Assembly (NCBI RefSeq): GCF_963675165.1 | Contig: NC_087377.1 | Coordinates: 7,085,122-7,149,121, forward strand | Direction: 5' to 3' | From: Halichondria panicea | Lineage: Eukaryota > Porifera > Demospongiae > Suberitida > Halichondriidae | Length of the DNA stretch: 64,000 nucleotides | Shown here: piece by piece, positions 1 to 64,000 of the stretch | Numbering within the stretch: the stretch's first letter is position 1 | How the letters are laid out: each line of letters opens with the position of its first letter | Notes under the pieces: generated by a model | Seen by the model: only the letters and a program-made list of their open reading frames with translations | What the model was told of the DNA's origin: nothing | Databases searched by the model: none | Program-made: the position numbers and the translations under genes

Positions 1-1286
1 CACACTAATACAGTTTCCTTCAGGGCAAATGTCTACCGTCAAATTTTGAACATCAGTTGTTCCTACAAGGATAAAACATGTATATACACAATTAGATTAT
101 AATTATTGATATACAATAATTATTATGGCGTACGTATTGCTATATTTTGGATAATCAGTTCAACACCCCCCAGTGCAGTAAGTGTGACAGTGATGTTGGT
201 TATTATGTCAGAGGGAAGAGGGAAACTCAGCACAGTCAGCGGGTATTGTATGATCTCAGTGATGGGACCTGGCAAAGCATCTGAGTCTATTCGGTAATGA
301 GTAAAGTTGCGGCAGTTAGGCACCTGCAAAATGGAGCACTAAACATAATAATGCTAATGGTAAAGTTTCAGTTACCACATCAATGAGAGTCACTATTTTC
401 ACCAACACATCTCCATTCTGACTGATGAGTGGGGCAATGCTATCACCTGCACGTGGAAGAAGAGCTGAGTGAAAATATCAATATACAAAATGTACTGCAT
501 GTGCAGTATACCTGTTACTCGTGTGAAAAACCCAGGGACTGCAGGTTCACAGGATCTTCCTTCCATTCCTGACTCACTAATTGGAGTCACAGTGAAGGTG
601 AGTATATCACAGACAGTGTGGTTAGGGTATCCGTAATTAAACTGTGCCCATTTATAGGAGGGAGTGCAACCATCTCATTGGTGCCCAGAGCAGTAAGCGA
701 GATGTCCACACGATAGGTATCATTATTCAGAGTGAAGTTATTCGTCACAGAGACAACAAGGTGGGTTTTACTATTCACCACTTCAATAGATACACGCTCT
801 GAGAAAAAAGGCCTTATTAAATCAAGGCAACCGTGTCTATAGGTGTACTCTCTATAATATCTATATACAACTCACCAACTATCAATGTTGCATTCCTTGA
901 GAATACTTCACTAGTCACTGAAGCTGCAAGACACTGAATGACACTGTGTTGTTGAACTGTAAGCTGGCTGGGATGGTCAGCACTGAGGGATGACCAGAAG
1001 TGCCTCCAGCTACTCTGATTTCAAATGAACTGTTAGGGCTTGTGGTCTGGATGCCACTCACAAACCAAGGGTGAGCTATAGTGCTCCAGGAGACAGGCAC
1101 TTGAACTCTGCCAATAATCCCTCGGCTCGTACCACTGACTCAGGCTCAATTGTAAACTGTTGGGCTGTGTATACATACACGATAGACTATAATTATACAC
1201 TATAGACTATAAGGTATTAGGCAGACAGAAAGTGTACCATGATCACTACCTTAGATTGGGGTAAATATAGTCTTCTATTAAGTGTA

Positions 1287-2929
1287 CAGTACAGTGCAAC
1301 AACCAAAGAGAGTAGATTTTTTTTTATTTTTTTTATTTTTCACATTTTGTGGCATATCTTCTGAAGTAAAAGTGATATGATCTATTTGAGTGCAGGTACT
1401 GAAAGTTCAACTATTGGCGCTTCCATTGGACCACCACCTGTTACATCATATGACATCATATCTATGAAATGGCTGTCTGAAGATGTGTACCTCCAAAAAT
1501 ATGTTAGGAATAGAAGTAGCTTATTTGTTTGAGTTAAGATCTGAAATTTGTTGTGTATGTACCTGAGTATATTGCTCATCTTTTGAGCTTCAACTGAAGT
1601 CTGGGCTACTAGTAAGTTCTGAGAAATACTGCATTTTGTTGTTTTTTGGTGGCAAATATGTTAGGAATACAACTTTCGATTTTATGCTAGTTAAGGTCTG
1701 ATTTTTGAGAAGGATGTACTACAATAGTGTAAAATTCATTTGCACTAACTTACAGGAGCTAAACAAGTATCTTCTTTGCTAGAGCGGCCCTTGTCAAAAA
1801 CGGTGATTTTGCTCCGTTTTGCTACTTTTGCTGGCGTATGCAATGATATTCATTGATTTGTGACATCACAAATCATCTTGTTGTTATTTGCTACATCCAA
1901 AGGTCATGCGATGTCTACCTGCAAATACACAGTTGGTGCTGGTCATTCCGTGTCACAGGGGCGTGGCAATTGAGCTTACTACGTAGCCAAATCGCCCCAA
2001 AAGTCATAAAAAGCACTGTTTTTGACAAGATGGGCCGCTCTAGCAAAGAAGAGGCTAGCCTAACTCCTGTAAGTTAGTACAGATGAAAAGTACACTATTG
2101 TAGTACATGGTGCTCAAAAGTCAGACCTTAACTAATATAAAATCGAAAGTTGTATTCCTAACATATTTGCCACCAAAAAACAACAAAATGCAGTATTTCT
2201 CAGAACTTACTAGTAGCCCAGACTTCCGTTGAAGCTCAAAAGATGAGCAATATACTCAGGTACATGCACAACAAATTTCAGATCTTAACTCAAACAAATA
2301 AGCTACTTCTATTCCTAACATATTTTCGGAAATACACATCTTCAGACAGCCATTTTATACTGATGATGTCATGTGATGTAACAGGTGGTGGTCCAATGGA
2401 AGCGCCAATAGTTGAACTTTCAGTTCCTGCACTCAAATAGATCATATCACTTTTACTTTAGAAGATATGCCACAAAATGTAAAAAATGTGTACCAAAAAA
2501 AAAATCTACTCTCTTTGGTTGTTGCACTGTAGACTCTCGCTAATCCGGTCACCCTTGGGACCATGTGCATATATAATCAGATGTGGCTGTAGCTCAGGAA
2601 ATAGCCGCGGCTTAAAAACGACCTTACCTCGAATCTAATTACTACTTTTGCGGTTCTTGTCTCGAGGATAATGTAGGATAATGATGTTCTCTATTTAAGT
2701 GTAATTCAATTTTATTTGCTAAACCACACCCAAAACGTCATATCCGGCCGTAACACACATATAAATTGATTGGGACAGCCAGCACTGGCCGGTAACCGGA
2801 ATAGCGAGTGGCCGTACTTCAGGGTGAGTTTTGTGCAGTAAACATATAGCTAGCATTCCGTGCCAAGCCAAATGGCCGGTATATCGAGGTGGCCGTACTT
2901 CAGGGAGCCGGAATAGCGAGAGTCTACTG
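1287..2929. mobile_element. pogo/Tigger-like non-autonomous element with TA target duplication, interrupted
   Basis: The ends are inverted: CAG|TA|GACTCTCGC on the left (split by the insertion at 1292-2529) and GCGAGAGTCTACTG on the right. TA lies at 1285-1286 and 2930-2931. The TA duplication and CAGTAGA-type ends fit the Tc1/mariner-pogo superfamily. No transposase is present. Paralog B keeps the unoccupied site near 26870. Confidence 0.65.
1292..2529. mobile_element. 1.24-kb foldback element, TA target duplication, nested in the pogo-like element
   Basis: Terminal inverted repeats are CAGTGCAAC...GTTGCACTG, flanked by TA at 1290-1291 and 2530-2531. The arms are long: about 500 bases on the left (1292-1800) pair with 2030-2529, so most of the element is one palindrome around a short centre. 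No transposase is encoded. The short ORFs on both strands are mirror images of the arms. Confidence 0.75.
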
Positions 2930-2935
2930 TAATTA

Positions 2936-4182
2936 CATAGGAAAGGGATTGGAAACGCATCACGTGCACCAATGTTTTCAACAGAAGTTTGGATGGTACG
3001 ATCCTACTTACGATTTTTAATGTTATTCATTGTTAGTCAAAAGGTCATTTGTTGTTTTTTGAGCTATATTTTTGGACTTTAAGATCATTCTTTCAGCGTT
3101 CAAGCCAATCAAGTAAGCTGTTTGGGTACATAAAAACATAAGCTTTCCAATGGTAGTGGTCCCATAAAGTTTGGATGGTGTATTGCACACCAAAAAGTGT
3201 TTTTCAACCTTGAAAGTTAGGGTGAGTTGTTTGCAGAAGCTCTATTGCTCAATGTAAGGTATTATGGATTGGTTATAATTATGAGAGAATCTTGTTCTTA
3301 CATAATAGAGCTATAGTATGATATGTAGCATAAGCCTCATATTGCATGGATTAGTGAGTTACACTCTGCTTTAAGTAAAATATTTTGTACTATAGTGACA
3401 ATTTTGTGGAAGCTATTTCTCAAATAGACTTTTGCAGATCAGCTGTATTGTTTTATATTATTGTAGTACTCATGCTAGAATGTAGTATGCAACTTATTTT
3501 GGAGCGATCAGGGCATCCAATCGTGATTTACAACAACTTTTATATCATGTTTTTTAATTAATTGTCTTTTTAGGATGTGAAGCAAAAATCTCGTAAGAAA
3601 AAGTGCAAGTCCTCCTCAACCAGATCCCACTCTCTCTCAACAAAACAAAAGCATCTAGGAAGACATGAATTCAACAATGTCATCCATAAGACACGTAGTA
3701 ACCTCACCTCATATTAATTAAGTATACATGTACGTGTTTATTTTTGCTTGTGTGTATACACTGTTTTTGTTTTTAATTCTCTCTGCAACCACTTTAATAT
3801 TATAATTATGACATTCTTATAGAGTACAGTACACACTTATCATGCTTATGATTAGTGTCAAGACTCAAGTTCAGTAAGATAATAAATACGTTTTTGTCGT
3901 GAATAAAATAGATCTAGCTTTTTTGCTGATATGGATGCCATCATGAAGCCTTTATCCTTTAACCATAGATTGAAGAGTTCAATCTATGCTTTACTACACT
4001 GTCCACAGTATGAGCTTCTTGAGGTACTCTACAGCCTGAGCTTGAGCTTGTGGCACATTCAATATCAATGTGGCCTCAAATTTACGCCGCAATGAAGGGC
4101 CTGTAATCGAGGTTAAGGTCAGTACATAGGATTGAGCCGTATGATGTAATGCGTTTCCAATCCCTTTCCTTTACTATCTATG
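2936..4182. mobile_element. Non-autonomous inverted-repeat element, 7-bp target duplication GTAATTA
   Basis: It begins CATAGGAAAGGGATTGG and ends with the inverted form CCAATCCCTTTCC...CTATG. GTAATTA occurs directly at 2929-2935 and 4183-4189. The TIRs resemble those of 4851-5376 and 38416-38966, so they form one family. No coding potential was seen inside. It is absent from paralog B at the matching place. Confidence 0.6.
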
Positions 4183-4850
4183 GTAATTATAAACAAATTT
4201 CTGTGTTACTTTCAGTTGTCCATTTAGGCACAATAGATTGATATTATACGATCTAACTATCGTCTGTCTTCTAATTGCAGCGACACAATTGTGGTTTTAC
4301 AGTGCATGGCGCGCATACAAATAGCTACTTTGGCACTTATACTTATTGGAGTGGTGCTATAATTATAGACGTTAGAATGGTATAATTATAATTATTAGTA
4401 TTTGCACATTATAAGTGTAGACATTATAGTAAAGTACTGAAAGTCTTTTTACTTTTTCAGATAACAGAATTAATATTTATGTTCCACTTAGTACAGTTAG
4501 GTCACCAAAGTGCTAAGTATGTGCAAGTGAAATAAGAGTTGAAATGCTGCAAATGCGGGAAACAACTTGTTATCACTCTCAAAGGAAGCTTTATACTTTG
4601 CAAATCCAGAAATCCAGGTCCTAAAAGTATGGCTATAGACTATATAGTATAGAAGCCTGCATGTAGAATCTCTACAATAACATGTACATGTATGTATTTG
4701 GAGCTAAGTGACTAAGTCCATGACCTTCTGTGTGCGCATGCGCATTGAGGCTTGAAGAACATGTAGATCTAGTGTGCTTTAATTAAAATCAACAACAGTT
4801 TGGAGAAGAACTCAATTTAGCTCCAGAGCTCTGTACTGTACTAACTGCAT

Positions 4851-5376
4851 CATAGATAAAAGATTGGAAACGGATCACGTGATCCCATAAGCTGCATATA
4901 AAATACATACACTGAGCTAAGATACAGCCGTGTTTTGCTCTCAAACCCCCAGGAAAACTACTTTTACGGCTGTTTTGGAAAATTCAAACCTTTCCAAGTC
5001 TCCCTACAACTTCAATTTAATGTCCCTTTATACTAGGTATCATTTATAAATAACAGAAACTTTTTTGGGATTGCTAGGATGTAGCTAGAGGTACAGCCGG
5101 AAACATCGCTTTCACTACTTCAGGGTGTTTCTGTACCAATAACACCTATAATACAGCTAGAACAACCTAAATAAGTAGTGTACTGTGTGTCATATAGCCT
5201 CAAGTATTAAACAGAAGTAAAAGTTTAGCAGCAGGATTCTCACACAGACAGTAAGACAATGTCTCTTTTTTGTGTTTTTGGCCATTTTTTCCCATGTACA
5301 GGCCTCGAATAAATCCCGGGGGGGGAAACGCGGATAGTTTTCGAGGCTCTAAGTATTTCCTATCCTTTTATCTATG
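4851..5376. mobile_element. Short element of the CATAGATAAAAG family, 7-bp target duplication ACTGCAT
   Basis: The inverted ends read CATAGATAAAAGATTGG and CCTATCCTTTTATCTATG. The direct repeat ACTGCAT flanks it at 4844-4850 and 5377-5383. An orthologous copy in the B intron (38416-38966) has the same target duplication, so the insertion predates the A/B duplication. Confidence 0.65.
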
Positions 5377-6131
5377 ACTGCATGCACTGAGTATTTAGCT
5401 TTCCTGAAGAATATACACTAGACTACTGCAGCACTACATAGAGCTTCCAAAGGCCATTCATGTGGTAAGCTGGTGAAATACTATGACTATGTGTGATACG
5501 ATCATGTAAATTATTTACATTTATAGGACAAGATGACTGCAATAAAAATGTGCTGCTGTGCGCTCTTTCGTCAAAAAGGAAACATGTGATGTGCTGTCAT
5601 TAACAGTAATGTGTTGTCACTATGATGATGATAATTTATAACTATTGTTATTATAAATAGTCGTTGTTATTATAGATGTGTTTTTGATTTGTGTTAAATG
5701 TACAGTCATTTCATTGAAATTGCAATTTAAAATCAACACCAAGCTAAATAACATAGAGCAACGGCACTGTATGCATGTGCTAGATATGTGCTCAGCAACA
5801 CACAACAGCTACGTGTTACGAAACACCTTTAAGCATGTCAAATTTAAACAGTTATCCCAACATCCCAAAAGTGTGTTCCAGAACACATCATTTGGCAGTG
5901 AAGGCTATAATTTTTATTATGTCAAATGTATGAATTATAATTTAGAGATTATTGATTTTAGGCCGCTTTATTTCTTTCTATAATAACTACATGTAATTAT
6001 ATAAGCCCCAGCAAAACCATTGCTGCTCAATTGGTATAGAGCGCTTCTTATAGGGTGGTACTGTAATTAGAAGAAAGACGATACGGTAACATCTATATAC
6101 ACTGGCCATAAATTGTGAGCCATTGTCGTAT
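5377..6131. other. Intron 1 of paralog A, no gene seen
   Basis: AT-rich intronic sequence that matches the B intron (39601-40550) apart from the element inserted in B at 38995-39600. The 101-codon ORF at 5678-5983 has no recognisable domain and is not preserved in the B copy, so I do not call it a gene. Confidence 0.5.
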
Positions 6132-6370
6132 AGCGGGAAAATTTTGTGGGTGTAAATTTTCGCTATTATTTTGGCCCTAGAGCCCTCAGCAGAAATAATT
6201 ATTCACGGGTATATATATACTAATAAATTATTTGCGTTTCAATCCAGGAAACCCCATGCACACATGCTTTGCACTGGTGCGTGGGAGATCGAGTCTCCCA
6301 GTTTACTTTCGCGTTAACTTATTTGCCTTGAAAAACGGGAAATTTTTGCACCCCATGAAAATTTCCCGCT
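6132..6370. mobile_element. Small element with AGCGGGAAAATTTT inverted ends
   Basis: It begins AGCGGGAAAATTTTG and ends with the inverted form AAAATTTCCCGCT, with TA-rich flanks. Related copies are at 40551-40770 (the duplicate locus), 46291-46434 (partial, same end retained) and 63035-63221. It has no coding potential. Confidence 0.55.
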
Positions 6371-6998
6371 ATATACGGTACCGTAAAACCTCAATTTAAG
6401 GTGACACTCTATATAAGCGACACTTGTTGCCCAGTGAGTGGGCAGATCAAAGCAATCCAGTGCTCAGTATATGGCATGTTGCATCACTGCTGTGGCTACC
6501 ATATATTGCACTGCATTATTATATATGGCATAATGCACTGGATTATATGCACTTGCACTGTGTGTAAATGCAGTAGATTCCTTTAAGAGATATCCATTTG
6601 GGACTTATGCCCCACCATCACACCCAATACTCAGTTGGTCCCTTTTATAGGCTACTACCTTTACAACTACTAGTGGGAAGAAAACCTAAAAAATTTACTA
6701 TGGAATTCAGCAAAACTTTTTTGTGTGTGTACATTAAAACTTTACTTTTGAAAACGTAAAAGTGTTGCTTTAAAAAGCGAGTTTTTACGGTACTATCTTT
6801 CTTCTAATTACAGCCACATGCAATCTCTGAATAATTATGGTAACATTACAACACAAGGTGCATGATGTCCAGACCTAATTGCAGAATAGCAAAATAATGC
6901 CTAGAGACCATGCATAGCTATAACTTACCTTTTACAGCTATGGTGAATGTCTCTGCAATTGCAAGCAGAAGGAGTGTCAAACTAGTGTAATCATCCAT

Positions 6999-7497
6999 TA
7001 AAGTATACTAGTACTATGTTGATTGCCAATTAATTAAGCTAGTATAGATCGATCTATAGTAGAAAATACAGTCTAGTTATAGTATGACTGTATATAAACT
7101 CTAACAGCTACAATGCATATATAAGCATATATAAACAATGATTATGCATGGTGTATACATAAATGAAAGGTGTCAATTTAGCATGCAAACGCGTGTCAAA
7201 CTGCTTTCCCAAAAATTAACACACTAACACGGGTGTCAAATTAATATAATTATGTCATTTTTACTGTGTCAAAACTGAAACATGCTGTAACTTTTGGTGT
7301 GTCGAACAGAGGTATGTCATTTTAAAACGTCACGGTTACAAGAATATGACCATATAAATAAAATGAACGTAGGAATTATACATAATTGTCAAGCGAAACT
7401 GAATATAACATAATCATAATTGATACACTCGGTAACTATAACTCGGTAACTAACTTGGTAACAGTAAATGTACAGTTGGGGTAACTATAATGTTGAT
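6999..7497. other. Upstream region of paralog A, no gene seen
   Basis: AT-rich sequence 5' of the signal-peptide exon, where the promoter of paralog A would lie. The first ~280 bases resemble the region upstream of B (41142-41400). I see no gene, RNA or clear promoter motif. Confidence 0.4.
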
Positions 7498-8977
7498 CTA
7501 GCGAGTTAATTTGTGCATGCATGAATGATGAGTATACCTCACTGTTTTTTTTACAGATGTCTCTTTCACACCCATCAACACTTCCTGTATGAAGAGAAGG
7601 AGACCAGAGGCAGGTGATGGCTTGGGGTAACTGACGTAGAAGGCGTAGTATGTTGCAAACAAGCTGATGATCGAGTCAATAACACTGTCGCCGAATATAC
7701 TTCAAACAGAACCTTTCCTTCACCAAGGATGAACGCTTGCACGCCATTCATGTTCTTGTCAGCAAAAATTGCAAGCCTTGGCTCTGCAAAGGTCTTTTCA
7801 GCTGTCACTTCCTCAATATCAGTCCCGACCTGCAACAAATAAGAGTTAAATTTGAGGTGTGCTTCCACAATAATGAGGCATGAAAGGAATTACTGTGTTA
7901 CTGCATGAATCATATCCGTATAGCCGGTAATTTTCGGGAGACAAAATATTTGATTACCGGCTATAATTATGCGTATAAAGTAAAAGCAGCTGCAGCTTCA
8001 GAGCCTACTCCTGCGGGCCTGAGTTGTGTGTCATGCAATGAACAGAAGTGCCTTGTATAGCTCCGAGTTTCTTCAGAGTAATCAGTGGGCACTTCACCAT
8101 CCATCTTCAGCAGAGTTGAAACAATCTTTGTCCAAAAATCTCTGATTCGAGAGATGGATTCCTCCCCACACATTAGCGTGAACTCCAACAATACCTATAA
8201 CATTCAAGACTCAATAAATAACTAAGAAAACATTAGGTGTATAATTATGGTTGAATCAACAATTTAAAGAGCTAATGCACTTACCCATTGATTCCTTGTG
8301 AAGAAATGATATGTCAAAAGAAGAATTGACATCTTGTCACCTGAATCTCCAATTCTCTTCCTTCTTTGTTGGTGAGTCTCCCTTATTAACTGTGTAATTG
8401 CTGCGTTATTAAGCGCTTTCTTGGTGAATTGGTCGCACAACCGACCGTGGTTTCGATCGTATATGCACATTCGTCCACACTGATAACGGAGTCTTGGCCA
8501 GGAGCGGCTTCAGCTGGCTTTGCTGCAATTATTTGCACTAAGTGCGCCTTATCTGTCTTCAGAGGTTTGATCGCTGACGGTACTGACCTCCTTCTCCGAT
8601 TTCGGAAGAACATATAGTAACCTGTTGCTTCACTGTATGCTGCATGTTGTATGACTATAAAATTAGCAATTATGTGTATAATACATGCATGCATTGTTAT
8701 TATTGTATAATACTCACCCAATAGCATCGGTCAATTACAATCTTGTTTCTTATAGCTGCTCAAACCTATTACACAAAACCTTAGCCATTTCATCGTACTG
8801 ATTTCCCTTCGGATTCGGGCAAAGACCATAATAGAAAAGGGAAGCTTCTCGTATTAATGCTAGTTTGTCTTTTCCGTGAATTTGTTTCTCTTTTATTGCT
8901 CTGTTTACTCTCTCACTGAATACTGGTGGAAGTGGGCACGGAGTTGGTAGGGTCTTCGTATAGGTCCTTACCTCCAT
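7498..8977 (-). pseudogene. SAMD3-like multi-exon gene remnant
   Basis: Reading leftwards, short open segments follow the pattern I associate with the large invertebrate family often named 'sterile alpha motif domain-containing protein 3-like': 8750-8977 (P-x-FSERVNRAI...QYDEMAKVLC), 8386-8640 (basic RNRRRRS, SAIKP), 8264-8440 (TQLIRETHQQRRKRIGD), 7967-8191 (ISRIRDFWTKI) and 7498-7868 (AIFADKNMNGVQAFILGEG, then SIISLFATYYAFYVSYPKP in a shifted frame, stop at 7498-7500). The frame must change near 8450 and near 7690 without plausible introns, so it looks decayed. The family assignment is from remembered pattern, not a search. Its molecular role is unknown to me. Confidence 0.4.
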
Positions 8978-9183
8978 TACAGAAGTTGTTGCTATAATTA
9001 TATGGTATACGTACTGTGTTCATGCACTCAAACCATGCATATATAGACTTTTAGTGGCTTGAGCAAAGCGATTTGCTAATCACAGAAGTTTGGTCACATA
9101 CAAACTTGTGTTGTAATAGTATTAGTATAACTGAATTAATTATCTTTGCAGGCCAAACTTTGTATAAGATCCATGGTGTTCGG

Positions 9184-9242
9184 TAGACTGGCGGCGACAG
9201 CCCCTCGCGCTACGCACACGAGGGGCTGTCGCCGCCAGTCTA
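9184..9242. mobile_element. 59-bp hairpin element with perfect 9-bp target duplication
   Basis: TAGACTGGCGGCGACAGC pairs with its complement at the other end around an 11-base loop. GGTGTTCGG is repeated directly at 9175-9183 and 9243-9251. It is much more GC-rich than its surroundings. Confidence 0.7.
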
Positions 9243-9596
9243 GGTGTTCGGTACACTCAGAACTCCGTCATTCGTATCAAAGATCATGGCACCATCATAT
9301 CGGCTGAACATACTCATTTTACTTATTGCATTATTCATGTCATAGAAGATAATAAAGTGTTCAAGGTCAGGCAGCTCGAAGTAGTTGATAATATATACCC
9401 CTCACTTGAGAAGCACCTGTTTAGAACTTTCAGAAACCATTTCATTATTGACTTATGATGATTTTTATTCTCACGGTATTCCACATAATTATGAAGACGA
9501 AAGGAGATCAACTCTACATAATCGAAAAGGACACTTGTATTTCTAATTTTTAAACGGACAACATTAATTTTTTTTTCTTTACTAAGTTGATGGCAC

Positions 9597-10413
9597 ACTA
9601 CCAGAGGAGGAAGGACACGATTAACCTTAGCTCTAATTAGCTAATTATCGCGACATTTTAATTGAACGATTCATCTTTTCTTTCTTTATAACCTCTACAT
9701 ATTGGACACAAGAGCTAGAGCAAAGTAAGCCTTTTCTCCTACTGGAGGTACCCCTATGGCCAAGTTGTCAGGACCTGAAGGTAATAGGACCCCTATATAT
9801 AGAAGCACCTCAAGTACTCCTATCTCTATGATCCCTGTGAGAAGCATCCCAGGCACTCTGATCTTCTCTGTGAGAAGCACTCTTGATCCTGGAGACAGGA
9901 TCCCTATGAGGAGCACCCCAGGCACTCCTGTCTCTGTGATAAAGCTGCAACATGGAATTGTTTAGTTCAGAGTGTCTCCAACATGAAGTAGACTCGCAAG
10001 TCGTCACTGTTGCAGGCGAACTGTTCGCCTGCAACAGTGACGTCTTGCGAGTCTAACATGAAGAATATCAATGACACTAACAGTCTCAGCTTCTAGCACC
10101 CCTTTATTTGTATGGTTTGCTCTGTGCCTGCAAAAATTGCCTGTCACTCATACTACAGTACTGTTCTGTGTGTCCCAATATGTAGAGGTTATAAAGAAAA
10201 AAAAGATGAATCGTTCAAAGAATGTCATTAAAAGGTCGCGATAATTAGCTAATTAGAGCTAAAGGTTAATCGTGTCCTCCCTCCTCTTGCAGGCACAGAG
10301 CAAACTATAAAAATAAAGGTGCTAGAAAGCTGAGACTGTTAGTGTAATTGATGTTCTTCATGTTGGAGACACTCCAATTCCATGTTGCAGCTTTATCACA
10401 GAGACAGGAGTGC
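9597..10413. repeat. Compound inverted repeat with internal coding-like minisatellite
   Basis: 9600-9700 (ending CCTCTACATATTGG) is the inverted copy of 10172-10290. A second inverted pair is 9927-10130 against 10289-10413 (GCCTGCAAAAATTGCC versus the matching arm; the cue is AACAGTCTCAGCTTCTAG). At 9790-9950 there is an imperfect ~36-bp tandem repeat (AGGCACTCCTGTCTCTGTGA-like). Its 69-codon ORF is simply the repeat read through. Confidence 0.55.
9989..10055. mobile_element. 67-bp near-perfect hairpin element, 8-9-bp target duplication
   Basis: TAGACTCGCAAG...CTTGCGAGTCTA folds back with GCAGGCGAAC/GTTCGCCTGC at the tip. ACATGAAG is repeated directly on both sides (9981-9988 and 10056-10063). 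It is inserted in one arm of the larger inverted repeat at 9927-10130, and the partner arm lacks it. Confidence 0.7.
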
Positions 10414-10475
10414 CTTAGATGGGCGTGCCCGTCCCCAGCCATAAAATGGGGGGACGGGTTTCCCCTACCAACTAA

Positions 10476-11438
10476 GGCCACTCCAAATGAGACTGTAGTT
10501 TCCCGTCAGAGACTCCAGTAAATTATAAGCGGATGTGAGCAGTTTTTTTATCATTATTCATTACTATGAATATAATTATAAATTTGTCCGTCATCAATAA
10601 ATTTAAATAATTAGCCCCAAAAATTCAGCCAACCATGTGCTTAGAGGCAACAAAGAACAAGAAAAAAGTAATTTCAATATTAATTTTCATTGATAATTAG
10701 AGAAATAATGGCCATAATGGAGGTAAGGAAGCGCGAGTTGGACGGGAAACTACAGTCTATGGTGGCCGATAGGGGTCACCCGCCTCCGCTTGCCGCCCTC
10801 CTATGCCGTGCGCAGTAAAGGGTCGCCGCCTTCTCTACCCGCGAGCGGTAAAGAGCGACCGCCTCACTTATCCGCGAGCGATAAATGAGTGGCCGCCTTC
10901 ATGAACCGCCGCGGTTAAAAACCTCGCCGCCAGCGGTAACAATCGCAAGATATCTCGAAATTCTAATAAGAGCGCACCTTGTGTTTGCAGCATCTGTGTG
11001 GGGAGCTTTTAAATTATTACACATCCCAGAGGACCTTCACAAAGCATAGACTATGCACAGGGATTTCTTAGTAGAATAGCGTGGGTGTGCTCTTATTAGA
11101 AACACATACCTTTACCAAACACTTTTGGACCTCGCCGCGGGCGGTAAAAGAAGGCGGTCACTCGTTTACCGCTCGCGGCTAAATGGAGCGGTGACCCTTT
11201 ACCGCTCGCGGGCGGTAAATTTGAAATGATTTACCGTTCGCGGTAAATCATTTCAAATTTAATGTGCTCGCGGTATTAGTTGGCGGCTAGCCTCGAATCC
11301 ACGCCGATTCGTATTTTAATCGGCGTGGATTCGAGGCTAGCCGGCGTATTTTAATCGGCGTGGATTCGAGGCTAGTTGGCGGCAAGCGGAGGCGGGTGAC
11401 CCCTATCGGCCACCGTAACAGTCTCATTTGGAGTGGCC
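10476..11438. mobile_element. PIF/Harbinger-like MITE with TAA target duplication
   Basis: The ends are GGCCACTCCAAATGAGACTG and its inverse. TAA flanks at 10473-10475 and 11439-11441. A GGCC-type end with a TWA target is the PIF/Harbinger signature. Inside, further inverted arms (10740-10800 against 11375-11422) and repeated GCGGTAAA/TTTACCGC words give an unusually GC-rich, highly folded body. No transposase is encoded. A hairpin (11288-11374) is inserted in it. Confidence 0.65.
11288..11374. mobile_element. TAGCCTCG hairpin element, 9-bp target duplication, right arm doubled
   Basis: TAGCCTCGAATCCACGCCG pairs with its inverse. The right arm is present twice (ending 11339 and 11374). The target GTTGGCGGC is repeated exactly at 11279-11287 and 11375-11383. 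Confidence 0.7.
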
Positions 11439-11442
11439 TAAC

Positions 11443-11913
11443 CTACAAAAATCCAAAGCAGCTAGACACAGGAATGATTCCAACTGCTGAGTCAGCAATA
11501 TATGAATCAAATGGGGCGTGGTCTCAGTTTGGCCAGCTGTTCTTCTCTCAATCTCAATAATTATAGCTAGCTAGCTAGTAGTCTCGCGGGCCATACTCCA
11601 CAATCTGATACTACGTATGGTGACTATTGCCGTTCTAAATGTATTTTGCCCCACAAAGATTACCCGACCAGCTATATGGCATACGGCCACATAATAGCCG
11701 GCCGATCAGAGTATTTAAGCGAGTATAGTATAGTACTACCTTTAATACAGCTCACCTCTGTTATGAATTCTTTTTTCGTGTTGAGGCTTTCAGACAAGGG
11801 GAGTAAGTATCTTGGCTAGCATATATAGCTAATGTGTACGTGTACGTGTACGTTCAGCCTTCCTGATAGCGCGCGGAAGCACAGATATATATAGAGTCTT
11901 CATACACTCCTGA
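11443..11913. other. Non-coding stretch with a dispersed repeat
   Basis: Bases 11455-11540 are the inverse of about 42650-42735 and partly resemble 41800-41835 (the core is ACACAGGAATGATTC). The remainder is AT-rich with an AGCT run and holds no gene I recognise. Confidence 0.45.
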
Positions 11914-12273
11914 TTAACATATTGAGCATTTCCACTGTTCACGGATGTCATGTTGGTCAATCTTCACGCAATTAATGTGGAACCAACGTGGACAGTAATC
12001 ACATCCCACCCAATTCTCCTCGTCTCCTGCCTGCTGGCACTGCTGGCAAATGTTTGTGTCGATCTTTTTGTTCGTCTTTTTGTTTATGCGTCTGCGTTTC
12101 ACCACAGGGGTGGTACTGTGTCTCCCCTTCATCCGTTTGCTGCGCTTCAACACAGGAGTATTGTCTTCAGTGCGAAGTGTAAGAGCACGCTTTAGTTGTT
12201 TTGTCACGGCTTCACCACTGCTCGCTGGATCTGTGTTCGTTGTACTGCTGTTTGATGGAGGGATCTCTACCAC
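11914..12273 (-). pseudogene. C-terminal PHD-finger exon of an unidentified gene
   Basis: The minus-strand reading ends in a complete PHD-type Cys4-His-Cys3 pattern: CQQC, then CDYC, then HINC, then CSIC directly before the stop, with the usual W (WFHI) between the second and third pairs. Before it lies a basic stretch (KRSKR, KRRRINKK) that could act as a nuclear signal. PHD fingers read histone tails, and C-terminal ones of this look also occur in transposase-derived proteins. The upstream in-frame part is found in two tandem copies (see 12274-12700). The copy joined to this exon is one base short near 12300, so the frame is broken and the gene is probably not functional as assembled. Confidence 0.5.
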
Positions 12274-12700
12274 GTGAGGAGTGTCTGATGATGGAGGGGT
12301 CTCATTTCCTCACTGGTTTCCTTTGGAGGAGTCTGACTCTCCCCGCCCCAAAGGCCACTGGAGTCCTCGTCAACTTCCTCTTCAAGAAGAGCTGAACACA
12401 CCTCTTCTCCATGTATAGCTAAAAAGGACACAAAATTGTATGATTATAATTATATGCATGCTGCATGCTTCACCACTGCTCGCTGGATCTCTGTTCGTTG
12501 TACTACTGCTGTTTGCACGTGAGGAGTGTCTGATGATGGAGGGGTCTCTCTTTCCACACTGGTTTCCTTTGGAGGAGTCTGACTCTCCCCGCCCCAAAGG
12601 CCACTGGAGTCCTTGTCAACTTCCTCTTCAAGAAGAGCTGAACACATGCACCTCTTCTCCATGTATATAGCTAAAAAGAACACAAAATTGTATGATTATA
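12274..12700 (-). repeat. Tandem duplication of the exon upstream of the PHD exon
   Basis: 12280-12470 and 12490-12710 are near-identical, including intronic flank. Both minus-strand copies read LLEEEVD(E/K)DSSGLWGGES and then acidic, Pro/Ser/Thr-rich sequence. The right copy stays open (PPKETSVERETPPSSDTPHV). The left copy lost one base and is frameshifted. Confidence 0.55.
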
Positions 12701-12717
12701 ATTATATGCATGCTGCA

Positions 12718-13200
12718 TATGCGTTATAGTTATAACATGGGCACAAGGGATGTATGGAATATATTGCACTGAAGCACGAGGGCGCCATATATGCCATGCA
12801 ACCCGAGTGCACGTGTTATAACTAGTTTATATCCCTAGGGCATAGCAACATAACACTGTCCTAGTAACACAATATATAAACTGCACAAAAAAAGACAGAG
12901 ATCTAAAGAACCAGCACCAGTAGCAGCCGAGGATGTGGTACCTCCTCCCCCACCCCCCGTAGGAGCACCCCCACCTCCTCCGCCCCCTCCACCCCCTCCA
13001 CCACCCCCACCTCCTCCGTCCCCTCCACCCCTCCACCACCGACAACTCTAGACGCAGCTCCATCTCTTCTCTCTTCTAGACGCCAGTATCTGCAGCGCGT
13101 AAGATTGGCATGACCGACGAATGGCTTGACACAAAATTGTTGGAGTTTCAACGCTGAAATCTGCAAAACAGCCCCACCCCACTTCTGCATAAGTGTGCAG
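12718..13200. repeat. Dispersed repeat, copy 1 of 3 (others 31050-31440 and 37786-38222 inverted)
   Basis: Shared landmarks are GTGTTATAACTAGTTTAT, CAACATAACACTGTCC, GACGAATGGCTTGACACA and repeated CAGCCCCACCCCACT. Copy 1 is interrupted at 12905-13050 by a C-rich (CCACCTCCTCCGCCC-like) microsatellite that the other copies lack. The short ORF in it (MTDEWLDTKLL...) occurs in all three copies, so it is part of the repeat. Confidence 0.6.
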
Positions 13201-13655
13201 GATTGGTTATTTATGCATGTTATACTGACATTAGCATGACATTATTATGTATAATTGCATAACATCCCCACATTATACATGTAACATATAATGTTGATAT
13301 AAAAATGTATAATGTGCATAATGTCACATTCATACAAGTGATGTAATAATTATGACATTATGCATTTTATACTTGATGTATAATTGTTATATATGCATAT
13401 TGTGCATAATGTCACATTTTAGTAAGTGGTGTATATTATGCATAATAATTATGCATAACGTCAAATTTTATATTTGATGTATAATTGAGCTGCATAATGT
13501 GCATAATGTCAAAATTTAATAATTATTTTAATTGTGAAATTTGTGAGATCCCAGTTGGGATGTGTCGATGTTACGGATATAGAGTTTGGCTACAGGTACA
13601 CTTAATTGTGTATGTATATTACGCATATAATGTGCATAATGTCGGGATTATGGGC
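13200..13655. repeat. AT-rich minisatellite of GCATAATGTCA units
   Basis: About 22-60-bp units built from TGTATAATGTGCATAATGTC and TATATTTGATGTATAATTG recur imperfectly. No gene is supported. Confidence 0.6.
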
Positions 13656-14185
13656 GGTTATAAATATAAGAGGTTAGGTAACGGTATGGGTAAGGGTTAG
13701 TTAGCATAAGGGGTAAAGGGTTATAGGGATAGGGTTATAAGGTTGGTTAGGGTAACAGGCTAGGGGGTCAGGGTCAGGGTAAAGGGTTAGGGTAAGAAGT
13801 TAGGGTAAAGGGTTAGAGTTAGGGTAAAGGTAAAGGGGTTAGAGTTAGGGTAAAGGTAAAGGGGTTAGAGTTAGGGATAGGGTTATAGGGCATAAGGTTG
13901 GTTAGGGTAACAGGCTAGGGGGTCAGGGTAAAGGGTTAGGGTAAGAAATTAGAGTTAGGGTAAAGGTAAAGGGTTAGAGTTAGGGTTAAGGTTAGGGGTT
14001 AGGGTAAGATGTTAGAGTTAGGGTAAGGGGTTAGAGTTAGGGTAAAGGCCGGGTTAGGGTAAGAGGTTAGAGTTAGGGAGTTATAATTAGGGTAAAGGGT
14101 TAGAGTTAGAGTTAGGGTAAAGGGTTAGAGTCAGGGTAAGGGGTTAGGTGGGTAAGGTTAGGTGTTAGGTATAAAGGTTATGTTA
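13656..14185 (+). repeat. Degenerate TTAGGG-type (telomere-like) interstitial tract
   Basis: About 500 bases consist almost wholly of GGTTAGGGTAAAGGGTTAGAG-like words. TTAGGG recurs dozens of times, interleaved with GTAAAGG and TTAGAG. The G-rich strand is the + strand. It abuts the Copia LTR at 14190. Confidence 0.75.
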
Positions 14186-14189
14186 GGTG

Positions 14190-14387
14190 TGTTGGCGCAG
14201 CCAGTCAGTTTATAATAGCGATAGCAACAGAATATAGAACAACAGCTCAGCTTTAACAAAAAGGAATAAGATGGAGATACTAACAGCACATGGCACAAAT
14301 CATTAATATATTATACCTAAATATACCTATACGCCTACAAACAATCTAGAATGTTCTAGATCTTTCCAGTTCACAGTTCACAGTTCA
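14190..14387 (-). repeat. 3' LTR of the Copia element
   Basis: It begins TGTTGGCGCAG and ends CAGTTCA on the + strand (TG...CA). Its first 117 bases are repeated at 18821-18937. Confidence 0.75.
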
Positions 14388-14392
14388 GGTCG

Positions 14393-15036
14393 CAGGGGCG
14401 GATCCAGAGGTAGTTCGTTGGGTTCGTACGAACTACCCTTCCACTAGTATATATTGGCTAGCTAGCTAACTGTACTGTCTTGACAAAGTCGTACAAAGTA
14501 CGTCCTCTCTGCTTAATAAAAGGGTGGGGCTGGTTCTCTTTGCATAATAAAAGGGTGGGGCTGGTTCTCTCTACATAACAAGAGGGTGGGGCTGGCTACT
14601 GCAGCCACATTGATTTGCACTGTGGTCAAGCGATTATATCTAGCCATGAATCCTTGACTCCTGGTGTAAGAAGAGGAAAGTTTCAGGTAAGGGAGAGTGC
14701 ATGGCACTGCATATTGAATGACACTGCATACTTACATGTATAATTGCTATAATCATTAATAATTATATTGATGGTCAAGTTCTACAAGTCTATAGCCAAG
14801 TCTCCTCTTCACCAGCCACCACCGTCTGTCTTTCCACTGGGGACCACTACTATCTCTCCTCCAGTCACAGCCATCTCCTGTGTTTATAAATCATGAGGGA
14901 GACATGAGGATTAATTAGTGGGCGTGGTACTTTAAAAGGGGCGTGGTCACAAAAATTTCGGCGCTGTGCGCCGAGTGAACTTCTTGCCCGCGCAACTATA
15001 GGAACCCCCCTTCCTTAAATCCTGGATCCGCCCCTG
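14393..15036. mobile_element. CAGGGGCGGATCC MITE, 5-bp target duplication GGTCG
   Basis: The ends are CAGGGGCGGATCCAG and CTGGATCCGCCCCTG. GGTCG lies at 14388-14392 and 15037-15041. It is related to 18938-19610 in opposite orientation. Inside are tandem AGCCCCACC/GGGTGGGGCTGG units of ~30 bp. Confidence 0.7.
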
Positions 15037-15041
15037 GGTCG

Positions 15042-18000
15042 TTCGAGCTACGAGTGCTCTTTTCCCACACTCCTTCTCACTCGAGGGTCGATTGCTCATT
15101 CCCCACATCTTGGTAAGTCGTTCGAATTTCACACAACTTACACCTTTCGTAAGTATGTCGGCTAACATATCTTCCGTCGGACAATACTCCAAACAAATCT
15201 TGTTTGTACCAACTTGTTCACGAACAAAATGAAACTTTATGTTTATATGTTTTGACCTTCTGTGAAACTGCGGATTCTTAGCCATGCAGATTGCAGATTG
15301 GTTATCCTTGAATATTAGTGTTGGTTCAGACGGTTGATTAGAGGTGAGTTCCCTCATCCACACTGCTTCTTGAGCTGTACTCGCAAGAGCCATATACTCC
15401 GCTTCTGCCGTGGATAGAGCAACACAGGATTGCTTCTTACTCTTCCAGGTTACTCCAATCTGAAACATGTAGCCAGTAGTCGACTTGTAGTCATTACAAT
15501 CACCTGCCCAGTCAGCATCAGAGTATCCTATCATATCACTGGATTCTCCTTTGGCATACAGTAGACCATACTGGGTAGTTCCTCTGAGGTATCTGAAAAT
15601 ACACTTCACAGCGCTCTTTGGTCGGATTTGAACAGAAACGAGCAGCACTGCAAATGCAATATCAGGTCGTGTTCTAGAGGACAGATAGAGCAGGCTGCCC
15701 ACTGCGGACTGGTATAAACGGATTCTTCGGATGCTTTCACCAACTTCGAATTAACATTGACTGGAGTCTTAAAGTCTTAATTGGTTTGGCCTCTTCCATA
15801 CCATACTTCCTGAGAACTGATTCCGTAAAGGTAGATTGACCTATCCAAACTTTACCATCTGTGTGGTCTTGAACCACTTGTACACCGAGAAAGTAGTTAA
15901 GTTCCCCGAGATCTTTCACATCGAATTTCTCTGATAGAGCTTTCTTTACTTCTGTGATTCTCTCAGAGCTTTCTCCAGCGATCACAATGTCGTCGACATA
16001 GACTCCTATTAGGAATGTTTCTCCTTCAGATGCAGTGTAAATACACGGATCATTAGCAGATTGGACAAAGCCCATACTCTTGAGATGAGAGTCGAGAACA
16101 TAGTTCCAACATCTGGGGCTTTGTTTCAAACCGTACAGGCTGTGCTTCAGTTTACAAACTAAATGTTCCTTGCCTTCCACAACAAAACCTTCTGGTTGCC
16201 TCATGTATACTTCCTCTTCAAGGTAACCATTGAGGAACGCTGCAGTGACATCTAATTGATGTAACTTGAGACCTTTCTGAACAGAAATAGCAACCAGGCT
16301 ACGAACAGATTCAAATCGAATGACTGGACTAAATGTTTCGTCGTAATCCAAACCATGTCTTTGTGAAAAGCCTTGTGCAACTAAGCGAGCTTTGTCAGCA
16401 CCAGTTTTCCGTTTAAATACCCATTTGTTACCAACGGGTTTGTGGTCTTTGGGTAACTTGACAAGATCCCAGACGTCATTGGAATGGATTGAATCCATCT
16501 CCTTCTGCATTGCCACTTCCCACTTCGTCTTGTCAGAACTTCTGAGAGCATCTTCTGGCTCCTTCAGTAGTTCAGGGACAGTGTAGAGTTTTACTCCATA
16601 ATAGTAAGGGCGTTTGATTTCCCTACTCGACGTCCTTCGAGGTATTTGAGTTTCTGTTTCGACTTCTTCAGTAGATTCTGTAGAGTCATCTTGTGGTGGT
16701 TCCTGGTTTGAGTCTTCTTCAGGTGGGTTTGAGTCTTCTTCCATCTCTTCGGGAAAGCTCTCAACTTGAACGATTTGGTTCTCCTCCTGCTCAGGGTCGA
16801 TTCCTCTTGAGGTTAAAGACAACATCACGACTGTGAAAGGTGCCCATATCGTACAGACGGTAGCCTTTCCTCTGTTCAGCATAACCAAGGAAAATGCATT
16901 TCTTTGCTTTGGAATCGAGCTTCTTCCGTTGATCCTTGGGCACATGCGAATATGCAACACAGCCAAATGCTTTAAGATGCTTCACATAGGATTTCTTACC
17001 AACCCAGGCTTCGAAGGGTGTTTCGTCACCCAAAGTCTTTGTAGGACTTCTGTTGAGGAGATAGGACGCTGTAGATAAAGCTTCAGCCCAGAATCGATGT
17101 TCCACAAGGGTCCTATTCATTCTTTCGGAAACGCCATTTTGCTCTGGAATGGTATACTCATGTTTGATTCCTTCGCTTTTCAGGTAGTTTTCAAACTCAG
17201 TAGACATGTACTCCCCTCCATTGTCCGTTCTGAAGGTCTTCACTTTGTGACCAGACGAATTTTCAGCCAACACTTTCCACCGTTTAAATGTTTCAAACAC
17301 CTCATGCTTGTTTTTCAGCATATAGATCCAGACATAGTGTGTTTTATCATCAATGAAAGTCACGAAGTACTCTGCACCACCAAGTGAGGGCGAGTCGATT
17401 TTACCACAGACGTCACTGTGGATGAGACCTAGTGGTTCTTTAGCTCGTAGTTCCAGGAAAAGCGCTTCTATGAATTTTTCCACTCACACAAGGTTCACAA
17501 AAATCAATGTTCTTCGAAACGTCGTAATCAAAACCATTCACCAATCCATCTTTGGCCAGGGTACGCAAGTTTCCTTCACCTAAGTGACCAAATCTCCGAT
17601 GCCATAAGTTCTCTTTGGCTGGATTGGTAGCAGCATTAACTTGAGGGTTATCCGATAATGGTTCACAATTCAAGTAGTACAGACTTCCTGTCTTAAAAGC
17701 CACAGCAAAAAATCCTTTTTCATTTAGTATCTGACCTTGCATCTCATCAAACATGACTTCTTTCCCAACCTCTGTAACCTTTGGGACGCTTAGCAAGTTG
17801 TACGCCAGTTCAGGTACATAGAGAACATCACTTAGTCTTCCTCTCTCCGCCAGGTAGTTTCAGTTTGAGTTTAACAACACCTGTACCGACAACTTCCAGT
17901 TTACGATCATCTCCTAGTGTGACTTGTTGTGGTTGTTGTACACAGTTAAAATCCTCCTTGGAATTACATATATGGCAGGTAGCTCCGGAGTCTACAATCC

Positions 18001-18049
18001 AGTGTTGTGCAGGTTTACTCACACCCAACACATGACTAGTTAGCAACAC
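15042..18049 (-). pseudogene. Copia pol: protease, integrase, reverse transcriptase, RNase H (broken)
   Basis: Protease motif DSGA near 17990 (WIVDSGATCHIC). GAG-pre-integrase zinc site (HRRFGH...CEPC) in 17440-17796. Integrase core in 16791-17483 with the DDE acids in SDVCG, TDNGGE and NGVSERMNR. Reverse transcriptase in 15737-16966 with the YVDD catalytic box near 15990. RNase H in 15042-15702 with the AEAEYMAL motif. Frames change between protease and pre-integrase, inside integrase to RT (about 16800-16970) and at 15702-15737. Compared with the family, about 15-20 residues are missing in integrase just after NRTLVE. The stop codon falls at the 3' LTR junction, and the adjacent MITE lengthens the apparent ORF. 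Function is lost; the assignment is secure. Confidence 0.85.
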
Positions 18050-18805
18050 TTCTTCTTTGTGAGGTTTAAACTTTCTTCTGCCTTTCGTGTTTCCAGATCC
18101 CTCGTCCTTAGCACGCTCCAGACATTAGCACGCTCCAGACAGTTCTTTTGAATGTGTCCAACCTTCTTACAGTAGTGGCACCTTACTGTTTGATTTCGAC
18201 CTTTAAACTTAGCTGCCATAGCCTTTTCGCTAAAATCAATACTCGATTTGTCTTTCTGCTTCCTCTCGGAACCGTTCGGTAACAATCTCCATCTTGGGAA
18301 CATCTTCATTCGCTTCAAGAGCAGTAACAAGTGTATTGAACGAATCCGGCAAACTAGCCAACAAATACACCACACGGTCCTCCTCGTCTATCTCATCTCC
18401 AACAATCGCCAGTTCATTAAACAGTTCTGTCATGGACTTGATATGATCTTGGACAGGTGCTCCGCTGTAGAGAGTGCAGTCTTTGTCTCAGAGCCAACTT
18501 ATTGGCCCATGTCTTCTTTTGAAACTGATTCTGCAATTTCGTCCAAACAACCACGGGGTCTTCGGGGTCTCCAATAAGGTAGAGTAGAGAGGGATCCATA
18601 CCTAGCTCGCAAGTGCACGGTCACGTCGAGCTAGGAACTTGGAACGGCGGTCAGCCTCTGCTTCTTCTTCAGGTACAGTCTCTGTTCCAGCAACTATCCC
18701 CCACAGTCCTTCTCGTACTAGAGCCATACGACACTGAACCTTCCACGTTGAGTAATTCGCTCCCTTGAGCGAGACAATAGCGGCAGTCTTCATTTCTGTA
18801 GCCAT
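18050..18805 (-). pseudogene. Copia gag (broken)
   Basis: It starts at the ATG at 18805, 2 nt beyond the tRNA-like site. The N-terminal part has the gag-type GANYSTWK motif. A stop interrupts it near 18600, and the UBN2-type capsid part (VWTKLQNQFQKK, then LLASLPDSF) continues in other frames. A CCHC zinc knuckle (C-x2-C-x4-H-x4-C, CHYCKKVGHIQKNC) lies near 18145-18185. A 17-nt tandem duplication at about 18110-18145 shifts the frame just after the knuckle. Confidence 0.75.
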
Positions 18806-18806
18806 C

Positions 18807-18820
18807 CTGGGCCCATAACC
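18807..18820 (-). promoter_or_regulatory. Primer-binding site matching the anticodon arm of initiator tRNA-Met
   Basis: The + strand CTGGGCCCATAACC directly borders the LTR start at 18821. It equals the anticodon stem-loop of eukaryotic initiator tRNA-Met as I remember it. Drosophila copia is known to prime with a half initiator tRNA, so the same mode is inferred. Confidence 0.7.
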
Positions 18821-18937
18821 TGTTGGCGCAGCCAGTCAGTTTATAATAGCGATAGCAACAGAATATAGAACAACAGCTCAGCTTTAACAAAAAGGAATAA
18901 GATGGAGATACTAACAGCACATGGCACAAATCATTAA
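18821..18937 (-). repeat. Partial 5' LTR of the Copia element
   Basis: The 117 bases are nearly identical to 14190-14306. The rest of the LTR is missing beyond the MITE at 18938. Confidence 0.75.
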
Positions 18938-19610
18938 CAGGGGCGGATCCAGGATTTAAGAAAAGGGGTTCTTTCTCACGGACAAGAAATTCACCCGGCG
19001 CACAGCGCCGAAATTTTTGAAGACCACGCCCCCTTTTGACGTGCCACGCCTACTAATTAATCACTTTCTACCTTCGAAAAATTTGTAACACAGGAGAGAT
19101 GGTTTTGTGACTGGAGGAGAGATAGTACGTGGTAACCCCCAATGGAAAGACAGCCAGTGATGGCTGGTGAAGAGGAGACTTGTAGAACTTAACCATCAAT
19201 TTATTAATGATTATAGTAATTATACATGTAAGTATGCAGTGATATTCAATATGCAGTGCCATGCACTCTCCCTTACCTGAAACTTTCCTCTTCTTAAACC
19301 AAGGATTCATGGCTAGATATAATAATTTATCACTAAGTCTTGACCACGGTGCAAATCAATTGGCTGCAGTAGCCAGCCCCACCCTCTACTTGTTATGCAG
19401 AAAGAACCAGCCCCACCCTTTTATTATGCAGAGAGAACCAGCCCCACCCTCTACTTGTTATGCAGAGAGAACCAGCCCCACCCTTTTATTATACGGAGAG
19501 GACTTTGTCAGTACAGTTAGCTCTCGCAGTTAGCTAGACTTAGTAATGTCAAGACTAGCTGGAAGGGTAGTTCGTACGAACCCAACGAACTACCTCTGGA
19601 TCCGCCCCTG
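18938..19610. mobile_element. CAGGGGCGGATCC MITE, 5-bp target duplication ATTAA
   Basis: It has the same termini as 14393-15036, inverted. ATTAA lies at 18933-18937 and 19611-19615. At 19370-19490 there are four tandem ~30-bp units (ACCAGCCCCACCCT...). Confidence 0.7.
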
Positions 19611-19615
19611 ATTAA

Positions 19616-20082
19616 TATAATCATAGATACAGGGATTTGAGGTGTTCTTGCAACTGTAATGTCGAGAGCGGAAGTACCTGTCACGTGAACCTTGGTAACA
19701 AGATTGAAATTTTGGCTCATTCCAAACCAATTTTTCTCCAATAGAGCCTATTCATTTTTGTTAACAGATACCTAGTGAATTTTACTACAAAACATTTGGC
19801 ACCCACTTAAATTTGGTCACTTAAAATGTTTTTTCCAATTAAATTCTGTACTTAATTAAACAAACTATTGTGGTATCTTTGTCAACACAAGCATACAACT
19901 ACAAATTTCTGTTGGAAAAAACACTAGAGTGGTAGTGCTATTAAATGCAGACAGAATAGCTGAAGCAGTCCTGTTTTAAACAGCTGTCTCATAATTGGTT
20001 CCGTCTCATAACACCTTCTTCTACTCTACGTTAGAGCCAGATTAGTAAAACCAGTAGGTTTTACAAGAGGCTCACTGACCTG
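19616..20082. other. Non-coding stretch right of the Copia element
   Basis: AT-rich sequence without recognisable gene, RNA or terminal repeat. The missing part of the 5' LTR is not found here. Confidence 0.4.
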
Positions 20083-20271
20083 TTATCCTCGAAAAGACAA
20101 AATCCGTACCCAGCAGTAATGGGATGGCTCAGATGCAGGCTATCCTTTGCATCGATCCGCTCTGCAAAAATGTGCATTAGAGGAAGCCGTTCATCGCTGC
20201 ACAGACCTGTCTACATGGACAATATCAACCTTGTATCTCAGGAGGGGCGAGTCCCCCCCCTGAATACATAA
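20083..20271 (+). pseudogene. C-terminal remnant of a transposon-encoded protein
   Basis: A 62-codon open stretch ending in TAA reads YPAVMGWLRCRLSFASIRSA and then KMCIRGSRSS. The pattern 'LR(C/T)(R/K)LSF...RSA...C(I/L)RGSRS' is one I associate with C-termini of mobile-element proteins in cnidarians and sponges. The exact element class is not determined. No upstream domain is preserved. Confidence 0.35.
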
Positions 20272-20423
20272 TTCCTCTATGAACTATACTTATATTCGCT
20301 TTGTTTTTATTTTTGACTGCTACATAATTACTATCACTAAACTACCTCCTTCTTTTGTACAATGTAATTTTTTCTTAGCCCCGAGATGGAGAGCTTTCAC
20401 GCCCAAAAAAAAAAAAAAAAAAA

Positions 20424-20850
20424 GTAGGTTTTACATAGATTGGCAGTGGGTTTGCCCGTGTTTAGCAATATTTCAATTATTTTGACTCATGTTCAAACTG
20501 TTCTATCTCTGCAGGGAAAGGCCACATCAAGGAACTGGCTAGACAGATAGTTTATTTAGCCTTTTCTCTCTTCGTATTTCTCATTTCATAATCCATGAAC
20601 ATTTTAATGAATGAATAATTATTATCATTTTAAAAATTGCACTATTTCGACGTTTCACCGCTCAAGTTTCTTGCCCAGCAATTACTCCATGCAAGTACAG
20701 CCATCTCCAGGACATTCTGCACTGGGTTTCCAAACGACTAAAAACCTGGATTACAAAGCGCTTCTTCAGATTTGCGATTGCTTCCACGAGGCAGATGACC
20801 TCTCAGTCTCTATTTCTCTTACCTAGACAATTCCGCCATCTTTAATAACT
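20424..20850 (+). repeat. Direct repeat, first copy (second 22066-22555)
   Basis: Both copies begin near AGTAGGTT(T/G)TACATAG, share CTCTGCAGG(G)AAAGGCCAC and end at CAATTCCGCCATCTTTAA. Identity is patchy, roughly 70-80% by eye. They may be two copies of an old non-coding element. Confidence 0.5.
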
Positions 20851-21030
20851 CAGCAATTGCGTGGCCAAAAATTAATAATAGATAGGCGTGGCCAGATAGA
20901 TAGATAGATAGATAAATTTTAATTTGGATAGGAATGCTGCATCCACCATAATGGTAGGTTTTCATGCAGGTCCTATATAAAAGAAAAGAAAAAAAAATAA
21001 ATAAATAAAACATACGTATAGATAATTAAT

Positions 21031-21360
21031 TCATGACAGGTGTTCTCCTAGATTGTAATGTGTATATGTTTTCAGGGAGGTTTTGAACAACTTTAAGGTG
21101 GGGCATGATTTTGAGGATAGCAGGAGACGGTTGTAGTGCAGAGCACCTGAGTATTCAAAGCTCCTTCTGTAGTGTTCAGAGTTTGGCTGGCCTAGGTGGA
21201 TATTACCTGATCCACGGGTCCCAATGTTGTACAGTATCGAGTTGAGTTTAAACTTGTTCTTCAGATAAGGAGGGGCAAGGTTCAGCAGACATCTGTGAAC
21301 TAGAGTGAGCATAAACCTCTGCCGCCTTTCTTGGAGTGTAGTCCAGCCAAGTTGGTCCCT
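21031..21360 (-). pseudogene. LINE reverse-transcriptase C-terminal remnant
   Basis: Minus-strand reading: LGWTTLQERRQRF, then HRCLLNLAPPYLKNKF, then RRSFEYSGALHYNRL, then LKLFKTSLKTY and a stop. This follows the C-terminal pattern of CR1/jockey-type non-LTR reverse transcriptases (L..R......KC..GLAPPYL ... RSF.Y.GA..WN.LP ... FK..L). Only the tail is present; no palm domain is found nearby. Confidence 0.6.
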
Positions 21361-21699
21361 GAGGGGTGAGCTGCTGGTGCGTGGAGGTTTTCCCGTGCCC
21401 GCCTAAAATCAGTGCAGTGCTTTTCCAGAGCCTGAGGTGTTGCTTTTCTTCACACTGTTCAGCTCTAGCTCCCTTTCTCTGACAGGCATGCTATATGCAC
21501 TGGCTAGATATCATGCATGCTCTTAAAATGGCTGTTATTTAATACTATTTCACAAATTCAACATATCAAGCAATAATTTATTAGTAATTATTAGTCCAGA
21601 GATATTCGAGAAGATATCTGATTAGTCCTGTCTTCTCTTCTTGAACTTCTGTGACGTTCCACTTTTATGCATGTCATAATACGTAAATTTATACTTCTG

Positions 21700-22333
21700 T
21701 ACTGAAAAAGAAAGGGAATCCGACTAGAAACACATTTGCAATGTGAAAAATTGCTAGGATTGGCCAGGGGAACCACAAAAAAGCGTAGAAACAAGAAATC
21801 AGACGAGAGCATAACTCCAATCCGTTACAACGTCATGAACATGTACAATGCATAGTATATAGACTGTGTTCCAGATCCATCTACCAGCTTCCATCCACCA
21901 CATCATATTCCATGCAGGTCACCAGTACGGTTCGTGCATGTTACTACGCATGGATGGACTGTGTGTACCTGTGCTCAACACTGCATGTATTAGGAACATC
22001 AATTCAGTACAAATCATCATGATTATATGCCCGCATGCACATTCCAAAATGGATGTATAATTAGTACAACCAGTAGGTTGTACATAGGATTGACAGTGCA
22101 GTTGTGTGTGTTTTCAATTATTGCACAAATTTTGACTCGTGTTTAGACTGCTCTATTTCTGCAGGAAAGGGCCACAGCAAGAAACTGAGTTGACAGATAG
22201 CTTAGTTAGCCTTTTATCTGTCTAAATGTGTGAAATTATAGTCAATAAATATTCTCATGCATTACTATTGATATTTGAAAAATTGCACTATTTTCATATT
22301 TCACCGCGTTTTGTCTGACTGACTAAGTAAGTT

Positions 22334-22374
<41 letters not shown>

Positions 22375-23750
22375 CTTTCTTGAAAAGCATTTCCTCCTTG
22401 TACAGACATCTTCAGAAGATTCTAGATACAGCCTCTAGTCGACTAGAACCCGGACCATGGGCGTTTTTCTCAGAATTGCGTTCGCTTCCAAGAGGCAAAT
22501 GACCTCTCAGGCTCTACTTTTCTTACCTACGCAATTCCGCCATCTTTAAATGACTGCCACAGCAACGCACATGGTAACTTATGAGGTGGGCGTGGCTTTG
22601 ACATCGATAACACAAGCCTCCTTTCTTCAGCTCAGCTCTCCATTCTCTCTCACTTCAGGTATGCTATTTATGCTAGACATATGCATTGACTGGATATACC
22701 ATAGCCATAGGCCTCCATGCTTTTGCACTTGGAAGTACATCTACAGTATATAGTATAAACATGGCTGTCATTTTATCACATAGATTCTGAATAAAATAAT
22801 AATGTTTATTCCAGTCCTGTCTTCTCTTCTTGAACTTCTCTTGCTTCTTGATGTTCCTCTTCAGGTATTTCACTTTCATTATTGAAGAGTATAATATACT
22901 TCTGTCCAACGACCACTTATATAATTATTATCTTCAACAAGATTACAGGACGATGACAAATTAATCAACGTCACATTTATCTTATCATTAATGTACTACT
23001 GCAATGAAAAAAGAAAGGGAATCAAAACTAAAAAACATTTGCAATGTGAACGTTGCTAGGATTGCCAGGAAAAGAAAAGCGCGAAAAAGCGAAGCCTAAA
23101 ACAAGAAATTCGGCGAGTGCATAACTCCAATCCGTTACAACGCCATGAACATGTACAGCCGAGTGGCCTACTGTTGATAATGGTTTTAGAATCAAAATAC
23201 AAGTTGGGTAAAAATGAACGGCGAATAACTGAATTCACAATCATCCACCCACACATCCAACACTTGCATGTTTGCTCAACACTGTAAGGGAAAACATCAC
23301 AAACATTATATAGCTTGCAAAAAATTCACTATACAATGTAATTATAATTATTATGATAAAAATTACTGAAGGATTGGCCAGGAAAAGCACAAAACGAACA
23401 AAAAATTGAAACAGTACATGTGAATGAAGTTGTAACGGATTGGAGTTATGCACTCGCCGAATTTCTTGTTTCTTCGCTTTTTCGCGCTTTTCTTTTCCTG
23501 GCAATCCTAGCAACGTTCACATTGCAAATGTTTTTTAGTTTTGATTAAATATATAGGGATTGCATGGTCATCACTCTACCAGTAAAAATTGCGTGGTATA
23601 TTGGCCGGGAAAACTACCAGTATACATGTGATTGACGTTGTAACGGATTGGAGTTATGCTCTCGTCTGATTTCTTGTTTCCACGCTTTTTTGTGGTTCCC
23701 CGCCAATCCTAGCAATTTTTCACATTGCAAATGTTTTTCTAGTCGGATAT
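21700..23750. repeat. Four copies of a ~150-bp repeat arranged as nested inverted pairs
   Basis: Outer pair: 21705-21845 and 23630-23747 (inverted). Inner pair: 23012-23157 and 23395-23546 (inverted). All share CACATTTGCAATGTGAA-type and ATAACTCCAATCCGTTACAA words. The outer and inner pairs differ from each other more than within a pair (ACGAGAGCATAA versus GCGAGTGCATAA). Confidence 0.65.
22066..22555 (+). repeat. Direct repeat, second copy (first 20424-20850)
   Basis: See 20424-20850. This copy contains a (GTAA)n microsatellite at 22323-22374. Confidence 0.5.
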
Positions 23751-24401
23751 AAAAAGTGTTCGATCTGACTATCTACGTACAGGACTTGGTCTATATTTAG
23801 CATGTTGCTATAATTAGGTAAGGTGAACAAAGTTACGAGCTGACTTTGTCCATAATTATACGGTCTAGATTTTTCTCTAAAGGGTGTGTCATGACAAAAA
23901 ATTCTCATAAATAGAAAACAAAGGGATTTTACAACAAAAGCTCTTTGTAATGTTGAAGAGCTGTGTGTAGGGCACCTGCAAACAAACGATCAAGTCCATA
24001 GCTATACTGGTTTCCTAGACGGAACAACTTCTTTTAGCTAGATTATGAAAATCAAGTGTAAAATCTGCTCTCATCATCCTTTCTTCTCCATTTTTGAAGT
24101 GCACACTAGTAGAGTGTTGCTTCATAATCCTGTGAAGGATCCATGTCTCCCCTGCAGGTAGTTTCATAGTTAGCTTTCCCTAGCAACGTGTGTGTGGGCG
24201 TACGTGGGCGTAGGTGTTCCAGCACCCTTAAATCAGGGAACTTTGGCCCTGCATGTTTGGTGGAACGTCCCCTAAACTTCCCATACACTTGTGGGGAAAA
24301 GTTCATGAACCGGGTGCCCTGGCACCCAATTGAAACAGCTAAAGTGTAAAGTTTACAATGTTGAGCTACTATTATAAAAGTGTAAAGTGTACAATGTTGA
24401 G
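23751..24401. other. 3' flank of receptor B, no gene seen
   Basis: Sequence downstream of the stop codon of paralog B. A small tandem duplication (TAAAGTG/TACAATGTTGAGCTA, about 24340-24405) abuts the stop. The 66-codon minus-strand ORF at 24106-24306 has no recognisable domain. Confidence 0.4.
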
Positions 24402-27400
24402 CTATAAATTAGTTTTTGGGAGCACATCCTCGTACTCGTGAACTGGGTCAATGCTCTCGTACTCTCCCTCTGTTGTTGCCAGAGCTTGTGTTTCATTGAT
24501 CTGTGGTTTCTTTGTTTGCTCATAGGCAATGTTCCTCTTGATCTTGAGTACTGGAGCATAAGCTTCGTTAGGCTGCTCAATTCCTGGAAACGTTGAGCAC
24601 CAATCAACTCTTCCATCTGCATATCAAAGTAACATAGATAGCAAGCAAGACGAAAGTTTCATTATTTACCTTCATTTTGCACCTTTTGTCTTTTTTTTAG
24701 ACCAACTACAATGCCTGCTCCAACAAAAATGACTACAAGCATTAGCAGAATCACCACCACAGTTATCCCTATTATAATTATATAGGTGCATGTAATTTTA
24801 GCTAAACACTATTCGCTTACCAACTATTACTCCTGTGGCCAATGGAAATTGAGACCCAGTAACAGGTACAGGGGGGTCGGTAGGAGACAAGGTAGAAGGT
24901 GCACCTGCATGTACACAACATGCACAGTTAACTGTAACAAAAATGGGCTACCAAATACACTTACTTGTTGGTGGATTGAGTTGCCTAATGAGTGATACCT
25001 TCCCGTCGAAGATGGATTGTGAGCTATTCCAAGAGTAGACTATCACATGGCCATTAGCAAAGGTGTCACTGACAGAGAAGGTCGTTGAACTTGCAAATGA
25101 GTCAATGAGAGCAACTAAAATTCTGTCGAGATTGATGGTAGACTGAAACAAAACAAGACAAACGACATCAGGGTCAGCACAAGTCACTTGTGCATCTCCA
25201 TTTGGCAACTTTGTGACAGAAACGCCTTCACAACTGGGAGGTTGCCCTATATAATTATACAAAATGAATAGGAGAAGTGACACTATAATTATATACACAT
25301 GATCAGAAATACCTCCATCTCCTGAGGGCACCATAACAGATATGTCCCTGCTGTCAGCTGCTATTGAGATGGGCATTCTCGGCAGAAAATTGCGTTCAAG
25401 ATCGAACGTAATCACTCTGTAGTTTCCACTGGGAACAGCTAATATTGTGAAATTTTCACTCCTGCTACGAGGTATGATAATCACTTTTATGCTACCAAAA
25501 TCCAACTCTCCATCAGTGATATGTATCACACAGACGAGAGCTCCGGGAGAGAGGGTACCTTCAACATACTCAATGCTCACACTAATACAGTTTCCTTCAG
25601 GGCAAATGTCTACCGTCAAATTTTGAACATCAGTTGTTCCTACAAGGATAAAACATGTACACAATTAGCCATTATAATTATTGATATACAATAATTATTA
25701 TGGCGTACGTATTGCTATATTTTGGATACTCAGTTCAACACCCCCCAGTGCAGTAAGTGTGACAGTGACGTTGGTTATTATGTCAGAGGGAAGAGGGAAA
25801 CTCAGCACAGTCAGCGGGTATTGTATGATCTCAGTGATGGGACCTGGCAAAGCATCTGAGTCTATTCGGTAATGAGTGAAGTTGCGGCAGTTAGGCACCT
25901 GCAAAATGGAGCACTAAACATAATAATGCTAATGGTAAAGTTTCAGTTACCACATCGTTGAGAGTCACTATTTTCACCAACACATCTCCATTCTGACTGA
26001 TGAGTGGGGCAATGCTATCACCTGCACGTGGAAGAAGAGCTGAGTGAAAATATCAATATACAAAATGTACTGTGCAGTATAGCTACCTGTTACTCGTGTG
26101 AAAAACCCAGGGACTGCAGGTTCACAGGATCTTCCTTCCATTCCTGACTCACTAATTGGAGTCACAGTGAAGGTGAGTATATCACAGACAGTGTGGTTAG
26201 GGTATCCATAATTAAACTGTGCTTGATTTGTTTGCCCATTTAGAGGAGGGAGTGCAACCATCTCATTGGTGCCCAGAGCAGTAAGCGAGATGTCCACACG
26301 ATAGGTATCATTATTCAGAGTGAAGTTATTCGTCACAGAGACAACAAGGTGGGTTTCACTATTCACCACTTCAATAGATACACTCTCTGAGAAAAAAGGC
26401 CTCATTAAATCAAGGCAACCTGTCTATAGGTGTACTCTCTATAATATCTATATACAACTCACCAACTATCAATGTTGCATTCCTTGAGAACACTACACTA
26501 GTCACTGAAGCTGCAAGACACTGAATGACACTGTTGTTGAACTGTAAGCTGGCTGGGATGGTCAGCACTGAGGGATGACCAGAAGTGCCTCCAGCTACTC
26601 TGATTTCAAATGAACTGTTAGGGCTTGTGGTCTGGATGCCACTCACAAACCAAGGGTGAGCTAGTGCTCCAGGAGACAGGCACTTGAACTCTGCCAATAA
26701 TCCCTCGGCTCGTACCACTGACTCAGGCTCAATTGTAAACTGTTGGGCTGTTTATACATACACAATAGACTATAATTATACACTATACAGACTGTATAAG
26801 GTATTAGGCAGACAGAAAGTGTACCATGATCACTACCTTAGATTGGGGTAAATAGTATAGTCTTCTTATTAAGTGTAAAAATGATAATTATATAAACAAA
26901 TTTCTGTGTTACTTTCAGTTGTCCATTTAGGCACAATAGATTGATATTATACGATCTATCTATCGTTTGTCTTCTAATTGCAGCGACACAATTGTGGTTT
27001 TACAGTGCATGGCGCGCACACAAATAGCTACTTTGGCACTTATACTTATTGGAGTGGTGCTATATAGACGTTAGAATGTATGTTATAGTTATAACTCGGG
27101 CACGAGGGATGTATGGAATATATTGCACTGAAGCACGAGGGCGCCAGCCCCGAGGGCTGAGTGCAATTTATACCACACTTACGTCACCACTAATTGATCT
27201 CATTGGTCAACAGCTGTAGGATATATAGAATATTAGCATACAGCCCCAGGCATGCACAGTTTTTCAAGTTGTTTTTTAGTTTTTTCATTTGTTCAAGAAA
27301 GTAAGCAAAGAGAAAAGAGCCATGCTTGACGGTACTAAGACTCAAAGCGACGGCAGAAACACGGAAGGTGCTCTCCAACAAGATGGCTAAGCTTCCATGG

Positions 27401-30400
27401 GTCCATGGGCGCGGTTTAGATACATTTTATCCAAGAAGAGCTTGCAACTCCAGTAAGGGACGTCGAATGGTCAACGCTTGGACCAAGGAACCTCTTGAGC
27501 ATCTGTAGGAGTCAACATGTTGCTCAACTAGCTCTTTGACGGCTGCAAAATCCGGCATAGTCTTGTTCTTTTTTGCAATCTGCATCATGATTGAATTGTT
27601 GCTAGGGGGAGGTCCTTTTATAGTGCTGCGGTCACGTGGTATAAGTCAGATATGCCACACCTACTCGGAGGATATGCACCCTATATATCCTCCGCTATCG
27701 TGGTTACATACCCCTCGGCTCCGCCTCGGAGTAACCACGGTACACAGCCAAAAATCCACGGATCCGTTTCAGGCCGTTAGTTGAAAACGGGCCGTTACGG
27801 GCCCGTGAACGGCCTGTATACAGGATGTAGCCCACCCACGTCCTGTATACAGGCCGTTCTCACAGGCTGTAAACAGGACGTTAGCCCACGTCCTGTTTAC
27901 AGCCCGTGGATACGGGCCTGTATTAGGGCGTAGCACCCACGTCCTGTATACAGGCTGTTGCAGCTGTGTAGCTTATGCGCATGCGCTAGCTTGGGGCAGG
28001 ATGACGTCACCTGACTACAAAAAGAGAATGAGACAGACAGAGCTCTGAGAAAAAATCCTGCTGCTTTGTCACAAGAGGAGCTGCTGGTCCAAAAAGACAA
28101 CTTGAAGAGGACTATACTATTAGTCTACCTGTGAACAGAAAAAGGTGAAGCTGTAGCAGCATGTTATTATATTAAACAGTTATATTATTTTTATTGAACT
28201 TTCTCATAGCAGTTTGTGTTCCTCTAGTTCCACAGCTATTTCAAATCTGTAGTGAATATTTGACCTCTAGTATAGTGTAGTTGGCAGCAAAGGTATGTAA
28301 ATTTCACCTCTACTGTATGTTTATAAATTCAGGTTTGCACGTTGTTATGGACTTTTGAAGCTGGAACACTGGCCAATTTTACAAGGTAAACGTTTTGTTT
28401 TGCTTCTTTTTGAAATAATCCTCCTCATCGTAGGCTCCCATCTGTTCACTATTGATAAAGAGGTGTTGAAGAATGCTCCCAGGTTTGTTATTCTCTTTCA
28501 CTAGCATTCTCTTATTAAACACGCGATCAAATTGACTTTAGATAATGCTGCCGAGTTGAAGTCTGGACTAATTACGTAAGTGCCACTGTTCTATTGTGTT
28601 TTGTGATACGTTATTGCTTCTGTAGACACTAGATGTTGTCAGAAGAATGAACTAAAGATAAAGCAACAGTTTCCTGGTAAGAAAGTTCAGCAACTATGTA
28701 ATCTGTGTGAATAGCGTATTGGTGTACAGTTGCGAGATATCTTCGAGATGGAAAAGAGCCCTTGTAATGTGTACAGCACACTGTAAGCTGTTGACTGACT
28801 TCATAGTACACCGGTAAGATTATTCACAGTGGTGTGTTCTTCTTTTAATCTTCTAACTCTTTTCCAGATGTTGAAAAACTCAAGGTTTGTTTATTGTTTT
28901 CATCTTTAGCACTCGTTACACATGTTATTTAATAGATTTCTTTATTGGCATGCCGAGTTGGAGTCTGGATGTGTTAGGTAAGTGCCATTATTTTGTATGT
29001 GTTGTGGTGATGCATTATATGCCTCATAGATTGAAGTTTTTAGACGAATGATAAAGAGAATGCAACAATTGCCTGGTAAGCAACTTAGTTTAATCTATGT
29101 GAATAAGTATTATTAGTGTACAGCTGGTGAGCTATCTCGGAGATGAAGAACGGCCCTTCAAGCTGTTCACTGACTTCATAGTACGCCGGTAAGCAGTGGT
29201 GTATTTTTTGTATAATTCCCAGCCTCTTCTCTTCAGAGTCTATCTTTGTGCACAAAAACAAGACGAATAATTATAAATACAGTAAGTTAGTATACTTATG
29301 TGGCGTTAACGTTGTTTTTATCTGCAGTGCCACCATGGGGATGTGAAGACACGGACATGATAATGAATAATGAGAGACATAATGTAGCTGAACAGAAATT
29401 AATATAATTATAATTATATATCTTGTTCTTGTCTTCTTTGTCTTTGAATTGTGACCTTTTGAAGCATGATACTAGCTTATTAAATTGTGCATGAGAACAG
29501 TATGATACAGGCTGAATACAGGCCGTTTTGTACAGGCTGTATGTGAACGGCCTGTTTAGTAGTGTCTACCCAACGGTCCCGTATCAGGATGTTGTGAACG
29601 TCCTGTAACGGACATGTAACGGACCTGACACGCCCCGTGGATTTTTGGCTGTGTAGCGGAGGATATATGGGTGCATATCCTCCTCTTAGGTGTGGTATAT
29701 CCTATACTTAGAAAATGCTTGTAGTAATACTGCAATTTGATAGGTCACTGAGAGGTCCATTATTTCACTTATGGACCTGAGGTCTTCTAAGCTAGGTCTA
29801 TTATACTGATTATGCCTACAGGCAATATGATGTCAAGATTAACTTGTATGGAACATGGCAACATCACACAGTTTATATGTTGAAGTCATAGTAACGATGA
29901 TACAGTGCATCATTATTAAAAAATTAATTTTTTTTAAAGTTTTGCGTTCTGCAGTGCCGCTTTGCAGCTTTTATCTCTCTCTTGCAGCTACAATAGCTAG
30001 TGCTCTAGTGCAGAGCTAACTACTATGACAATAGCAACTTTTTATTTGCAATGCGTGATTCTCAAGAAACAGAAACTGCCTTCATCAATGTGAGTTTTTT
30101 TATGTAGACTAGCCAGAGCAAAGCTTTAACGTTGCTTGAGGCTTGTAGAAACTCTTGGTTTCAGAGTCTTCTTTGTGTTAATATAGCCTAGCTTGCTTAG
30201 CACTATTCTAAACTAGTTATAGGCCTTGTCAACGGTCACTATGGAGTTTTGAGACCCTCAGGCCCTTAGTAGCACCCTCGCTACGCTCGAGATGCTACAG
30301 CCTCGGGCCTTCAGGTCTCAAAACCCCATAGAGACCTTGGACTCAGTCTATAACTATTATTTATTTACTGATTCAGTCCGTATCCTAGGTGATGTCCAGT

Positions 30401-33400
30401 AATTATATTATATAATTACTTCCCCCAGGCACTATTCTTATAATCTACTTCCTCAGCAGATTTGAATTGATATGATGCATCTTGACAAAATTTGGTAACT
30501 AGCTGAAGCCTGTAGTCAAATTCTTGCTCTGTGCTTTCTCAGTAGTCAAGGCTGTGGCTCAGAAGTAGAGGATTACAAGTAGACTGTGGTGTTGTTGACA
30601 ATAACAGACTAGTTCAGAGCTACAGTACAGTAACAGCTACAGTACAGGTAGCTAGCTAGCTAGCTACATGTACAAACCTCGCAGCTGCATTTAGTGGTGG
30701 GCGGGTCTGGTCAAAGTTTATGCATGGCTTCCAGCTAGCTGAACCTATAGCTAGCTAGCTCATGTAGCTCCACAGTAGTACTGCTAGTTCTATGCCTGTA
30801 ACTGTTCTCTAACTGCATAATTCTGAGGCTGTGAGAGCAAGTTTGACTGTCTCCACTGATGTTCAAATGACTGTTTTGCTGTTTTTGCAGTAAATAAATC
30901 AGTTGTTGACTGGTTGCCTAGTAATTATGGTTTATAAACAACCTCAGGCCCTTAGTAGCACCCTCGTTACGCTCGAGATGCTACAGCCTCGGGCCTTCAG
31001 GTCTCAAAACCCCATAGAGACCTTGGACTCAGTCTATAACTATTATATATGCCATGCAGCCCGAGTTCACGTGTTATAACTAGTTTATATCCCGAGGGCA
31101 TAGCAACATAACACTGTCCTAGTAACACAATATAAACAGCACAAAAAAAGACAGAGACAACTCTAGACACAGCTCCATCTCTTCTCTCTTCTAGGTACGC
31201 CAGTATCTGCAGCGTATAAGATTGGCATGACCGACGAATGGCTTGACACAAAATTGTTGAAGTTTCAACTGAAATCTGCAAAACAGCCCCACCCCACTTC
31301 TGGTACTGCAAAACAGCCCCGCCCCACTTACTGCTGCAAAGAAACAGCCCCACCCCACTACTCAGTGAATACATGGTATTAGCTGCTGGTCTACGCTCGG
31401 CCTCATAACCAAGCCAAGAAAGCTCGCTTCTACACTGCTGCAAAACAGCTCATGCCCCCAGCAAAAAGAGCCACTTCTAGTGCTACGGTGAAGCAGAATT
31501 GACATGCATCACGATGTCGAGGATTAGGTCGATCTAGGAACACAGAATCTTCCACAAAATGAATCTTGGACAATTTTAAAACCTGCATGGTTGCAAGAAG
31601 AAACTCCAGCAGTGCTAAACATTCATTCCTGCATGGCTGGACATACTTTGATACTTGTTATTATTTTCTCATGCGTATTAATTTAATTTTAAATAATAGT
31701 TAGATACTGTTTAGGAGGTATCTATGGGAATTATAAGCCCAAAGGCCTGCTGTAGTATCCCGAGCGAAGCGAGGGTACTACGAGTGCCTGCGGGCTTATA
31801 ATTCCCATAGATACCTCCTAAACAGTATCTAACGAGTTTAGTTGCTAGGTTCACCATATCAAAACATTTTGTCAAATGAATGTAAAAAATATGTAAAAGT
31901 TGTCATCAAACATTTAATCTACAAGTATACAAATGCAGTAAAAAGTGAGACAAAAACACACAATTTGTACTTCAAACACTAAAAAAGAAGGAATTTTACC
32001 TAGAAATAATTTTAGTTTGCTCTCTATTGTATAATCTAGCTATTACTCTTTCCAATGATACCTCACATGCAGTTTCTACATGAGCTGCATACAGTGTTTT
32101 TCAGGTTTGAAATATAACAGTGATGACAGTTTTACCATTGAATTGCAGTGACTGGAAAGGGACTGTCCCATACTTTACATCATAAATTTTTGTGGGAAGG
32201 GTATTTACCTTTAGTTCGGTGCTAGGCAGCACAAGTAATTCCTAAGGATTCATATGAATGTGGGTTGCCTAGTTTCCTGTTAGTGTTAAGCAGCGTTAAT
32301 TTTGCATAAGTGCATGTAAGTAGAGCTAGCTAAAGTTTATTGTGCCAGCTAGACTACTGTATACCTACTGAGGATGACAGATCAGCCCAAGTAACAGCCA
32401 AGGTATACTACTGTAACATAGAGCTGATGTCAAGTTTCCAAGACAAGTAAGGCAAAGCAAAGACAGTGCCCAGGAACTGAAGAAAGCCCCTGAAAAACTC
32501 TCTCCTGGTGGGATTTACCGACACTGACGATCCATCAAGAGATAGTTAACATATATAATTATATCGGATATGATGATGAGTAGAGTAATTATGAATGGAG
32601 AGAATAGCTGGTAGACTTGATGGACTGGATGAAAGTCCGAACAGTGACACTAGCTGGTAGACTTGATGGACTGGATGAAAGTCCGAACAGTGACTGATAA
32701 CTGATTACAGACTTAGTGTATTCTCTTTTTCATTGTATTTTGAGTTAGGAACCAAGATTAAAGTATAATCTGGTCTGCAGAAGAAAGGTACAGATGCTAA
32801 CTTGAATCTATGCTACCTTGTTTGCTAATTACACTGCAGTACTTTTATTATTATTTTATTATGAAGAGGAAATGACAAATATGACAAGTTATGACACGAA
32901 AACGTCACAATTATTGAGTGGGCGGTAACAATTTTAATTTGACATTTCACATTGCAATGTTTTGATATGCTTCAAAAACTAACCGAAAGAATGGACGCGG
33001 ACGAAGACCTAGGCCTAGACAATAATTAATAATGACCGAGCCCATATAGACCCCGCCCTCTACAACATAAATGTGGAGGCGGAGTAGTTCTACAGAACAA
33101 AGAAAGGAAGAGGAGCTGGACAAGCCAACAGAACCTGCACAATCTTTTCTACCTAACTCAAAGCGAATGAAGCAAAGTGTCTGCAGGCCTCTTATCACGG
33201 CAGGTGCAGTGTACAGTTTGGATAGTGATATCTGCATAAGGTGAATAATTAGAATGGAAATCCCGGGATTGACCTGTTCAAGGATATAGATGCTTGTTTT
33301 GCTGACTTTCGAGTGTGCCTAGACTCCGAAATGAAGCGCTTGCAGAGAGCTGGACTAGGGTCACAAAAGAAGGCTGAACCTCTAATACATACTCCGTGCA

Positions 33401-36400
33401 ACTGCTGCTACTAGACTCTACAACGCTGGAGTGGACGAACAAATGATAATGGAAACAACTGGACACCGAAGCTTGGAAGGAGTTTGCAGCTACAAGAGAA
33501 CTTTTGAGTGTCAAAAGAAGTCAGTTTCAGACATCCTCAACGTAAAGCCAATTAACATACTGGCACACACTGATCACTCACAGATGGCAGTGCAACAGAA
33601 CTCACAGACCAACTGCTGTCAATTTATGCCTCCAAACTAGTGCCTGCAACGTTATACCATCAATCTCTCTATGCCTACATCCAACAACCAACGTATTAAC
33701 AGCGACTGAACATTATAATTTTTTGTCATTACAGTTACTTCTCATTGTTTTTTATAATACAATCTACAAAAAACATGTTTGAAAAACACAAAAATTAATA
33801 AAGAAGGGTTGTTGTGAACATGAAAATTACAGGTTTATATGAGAATTTACAGGTTAATATGGGAAATATAAACCTAGCCTCGGTCCCAGGCCGATTTTTT
33901 TTAATAGAACGAAGTTGAAAAATACGGCCTGGTATTGATTGTATCTGGGCGTGGCAGGAACCGGAAACAAAAGCAGTGATTCTTTACATTTTGTTTCCTG
34001 CTTTTTTTCTGAAATACTAAAGGTGTACGTAGAGGCATTTTACTCCCGTAAAAGTTACAGTAATTTAGCTCCGTGTCATGTTCTCAATTTATAGCTAGCT
34101 AGCTATGGCATGCAACGCGTTGTCTTGTTTGAAGCAAGATGGCCTCACTCTCATGGCAGAACAGGCCCAGGCTCTCAAGCTCCTGTTTGAGGGAAGGGAC
34201 GTGTTTATCTGGTTCCCAACGGGGTATGGCAAGTCTCTCTGCTATATCAGTTGCTACCCTTTTTAATGGACTACAAGCTAGGTAGGACCAAGGCTCCTCC
34301 TGTTAACAAAAGTGTTGTTTTTGTTAATTGTCTCTCCCCTTGTATCTCTCATCATGAGACTCATGATTGACCAGGTCAGGAGTCTAAACAATAGAGGTGT
34401 TTCTGCTGCCATCCTCAGTAGCAATAAAGGAATCGACAAAGATTTGGTTGCCACTGCCAAAGAAGTGTCTTCTGGGAAGTATTTCCTGCTGTATACTGCC
34501 CCAGAGGCTGTTGTTGAAGACCACTGTTGGAGGATTCATTTTTTGTTGTACCACGAGTCAATTTGTTTTATGTATAAAAAACCACGCCCAGATCACGCCC
34601 AAATACAATCAATATACCAGGCCAAGGGCGTATACAGAGAAGAGGGCATGCAACTCACTATGTACCCTACGTACTCATCCGACTTCGTATCAGAGACCGG
34701 ATATGCTAAAAATAGAATCCAGTATACGGACGTGAACAAGTGGGCGGTGTTGTTTACGGAGTTATAATTATGGGCGTGTACATCAGAGCTGCCTAGCCTT
34801 TGCTAGCTAGCTAGCTAACAGTGGAGTATTATTTTAGAGAAGTGTCATGACCAGTCCTAGTCCAGCCAGGTCCAAGACAACCCCTTCGAGCGGGAAGTTA
34901 AGTGCTGGGCGCATTGTTAAGAAGTACCAGAGACTCAGGAAGACAGGTTTATTGTACCTAGGTTTCATCTTCTTGGAGTTGCAACTGTTGGATGGTTTGC
35001 CTTTGACACTGCTAGTACGAGCCATACTGCTGCTGAGAACTAGTTTTACTATGCTGCAATCGAGCTAGCTAGCTAGCACAGATATAAAAAAGACTTTGAT
35101 TTACCTTGTGCGGTCAAAGTTACGCGTGGGCGTTTTGTGGGCAGTTCTAAAAATAGCTCAATAAGAAGTAGGATGATTCTGAGAATTGGGCGAGTTGCAT
35201 GCCCTCTTCTCTGTATGGCCTAGTAGGCGACCTAGCGTTCAATTGGAGACGGATCGGCCGGGGGTCGAGGCTAATTTTATAAAACCCTGTACTGACCAAT
35301 CAGATTGCTGGATTCTGGGCTACTAGTAACTAATTTAATTGTCTGTCTAATTGCCAGTGCAATATGACTTTGCGGTCAGTGCAATATGACTTTCAGCAGT
35401 GCAATATGCTTCATGGCAACAACGTAGCAACGGGATATAAGTATTAGTATTTGCACATTATAAGTCTAGATATTATAGTAAAGTACTGAAGGTCTTTTTA
35501 CTTTTTCAGATACCAGAATTAATATTTATTTTCCACTTAGTACAGTTAGGTCACCAAAGTGCTAAGTATGTGCAAGTGAAATAAGAGTTGAAATGCTGCA
35601 AATGCAGGAAACAACTTGCTATCACTCTCAAAGGAAGCTTTATACTTTGCAAATCCAGAAATCCAGGTCCTAAAAGTATGGCTATAGATTATATTATAGT
35701 ATAGAAGCCTGCATGTAGAATCTCTACAAATATCCCGTTGCTACGTTGTTGCCAAGTGCAATATGAAGCATATTGCACTGTACACAGCCAAAAATCCACG
35801 GGGCGTGTCAGGTCCGTTACATGTCCGTTACAGGACGTTTACCACATCCTGATACGGGACCGTTGGGTAGACACTACTAAACAGGCCGTTCACATACAAC
35901 CTGTAAACAGCCCGTACAAACGGCCTGTATTCAGCCTGTATCATACTGTTCTCATGCACAATTTAATAAGCTAGTATATCATGCTTCAAAAGGTCACAAT
36001 TCAAAGACAAAGAAGACAAGAACAAGATATATATATATATTAATTTCTGTTCAGCTACATTATGTCTCTTATTATCATGTCCGTGTCTTCACATCCCCAA
36101 GGTGGCACTGCAGATAAAAACAACCAGTTGAACCGTACGTTAACGCCACATAAGTATACTAACTTACTGTATTTATATTCGTCTTGTTTTTGTGCACAAA
36201 GATAGACTCTGAGGAGAAGAGGCTGGGAATTATACAAAAAATACACCACTGCTTACCGGCGTACTATGAAGTCAGTGAACAGCTTGAAGGGCCGTTCTTC
36301 ATCTCCGAGATAGCTCGCCAGCTGTACACTAATAATACTTATTCACATAGATTAAACTAAGTTGCTTACCAGGCAATTGTTGCATTCTCTTTATCATTTG

Positions 36401-39400
36401 TCTAAAAACTTCAATCTATGAGGCATATAATGCACCACCAAACACATACAAAATAATGGCACTTACCTAACACATCCAGACTCCAACTCGGCATGCCAAT
36501 AAAGAAATCTATTAAATAACATGTGTAACGAGTGCTAAAGATGAAAACAATAAACAAACCTTGAGTTTTGCAACATCTGAAGAAGAGTTAGAAGATTAAA
36601 AGAAGAACACACCACTGTCCACTGTGAATAATCTTACCGGCGTACTATGAAGTCAGTCAACAGCTTACAGTGTGCTGTACACATTACAAGGGCTCTTTTT
36701 CATCTCGAAGATATCTCGCAACTGTACACCAATACGCTATTCACACAGATTACATAGTTGCTGAATTTTCTTACCAGGAAACTGTTGCTTTATCTTTAGT
36801 TCATTCTTCTGACAACATCTAGTATCTATAGAAGCAATAACGTATCACAAAACACAATAGAACAGTGGCACTTACGTAATTAGTCCAGACTTCAACTCGG
36901 CAGCATTATCTAAAGTCGATTTGATCGCGTGTTTAATATGTGAATGCTAGTGAAAGAGAATAACAAACCTGGGAGCATTCTTCAACACCTCTTTATCAAA
37001 AGTGAAAAAACTTCAGATGGGAGCCTACAATGAGGAGGATTATTTCAAAAAGGAAGCAAAACGAAACGTTTACCTTGTAAAATTGGCCAGTGTTCCAGCT
37101 TCAAAAGTCCATAACAACGTGCAAACCTGAATTTATAAACATACAGTAGAGGTGAAATTTACAGACCTTTGCTGCCAACTACACTAGAGGTCAAATTCAC
37201 TACAGATTTGAAATAGCTGTGGAACTAGAGGAACACAAACTGCTATGAGAAAGTTCAATAAAAATAATATAACTGTTTAATATAATAACATGCTGCTACA
37301 GCTTCACCTTTTTCTGTTCACAGGTAGACTAATAGTAATGGACTGTATAGTCCTCTTCAAGTTGTCTTTTTGGACCAGCAGCTCCTCTTGTGACAAGCAG
37401 CAGGATTTTTTCTCAGAGCTCTGTCTGTCTGTCTCATTCTCTTTTTGTAGTCAGGGACGTCATCCTGCCCCAAGCTAGCGCATGCGCATAAGCTACAGCT
37501 GCAACAGCCTATATATACAGGACGTGGGTGCGCCCTAATACAGGCCCGTATCCACGGGCTGTAAACAGGACGTGGGCTAACGTCCTGTTTACAGCCCGTG
37601 AGAACGGCCTGTATACAGGACGTGGGTGGGCTACATCCTGTATACAGGCCGTTCACGGGCCCGTAACGGCCCGTTTTCAACTAACGGCCTGAAACGGACC
37701 CGTGGATATTTGGCTGTGTAGCCTCGATTCAAGGCCGATTAAAATCGTATTTTAATTGGCCTGGAATCGAGGCTAGGCTTGGTTATGAGGCCGAGCGTAG
37801 ACCAGCAGCTATTCACTGAGTAGTGGGGTGGGGCTGTTTCTTTGCAGCAGTAAGTGGGGCGGGGCTGTTTTGCAGCACCAGAAGTGGGGTGGGGCTGTTT
37901 TGCAGATTTCAGTTGAAACTCCAACAATTTTGTGTCAAGCCATTCGTCGGTCATGCCAAACTTATACGCTGCAGATACTGGCGTCTAGAAGAGAGAAGAG
38001 ATGGAGCTGTGTCTAGAGTTGTCTCTGTCTTTTTTGTGCTGTTTATATTGTGTTACTAGGACAGTGTTATGTTGCTATGCCCTCGGGATATAAATTAGTT
38101 ATAACACGTGCACTCGGGCTGCATGGCATATATTGCACTCAGCCCTCGGGGCTGGCGCCCTCGTGCTTCAGTGCAATATATTCCATACATCCCTCGTGCC
38201 CGTGTTATAACTATAACGTATATTATGATTGTATTTGTATACATGTAGCTCCTAGAGGCTAGAGCTAAGTGACTAAGTCCATGACCTTCTGTGTGCGCAT
38301 GCGCATTGAGGCTTGAAGCACATGTAGATCTAGTGTGCTTTAATTAAAATCAACAACAGTTTGGAGAAGAACTCAATTTAGCTCCAGCTAGAGCTCTGTA
38401 CTGTACTAACTGCATCATAGATAAAACATTGGAAACGGATCACGTGATCCCATAAGCTTGATCCCATAAGCTGCATATAAAATACATACACTGAGCTAAG
38501 ATACAGCCGTGTTTCGCTCTCAAACCCCCAGGAAACTGAACTACTTTTACGCCGGGCTGTTTTGGAAAATTCAAACCTTTCCAAATCTCCTACAACTTCA
38601 ATTTAATGTCCTTTATACTAGGTATCATTTGGAAATAACAGAAACTTTTTTGGGATTGCTAGGAAGTAGCTAGAGGTACAGCCGGAAACATCGCTTTCAC
38701 TACTTCAGGATGTTTCTGTACCAATAACACCTATCATGAATACAGCTAGAACAACCTAAATAAGTAGTGTACTGTGTGTCATATAGCCTCAAGTATTAAA
38801 CAGAAGTAAAAGTTTAGCAGCAGGATTCTCACACTGACAGTAAGACAATGTCTCTTTTTGTGTTTTTGGCCATTTTTTTCCATGTACAGTAGGCGGCCTC
38901 GAATAAATCCCGGGGAAACGCGGATAGTTTTCGAGGCGCTAAGTGTTTCCTATCCATTTCTCTATGACTGCATGCACCATAGATTGAAGTATAGCAGGGG
39001 CGTAGCTACCATTGTTTCCTGGTTGCCCAGAAACCCCCCCAGGAGCTGCTGAGAAAATTGGGCAGGGCTTTCTATAATTGAAATCATGCAGCCCTGCCCA
39101 TCTTTTCACACGTGGCTGCAAATCAATAATCAGAGCAGCATTGTGAAGCGTTTCAATTTGGCTTTGTCTCAGCTAGTTAGTCTCAGCTAGCTAGCTACCT
39201 CAAACAAAGAAGACCAAGACTTAAGTTCTAGATCTAGTATCAATCCTGAATGCTCCAGTATTCTCAGACTCAGCTCTAAGCACAACTTTATTCAGGAAGT
39301 GTACAAGTTTAGAACAATCTCAGCCACATGAAACCTCTCAGGTAAATGACATTTAATTGTTGCTCAGCTAGACTAGCAATACACAATTGGCACCTGCATG

Positions 39401-41141
39401 CCTAGTATGTTACGTCTATAGCTAGCTAGCTTCTCACAAACATGTAAAAAAGTCATGAACAATAGTCAATAACAGTAGGTGTGCCCCAATCAAGAGGGTG
39501 TGGTACCGGAAGTGGGCGTGGTCACAAAAATTTCGCGGCGCTATCGCGCCGCTGATTTTTCTGCACAAACCCCTGTCTCAAAAGTCTGGCTACGCCCCTG
39601 TATAGCCTTTCTCACAACTCAGCCCAGTGAATACAACAACTTGACCTCATTCTTGACTTGAGCACTGGTTTGGGTACAGAAGTGACTATTCTCTGGGACA
39701 TACTATAACTGCTATAAATGTGCAAAAATGTATCCAGGTAATCAGGTAATAGATATGCTTATAGTTACCAGACATAATTGTATTTATTACATTTAGGACA
39801 AGATGACTGCAATCAAAATGTTCTGCTGTGCGCTCTTTCGTCAAAAAGGAAACATATGATGTGCTGTCATTAACAGTAATGTGTTAATTGTCATAAATTA
39901 TAACTATTGTTATTATAAATAGTCGTTGTTATTATAGATGTGTTTTTGATTTGTGTTAAATGTACAGTCATTTCGTTGAAATTGCAATTTAAAATAAACA
40001 CCAAGCTAAATAACATAATTACACTATAGAAGTAATCTTACCGTACTGAAGTTACGAGGTGAACATGCACTGTATGCATGTGCTTAGACAACCATTTTTA
40101 GTGTGCTTCAATTAAGGCACTGCATGTATGTATGTGCTAGACAACACATTTACCATTATATTAGTGTGCTCGAAGGCACTATAATTATGCATGTGCTAGA
40201 TAACACACTTGCCAATGTGCTCAGCAACACACAACAGCTACGTGTTACGATTAAGCGTGTCAAATTTAAACAGTTATCCCAACATCCCAAAAGTGTGTTC
40301 CAGAACACATCATTTTTAACAATGAAGGCTATAATTTTTATTATGTCAAATGTATGAATTATAATTTAGAGATTATTGATTTTAGGCCGCTTTATTTCTT
40401 TCTATATAACTATACATGTATAATTATATAAGCCCTAGCAAAACCATGCATTGTCGCTTAATTGGTAGAGCGCTTCTTAGGGTGGTACTGTAATTAGAAG
40501 AAAGTCGGTATGGTAACATCTATATACACAATTGTGAGCCATTGTCGTATAGCGGGAAAATTTTGCGGGTGTAAATTTTCGCTATTATGTTGGCCCTAGA
40601 GCCCTCAGCAGAAATATTCACGGGTGCTAATAAATTATTTGCCCATGCACACACGCTTTACATGTGAAATATACTGGTGCGTGGGAGATCGAGTCTCCCA
40701 GTTTATTTTCGCGTTAACTTATTTGCCTTGAAAAACAGGAAATTTTTGCACCCCATGAAAATTTCCCGCTATATACGGTACCGTAAAACCTCAATTTGGT
40801 GACACTCTATATATAAGCGACACTTGGACATTTCGCCCCTAATTATACCACCATCTAAAATTCTTTTTTTTTTGTGTACATTAAAACTTTACCTTTGAAA
40901 ACGTAAAAGTGTCGCTTTAAAAATCGAGTTTTTACGGTACTATCTTTCTTATAATTACAGCCACAATATCTGAATAATTATGGTAACATTACAACACAAG
41001 GTGCATGATGTCCAGACCTAATTGCAAAATAGCAAAATAATGCCTAGAGACCATGCATAGCTATAACTTACCTTTTACAGCTATGGTGAATGTCCCTGCA
41101 ATTGCAAGCAGAAGGAGTGTAAAACTAGTGTAATCATCCAT
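24402..41141 (-). CDS. Receptor paralog B: Ig-like single-pass receptor with multi-tyrosine tail (640 aa)
   Basis: Ten exons with GT-AG sites and matching phases: 41072-41141, 26463-26747, 26087-26386, 25951-26021, 25709-25898, 25313-25639, 24965-25246, 24821-24904, 24670-24768, 24402-24616. They sum to 1923 nt with no internal stop. Residues 1-23 form the signal peptide. Residues 24-118 form an Ig-like domain with Cys46, Trp56 and Cys100. Residues 119-218 look like an FN3-type beta domain. Further extracellular domains run to about 508, then a Pro/Ser/Thr stalk. The transmembrane helix is about 537-560, followed by KKR. The tail holds Y589 (YAPV), Y601 (YEQT), Y622 (YESI) and Y631 (YEDV); Y622 and Y631 are 9 apart, slightly tighter than a classical ITAM. 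Most introns are phase 1. The 14.3-kb first intron is filled with mobile elements, against about 1 kb in C. An adhesion, immune or allorecognition role is inference only. Confidence 0.8.
27075..27178. repeat. Short GC-rich dispersed repeat at left end of the B-intron insertion
   Basis: It contains GGCACGAGGGATGTATGG and GAAGCACGAGGGCGCC. The inverted partner is 38115-38222, and a relative is at 12718-12838. It marks the point where the A/B alignment breaks; alignment resumes near 35440. Confidence 0.45.
27743..29653. mobile_element. Element X copy 1: 1.9-kb TA-flanked element with CACAGCCAAAAATCCACGG ends
   Basis: Inverted termini CACAGCCAAAAATCCACGG, TA at 27741-27742 and 29654-29655. The subterminal 150-200 bases at each end are packed with CCTGTATACAGG, CAGGACGT and GGCCGTT words. 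The centre holds short segments bounded by GTAAG and TTTCCAG/CTGTAG, with an internally repeated unit (GAGATATCTTCGAGATGG and GAGCTATCTCGGAGATGA), like a captured or decayed multi-exon gene. I recognise no protein. Copy 2 is inverted at 35783-37718. Confidence 0.65.
30236..30360. repeat. GC-rich hairpin repeat, copy 1
   Basis: TATGGAGTTTTGAGACC pairs with GGTCTCAAAACCCCATA around GCACCCTCGCTACGCTCGAG. A second copy at 30945-31045 has lost part of the left arm. Confidence 0.55.
30945..31045. repeat. GC-rich hairpin repeat, copy 2
   Basis: Nearly identical to 30255-30355, including the right flank GACCTTGGACTCAGTC. Confidence 0.55.
31050..31440 (+). repeat. Dispersed repeat, copy 2 of 3
   Basis: It shares GTGTTATAACTAGTTTAT through the three GCAAAACAGCCCC(A/G)CCCCACT units with 12718-13200 and with the inverted copy 37786-38222. 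The ORFs it contains are properties of the repeat. Confidence 0.6.
31700..31833. repeat. Long near-perfect palindrome around a GC-rich core
   Basis: GTTAGATACTGTTTAGGAGG continues to TTATAAGCCC and pairs with the exact inverse ending AACAGTATCTAAC. The loop holds CCCGAGCGAAGCGAGGGTA. The stem is over 40 bp. Confidence 0.65.
31840..32600. other. Intronic stretch of receptor B without gene
   Basis: AT-rich; no domain, RNA or terminal repeat seen. Confidence 0.35.
32605..32694. repeat. 46-bp tandem duplication
   Basis: TAGCTGGTAGACTTGATGGA through CCGAACAGTGAC occurs twice in a row. Confidence 0.8.
33265..33640 (+). pseudogene. Crypton/KIAA1958-like tyrosine recombinase remnant
   Basis: Two segments of one protein type are visible. 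FADFRVCLDSEMKRLQRAGL and GSQKKAEPL (about 33285-33375) match the N-terminal part of a DUF3504/KIAA1958-type domain. ATAATRLYNAGVDEQMIMET followed by TGHRSLEGVCSYKRT (about 33395-33505) holds the His-x-Arg pair and the candidate Tyr nucleophile. The central domain between them is deleted and the frame changes, so it is inactive. The family memory is from Crypton-derived proteins (QRICH1, ZMYM2, KIAA1958). Confidence 0.6.
34105..34560 (+). pseudogene. RecQ-like helicase N-terminal fragment, frameshifted
   Basis: The first part reads GLTLMAEQAQALKLLFEGRD and then VFIWFPTGYGKSLCY, a RecQ-type Walker A (PTGYGKS). After a frame change near 34325 comes IVSPLVSLIMRLMIDQVRSL, the family's SPLVSLMxDQV motif with a 4-residue duplication, then GKYFLLYTAPEAV. 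The fragment ends at about 34560 where an inverted-repeat element begins. No DEAH box or C-terminal domain follows. It is an intronic relic inside receptor B. Confidence 0.6.
34612..35232. mobile_element. Inverted-repeat element (MITE-like) ending the RecQ fragment
   Basis: AGAGAAGAGGGCATGCAACTC at 34637-34657 pairs with GAGTTGCATGCCCTCTTCTC at 35189-35208. The outer parts AGGCCAAGGGCGTA and TATGGCCTA are weaker. No target duplication was found. Confidence 0.4.
35396..35782. repeat. Inverted arms flanking a segment of original intron
   Basis: CAGTGCAATATGCTTCATGG...AACGGGATAT (35396-35438) and its inverse (35730-35782) bracket 35440-35728. That bracketed segment is the ancestral intron sequence also found in paralog A at 4398-4670. 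Confidence 0.6.
35783..37718. mobile_element. Element X copy 2 (inverted relative to 27743-29653)
   Basis: It has the same CACAGCC...GGCTGTG termini, with TA at 35781-35782 and 37719-37720, and nearly the same sequence inverted throughout. The two copies could pair over 1.9 kb. Confidence 0.65.
37719..37775. mobile_element. TAGCCTCG hairpin element
   Basis: TAGCCTCGATTCAAGGCCG pairs with CGGCC..GGAATCGAGGCTA-type sequence. It sits directly against the end of element X copy 2. No 9-bp duplication is visible here. Confidence 0.6.
37786..38222 (-). repeat. Dispersed repeat, copy 3 of 3 (inverted)
   Basis: The inverse of 31050-31440, continuing into the inverse of 27075-27178 (GGCGCCCTCGTGCTTCAGTG). 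Confidence 0.6.
38416..38966. mobile_element. CATAGATAAAA element, orthologous copy in receptor B intron
   Basis: Same element and target (ACTGCAT) as 4851-5376, with small indels. Confidence 0.6.
38995..39600. mobile_element. CAGGGGCGTAGC MITE, 5-bp target duplication TATAG
   Basis: The ends are CAGGGGCGTAGCTACC and GGCTACGCCCCTG. TATAG lies at 38990-38994 and 39601-39605. It is absent at the matching point of paralog A (near 5390), so it inserted after the A/B duplication. Confidence 0.7.
40551..40770. mobile_element. AGCGGGAAAATTTT element, orthologous copy in receptor B
   Basis: Counterpart of 6132-6370 with the same ends. Confidence 0.55.
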
Positions 41142-41306
41142 CAAAGTATACTATAGTACTATGTTGATTGCCAATTAGTTATAGCAGCTACAATGCAGTC
41201 ACCTAATGGCTATAAATTATAAACAATGATTATGCATGGTGTATACATAAATGAAAGGTGTCAATTTAGCATGCATTTGCGCAAACGCTTTCCCAACACA
41301 CTTACA

Positions 41307-41361
41307 TAGCCTCGAGACCAGCCATAGATAAGGAACGCCGGAACAGCTGGACTCGAGGCTA
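41307..41361. mobile_element. TAGCCTCG hairpin element, 9-bp target duplication
   Basis: TAGCCTCGAGACCAGC ... GCTGGACTCGAGGCTA. Flanks are ACACTTACA (41298-41306) and ACACTAACA (41362-41370), 8 of 9 identical. Confidence 0.6.
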
Positions 41362-41567
41362 ACACTAACACGGGTGTCAAATTAATATAATTATGTCATT
41401 ATGCCTCGAGGCGTAGCCGCACGAGGGATACAACTGTGTGTGTGTGTGTCTGTGAGGATTGGCAACGGTGTAGAAGCGATATGGGCCCCTCCCCCTTATT
41501 TTGGGGTGTAAGGGGGGGCCCCATTGCACTAGCTGTATACGCCCCCCTTAGTGATTATAGGCCCCCC

Positions 41568-41657
41568 TAGCCTCGATCCCAGGCCGAGTTTTCGCTTTTA
41601 TAACGGTTAGGCAAACAACCGTTATAAAAGCGAAAACTCGGCCTGGGATCGAGGCTA
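41568..41657. mobile_element. TAGCCTCG hairpin element, perfect 9-bp target duplication
   Basis: TAGCCTCGATCCCAGGCC pairs perfectly with its inverse over about 40 bp. AGGCCCCCC is repeated at 41559-41567 and 41658-41666. Confidence 0.75.
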
Positions 41658-41669
41658 AGGCCCCCCTAG

Positions 41670-42797
41670 AGAAGTCTATTCTGAGCAGTGGAGTCAAGCC
41701 AGCACAACAGTAATAGGAGGTTGAGTTGAGAATCAATAGCTATAATGTTTATGTAGATCTAAACTCCAATACAGAATATATTACTAGCCTATAGTCTTGG
41801 CTAAACACAGGAATGATTCTAACTGCTGAGTCAGCCCTTTTGAGGTTATGGCCGCCCTCACATAATAGTCCTGAACCACTAATCATGTCAGGAGTGCTGC
41901 ATGAATATTCATGCACTCCTGATCATGTCTATAGGAGGGCTACAGAACATGGGGGGAACACCTGTTTTGCAAATTCTGTGATACAGAGTGTATTCTATAT
42001 ACCCCTGGCTTATGGAAAATAATTAGTGATAGTGAGACATTGCAAACATCTGACTCACACTAAAATAAATGTACATGTACACGTTTACTCAATCAGAGCA
42101 TTGTCATGAAATTGGCCAGTTTTGTATGGTGTATGCTTTGAAAAGTCTCTAAATGAATGTCAGCAAAACTCTGTCGTGTGTCCATCAGCTGTATATTCTA
42201 ATATGAAAAGTAAGATCAGATAAACGTTCTAGACATAAGTACGTATACCTCTTACCTAATTTCTGAATGTTAATTTGCTGGAGACCAAATCAGCAAGATG
42301 CCCATGAGTTTTTGCTGGGGATGTCAGTACAATACAGTTTATAGTGAGTGACAATTAAAAGAACAGAATGGCAGTGTGCAGCATGCCCAAGAGTTACGAC
42401 TAAGCTAGTGCGATACTTGTTTGGACAGCAAGCTTAAGCGCTTGGAGACAGATTGGTACTGTAGTAAATGTACAAAGACAATGTGCACGTACATACGTAC
42501 CTAACATCAATCTGTTCTCACCATTTAATTGGCATTAACCATTTTGGTGAGCTCTTAAGTGATGAGGGAAGAATATAAATTAAATTGGGCCGCCAGGACT
42601 GGACATGGATGCACGCAGCTAGCTAGCTAGCTATATTAGGGAAGACACACAGCTGGTGGCCAAACTGAGACGCCCCATTTGATTCATATATTGCTGACTC
42701 AGCAGTTGGAATCATTCCTGTGTCTAGCTCCTTTGATAATCTGTGCTGCTTGGTCACTGCCGATAACAGTATAAGGCAGCCATAATTATGTGCAAAA
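41670..42797. other. Upstream region of receptor B, no gene seen
   Basis: It contains the dispersed motif ACACAGGAATGATTC at 41808 and its inverse near 42715. Otherwise it is AT-rich without recognisable coding sequence. Confidence 0.4.
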
Positions 42798-42799
42798 TA

Positions 42800-43179
42800 C
42801 CGTAATTGATGTAATTACAGCGCCAGAAAAAATTAATTCCACTTCTGAGTGGCACATCTTTAGAACACAAAAAATTGCGTTCAGCCCAAGCTGGCGCCTA
42901 AATTATGGTGGCGCTTATGTTCTACAGCTAGTATAGAATTTGTAGAGAAAATGGGCGTGGTCTAGCTCAGTTTCATTTGCTAGCTGCATCGTTGAGAGCC
43001 AAGTGAAGGAAGTCAAAAGATGCAGGATGATTGTCTTGATGTCTCAAAACAAGCCTTTTTATAAGCGCCAGAAAAAAATAATTTCAGCAACGGTTGGCGC
43101 TTTTTTAGGACCTAAAAAATTATGCTGATGCTGACGTGGCGCTTAAATTATGGTGGCGCTGCAATTACATCAATTACAG
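42800..43179. mobile_element. Non-autonomous element, TA target duplication, GCGCCA internal repeats
   Basis: CCGTAATTGATGTAATTACA at the left pairs with TGCAATTACATCAATTACAG at the right. TA lies at 42798-42799 and 43180-43181. The module AGCGCCAGAAAAAA...AATTATGGTGGCGCT is present twice inside. Confidence 0.55.
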
Positions 43180-43243
43180 TAAGGCCTGCGTTACAGTGTG
43201 GCAGCACATAATTATAGCCATTGTATACACAGTATACATGCAT

Positions 43244-43443
43244 NNNNNNNNNNNNNNNNNNNNNNNNNNNNNNNNNNNNNNNNNNNNNNNNNNNNNNNNN
43301 NNNNNNNNNNNNNNNNNNNNNNNNNNNNNNNNNNNNNNNNNNNNNNNNNNNNNNNNNNNNNNNNNNNNNNNNNNNNNNNNNNNNNNNNNNNNNNNNNNNN
43401 NNNNNNNNNNNNNNNNNNNNNNNNNNNNNNNNNNNNNNNNNNN
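43244..43443. other. Assembly gap (200 N)
   Basis: Exactly 200 undetermined bases. ORFs across it are meaningless. Confidence 0.99.
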
Positions 43444-43759
43444 CAGTGCTTGGTAAGCGTGCAAAGACGGAGATAAGTGTCTCACTGACGATTATCGATA
43501 CATTCGGCAGCTCACTTCTCATGACCACCATTCCGTCCGCAAGCAAGTTATTCTTTACAAATTTTGGGGAGCTGTTACTTTCTTACCCATCTGTAGATCC
43601 ATGTAGTTAGTTTTGTGCAAAATTGTCTTGTGCTTCGTGCAATAGCCGCCGATTATAGGTGCCTGGCGAAGATGGGTTACTTACTCTACGTAGATATATT
43701 ATCTAGTACTTTTATATTAAAAGCCATGCAGCCAACAGACATAATATTATCTGCAAGAG

Positions 43760-45420
43760 TTATAGGATTGGTAAAGATCACACTAGATGTCTAGTGACTA
43801 CTGATAGGCTCTAGAGTATCTAGATCTAGTGTGATCTTTACCAATTGTAGTCTTGCAGAAAGCTTCAGAGGAAATTAAAGGAACAAGGCCACCTCTTCAC
43901 CCTGTATTAAGTTGATCTATTACCTTCCATCATATCCCAGGTGCACTGTTTAGTATTATCTTTGGATACAATTCAAGATTGTGCGCATGCCGATCTAGAT
44001 CTACCCGGCGCGGCGGGGTACCCTATCCCAGACCTGTCTCTCCTCATTTCTCACGGATGGAACTGACTTGAGGTGATATATAATGTTGTCGATTAAATCA
44101 TTACAGTGCCACCATCCGGGCATGAAACTCAGACTGAACAACCTATTTGCTATACGTAATTAATATTCTGGCTCTTGTAAAAAGGCGTGTTGTGATTCCA
44201 AGGCAGTCGTTTTTAATTGTATGCACATGCATTGTTTTGATGCATATGCCATCTTTTTATTTATCTCTTAGCTCACATTGCATTGCTACTTTTTGTGACT
44301 CTCTGCTCTTGGACTGTTCATGCATGCAATGTGTTTGTCCATGCAACTTACTACCATTCACTATACATGGGCAAAGTGTCTGCAGGACTCTTATCACGGC
44401 AAATGCAGTGTACAGTTTGGATAGGGATATCTGCATAACATGTGTAGCAAATATAATTATTCTAGGGAAGATCTGTTTGTTGCAGTGATAGTAGGAGAAT
44501 TGTCATAGTTATAAACACACTGAGGTGTCTGGCTAAAGAGCCTTGAGCTATACAGTCGTGTATAAATATTATACAGCACAGTTTCAGTAAAATTTGCCAA
44601 ATTAAAGCCATGCATATCTATGTACAGCTACAACACAAATTCAATGTACAATCTCTTCTATATGTAGATCTATTTATATACTCACCTATTTACTGACACA
44701 TAGATAAATGGTTTAATACTGACATTAATCTTTACCAATCCTGTATCTAGATCTGTACATGAGAATGCATTTTAAGCCGACAAGTTTACTGGAATGCTAC
44801 CACGACAACCTCAAAGTGCACTCATTATAATTATATAAACATTCATGTTCAGTATAAACTAAAAACATCACAACAGCTTTATTAAACCGTGACTAAAAAA
44901 GGAATAGATGACAGATTGAAAGTGGCTAAATGGAAAAAACATACATTCATGTGGTCATACATGTATAATTATGCATTGCATTATAACTCCTACACACTAT
45001 TCGATGCATATACAGTTGAAGCGTGTGTAACTAGAGCTTCAAATCAATCGTTCACAACCTTTTGTATGAGATCATTCCTGTACTGCACTTGTATTGCATT
45101 GTGCTGACGTGGAAACAAAACATGCAGTCCATTAACCAAGAATGTTAGCTTTTAGTACTCATACCCTTATGTCAACAAAGAGCATGCGCATTCCCATTTG
45201 AGTACATGTATATCATTTTTATATGAGAATATAAGCATGGACAACCTCCCTAAAATGTTGTAAGGCAGCATTCAGTAAAGTAACATACTTATTCACGATT
45301 ATGCAAATGCACTAAAGTAGTGAAGTGCTGGAGTGAGGTTGCGTACACGCAGTGTAGTACATGTATATGCATGATGAATTAAATGGAAGTCTGTCTTATA
45401 GCCTCTTCGAACTGTATAAT
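43760..45420. repeat. 3' flank of receptor C, paralogous to the 3' flank of receptor E
   Basis: 43840-44215 matches 61125-61390 (ACGGATGGAACTGACTTGAG, GTAAAAAGGCGTGTTGTGAT). Patches near 44840-44910 match 62420-62490 (ACAACAGCTTTATT). A palindrome at 43767-43853 (GGTAAAGATCACACTAGAT) is present only here. No gene seen. Confidence 0.55.
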
Positions 45421-45551
45421 AGGTCTAGTACACAGTTTTATTGACATCACTACCAGGGGTATATACCTTTGATAGCAAATATAGTATTCCTTTATCATTA
45501 AGGTGTAAATATTATTGTGTGTGTGTTTCAGTTGTCCATTCTAGTGAAGTA

Positions 45552-45944
45552 CCGTATATGCTTGATCAGGAGCCGCGGCTACTAAATGTTTCATTTTGCT
45601 GGAAGAGGAGGCTACAATTCAAGAGAGGCCACTGTTCAAGAGCGGCGTTTATTAGCTCCAGATAATTTAGTTTGTCATCAAAAGTTGTTTTCACCTGCAT
45701 AAACTTGAACTCTGCCATGAGAAAGTCTTTGTGAAGCACTAACAAGCTGCTACTTGTAGCTACGTACATGTAGCTAGCTGCTAGTAATAATTTTTTTGGC
45801 TGCCACGTGCAGAAATGCTAGAGTCAAAGTTCACTGAGGCTACTATTTGAGAGCGGCTACTAAATGTTTCATTTTGCTAGCAAGGGAGGCTACTATTTGA
45901 GTGCGGCCTTTATACAAGAGCGGCCTCTGATCGAGCATATACGG
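45552..45944. mobile_element. TA-flanked MITE, CCGTATATGC ends
   Basis: CCGTATATGCTTGATCAGGA and the inverse TCTGATCGAGCATATACGG. TA lies at 45550-45551 and 45945-45946. The body has GCGGCTACTAAATGTTTCAT twice. Confidence 0.6.
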
Positions 45945-45950
45945 TACGTA

Positions 45951-46187
45951 CAGTAGAACCTCGATTATCCGGCCCTCAATTATCCGGAACCTCGATTATC
46001 CGGCTTGGTACTTTTTTTATTTATCAGATTACATAATTTTTGCGCATGCGCAGACAACCATGTGGCACTGCTGTTCATCAATAAAGTGGGTGGATCAAGG
46101 CGTGGCTTATCTATTCGATTATCCGGCATATTCACTTATCCGGCCGGCTTCTGGAACCAAGGTGTCCGGATAATCGAGGTTCTACTG
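45951..46187. mobile_element. pogo/Tigger-like MITE, TA target duplication
   Basis: CAGTAGAACCTCGATTATCC and the inverse CCGGATAATCGAGGTTCTAC-TG. TA lies at 45949-45950 and 46188-46189. The word ATTATCCGG recurs inside. Confidence 0.7.
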
Positions 46188-46657
46188 TACAATGCACAAT
46201 ACATGTATAGATCAAACCAAGCACATTTGATCATAATTATACAGTTACAGTTACTTCTAATTACAGGGCCACTAACAATTAAATTAAATGGTATTTCACA
46301 CACAAAGCTATTGGTGGGTGTAGTTCCTGGCATTGAAACGCGAATACTAAAAGTTAAACCCATGAAAATTTCTGCTGAGAGGGCTCTGTAGCCATGCAAA
46401 TAGTGAAAATGTGCACCGGCGAAAATTTCCCGCTAATACGGTATACAAATTAATGTGTGGGATAAAAATAAATGTGGACATCTGTCAGTTAATGTTAACA
46501 TAATTTGCACGACTTGCTTTTCCCTGAGGCAACACATCCTCGTACTCATGAACTGGCTCAATACTTTCATACTCTCCCTCTGTTGCTGCCGGGGCTTGTG
46601 AGTCATCGATCCTTTGTCCCCGCGGTTTCTTTGTCTGCTCATAAGCAATGTTCCTCG

Positions 46658-49600
46658 TCAGTATACTGAAGCATAAGCTTCGTTGGGCTGCTCAATTCCT
46701 GCAAATGTTGATGACCAATCCACTCTTCCATCTGACTCTGGAACCTCAACTGTGTTGATCGAGAAGAAGTGACATAAACATTTTTTTAACTAATGATATC
46801 ACCTCTTTGTTTTCTCTTCACAATAACCACGGCTACAACAATAGTTACGGTGACTATCAGGAGAAGCAGTACCACGACCACGGTTATGATACCTTTATAA
46901 CAGACAAAATACAATGTGCAGCCAGCCATAAATTGCCACCATTCACCTGCTATTAGTACTATCATGGGCGATGGAACTGGAGTTCCAGTAGTATCAGGAG
47001 GTGATTGTGTAGGGGGAGGAGCTGCAACAGAGTGCATACAATTCTGAAACTGAAACTAACTCTTGGCTTACTGGTTGGTAGCTCCAATTGACTAATCAAG
47101 GATACCTTCCCATCAAAGATGGTCTCACCAGAATCACTGTTCCAAGTGTACACTACCTCATAAACATCGGAAGTGGTACTAAGAGTGACAGTGGTTCTGT
47201 CATTAGGTGGTTCAATAAAACCAATCATCACCATCGGGTCAAGAGAGGTTGGAGAGGTTTTAGATTGAAACAACGCTAGACAACTCTGGCCAGTGGTAGT
47301 GCAGGTCACTTCAGCACTTCCGTTTGATAGTTTAGTGACAGTGATGCCCTCAGAATTAAGTGGAGAATTTGGTTCAGTGGAAGATTCTGAGGAATGGGAA
47401 CCCAACAGCAATAATTAATACTTAATTAAGCTCATAATTTATACTAATATACGGTCGGTATAGCGTTTAATTGTTCATTTTAATTGAATTTTCGATGATA
47501 TAGGTTTAAATGACCACACCCCTTACAATACCAAGGTTCGAAGTCAATCAGCGAAAATAAAGCACTAGGGTATCATGCACGTATATAGCCTCGAGACCAG
47601 GCCGATTAAAATACGGCCTGGTCTCTATTGCATGGGTGATAGTGCACATGCGCGAACTGAGTTACCCAGAATCTGGGTGACTCGTATACTTTAGTAAATC
47701 TTTGTAAAATTATACCGTAAACTAGTTTGTTTACTAGTTTCTTTCCGTATTAATTTTAACAAATATTTGTCTCCTGTGAAGCTGTGGCTTATGCTCTCTA
47801 TTGCGTTGTCGAGAAGACTTGCTAGCTAGCTGTGACCCTCTATGGTGTTGTCGAGAAGGCTTGCACACTAGTCTGAAGCCAGAAGAAGCTCTCATTTGTA
47901 GAAAAACATCACCATCCAACCATCATAGAGGTAGATGAGAGCCTCTTCTGATTTCAGACTAGTGTGCAAGCCTTCTCGACAACACCGTAGAGTGCCACAG
48001 CTAGCTAGCTAGGCTATAAAGCTTCATATACAAAGTAGATAGTACGTGGGCGTGTATGGACCACGCCTATGATTAATTACACATGCAATAGATACCAGGC
48101 CGTATTTTAATCGGCCTGGATTCGAGGCTAGCACGTATACAACACTGACACTAAATATTGTCGACTCAAATTGATCGTCGGCCACTATAGACAACACTTA
48201 CTACTCACCATTGCTTAAAAACGTAGTTTCATCGTCGGCCACTATGGAAATGGGTATTCTAGGTACACTCATATTGTTGTTCTCAAGGTCAAATGCAACC
48301 ACACTGTACTTTCCACTAACAGCCACCGGGATGGTAAAATTGTCACTCATATTCCGTCGAATTGGCACTAGTCTTATGCTTTGAAAATCCAACTCTCCAT
48401 CAATGATACGTATCACACACACAAGAGCTCCGGGAGAGAGGGTACCTTCAACATACTCAATACTTGCACAGTTTTCTTTAGGGCAAACGCCCACAATCAA
48501 ATTTTGAACATCAGTTGTTCCTGTGGAAAACAAAATCAACTTTGTAACACTGCCATACTGAATAACACGACTTACTGATTAGCATGTCCTTGAATATGAG
48601 GCGCACACCCATAATCGAAGAAAGCGTCACGGAGATTATGATTATTCGGTCAGTGGGAAGAGAGACATTGATCATTTGGGGATCTTCGATGGTCTTATTG
48701 ATGGGTGGTGATATGTCAGAGGTCACTTGGTAGGAGGTGAAGTTGGTACAGTTTGGTACCTGTGAGGTGCGCTGAATAAGTGTGTCTTACAGTCAAGACG
48801 TCTCTTACCATACTACCGAGATGTACTATTTTCCTCGATACATTTCCTCCCTGACTGATGAGGGGAGTGACATCGTTATTATCTGTGGTAATCGTCAACC
48901 TTAAAATACGTTTAAAAAACATTCACAGTACCTGTTACTGTTGTAAAGAACCCAGTGACCGGTTCACTCTTATTTCCTTCCACTCCTGACTCACTAAATG
49001 GAGTCACAGTGAAGGTGAATGTATCACAGACAGTGTGGTCCTTAAGTTGTTGATAATTAAACTGCACTTGATTTTGAATCCCATTTAGAGGAGGAAGTGC
49101 AACCATCTCATTGGTGACCAGAGGCACCAGGGAGATGTCCACACGGAAGGTAAGGTTATTCATAGTGAAATTATTCATTACGGAGACAGTAATTTTAGTT
49201 TCACCATTCAACACCACAAGAATTACACGCTCTGAGAAAATAAGCATAGCAACTCAATTAGGTATACTTTCTACAATACACCACTCACCAACTATTAATG
49301 TTACATTCTTTGAGAACACTGCACCACTCACTGAAGCTGCTGCACACTGAATGACACTGTTGTTAAACTGTGAGCTAGCTGGGACGGTCAGCAGTGAGGG
49401 ACGACCTTCACTTCCTTCAACTACTCTGATTTCAGATGTAAGGCTTGTTGACGCTATGCCATTTACAAACCAAATATGAGCTAGTGCTCTAGGAGACAGG
49501 CACTCAAACTCTGCCAATAATCCCTCGGCTTGTACCACTGACTCAGGCTCAATTATAAACTGCTGGGCTGTGTACATGCACGATAATGTATAGTACTAGG

Positions 49601-50718
49601 AAGATGGAAAGGCCAATTGAATATATGTACATCACTATAATTATACCTATAATTATGATACGAACAAAAAATTAATAGTACTCTTCTTATGTATGTTTCG
49701 AAATAGTACTCCTATTATTGCACAACAGACCTAATAATTTGATAATACAGAAATGTTACATCTATAACTATCGTCTTCTTCTAATTATATACAGCAACGC
49801 ACAAATAGAACAAGGGGAAAAATCTAGTTTGGCGCTTATTGGAGTGGGACTTAGAGTTAATGTAAAAGTACATGATAGTAGCTGGGCTATAAATGGATCA
49901 ACTGTACGCGTTGTGTACGTATAGATAGCGTTGAACAATTTTAGGCCGTGTTCTAATAACCCGCCAATAAAAATAATTCCAGACTTTACTTGCCACTGGA
50001 GCGTTTTATTATGGTGGCGCTGTAATTAGAAGAAAAACGGTATTATCTACACTATGGGCCATCAGTCTGCCACATTCTTTTAATTACATCCACAATCTCA
50101 ATTGTGGTAGCATTATTAGTCTATAAATAGCAAGAGTATAATTATACCAATAATAAATTAATAATATTGGACCCAATTGCGATAAGAATTTCTGAATAGC
50201 AAAATAATCCCAAGACCATGCATACCGTAATACCACGATTTAAGGGGACACTTTTAAATAATTACGATTCCACAGGTCGCGTTGAAAAATTATGTTGGTA
50301 TCCTGGTGTCGCATATTTAGAGGGACATCTTAATTAGAGGTAACTCGATTTCAGGCCGCATAAAAAACATGTATTTTCTAGCGGGCTATAATCGAGGCTA
50401 GGGTACGTGTGTGGCTCTAATAATTTACCTCCGTTTAGGATGCGACATTAATTTTTTGTAATTGCTACTTTTAGATAGTCTTGCACCAGCCCCAATTAAA
50501 ATTGTTATCGACTTCAGCGTTCAAATAATGGGGCTGGCTGAGCGAGACTGACTTTTAGAGGTCAGAAAATTGCCTGAGCTCGAGGCTGAGGGTGTCGCAT
50601 AATTATTATATATTTGGAGCGAGGTGGTCTTACAGTAGCTACTTACTTACGTACCTTTTACAGCTATGGTGAATGTCCCCACAAACAGAAGGAATGTCAA
50701 ACTAGTGTAATCATCCAT
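46658..50718 (-). CDS. Receptor paralog C: Ig-like receptor with prematurely ended tail (594 aa)
   Basis: Exons: 50655-50718, 49289-49567, 48932-49231, 48809-48882, 48576-48759, 48209-48520, 47072-47386, 46947-47021, 46803-46892, 46658-46749. All splice phases agree with paralog B, and the 1785 nt are open. Signal peptide, Ig-like exon (EFEC ... IQC), FN3-like exon, further extracellular domains, a Pro/Thr stalk and a strong Val/Leu-rich transmembrane helix followed by KRKQR are present. The tail reads EAYASV and then meets a stop: relative to D there are 2 extra bases at about 46655-46662. The sequence beyond (46480-46655) still codes YEQT, YESI, YEDV and YVNI in another frame, so the loss is recent. 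The ~820-bp intron at 47387-48208 holds hairpin elements. Whether C is a tail-less receptor, a pseudogene or an assembly error cannot be told from sequence. Confidence 0.7.
47580..48131. repeat. Paired hairpin fragments within receptor C intron
   Basis: TAGCCTCGAGACCAGGCCG near 47587 with a truncated partner, and GGCCTGGATTCGAGGCTA ending near 48131. Between them 47815-47900 is the inverse of 47930-48005 (GCTTGCACACTAGTCTGA). Together they could fold as one large stem. Confidence 0.5.
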
Positions 50719-51543
50719 CAAAGCATAGTAGGTGTGCCAGGCTAGCTATGTAGTAGAAAATGAATCATAGATCTATAGTATGACTATATAGGGCTAGGGA
50801 CTGTTTAATATCTAGGCATTAAAGGGACTGGTAAAGATCACAATAGTAATAATTACATGTTAGATCTTAGCCTCGATTCCAGGCCGCTAAGAGAGGGCCT
50901 GGTATCGACTGTTTGCGCATGCGCCACCTATTACCCAGAAAGTGGGTAATTCGGATACCATTGTATTTTGCTCAGTAAAACAATGACGTCACAACGAACG
51001 GAAGTGGATTGAAGAAAGTGGATAGAAGTGTGATTGTAGCCCGTGTGATAGCATTCTAATAGCTACCCTTAGCCTACTATGTTAACAAAGGACTCACAGC
51101 CTGCAACAGTGTGGATAACAATCCTCTGAACGGAGGGGAAGGCTGACAATAGCCTATATGGATAGGCCACGCCCATCTGACACTAACCTTGGTGAAAGTC
51201 GACTCTATCAGAAAGAAATTGCTGCTGTAACCAATACAGCTCTGTCTCTAGCTAGCTAGCTATATAGCTCTGTGTCTGACTTTATGAAGAGTATTCTTTG
51301 TCTGTATATGTTATTCAGGATATAATTCGGGTAAAAATTCAGTTTAATGGGAAACATTACGGGAATATTATCCAATAATTTTGCGCATGCGCAAGCAGTC
51401 AGTAGCAGGCCTAATTGCTTAGGCCTTGTGAAGGAGGCTAGTTAGATCTATGATGTATAATTATTGTGATACATTGTACAATTGCATGTAACTGTGGGAT
51501 AAAAGCAAAAGCTGTATAAAATCTGGTAGGGTAAAACTAAGTT
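50719..51543. other. Intergenic region between receptors C and D
   Basis: It contains a TAGCCTCGATTCC hairpin fragment at 50873-50910 but no gene. The promoter of C should lie near 50720-50900; no clear element was recognised. Confidence 0.4.
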
Positions 51544-53688
51544 TCAGTTAATGTTAACATAATTTGCACAACTTGCTTTTCCCTGAGGCAACACATCCTC
51601 GTACTCATGAACTGGCTCAATGCTCTCATACTCTCCCTCTGTTGCTGCCGGGGCTTGTGAGTCATCGATCCTCTGTCTCCGTGGTTTCTTTGTCTGCTCA
51701 TAGGTAATGTTCTTCTTGAGTACTGAAGCATAAGCTTCGTTGGGTTGCTCAATCCCTGCAAATGTTGATGACCAATCCACTCTTCCATCTGACTCTGGAA
51801 CCTCAACTGCATGTCAATTGTTCAAGACGAGTTGACGAATGATTTTGGTACCTTCATTTCGTTTCCGTTTCCTTAAAATCACAAAGACAGTTCCAACGGC
51901 GGTGACCACAAGCAATAGCAGAATCACCAAACCTAAAAATGTGCATGATAACCATTCTTTTAGAGTGTACCTTAACCTGAATCCATTCAAAGTAAACGGC
52001 ATAGATATACAAAACTGATCTCATGCTATACAAAGTTAGTGCTCTGTAGGTATTGACTTACAGCTATAGCTGCTGCTGTGACAGTGAATGGGGAGAATCA
52101 TTATGATACACTTTTACAGCATTAGAAACCTACCAGCGATTAATGATGTTGGCAGGGACTCGATATCAGGAGGTGGTGGGTCTGTTTGTAGATCAGACGT
52201 TGGAGGTGTAGTGGGAGCAGCTGCAATGAAAAAAACAATGGATGATGTTAGCTCTGATAATCTACAGAGGCACTTACTGGTGGGTGGATCCAGTTGGATA
52301 ATGAGCGATACCTCTCCTTCAAAGATGGACTGTGAACTATTCCAACAGTACACCACCACATAGCCATCACCAAAGGTTTCCTTCCGAACAACAGTAGAGC
52401 TTTCAGATGTGTTGATAAAATCAACTACACGTAGTACTCCGTCCAAAATGCTGGTGGGTTGAAACAGAACTAGACAATTCCGAGTAGAGTCAGAAAAAGT
52501 CACCTCAACACCATTTGGTTGCACTAACGACTTCACTACTGGGTGGTGGACTGGTTCCTACAAAGAAGATTCTTGGCATTATTGGTAACTTGGTATTCTC
52601 CAGATCAAAAGCAATCACTTTGTATTCTCCGCTAATAGTTACTAACTCACCATGAACAGTTAGAGTTGCTGTGATCGATAATTCAGACCTTACAAAAGCA
52701 ATACCATTACTAATTGTAGCACGGCACAGAACAACAGAGTTGTTGTGCTGTGGAGTGGCCAATATTGTCAGTGTGGCTGGTCCACCAGGGGATGAAGGTC
52801 GACGAGCTCTAACAGTTTCTGTATTTGTTGAGACTATGGTATTGTTTATTGCCCAATCATAAGTAACAAAGAATCCCTCCACTTGATACTGACACCTAAA
52901 CACTGCCCCCAGTCCCTCGGCTCTCTCCACTGACAATGGCTGTACTGTGAACTGAGCTGTGAGAAAATATTAGCACGCAGAGTTACTGTACTTAATCAAG
53001 CATTATTATAAGTCAGCTAGGTCAATCTTGTTTATAGTAGATATCACTGTCTAAATTAGCAACAGTCATGACAATAATTGTGTTTCAGCAGTTTATAAAA
53101 GTACAATGCACACTAGTATAATTTGACAGCACACAATTAATGTACATAGTCATAATTATATTCCGGGGTCGAGATTCTGGGGAGATAATAATTCAGTATA
53201 GGCTCGCACACACAAACTGACAAAAACTATATGCCGGGGTATACCCTAGCAGTAACCAACTGTAAATGGATCCAAAAGTGTGCCAATAGTGGTGGTACTC
53301 ATGCAGAGGAGCATCACATGCATGTTGGACTATAACTATGAGTCACAATCTCTGGCTGCATAATTATATAGTTATGTATAATTATAGCGGTTGCAAAGGA
53401 AACAGTGATCTGACTCGCAAGGAGCATACAATTAGCATGCTGCACGTGCAATTCCCAATAGTATCCAGGTTATACAATGTCGTTCCCAATTGACTAATTA
53501 GGCACTCGAAACTCAGTATACGATCTACATGCAGAATAGTATTCTTGTGGCAACATTATTTTGTATGCAGCAGTATTCTGAAAGTTATAAGTGTACTGCC
53601 AATCTAACATAATAGCCTTACCTTTTACAGCTATGATGAATGACCCTGCCATAAAAAGAAAAGTGAAAGATGTCAAACCCTTGTCCAT
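51544..53688 (-). CDS. Receptor paralog D: compact Ig-like receptor with five-tyrosine tail (354 aa)
   Basis: Exons: 53622-53688, 52651-52956, 52278-52538, 52134-52220, 51852-51932, 51544-51806, total 1065 nt, open and in phase. Signal peptide (FTFLFMAGSF), one Ig-like domain (FRC ... VLC, with DWAI), the membrane-proximal extracellular domain, a Pro/Thr stalk, the transmembrane helix (VILLLLVVTAVGTVFVIL) and then RKRKR. The tail holds Y293 (YASV), Y303 (YEQT), Y327 (YESI), Y336 (YEDV) and Y350 (YVNI, a YxN motif of Grb2-SH2 type). The exons equivalent to 3-6 of B are missing. A relic of exon 6 (GEYKVIAFDLEN) survives inside the intron at 52539-52650. The acceptor at 52538 (CCACCCAG) is my choice because it alone keeps frame; using 52557 gives a stop. 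The closest full tail is that encoded out of frame in C. Confidence 0.75.
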
Positions 53689-53789
53689 CAGATCAGAGCA
53701 TGAAGCTGTGTGGAAGATTTAATACTAGTCTAGTTTTATGATAGATCTTAGTTCTACATGCTAGATCTCTAGATAATCTAGCCATATCT

Positions 53790-53842
53790 TAGCCTCGATC
53801 CCAGGCCGCTCTTCCTCGAAGAGAGGCCTGGGATCGAGGCTA
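53790..53842. mobile_element. TAGCCTCG hairpin element
   Basis: TAGCCTCGATCCCAGGCC pairs with its inverse around CGCTCTTCCTCGAAGAG. No matching 9-bp flanks. Confidence 0.6.
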
Positions 53843-53900
53843 AGATGAGGCCTTGTGAAAGAGGCTAGCCATATCTATGCATGGCAACAGCTACATACTA

Positions 53901-54080
53901 TATGGAGCGCCAAAGTGGACAAAAATATCGACGATTGATAGGCCAAGATCTTGAGTACATAATCGATCCAAAAGTGGGCGCGGTCATACATTTTTGATGA
54001 TCGAAAAATATCAACAATGGATAGGCCAAGATCGTTAGTACATAATCGATCCAAAAGTGGGCCGCCCATACATTTTTGAT
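53901..54080. repeat. Left terminal inverted repeat with two ~88-bp units
   Basis: Each unit contains GATAGGCCAAGATC, a TAATCGATCCAAAAGTGGG stretch and CATACATTTTTGAT. It is the inverse of 60660-60925. Confidence 0.8.
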
Positions 54081-54200
54081 AGTTTGATAATGCCGCGCCA
54101 ATTGATATTCGATCTACATGCAACCTGTGTGATGATTTAGTCTATTATCGACCTCTCAATCCTGAATCGTAGACATTGTGTTTGATATTCAAGAAGGTGT

Positions 54201-54247
54201 TAGCCTCGAGACCACGTCTTATTTCAATCGGCGTGGTCTCGAGGCTA
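54201..54247. mobile_element. 47-bp TAGCCTCG hairpin inside the large transposon
   Basis: TAGCCTCGAGACCACG ... CGTGGTCTCGAGGCTA. Flanks are AGAAGGTGT (54192-54200) and AGAACGTGT (54248-54256), 8 of 9 identical. Confidence 0.6.
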
Positions 54248-54263
54248 AGAACGTGTCAGCCTA

Positions 54264-55365
54264 GCCTCGATTCAAGGCCTAGTAAAATCAGCACTTTCTA
54301 CTGAAGACCACGCCCTTTCTATGAGACTATTATGTAAAGGGCGTGGTCTCTACTCTAGTTCTCACCTACAATAATAGCAGCTATTTTCTTTGCCAAGATC
54401 AAGAGCATGATAAGTGAGCCAAGCTGATTAATTCGATTGAGGGAGGGCATAGAGTATTAAGGTACTATAATTATTTGGTACTGTTTTATTAATCTTTAGT
54501 TTAGTAGGCTAACACAACCGTTTTCTACTTTGTTCGTTTGTTCTTGTAAGTATAAAAGAGTCATGGTGTAAGGTTGAGGATCTTCTCAAAGTCATAGGTA
54601 GCCTAACAGAATGACGTGTATGCGTATGTATTTATATTGTGGGGAAAGGACGTCCCTCCCCAAACTGGACGTGAGCTATTGTATGCATATACCTACCTAG
54701 AATATTAAACTTTGTAATGCTTTACAATGTAATGAAGGCTAATGAACTTGTCAATCTAATTCCCCCTCCCCTACCGGGGGTGGGGATTAGACCAATCACA
54801 TGATATAATACCCCTACCTTTGGGCATGTTATTTGGTTTAATCCCCCTAGTACAACATGGGGGTTATGTGGGGAATAGACCTATCACTACGTATAGCGAG
54901 AAGATAACAAATACAGAATCACTATATAAATATTGACAGCTATACTCTTATAAAGCAAAAAGGCAGAGATTGCTTAGGATTAATAAACTGCTCTCACTGT
55001 ACTCAGCATGTGTTGGAAGGATGAGTATGGCATGTGATCTTTTGACCCAATGCATGCATCAGGTGATCTGTCTAAGTCCCCTAGGTAGGGACAGAGGAGG
55101 TCCGACATGCGTGCACGAATCACTACAAGTTCAGTGCATTACAAGTTCAGTGCATTTGGCCTGGACATTATCACGTGACCGCAATGATATCAATGTACTG
55201 AACTTGTAGTGATTCGTGCATGTCAGACCTCCTCTGAGGTAGGGGAGCAACTTCAAGTCTAATCCCCAACTAATCCCCACCTGGGGGAGGTGGGGCATTA
55301 CTTTTACAAGTGCACAAATAAGTCTATAAAGACACACCCTCACTGTTAGGTACCATTTTCCTCAC
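54264..55365. other. 5' region of the integrase-like gene, no further gene
   Basis: It contains a TAGCCTCG half-hairpin at 54264, a second inverted repeat around GACCACGCCCTTT/AAAGGGCGTGGTC (54304-54352), CCCC-rich imperfect repeats (54755-54895) and a long palindrome at 55093-55236. An upstream exon of the integrase gene is possible but not visible. Confidence 0.4.
55093..55236. repeat. Long palindrome upstream of the integrase-like gene
   Basis: AGAGGAGGTCCGACATGCGT through CACTACAAGTTCAGT pairs with ACTGAACTTGTAGTGATTCG through GACCTCCTCT. The stem is about 45 bp, with a short internal direct repeat (ACAAGTTCAGTGCATT). Confidence 0.65.
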
Positions 55366-56891
55366 ATGGCGATTTCTTTCCTTAGAATGTCAGCTTCTGA
55401 GATGATTGACTTCTTGCTTGAGGCTGAAGATACTATTACGAGAACAAACATGATGATACTTGAAGGTGATTTAACTGTTGTCGAAGATGCACTTTGTACT
55501 GCTGAGATGGTCCTTGGAGATATTCTGAGTGCTGAAGATTTGTTACCTTTTGGAAGTGGAGAAATATTAGTTGAACATGTGAGAAACATAGTTGTGTGTA
55601 TTAATGAGGTGATTGATGATGAACACCGTTGTCACATTAGGGGACGACCACAAATACCAATTAGTGAAGAAAGCCTTATTTTGCTGCTAAAAGCTCATTT
55701 TTCAACTACAGCCATTGGGAAAATGTTAGGCGTTTCATCTCGTACAATAAGGAGAAGAATAGTTCAATACGGAATGCAAGATGAGATAACATTCTCAGGG
55801 TTGAGCGACTCTGAGCTTGATGATATTACAACAAATTTTATCAGGACGCATCCTAATTCTGGAGAACGATCACTAAGTGGCTTTTTGTGGAGTATAGGTA
55901 TTCGGATCCAGCGCGCAAGAGTCAGGGAAAGTCTGAAGAGAATTGATCCCATTGGTGTGGCTTCACGCTTCCGGCAAGTTCTCCACCGGCGAAAATATAA
56001 TGTATGCATGCCAAACAGCCTCTGGCACATAGACGGTTATCATAGGCTCATTAAATGGCGTATTGTCATACATGGAGGCATTGACGGCTACTCCCGACTC
56101 CCTGTATATATGAAAGCTTCCACAAACAACAGGGCAGAGACAGTTTTAGACAGTTTTTTGAGTGCAGTTCATGAGTATGGTCTACCCTCTAGAGTCCGAA
56201 GTGACAAGGGAGGAGAAAATGTGCTGGTGTCTCAGTTTATGCTTGATCATCCAGAACGTGGGCCCGGACGTAAAAGTTTTATTACAGGACGGAGTGTCCA
56301 CAATCAACGAATTGAGAGGTTGTGGAGGGACCTATTCACAGGATGCATATCACTCTACTACGAGGTGTTCTCCTCCTTACAAGAAGATGGATTGTTGGAC
56401 CCTCTGTGCAATACAGACCTGTTTTCCTTGCATTACATATATGTCCCCCGAATCAACAGCCATTTGGATGAATTTCGCCAATCGTATGCTCATCATCGTT
56501 TAAGAACTGAGAAGAATCAGACTCCATACCAGTTGTGGACGAAAGGATTGTTACAAGGGTCAGGTGATGCTGCTGCTATACAAGGTGTTGCAAGTGATAC
56601 ATTGGTAAGAGTACAATGTAATTGTTTTGGGTGTTAGAGTGTTAGTTATTAATGTTTTCTTCAGTGTTATCACAATGTGATTTATTGTAGGAATATTTTG
56701 GAATTGACTGGGAAGGTCCCGTCACTGTGTCTGATGATCTTGATCGTGTCACTATTCCTGAGACTAGGAATTGCATAAGTAGAGAGCAGCACATTGAGCT
56801 AGCACATGCTGTTGATCCTCTTGAAACCTGTGATGATCTTGGGATATCTTTGTATATTATCACTCGGGCTTATGTTGAAGCATGTCAGTGA
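55366..56891 (+). CDS. DDE integrase-like (rve core) protein, 479 aa
   Basis: Two exons, 55366-56604 and 56691-56891, joined at GATACATTG|GTAAG and TTATTGTAG|GAA. The frame is kept and the protein ends ITRAYVEACQ. Residues ~100-131 look like a helix-turn-helix (TAIGKMLGVSSRTIRRRI). The catalytic core follows: D223 (WHIDGYH), D280 (VRSDKGGEN) and E317 (NQRIERLWRD), with GGIDGYSR and NQTPYQLW motifs. The family is the animal and fungal 'integrase core domain' proteins related to retroviral and IS3-type integrases. No chromodomain, RT or protease is nearby, so it is not a retrotransposon. The first ATG was taken as start; ATG at 55387 or an upstream exon is possible because TTTCCTTAG precedes it. 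As the only recombinase inside matching TIRs it is the likely transposase. Confidence 0.8.
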
Positions 56892-56892
56892 C

Positions 56893-57054
56893 TGTAATTA
56901 ATTTATATATAGCTAGTGTTTTAGTGTTTATATTTGTTTTGTCATGTGATGCTGAATAAATTAATTTTGGCTACATATTAATTAATTTATATATAGCTAG
57001 TGTTTTAGTGTTTATATTTGTTTTGTCATGTGATGTTGAATAAATTAATTTTGT
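56893..57054 (+). repeat. Duplicated 3' end with AATAAA signals
   Basis: AATTTATATATAGCTAGTGT through GAATAAATTAATTTTG is present twice in tandem (about 56898-56970 and 56983-57054), directly after the integrase-like stop. Each copy carries an AATAAA that could serve as polyadenylation signal. Confidence 0.6.
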
Positions 57055-57229
57055 TAACTTGTTATTAGAATCAATCATATAAGGTATATACCATATATTT
57101 GACGAAAGTGATGAGGCACAAAAGTGATTACATATGTGATGCCAAAATTAAACTGTCATGGTAGTAATGAATGTGAATCGAAAAAACACTGATAGCTGAT
57201 TATATCTGAAAAATACACGAATGTTAGTG

Positions 57230-60200
57230 TTAGCACATTCCAAAACCTCCATGGTTTAGTATTCCATACTCCATGTTTTCTTTAAACCGGAGTTCATCAT
57301 CATGAAACTTGGTTGGCAATGTTAATTGCAATGCACATGTTGAGGCCAAGGGATAGTTTGAAGTGGAGCTGAAGTGAATACTCACAGGGTTTCGACTATC
57401 AAAGCCCAAAACAGGTGGGTAGTCACTGCCAGTGAAGAAGTTTAGAACCTGACCTAGGCTCAACCCTGACTCGCTGCCTCCATCTGCATAAATCGGGGGG
57501 AAGCCGTTTAGTGTAGCATGATTTTTAATCTAATTACCTATTACCTTGTATGTTATGCAACATATCCAAAAAAAGCATATACGACGCTTTCTCTTTGACT
57601 AATTCAGAAGTTCCAGATTCTGAAAAATGCACGTCACCTATCAGAGACCTAATCATATCTGAACAAAATAAAATGGAGGTAACAAACAAATTAAGAGGGA
57701 TGCCAACCTACTTGCTGAAAGAGGTGGTTGCATTCCTTCAACAAAGAATGGTTTTAGAATCTCACTGTACTTGGACATGGCCTCCCTCATCCCTAGAATG
57801 TTGAGCCCAGCTCGCAACTGGTCCAGAACTGCTTTGTTTCGGTACACAACGAAGTGGAGCAATAGTGCTTTTACAAGCCCAGGTTTCTCTGACATGGTGA
57901 TGGAAGCAATGGGTTTGGTGTACCCAGCTTCAAGTGCAGTGTCGATATCACTCTGACAAGTCTGTCTAAGGCTTTCATTACATTCAGCTGCCTCGATCTT
58001 AAAAAGAAATCATGCAGTTATACATTATTTTTTAATAATGATAAGGTGTTCACCTGAGAGATATATTCCTTGACTTCGTAAGCCGGAACATCCTCCACAC
58101 TGACATTCACCGATTCTGCACTCACGCCACATAAGTACTCGTATATCGGAGGTGCAATGAATGGAACACCACTGCTGCCTTGGAGTAACCCCATAGCAAT
58201 CAAATTGCCAACATGTTCAAATTTCTTGTTCTAGAATAGCATAATTATAATGGAGGCAAATCTATACATAAGAATAGTGAACCTGCAGTGCAACAACATC
58301 ATGCCTTGGCACCAGGCGATCTCCAACCCCCTCAAACAAAGATGACTTCACTTGCTTAAACAGGAGACACCAAAACTCCCGTTTTAAACCACCCCCATCT
58401 TCACCTGCCTCCCCAAGAAACTCCACCTATATTACAGTAACACATGCAATCAATTATAGTGGCCAATGTAAAGTACCTTCTTACAATGATAGTGTGGTCG
58501 ATTGGAAAAGAACCACGCCTAACGGTGCGTAAAGCATCGTCGAGAACATTTTCCCGTCTCACAGTTACAGTCACTTCTTCACCTGTCACATACTTGGAGA
58601 GAGACTTCAGAAGGTCTGCTATTGTTGCAATTGATTCAGAACTGAATAGGGCATTCATTTAATCTCAACTACAACCAACTTGCGTAAATTACCTGTTGTT
58701 CTTAGAGAGAGAAATTGCACGGTCTATCATCTCTTGCTCGGTTTGTTCAACCTGTAGTAAAAGATATCATCAAAAATCTAGTAAATGTATACACTTCCCA
58801 CTTACATCATTGTCAGACTCAGAAGAAATTGAAATAAGGGGCTCTGATGTTGGCTTCTTCGGTGGGGGGGAAGTGTCATCACTATCCCAATGAAGTTCTC
58901 GTTTCAAGCTGTAAAGCAATTAATGACATTGTTAAATCATCATTAATTTTTGTAAAGTATCAACCTCAAAGGAGGCCTTCTTGGTGGAACAGGGTCTTCA
59001 AAGTCGTCTGAATCACTGTCTGATTCGAGTCCACGGCTCAGACTGTACAGTATAATTATACATAATTATAATTGATTAATGGCAAGTACCTTGACTTCTT
59101 CCACTTGCAAATGTTAACGTGAGCACGTAGGTCAACCACTGGCACTTTAATGTCACAGTGTAAACACTTCTCCTTTAGCTATTAGAGATAGATAATTATA
59201 CATGTAGCCAACTAGCTGAAGGTGCATGTTCTGTATTTTACCTCATTAGAGTTTCCTGCTATAGGATTGACATCTAAGCTTTTTTGAATGGGTCGGATGA
59301 ATACCCGGCCATTGCCAATGACGCTCTTTAGTACCTTGGGAGATGCTGCAATTACTGGTGAAATTAATTCCAGATCTTTAGTATTTGGAACACATCGAAG
59401 CAGCTCGAACCCTCCACACCCATTCAACTTGGAGAATGATGAGATTATGATTTCGTTGAAGTCCTTTGCAGAGCATTCTATGTCTGGGATTACTGTCTTT
59501 TTTTCTCCTAACCCAGCACTGACAAGCACATTTCGGTCATACACACTGCAGGGTACTTTTTTTGCTTCTGTACTGCTGAGACAGACTAACTTCACAGTCC
59601 AACTCTTGTGTTTCGTTGAACTCTTTCTCTCATATGGGGCAAAGTTTGCCTTCTGCTCGGATGTTCCCCCTTGGAGTCGTTCCCTGGAAGACGTTCCTTC
59701 TTGGAGTCGTTCCCTAACGGAACGAAGGGCTTCTACGGCTCTGCTGCATGACCCACTGGCACCATGCCTCACACCTAATGGATCATTATTAGTAAGATTG
59801 TGTATGCACTAATTATATAGCACCACTCTCAATTTATTCTACTCTTGATTATACCAAAATTTATTTGTCCAATGGCCATACCGTATAAGCTCTTTTTATG
59901 GCGCCACATTAAAATAATTACGCTGGTAAAGGTGGCTCTATTATGAGGTTGGAAAATTAGTTTCGAGTCTTTAGAAGAGCGCCTTCTAATTGGAGGTAAA
60001 AAAACAGCTTTGCAAATGGACTGTGCATGTGCATGGCACCTGCAGCAGTTTTCTTGTTCTTCCAACAGGCCTGTGCGTACGTTGCACACGTTAAAGAGGC
60101 ACTGTGTGGCCCAAATGTGGAAGGAAGAATTCTGTGATTGGCTTGCTCATTTTACCTCTATTTACCAATGCACCGTCAAAAAATAATTACTCACACGTGG

Positions 60201-60585
60201 TGGAGCTCCATTAGGAGTTTCAAAAATTACTTTGGAGGCTTCATGGCGCATCTTTAGAGGGGCGCTTTAAAAAATGCTTATATGGTATTAATGTGATACT
60301 TATTTTCACACAATCACACATCACTCTAGCTCAATAAAGATGTGCCTTATAATTAGCACCATGTTAGCACGTACGTACTTATAGCTTAGTATAGTACAGA
60401 GTACAAAAGATCTACAGAGAACTCCATAAACTCAAGCTAGCTAGCTGCACTTAACACTTACCATGCTGTGAAGGCGTTGACAATGAAGTGGATGTACTGG
60501 GTGTAGTGCTCTCAGCCGAGCTCTCAGCCGAGCTCTCAGCAATAGATGCGAGAAGCTTAATAGCCTGCTTGACCTTGTCCTCCAT
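57230..60585 (-). CDS. C2HC-finger, UIM and HECT-domain protein (G2E3-like ubiquitin ligase), 705 aa
   Basis: Twelve exons with consistent GT-AG sites and phases: 60462-60585, 59242-59774, 59090-59178, 58965-59042, 58806-58908, 58693-58751, 58485-58641, 58283-58426, 58054-58230, 57712-57997, 57545-57658, 57230-57483; 2118 nt, no internal stop. A Ser-rich N-terminus is followed by a domain ending in GRVFIRPIQKSLD, as in G2E3-like proteins. C224, C227, H239 and C243 form a C2HC finger. An acidic linker follows (SDSDSDDFED). TEQEMIDRAISLS (313-325) is a good ubiquitin-interacting motif. The HECT-like region begins about 330, with VEFLGEAGEDGGGLKREF at 382-399. The C-lobe holds LGFDSRNP and ASTCALQLTLP, where C671 is the candidate thioester cysteine; the chain ends NHGGFGMC. 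Expected role: ubiquitin transfer. Target unknown. It lies inside the transposon, convergent with the integrase-like gene. Confidence 0.85.
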
Positions 60586-60659
60586 ATTACTTGCTACACA
60601 ACACGTGGTCATTTGCTAACACGCATGCGCCAGTAATAATCACCCCAGCGCCACCGCAG

Positions 60660-60925
60660 CAAAAATGTATGACCGCGCCCACTTTTGGATCGATTATTAT
60701 GTACTAACGATCTTGGCCTATCCATCGTCGATATTTTTCGATCATCAAATATGTATGACCGCGCCCACTTTTGGATCGATTATGTACTAACGATCTTGGC
60801 CTATCCATTGTCGATATTTTTCGATCATCAAAAATGTATGACCGCGCCCACTTTTGGATCGATTTATGTACTCACGATCTTGGCCTATCAATTGTCGATA
60901 TTTTTGTCCACTTTGGCGCTCCATA
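60660..60925. repeat. Right terminal inverted repeat with three ~88-bp units
   Basis: AAAAATGTATGACCGCGCCC, then TTTTGGATCGATTATGTACT, then GATCTTGGCCTATC recur three times; the last unit runs to the terminus. The ORFs reading through it are repeat artefacts. Confidence 0.8.
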
Positions 60926-60999
60926 CATACTACACCCATATACCCCCTTCAGACCACTCACCTTTACTGTACGACAGTAGCCATGCAGCCAACAGAATA

Positions 61000-61098
61000 C
61001 CTCGACTCCACCCCTGCGGTCTGGAATCGAGGCTACATGTACAAGAGTGACTATAGCCTCGATTCGATTCGATCTCTTGCGGCCTGGAATCGAGGCTA
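61000..61098. mobile_element. Two adjacent TAGCCTCG-family hairpins
   Basis: A degenerate one at about 61000-61035 (CTCGACTCCA ... TGGAATCGAGGCTA) and a better one at 61054-61098 (TAGCCTCGATTCGATTCG ... CCTGGAATCGAGGCTA). AGTGACTA occurs on both sides of the second, but offset. Confidence 0.5.
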
Positions 61099-61124
61099 AC
61101 TAGTGACTAGATCTAATAGCTCTA

Positions 61125-63030
61125 GAGCAGTGATCTTTACCAATCGTAGTCTATATCGACATGCAGAACTAAGATCAAGAAGCTTCAGAGGAAATTAAAG
61201 TTTTAAAATTAATTAAAATTTTTCTCACGGATGGAACTGACTTGAGGTGATTATAATTTTGCCAATTAAATCATTACAGCGCCACCATCCCGGCATGAAA
61301 CTCAGACTGAACAACCTATTTGCTATACGTAATTAATTTTCTGGCTCTTGTAAAAAGGCGTGTTGTGATTTCAAGGCAGTCGTCTTTAAACATGCATTGT
61401 TTTGATGCATATGCATATCAAACAGCTATGCATACATATACTGGGTACAGTACAATGTATGCTTAATCAGCGAAAATCACGAATGTTTTTATACTCTCGA
61501 ATATACGTATACATGACACAAAGATTTTGCGAGTATTACGATGAAAGATTTGGCGTTTTTAATTCGGCGCCTCGGGTGTGGCTACTTCTGCCACTTTTTT
61601 TTTATTTGGCGACCCTCAGTAAAATTCACCAAATTCAAACTAGATCACAATCTCATTCACGAGTAGCATGGTACCAATAATTATCTCAGGAGACTCTCAC
61701 TCTAGATCCAAAATTGGCTGTACTGACATATTGATCTTACTATCACAAGACGGCTCGGCTCGTTAACTGAACGTTTATCGTTATTCCACTCTCCTCTCAT
61801 GTCATAACATGTAATTATTAGTATAATTACTAGTATGGCTAAGAGTGCAATATGGGATTAATATATAGCATGAGTAACAAGCAATGGCAAGGATACTAAT
61901 TGCACGAAGCGTAGCCGAGTGCTATTAACCTTGCCAGTGCTTGTTATGATAATTCCTTATTGCACGAGTAGCCATACTATTGATTGTAAATCGTTTGTGA
62001 TGTGACATTTTTAGCTGCAGTTTCAGTAAAAAAAATTTACCGCGGCCGTTATTCGAACGTGCGGTCATCAAGGCAGTAATTGCACGTCGTTAATGACGAC
62101 ATGCAATTACTGATACGCGATTAATCACTGTACGAATCACAGTGAATATTAGGACAACATGCGATTATTGTAAAAATTGTCTGTATACTGATCCATTATT
62201 ACTATAATCATAATTTTATGATATGCTATTAGCAACTGGAGAGTGTACATGCAGCAATTAATCCCGTATCACATCTGGTCCAGTAATTGCACGTTGTCAT
62301 TGACAGTATCATCAAATACAAGAATGCATTCTAGCTGACAAGTTTATGGAATGCTACTATAACAACCCCAACCACAACCATGTATGGAAAAAGTGCACTC
62401 AATGGAGAATGTGTATGAACATTCATGGACAACTAAAAACAAACATCGTACACAACAGCTTTATTGCCGTTACTAAAAAAGGAATTGATACAGAAATAGC
62501 CATATCAACTAATGAAAAAACAAGCAGTGGTCATATTAATTATACCAAAATATTTGCTGGTGAAAAACCTTAATTGCGAATGAGCCAAATCAGCAGAAAA
62601 ATTGATCTTTTGCGATCTAACTATTTGCGTTCTGGCAAGGATCGTGTGCAGCAGGTTTTGCACTTTATTGAAAATTGATCTTTTGCGATCTAACTATTTG
62701 CGTTCTGGCAAGGATCGTGTGCAGCAGGTTTCAAAAACATGGCGAGAGGAAAGTTACTTCACAACAACGACTGCTGCTCAGCAAATGCCAGAGTGAAAGC
62801 AAAAAATGGTGAGAGGCATTAAGCAAGCGCACGCTTGCAACACTCGTTTTGCTGGAGTATTGTGTATAATAATTATTAATTAATAGCTAGTACATGCATA
62901 TAATTATGTGTTCATGGTGAATTAAATTATAGGAAGTCAAAGCTCATACACTTGAATATGTCTTCTAGCCTCGATCTACGAATTTGTTCTAACTATAATT
63001 ATACATTAGTGTATTATCTAGTTATCCATG
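61125..63030. repeat. 3' flank of receptor E, paralogous to 43.8-45.4 kb
   Basis: See 43760-45420. It also contains a ~74-bp tandem duplication at 62597-62730 (ATTGATCTTTTGCGATCTAA). No gene recognised; short ORFs at 61402-61680 and 62346-62573 lack domains. Confidence 0.5.
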
Positions 63031-63034
63031 CATA

Positions 63035-63221
63035 TGCGAGAAATTTTTGTGAGGTGGAAGGTTTTCGTTTTTCGAGGGCAGAAAATTAAAATTAGGATAA
63101 ACTCCCACGCACCGGTATTTCACATGCAAAGCTTATTGGTGGGTGTGGTCTCCTGGCAATGAACCGCGAATATTAGATCCCATGAATACTGAGGGCTCTG
63201 GAGCCAAAAAAATTTCCCGCT
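63035..63221. mobile_element. AGCGGGAAATTTT element, inverted copy
   Basis: It ends AAATTTCCCGCT. The left end (GCGAGAAATTTTTGTG) is diverged. Related to 6132-6370. Confidence 0.45.
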
Positions 63222-63353
63222 ATACGGTACCTGGTTTGCAATTGTCTACAAAAGATTGTGACCACAAAATAATGAATAAGGCAGTTTAATAATGGAGGAC
63301 AGGCCATGCCCATCTAAATTTAGTTTTGTAAAGTCAAAAATGTTGAGATATAA

Positions 63354-64000
63354 TTAATTAGTTTTCGGGAGCACATCCTCGTACTCATGAACTGGCTCAA
63401 TGCTCTCATACTCTCCCTCTATTGTTACCGGGGCTTGTGAGTTATCAATCCTCTGTCTCCGCGGTTTCTTTGTTTGCTCATAAGCAATGTTCTTCTTGAG
63501 TACTGGAGCATAAGCTTCGTTGGTCTGCTCAATTCCTGGAAACGTTGAGCACCAATGCACTTGTCCGCCTGACTCGGGAGCTTGAATAGTTACTGCGCAT
63601 GAAGGTCAATGTATTTGTATCTAGCAACGTATATGACTTAAATTATTATTTACCTTCATTTTGCATCTTTTTTCTTTTTTTTAGACAAATTACACCAACA
63701 ACAATGACTACAAGCAATAGCAGAATCACCACCACAGTTATCCCTGTTATAAATTATATAGGTGTATTTTAGCTACACATTTAATACTATTTGCTTTACC
63801 AGCTATTACTCCGGGCAATGGAAATTGGGACCCAGTAACAGGTGGGGGATCGGTAGGAGACAAAGTAGAAGGTGCACCTGTACACAACACAGTAAACTGT
63901 AACGAAAATGAGCTACCAAATACGCTTACTTGTTGGTGGATTGAGTTGCCTAATGAGTGATACCTTCCCGTCGAAGATGAACTGTGAGCTATTCCAAGAG
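63354..64000 (-). CDS. Receptor paralog E: 3' part only (stalk, transmembrane, tail)
   Basis: Exons in view: 63930-64000 (partial membrane-proximal domain, running off the edge), 63800-63877 (Pro/Thr stalk, SAPSTLSPTDPPPVTGSQ), 63654-63743 (transmembrane ITVVVILLLLVVIVVGVI then KKRKK) and 63354-63592 (tail). Phases match B and D. The tail carries YAPV, YEQT, YESI and YEDV and ends DVLPKTN, as in B but without the D-type YVNI extension. It is intact as far as seen. The Ig-like 5' part should lie to the right of the window. Confidence 0.75.

Follow-up and report, generated by a model that had tools for sequence, protein, structure and literature searches.

A putative ubiquitin-ligase gene lies beside a transposase gene within a 7-kb segment of the Halichondria panicea genome, and the locus thus raises the question of whether the ligase belongs to the transposon and, if so, what it does there. 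We analysed the segment within a window of 64,000 nucleotides, where the following features were found:

53894..53900: left target site duplication, CATACTA
53901..60925: whole element; seven near-identical copies, this one included, were found in the Halichondria panicea genome
53901..54062: left TIR, tip TATGGAGCGCC, units with an 83-nt period
55366..56604, + strand: transposase exon 1 (HTH about aa 104-135, rva_4 integrase core aa 211-400)
56691..56891, + strand: transposase exon 2, stop included (479 aa over both exons)
57230..60585, - strand: HECT gene, 12 exons, 705 aa, modelled from sequence
60585-60462, 59774-59242, 59178-59090, 59042-58965, 58908-58806, 58751-58693, - strand: HECT exons 1-6
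58641-58485, 58426-58283, 58230-58054, 57997-57712, 57658-57545, 57483-57230, - strand: HECT exons 7-12
57230..58641, - strand: HECT domain, exons 7-12, catalytic Cys671
58693..58751, - strand: UIM-like motif, about aa 313-327, HECT exon 6
59090..59178, - strand: C2HC zinc finger C224-C227-H239-C243, HECT exon 3
59242..59772, - strand: conserved N-terminal domain, HECT exon 2, predicted beta-grasp (ubiquitin-like) fold
about 59879..60288: unrelated dispersed repeat in intron 1 of the HECT gene
60657..60925: right TIR, tip GGCGCTCCATA, units with an 83-84-nt period
60926..60932: right target site duplication, CATACTA

The termini are exact: TATGGAGCGCC starts at 53901, GGCGCTCCATA ends at 60925, and each occurs once in the window. 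The TIR arms, made of tandem units with an 83-84-nt period, are 93-99% complementary when inverted. A preliminary description of this DNA had proposed just such a transposon, with exactly two convergent genes open across their splice sites; this holds among the ORFs modelled, one gene encoding the transposase and the other the HECT protein, with GT..AG introns throughout the latter (intron 1 = 687 bp). Pieces of the intron-1 repeat occur at many places in the genome at about 75-92% identity. Inside one copy of the same element, a deubiquitinase-encoding MULE is nested.

The transposase matches rva_4 strongly (Pfam, E 2e-83) and HTH profiles weakly. All three acids of the DDE triad were recognized correctly from the outset (D223, D280 and E317, a DD36E core). 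Its structure model was poor (pLDDT 69.9), with retroviral integrases as the top PDB matches at E 0.1. The window transposase gave no Pfam match to an HHCC-type zinc domain, and the four pattern matches obtained in IMG/VR included no relative.

The second gene (NCBI gene model LOC135336110) looks like that of a putative HECT-type E3 ubiquitin ligase, as judged from sequence. The NCBI protein P0001 (467 aa) matches our model until its own end, bar 9 additional N-terminal residues. The HECT domain (PF00632) scores 39.8 bits in Pfam against a curated cut-off of 23.9 (E 5.7e-10), and the best profile match is E6AP (E 6e-21). As in E6AP, HUWE1, AREL1 and NEDD4, there is an N- and a C-lobe, a catalytic cysteine and a GFG end; unlike these ligases, the window protein is transposon-encoded and combines the HECT domain with a predicted N-terminal ubiquitin-like domain, a C2HC finger and a UIM-like motif. 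A fold search with exon 2 returned nothing at E <= 0.001. An alignment of 6 rows shows no variation in the C2HC finger (224-243) or at Cys671, and the catalytic cysteine is kept in all ten aligned HECT models, including that of family F1 (20.7% identity to the window's). Thus the C2HC and catalytic-cysteine features announced in the preliminary description stand; the UIM found no Pfam match, and a UIM-like pattern is roughly in place in 7 of 11 models. Identity to Pfam-HECT proteins of other organisms is 22-36% over part of the length. Close relatives outside this genome are P0122, P0123 (Em0018g519a, presumably an Ephydatia muelleri-style identifier) and P0124, known as proteins without genomic context.

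A search of the Halichondria panicea genome yielded seven near-identical copies on several contigs (L001, the window copy, and L002-L007); over the longest matching piece, identity to the window copy is 98.7-99.9%. The exons of both genes are present in all seven. Both termini and a target duplication, differing site by site in this one genome, were found in six; the seventh hits an assembly gap. Moreover, paralogous empty sites, gapless at the insertion point and with a single copy of the duplication, were obtained for L002 and L003, and for L021 of another family. For the window copy and L004 none was seen among 40 of 386 candidates scored, which says little; for L022 the candidate match begins at the duplication. 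Further copies were thus recovered as anticipated, along with paralogous empty sites, and the element is best read as an IS3EU/GingerRoot-kind DNA transposon that moves by cut and paste and was active recently. It might be argued from the NCBI gene model that the HECT gene is a host gene and that a transposon jumped into or beside it. This chance-neighbour explanation, now extremely improbable, was rejected: both genes are carried by 7/7 copies on several contigs, so that the HECT gene is no single-copy host locus, and TIRs of other families surround them as well.

Indeed, this genome has seven more TIR types that enclose the same transposase-HECT pair, so the ligase gene travels with the element, as had been suggested. 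We read the ends of 29 loci in the same genome (L001-L007, L009-L029 and L032). TA..TA TIRs with a flanking duplication were found in 20, the duplication being 6 bp in 18 and 7 bp in two, the window copy and L016; CATACTA therefore does flank the window element on both sides, as first noted, but is not of the usual size. The least certain of the 20 is L027, whose duplication CATATA lies within TA-rich sequence. HECT sequence is present inside 19 of these elements, and the remaining one is a 1.8-kb deletion derivative. Both ends were found without a duplication at L011 and L017, one end only at L012, and no end pair with a duplication at L023, L024, L025 and L028. The window family, F1-F5 and L027 share the ends TATGG..CCATA; those of L026 and L029 begin TATGAGG, still within the TA..TA type.

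Placement in IS3EU/GingerRoot is based on termini, duplications and DDE core, compared with the published description. The TATGG..CCATA ends fit the TAYGG..CCRTA of rust-fungus IS3EU, a 6-bp duplication is usual in the group, as in 18/20 elements here, and the rve-like DDE core places its first D between 100 and 300 residues into the protein (D223 here). The occasional 7-bp duplications are a difference. As in fungal TET+ IS3EU, a second gene runs opposite to the transposase; there, however, it encodes an alpha-kinase, accompanied by a TET/JBP dioxygenase, whereas here it would encode a HECT-type ubiquitin ligase. Ginger1 and other elements encode proteases of the ubiquitin and SUMO pathways (OTU, Ulp1), and are thus alike in carrying ubiquitin-system cargo, but the cargo is a protease there and a ligase here. 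The literature searched, Repbase not included, yielded no account of IS3EU elements that carry a HECT gene. Ginger1 itself has 4-bp duplications and an HHCC domain (PMC10045372), in contrast to the 6-7 bp duplications here, where no such domain was seen. Transposons are also known to carry TET/JBP dioxygenase genes (PMC12730594).

Genome-wide, at least 50 of 75 transposase loci (>=150 bits, drawn from 150 of 234 rva_4 candidates scored) have a convergent HECT match within 4 kb; six show another HECT arrangement and 19 have none within that distance. Random placement gave a mean of 0.17 pairs and a maximum of 3 in 1000 trials, a comparison in which members of the same family do not count as independent observations. 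The HECT matches used were 33 of 101 rows for the window HECT query, 35 of 39 for F1 and 20 of 89 for F5, the omitted rows belonging mostly to families already paired. With Pfam alone, HECT was found within 10 kb of 31 of 114 transposase loci; the impression that most transposase loci lack a HECT gene was rejected, as the window, F1 and F5 searches gave the pairs above. Two of the 19 unpaired loci have a HECT match 6-8 kb off (C10:4062343 and C3:4576379). Two were read: L029 is a deletion derivative, and at L032 the transposase is interrupted, with no TIR within the 7 kb read and no HECT clearly exceeding shuffled scores.

Between families synonymous sites are saturated, with dN of 0.45-0.66 for the DDE protein and 0.61-0.89 for HECT, and therefore both proteins have long been kept. 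Transposase and HECT gene trees are correlated (Mantel r 0.51, p 0.008, 10 rows; r 0.50, p 0.056 without 3 degraded rows), but F3 and F4 are grouped by HECT, and F4 and x26 by DDE. The congruence expected of the two phylogenies is therefore partial. All together, the transposase-HECT association is old and co-inherited in the transposon lineage, and not a one-off capture.

Within the window family, both genes are open without stop or indel only in L001 and L002. The HECT gene is damaged in 5/7 copies, whereas the transposase is open in 6/7: in HECT, L007 carries a stop, L003 a frame indel and L004 14 gap positions within exon 2, and L005 and L006 both have an insertion in exon 1 together with an indel of 1 nt in exon 7. 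Since the exon-1 insertion is common to L005 and L006 while their sites differ, each with its own 6-bp duplication, the HECT-interrupted element moved. HECT is therefore dispensable in cis. Its dN/dS within the family (0.37-1.14, 7 pairs) shows that purifying selection is not strong. This damage, the transposition of the interrupted composite and the near-neutral dN/dS are what would be seen if HECT were neutral cargo, acquired in a single capture, mobilized because it sits between the ends, and degenerating in the majority of copies. We nevertheless find this unlikely, because the same gene, with its catalytic cysteine, zinc finger and order, persists across families with saturated synonymous divergence, over which such cargo would have been lost.

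We therefore favour, with good confidence, an IS3EU/GingerRoot-kind transposon with an old, co-inherited HECT-type E3 gene. The rve-like DDE transposase would act at the TATGG..CCATA ends, as domain, triad, TIRs, duplications and empty sites suggest, and insertion would proceed via staggered cuts, mostly of 6 bp to judge from the duplications. The convergent second gene would supply a HECT-type E3 with its predicted ubiquitin-like fold, C2HC finger and UIM-like motif. That the ligase helps by turnover of host or element proteins, as first proposed, is possible. Its most likely role, which we put forward tentatively, may be to ubiquitinate an element-limiting protein, whether the element's own transposase or a host factor for silencing or repair, and its product may also act in trans on HECT-broken copies. 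Alternatively, HECT may turn over its own transposase as copy-number control and leave host proteins alone. The correlated trees, expected of partners, and the convergent arrangement of most pairs agree with such auto-regulation, but linkage alone accounts for the correlation and broken-HECT copies show no visible amplification (7 copies found in all), which makes it rather doubtful.

Retention of a ubiquitin ligase next to the transposase in families so deeply diverged would give transposons a helper of a new kind. The favoured reading, a transposon with a co-inherited ligase, also offers a tractable pair in young copies, both genes being open in two of these, to ask what a transposon must ubiquitinate in order to succeed. 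More speculatively, and with somewhat less assurance than we give the role in trans, an entire animal lineage of IS3EU elements may work as a machine of two genes: a HECT ligase with ubiquitin-like and ubiquitin-binding parts of its own, long co-evolved with the transposase, would edit host or element proteins for movement. If so, the ubiquitin system would be a transposon-host battlefield, as the nested deubiquitinase-encoding MULE would underline.

Exact inverted tips, TATGGAGCGCC/GGCGCTCCATA, bound the window element (53901-60925), and each occurs once in the window. Its long terminal inverted repeats (TIRs) are made of tandem units with a period of 83-84 nt. CATACTA is present on both flanks. 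Two convergent genes lie inside, and the same two models were recovered by protein-to-genome alignment:

55366-56604 and 56691-56891: DDE gene, a transposase with an rva_4 integrase core, 479 aa
60585-57230, opposite strand to the DDE gene: HECT gene, a predicted HECT-type ubiquitin ligase, 12 exons, 705 aa

The tandem-unit TIRs with exact termini, the 7-bp direct repeat outside them and the convergent gene pair are thus all as claimed in the preliminary description. The NCBI 467-aa model (P0001) and our HECT model agree to the end of P0001, except for 9 additional N-terminal residues. The DDE protein matched rva_4 with an E value of 2e-83 and carries the triad D223-D280-E317, with 36 residues separating the last two, and weak HTH matches at ~104-135. 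At least 2724 relatives were found in public data among 7993 candidates scored; structure prediction for the protein was of poor quality, with retroviral integrases as the top PDB matches (E 0.1). Dispersed repeats, ~75-92% identical to genomic pieces elsewhere, were seen at 59879-60288, in HECT intron 1, and at ~54739-55090. Hairpin-forming or inverted repeats around TAGCCTCGATCCCAGGCC (53781-53851, 54200-54248 and 61016-61112) lie outside either end of the element and also inside its left part.

According to the source papers, IS3EU elements have TA..TA termini, lack an HHCC domain, usually make 6-bp duplications and have their first D 100-300 residues in (Kojima and Bao, PMC10045372); rust-fungus members end in TAYGG..CCRTA, and TET+ IS3EU families also have an alpha-kinase gene lying opposite to their transposase (Kojima TET/JBP paper, PMC12730594). 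The window element agrees with the features published there, and it was assigned to IS3EU by these features. The words HECT and ubiquitin are absent from both papers. The literature searched, which left Repbase Reports and most subscription journals outside its scope, yielded nothing apparently relevant on a HECT or ubiquitin ligase in DNA transposons and no paper on IS3EU and HECT together; as far as we searched, HECT cargo is so far undescribed.

At least seven copies of the window family were found in the Halichondria panicea genome, a lower bound because the best 40 of 608 candidates were scored. The longest piece of each is 98.7-99.9% identical to the window copy, and all seven contain exons of both genes. 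Both termini are present in L001 (the window copy) to L004, whose duplications are CATACTA, GATACA, GAATAA and ATTACT, respectively; L005 and L006 are composites of 13.5-14 kb, each flanked by a duplication of its own (ATCCTT and AGTCAG, respectively), and L007 ends in N at an assembly gap. The proposed search for further two-gene copies at other sites therefore returned six distinct duplications. Empty sites were found for L002 (C17:1406590-1406860, 98.5%, gapless over 260 bases), for L003 (C11:2184940-2185190, 94.8%, 9 gap positions, all outside the 55 bases that span the junction) and for L021, of another family (C5:4714600-4714940, 80% with gaps overall, junction surroundings identical). 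In all three the duplication sequence occurs once, and the element is mobile with precise ends. Among the matches listed in the own-genome search, none was an empty site for the window copy or L004. As read from the flanks, L021 lies within a Tc1/mariner-like transposase gene, with empty copies on C5 and C13, and L022 adjoins retrotransposon RT-like sequence.

Within the family, the transposase is open in six of seven copies and HECT is free of damage in two, L001 and L002. In L003 HECT carries a frame indel, exon 2 of L004 shows 14 gap positions, and HECT of L007 contains a stop; L005 and L006 each have a 1-nt indel in exon 7 and an exon 1 insertion at the same position (by coordinates; content read in L005). 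Because these two copies with the same-place insertion occupy different sites, each with its own duplication, a HECT-interrupted element has moved, presumably with factors from intact copies. Such damage and movement argue against a strict need for HECT in cis.

In one composite copy (L030:606-6950, C2), HECT exon 1 holds a nested transposon, with an 8-bp overlap (window 60566-60573) and inverted ends of ~57 bp. The insert encodes a MULE transposase domain (E 2e-9); one ORF is PHD-like but slightly below cut-off, and another contains the Cys box of a ubiquitin protease (UCH, E 2e-6): a ligase-carrying element here hosts a MULE that has a deubiquitinase-like gene. A second composite (C1:8641118-8655131) has, by coordinates, an insertion of comparable size at the same place.

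The genome was scanned with the Pfam rva_4 and HECT profiles and with HECT protein queries from the window, F1 (L009) and F5 (L021). Adjacent rva_4 pieces, from the best 150 of 234 candidates, were joined manually, which gave 114 loci, 75 at >=150 bits and 39 weaker. Fifty of the 75 strong loci have a HECT match downstream, convergent and within 4 kb, 6 have one in another arrangement and 19 none (11, 4 and 24 for the weaker loci). When 75 loci were placed at random on 11 contigs, on average 0.17 and at most 3 were paired in this way over 1000 trials. The real loci are not independent events, since many are copies of one family. Sequence was taken for 20 loci and then four further stretches, and seven TIR types beyond the window family enclose transposase and HECT.

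TIR types beyond the window family (type; sequence; loci or duplication)
F1; TATGGAAGGG; L009
F2; TATGGAACGCCAAAT; L010, L013-L016
F3; TATGGAACGCCGTTT; L018
F4; TATGGCGGTA; L019, L020
F5; TATGGGGTGTTAT; L021, L022
L026; TATGAGGGGTG; duplication GCCAGC
L027; TATGGGGCGCC; duplication CATATA, within TA-rich sequence

Twenty elements, from all families and including the deletion derivative L029, have a duplication, of 6 bp in 18 and 7 bp in two. HECT sequence lies inside 19 of the 20, extending the cargo claim beyond one copy; L029 is a 1.8-kb remnant with a partial transposase alone. Nine more loci make up the 29 read for ends: L007 has the gap, L011 and L017 have both ends and no duplication, L012 has a single end, and no end pair was found in L023, L024, L025, L028 and L032. 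L032 (C1:3142500-3149499) is a transposase relative split by ~2.2 kb, and the 7 kb read there contain neither TIRs nor HECT; six rva_4 loci resemble it (~202-209 bits), and each of the seven has one TAA in the matched span. At C13:4996999-5001324, an F1-type HECT relative that lies more than 8 kb from any rva_4 locus accounts for two of 11 such lone matches and could be domesticated or a relic.

Between families, synonymous sites are saturated. Protein identity of F2-F5 to the window family is 30-41% for HECT and 44-52% for DDE, and dN in the nine pairs compared is 0.61-0.89 and 0.45-0.66, respectively. Retention of the proteins despite saturated synonymous sites was counted in favour of HECT function, and the alignments indicate that its catalytic features have been kept long-term. 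Among copies of one family, dN/dS ranges over 0.37-1.14 in 7 HECT pairs and 0.53-1.41 in 5 DDE pairs (2 had no synonymous change), values possibly inflated by imperfect gene models; recent copies of both genes appear to be under weak constraint. The expected congruence of the two phylogenies was found in part: distances in the DDE and HECT trees correlate (r 0.51, p 0.008 over ten rows; r 0.50, p 0.056 over the seven rows left without three degraded ones), but the trees disagree locally.

All together, the window element is a real, young IS3EU-type transposon that carries within its ends a second gene, unusual and old-standing. Judged by its sequence, the HECT protein would be an active E3, and it may remove host restriction factors, control the element's own transposase, or have no role in the element.
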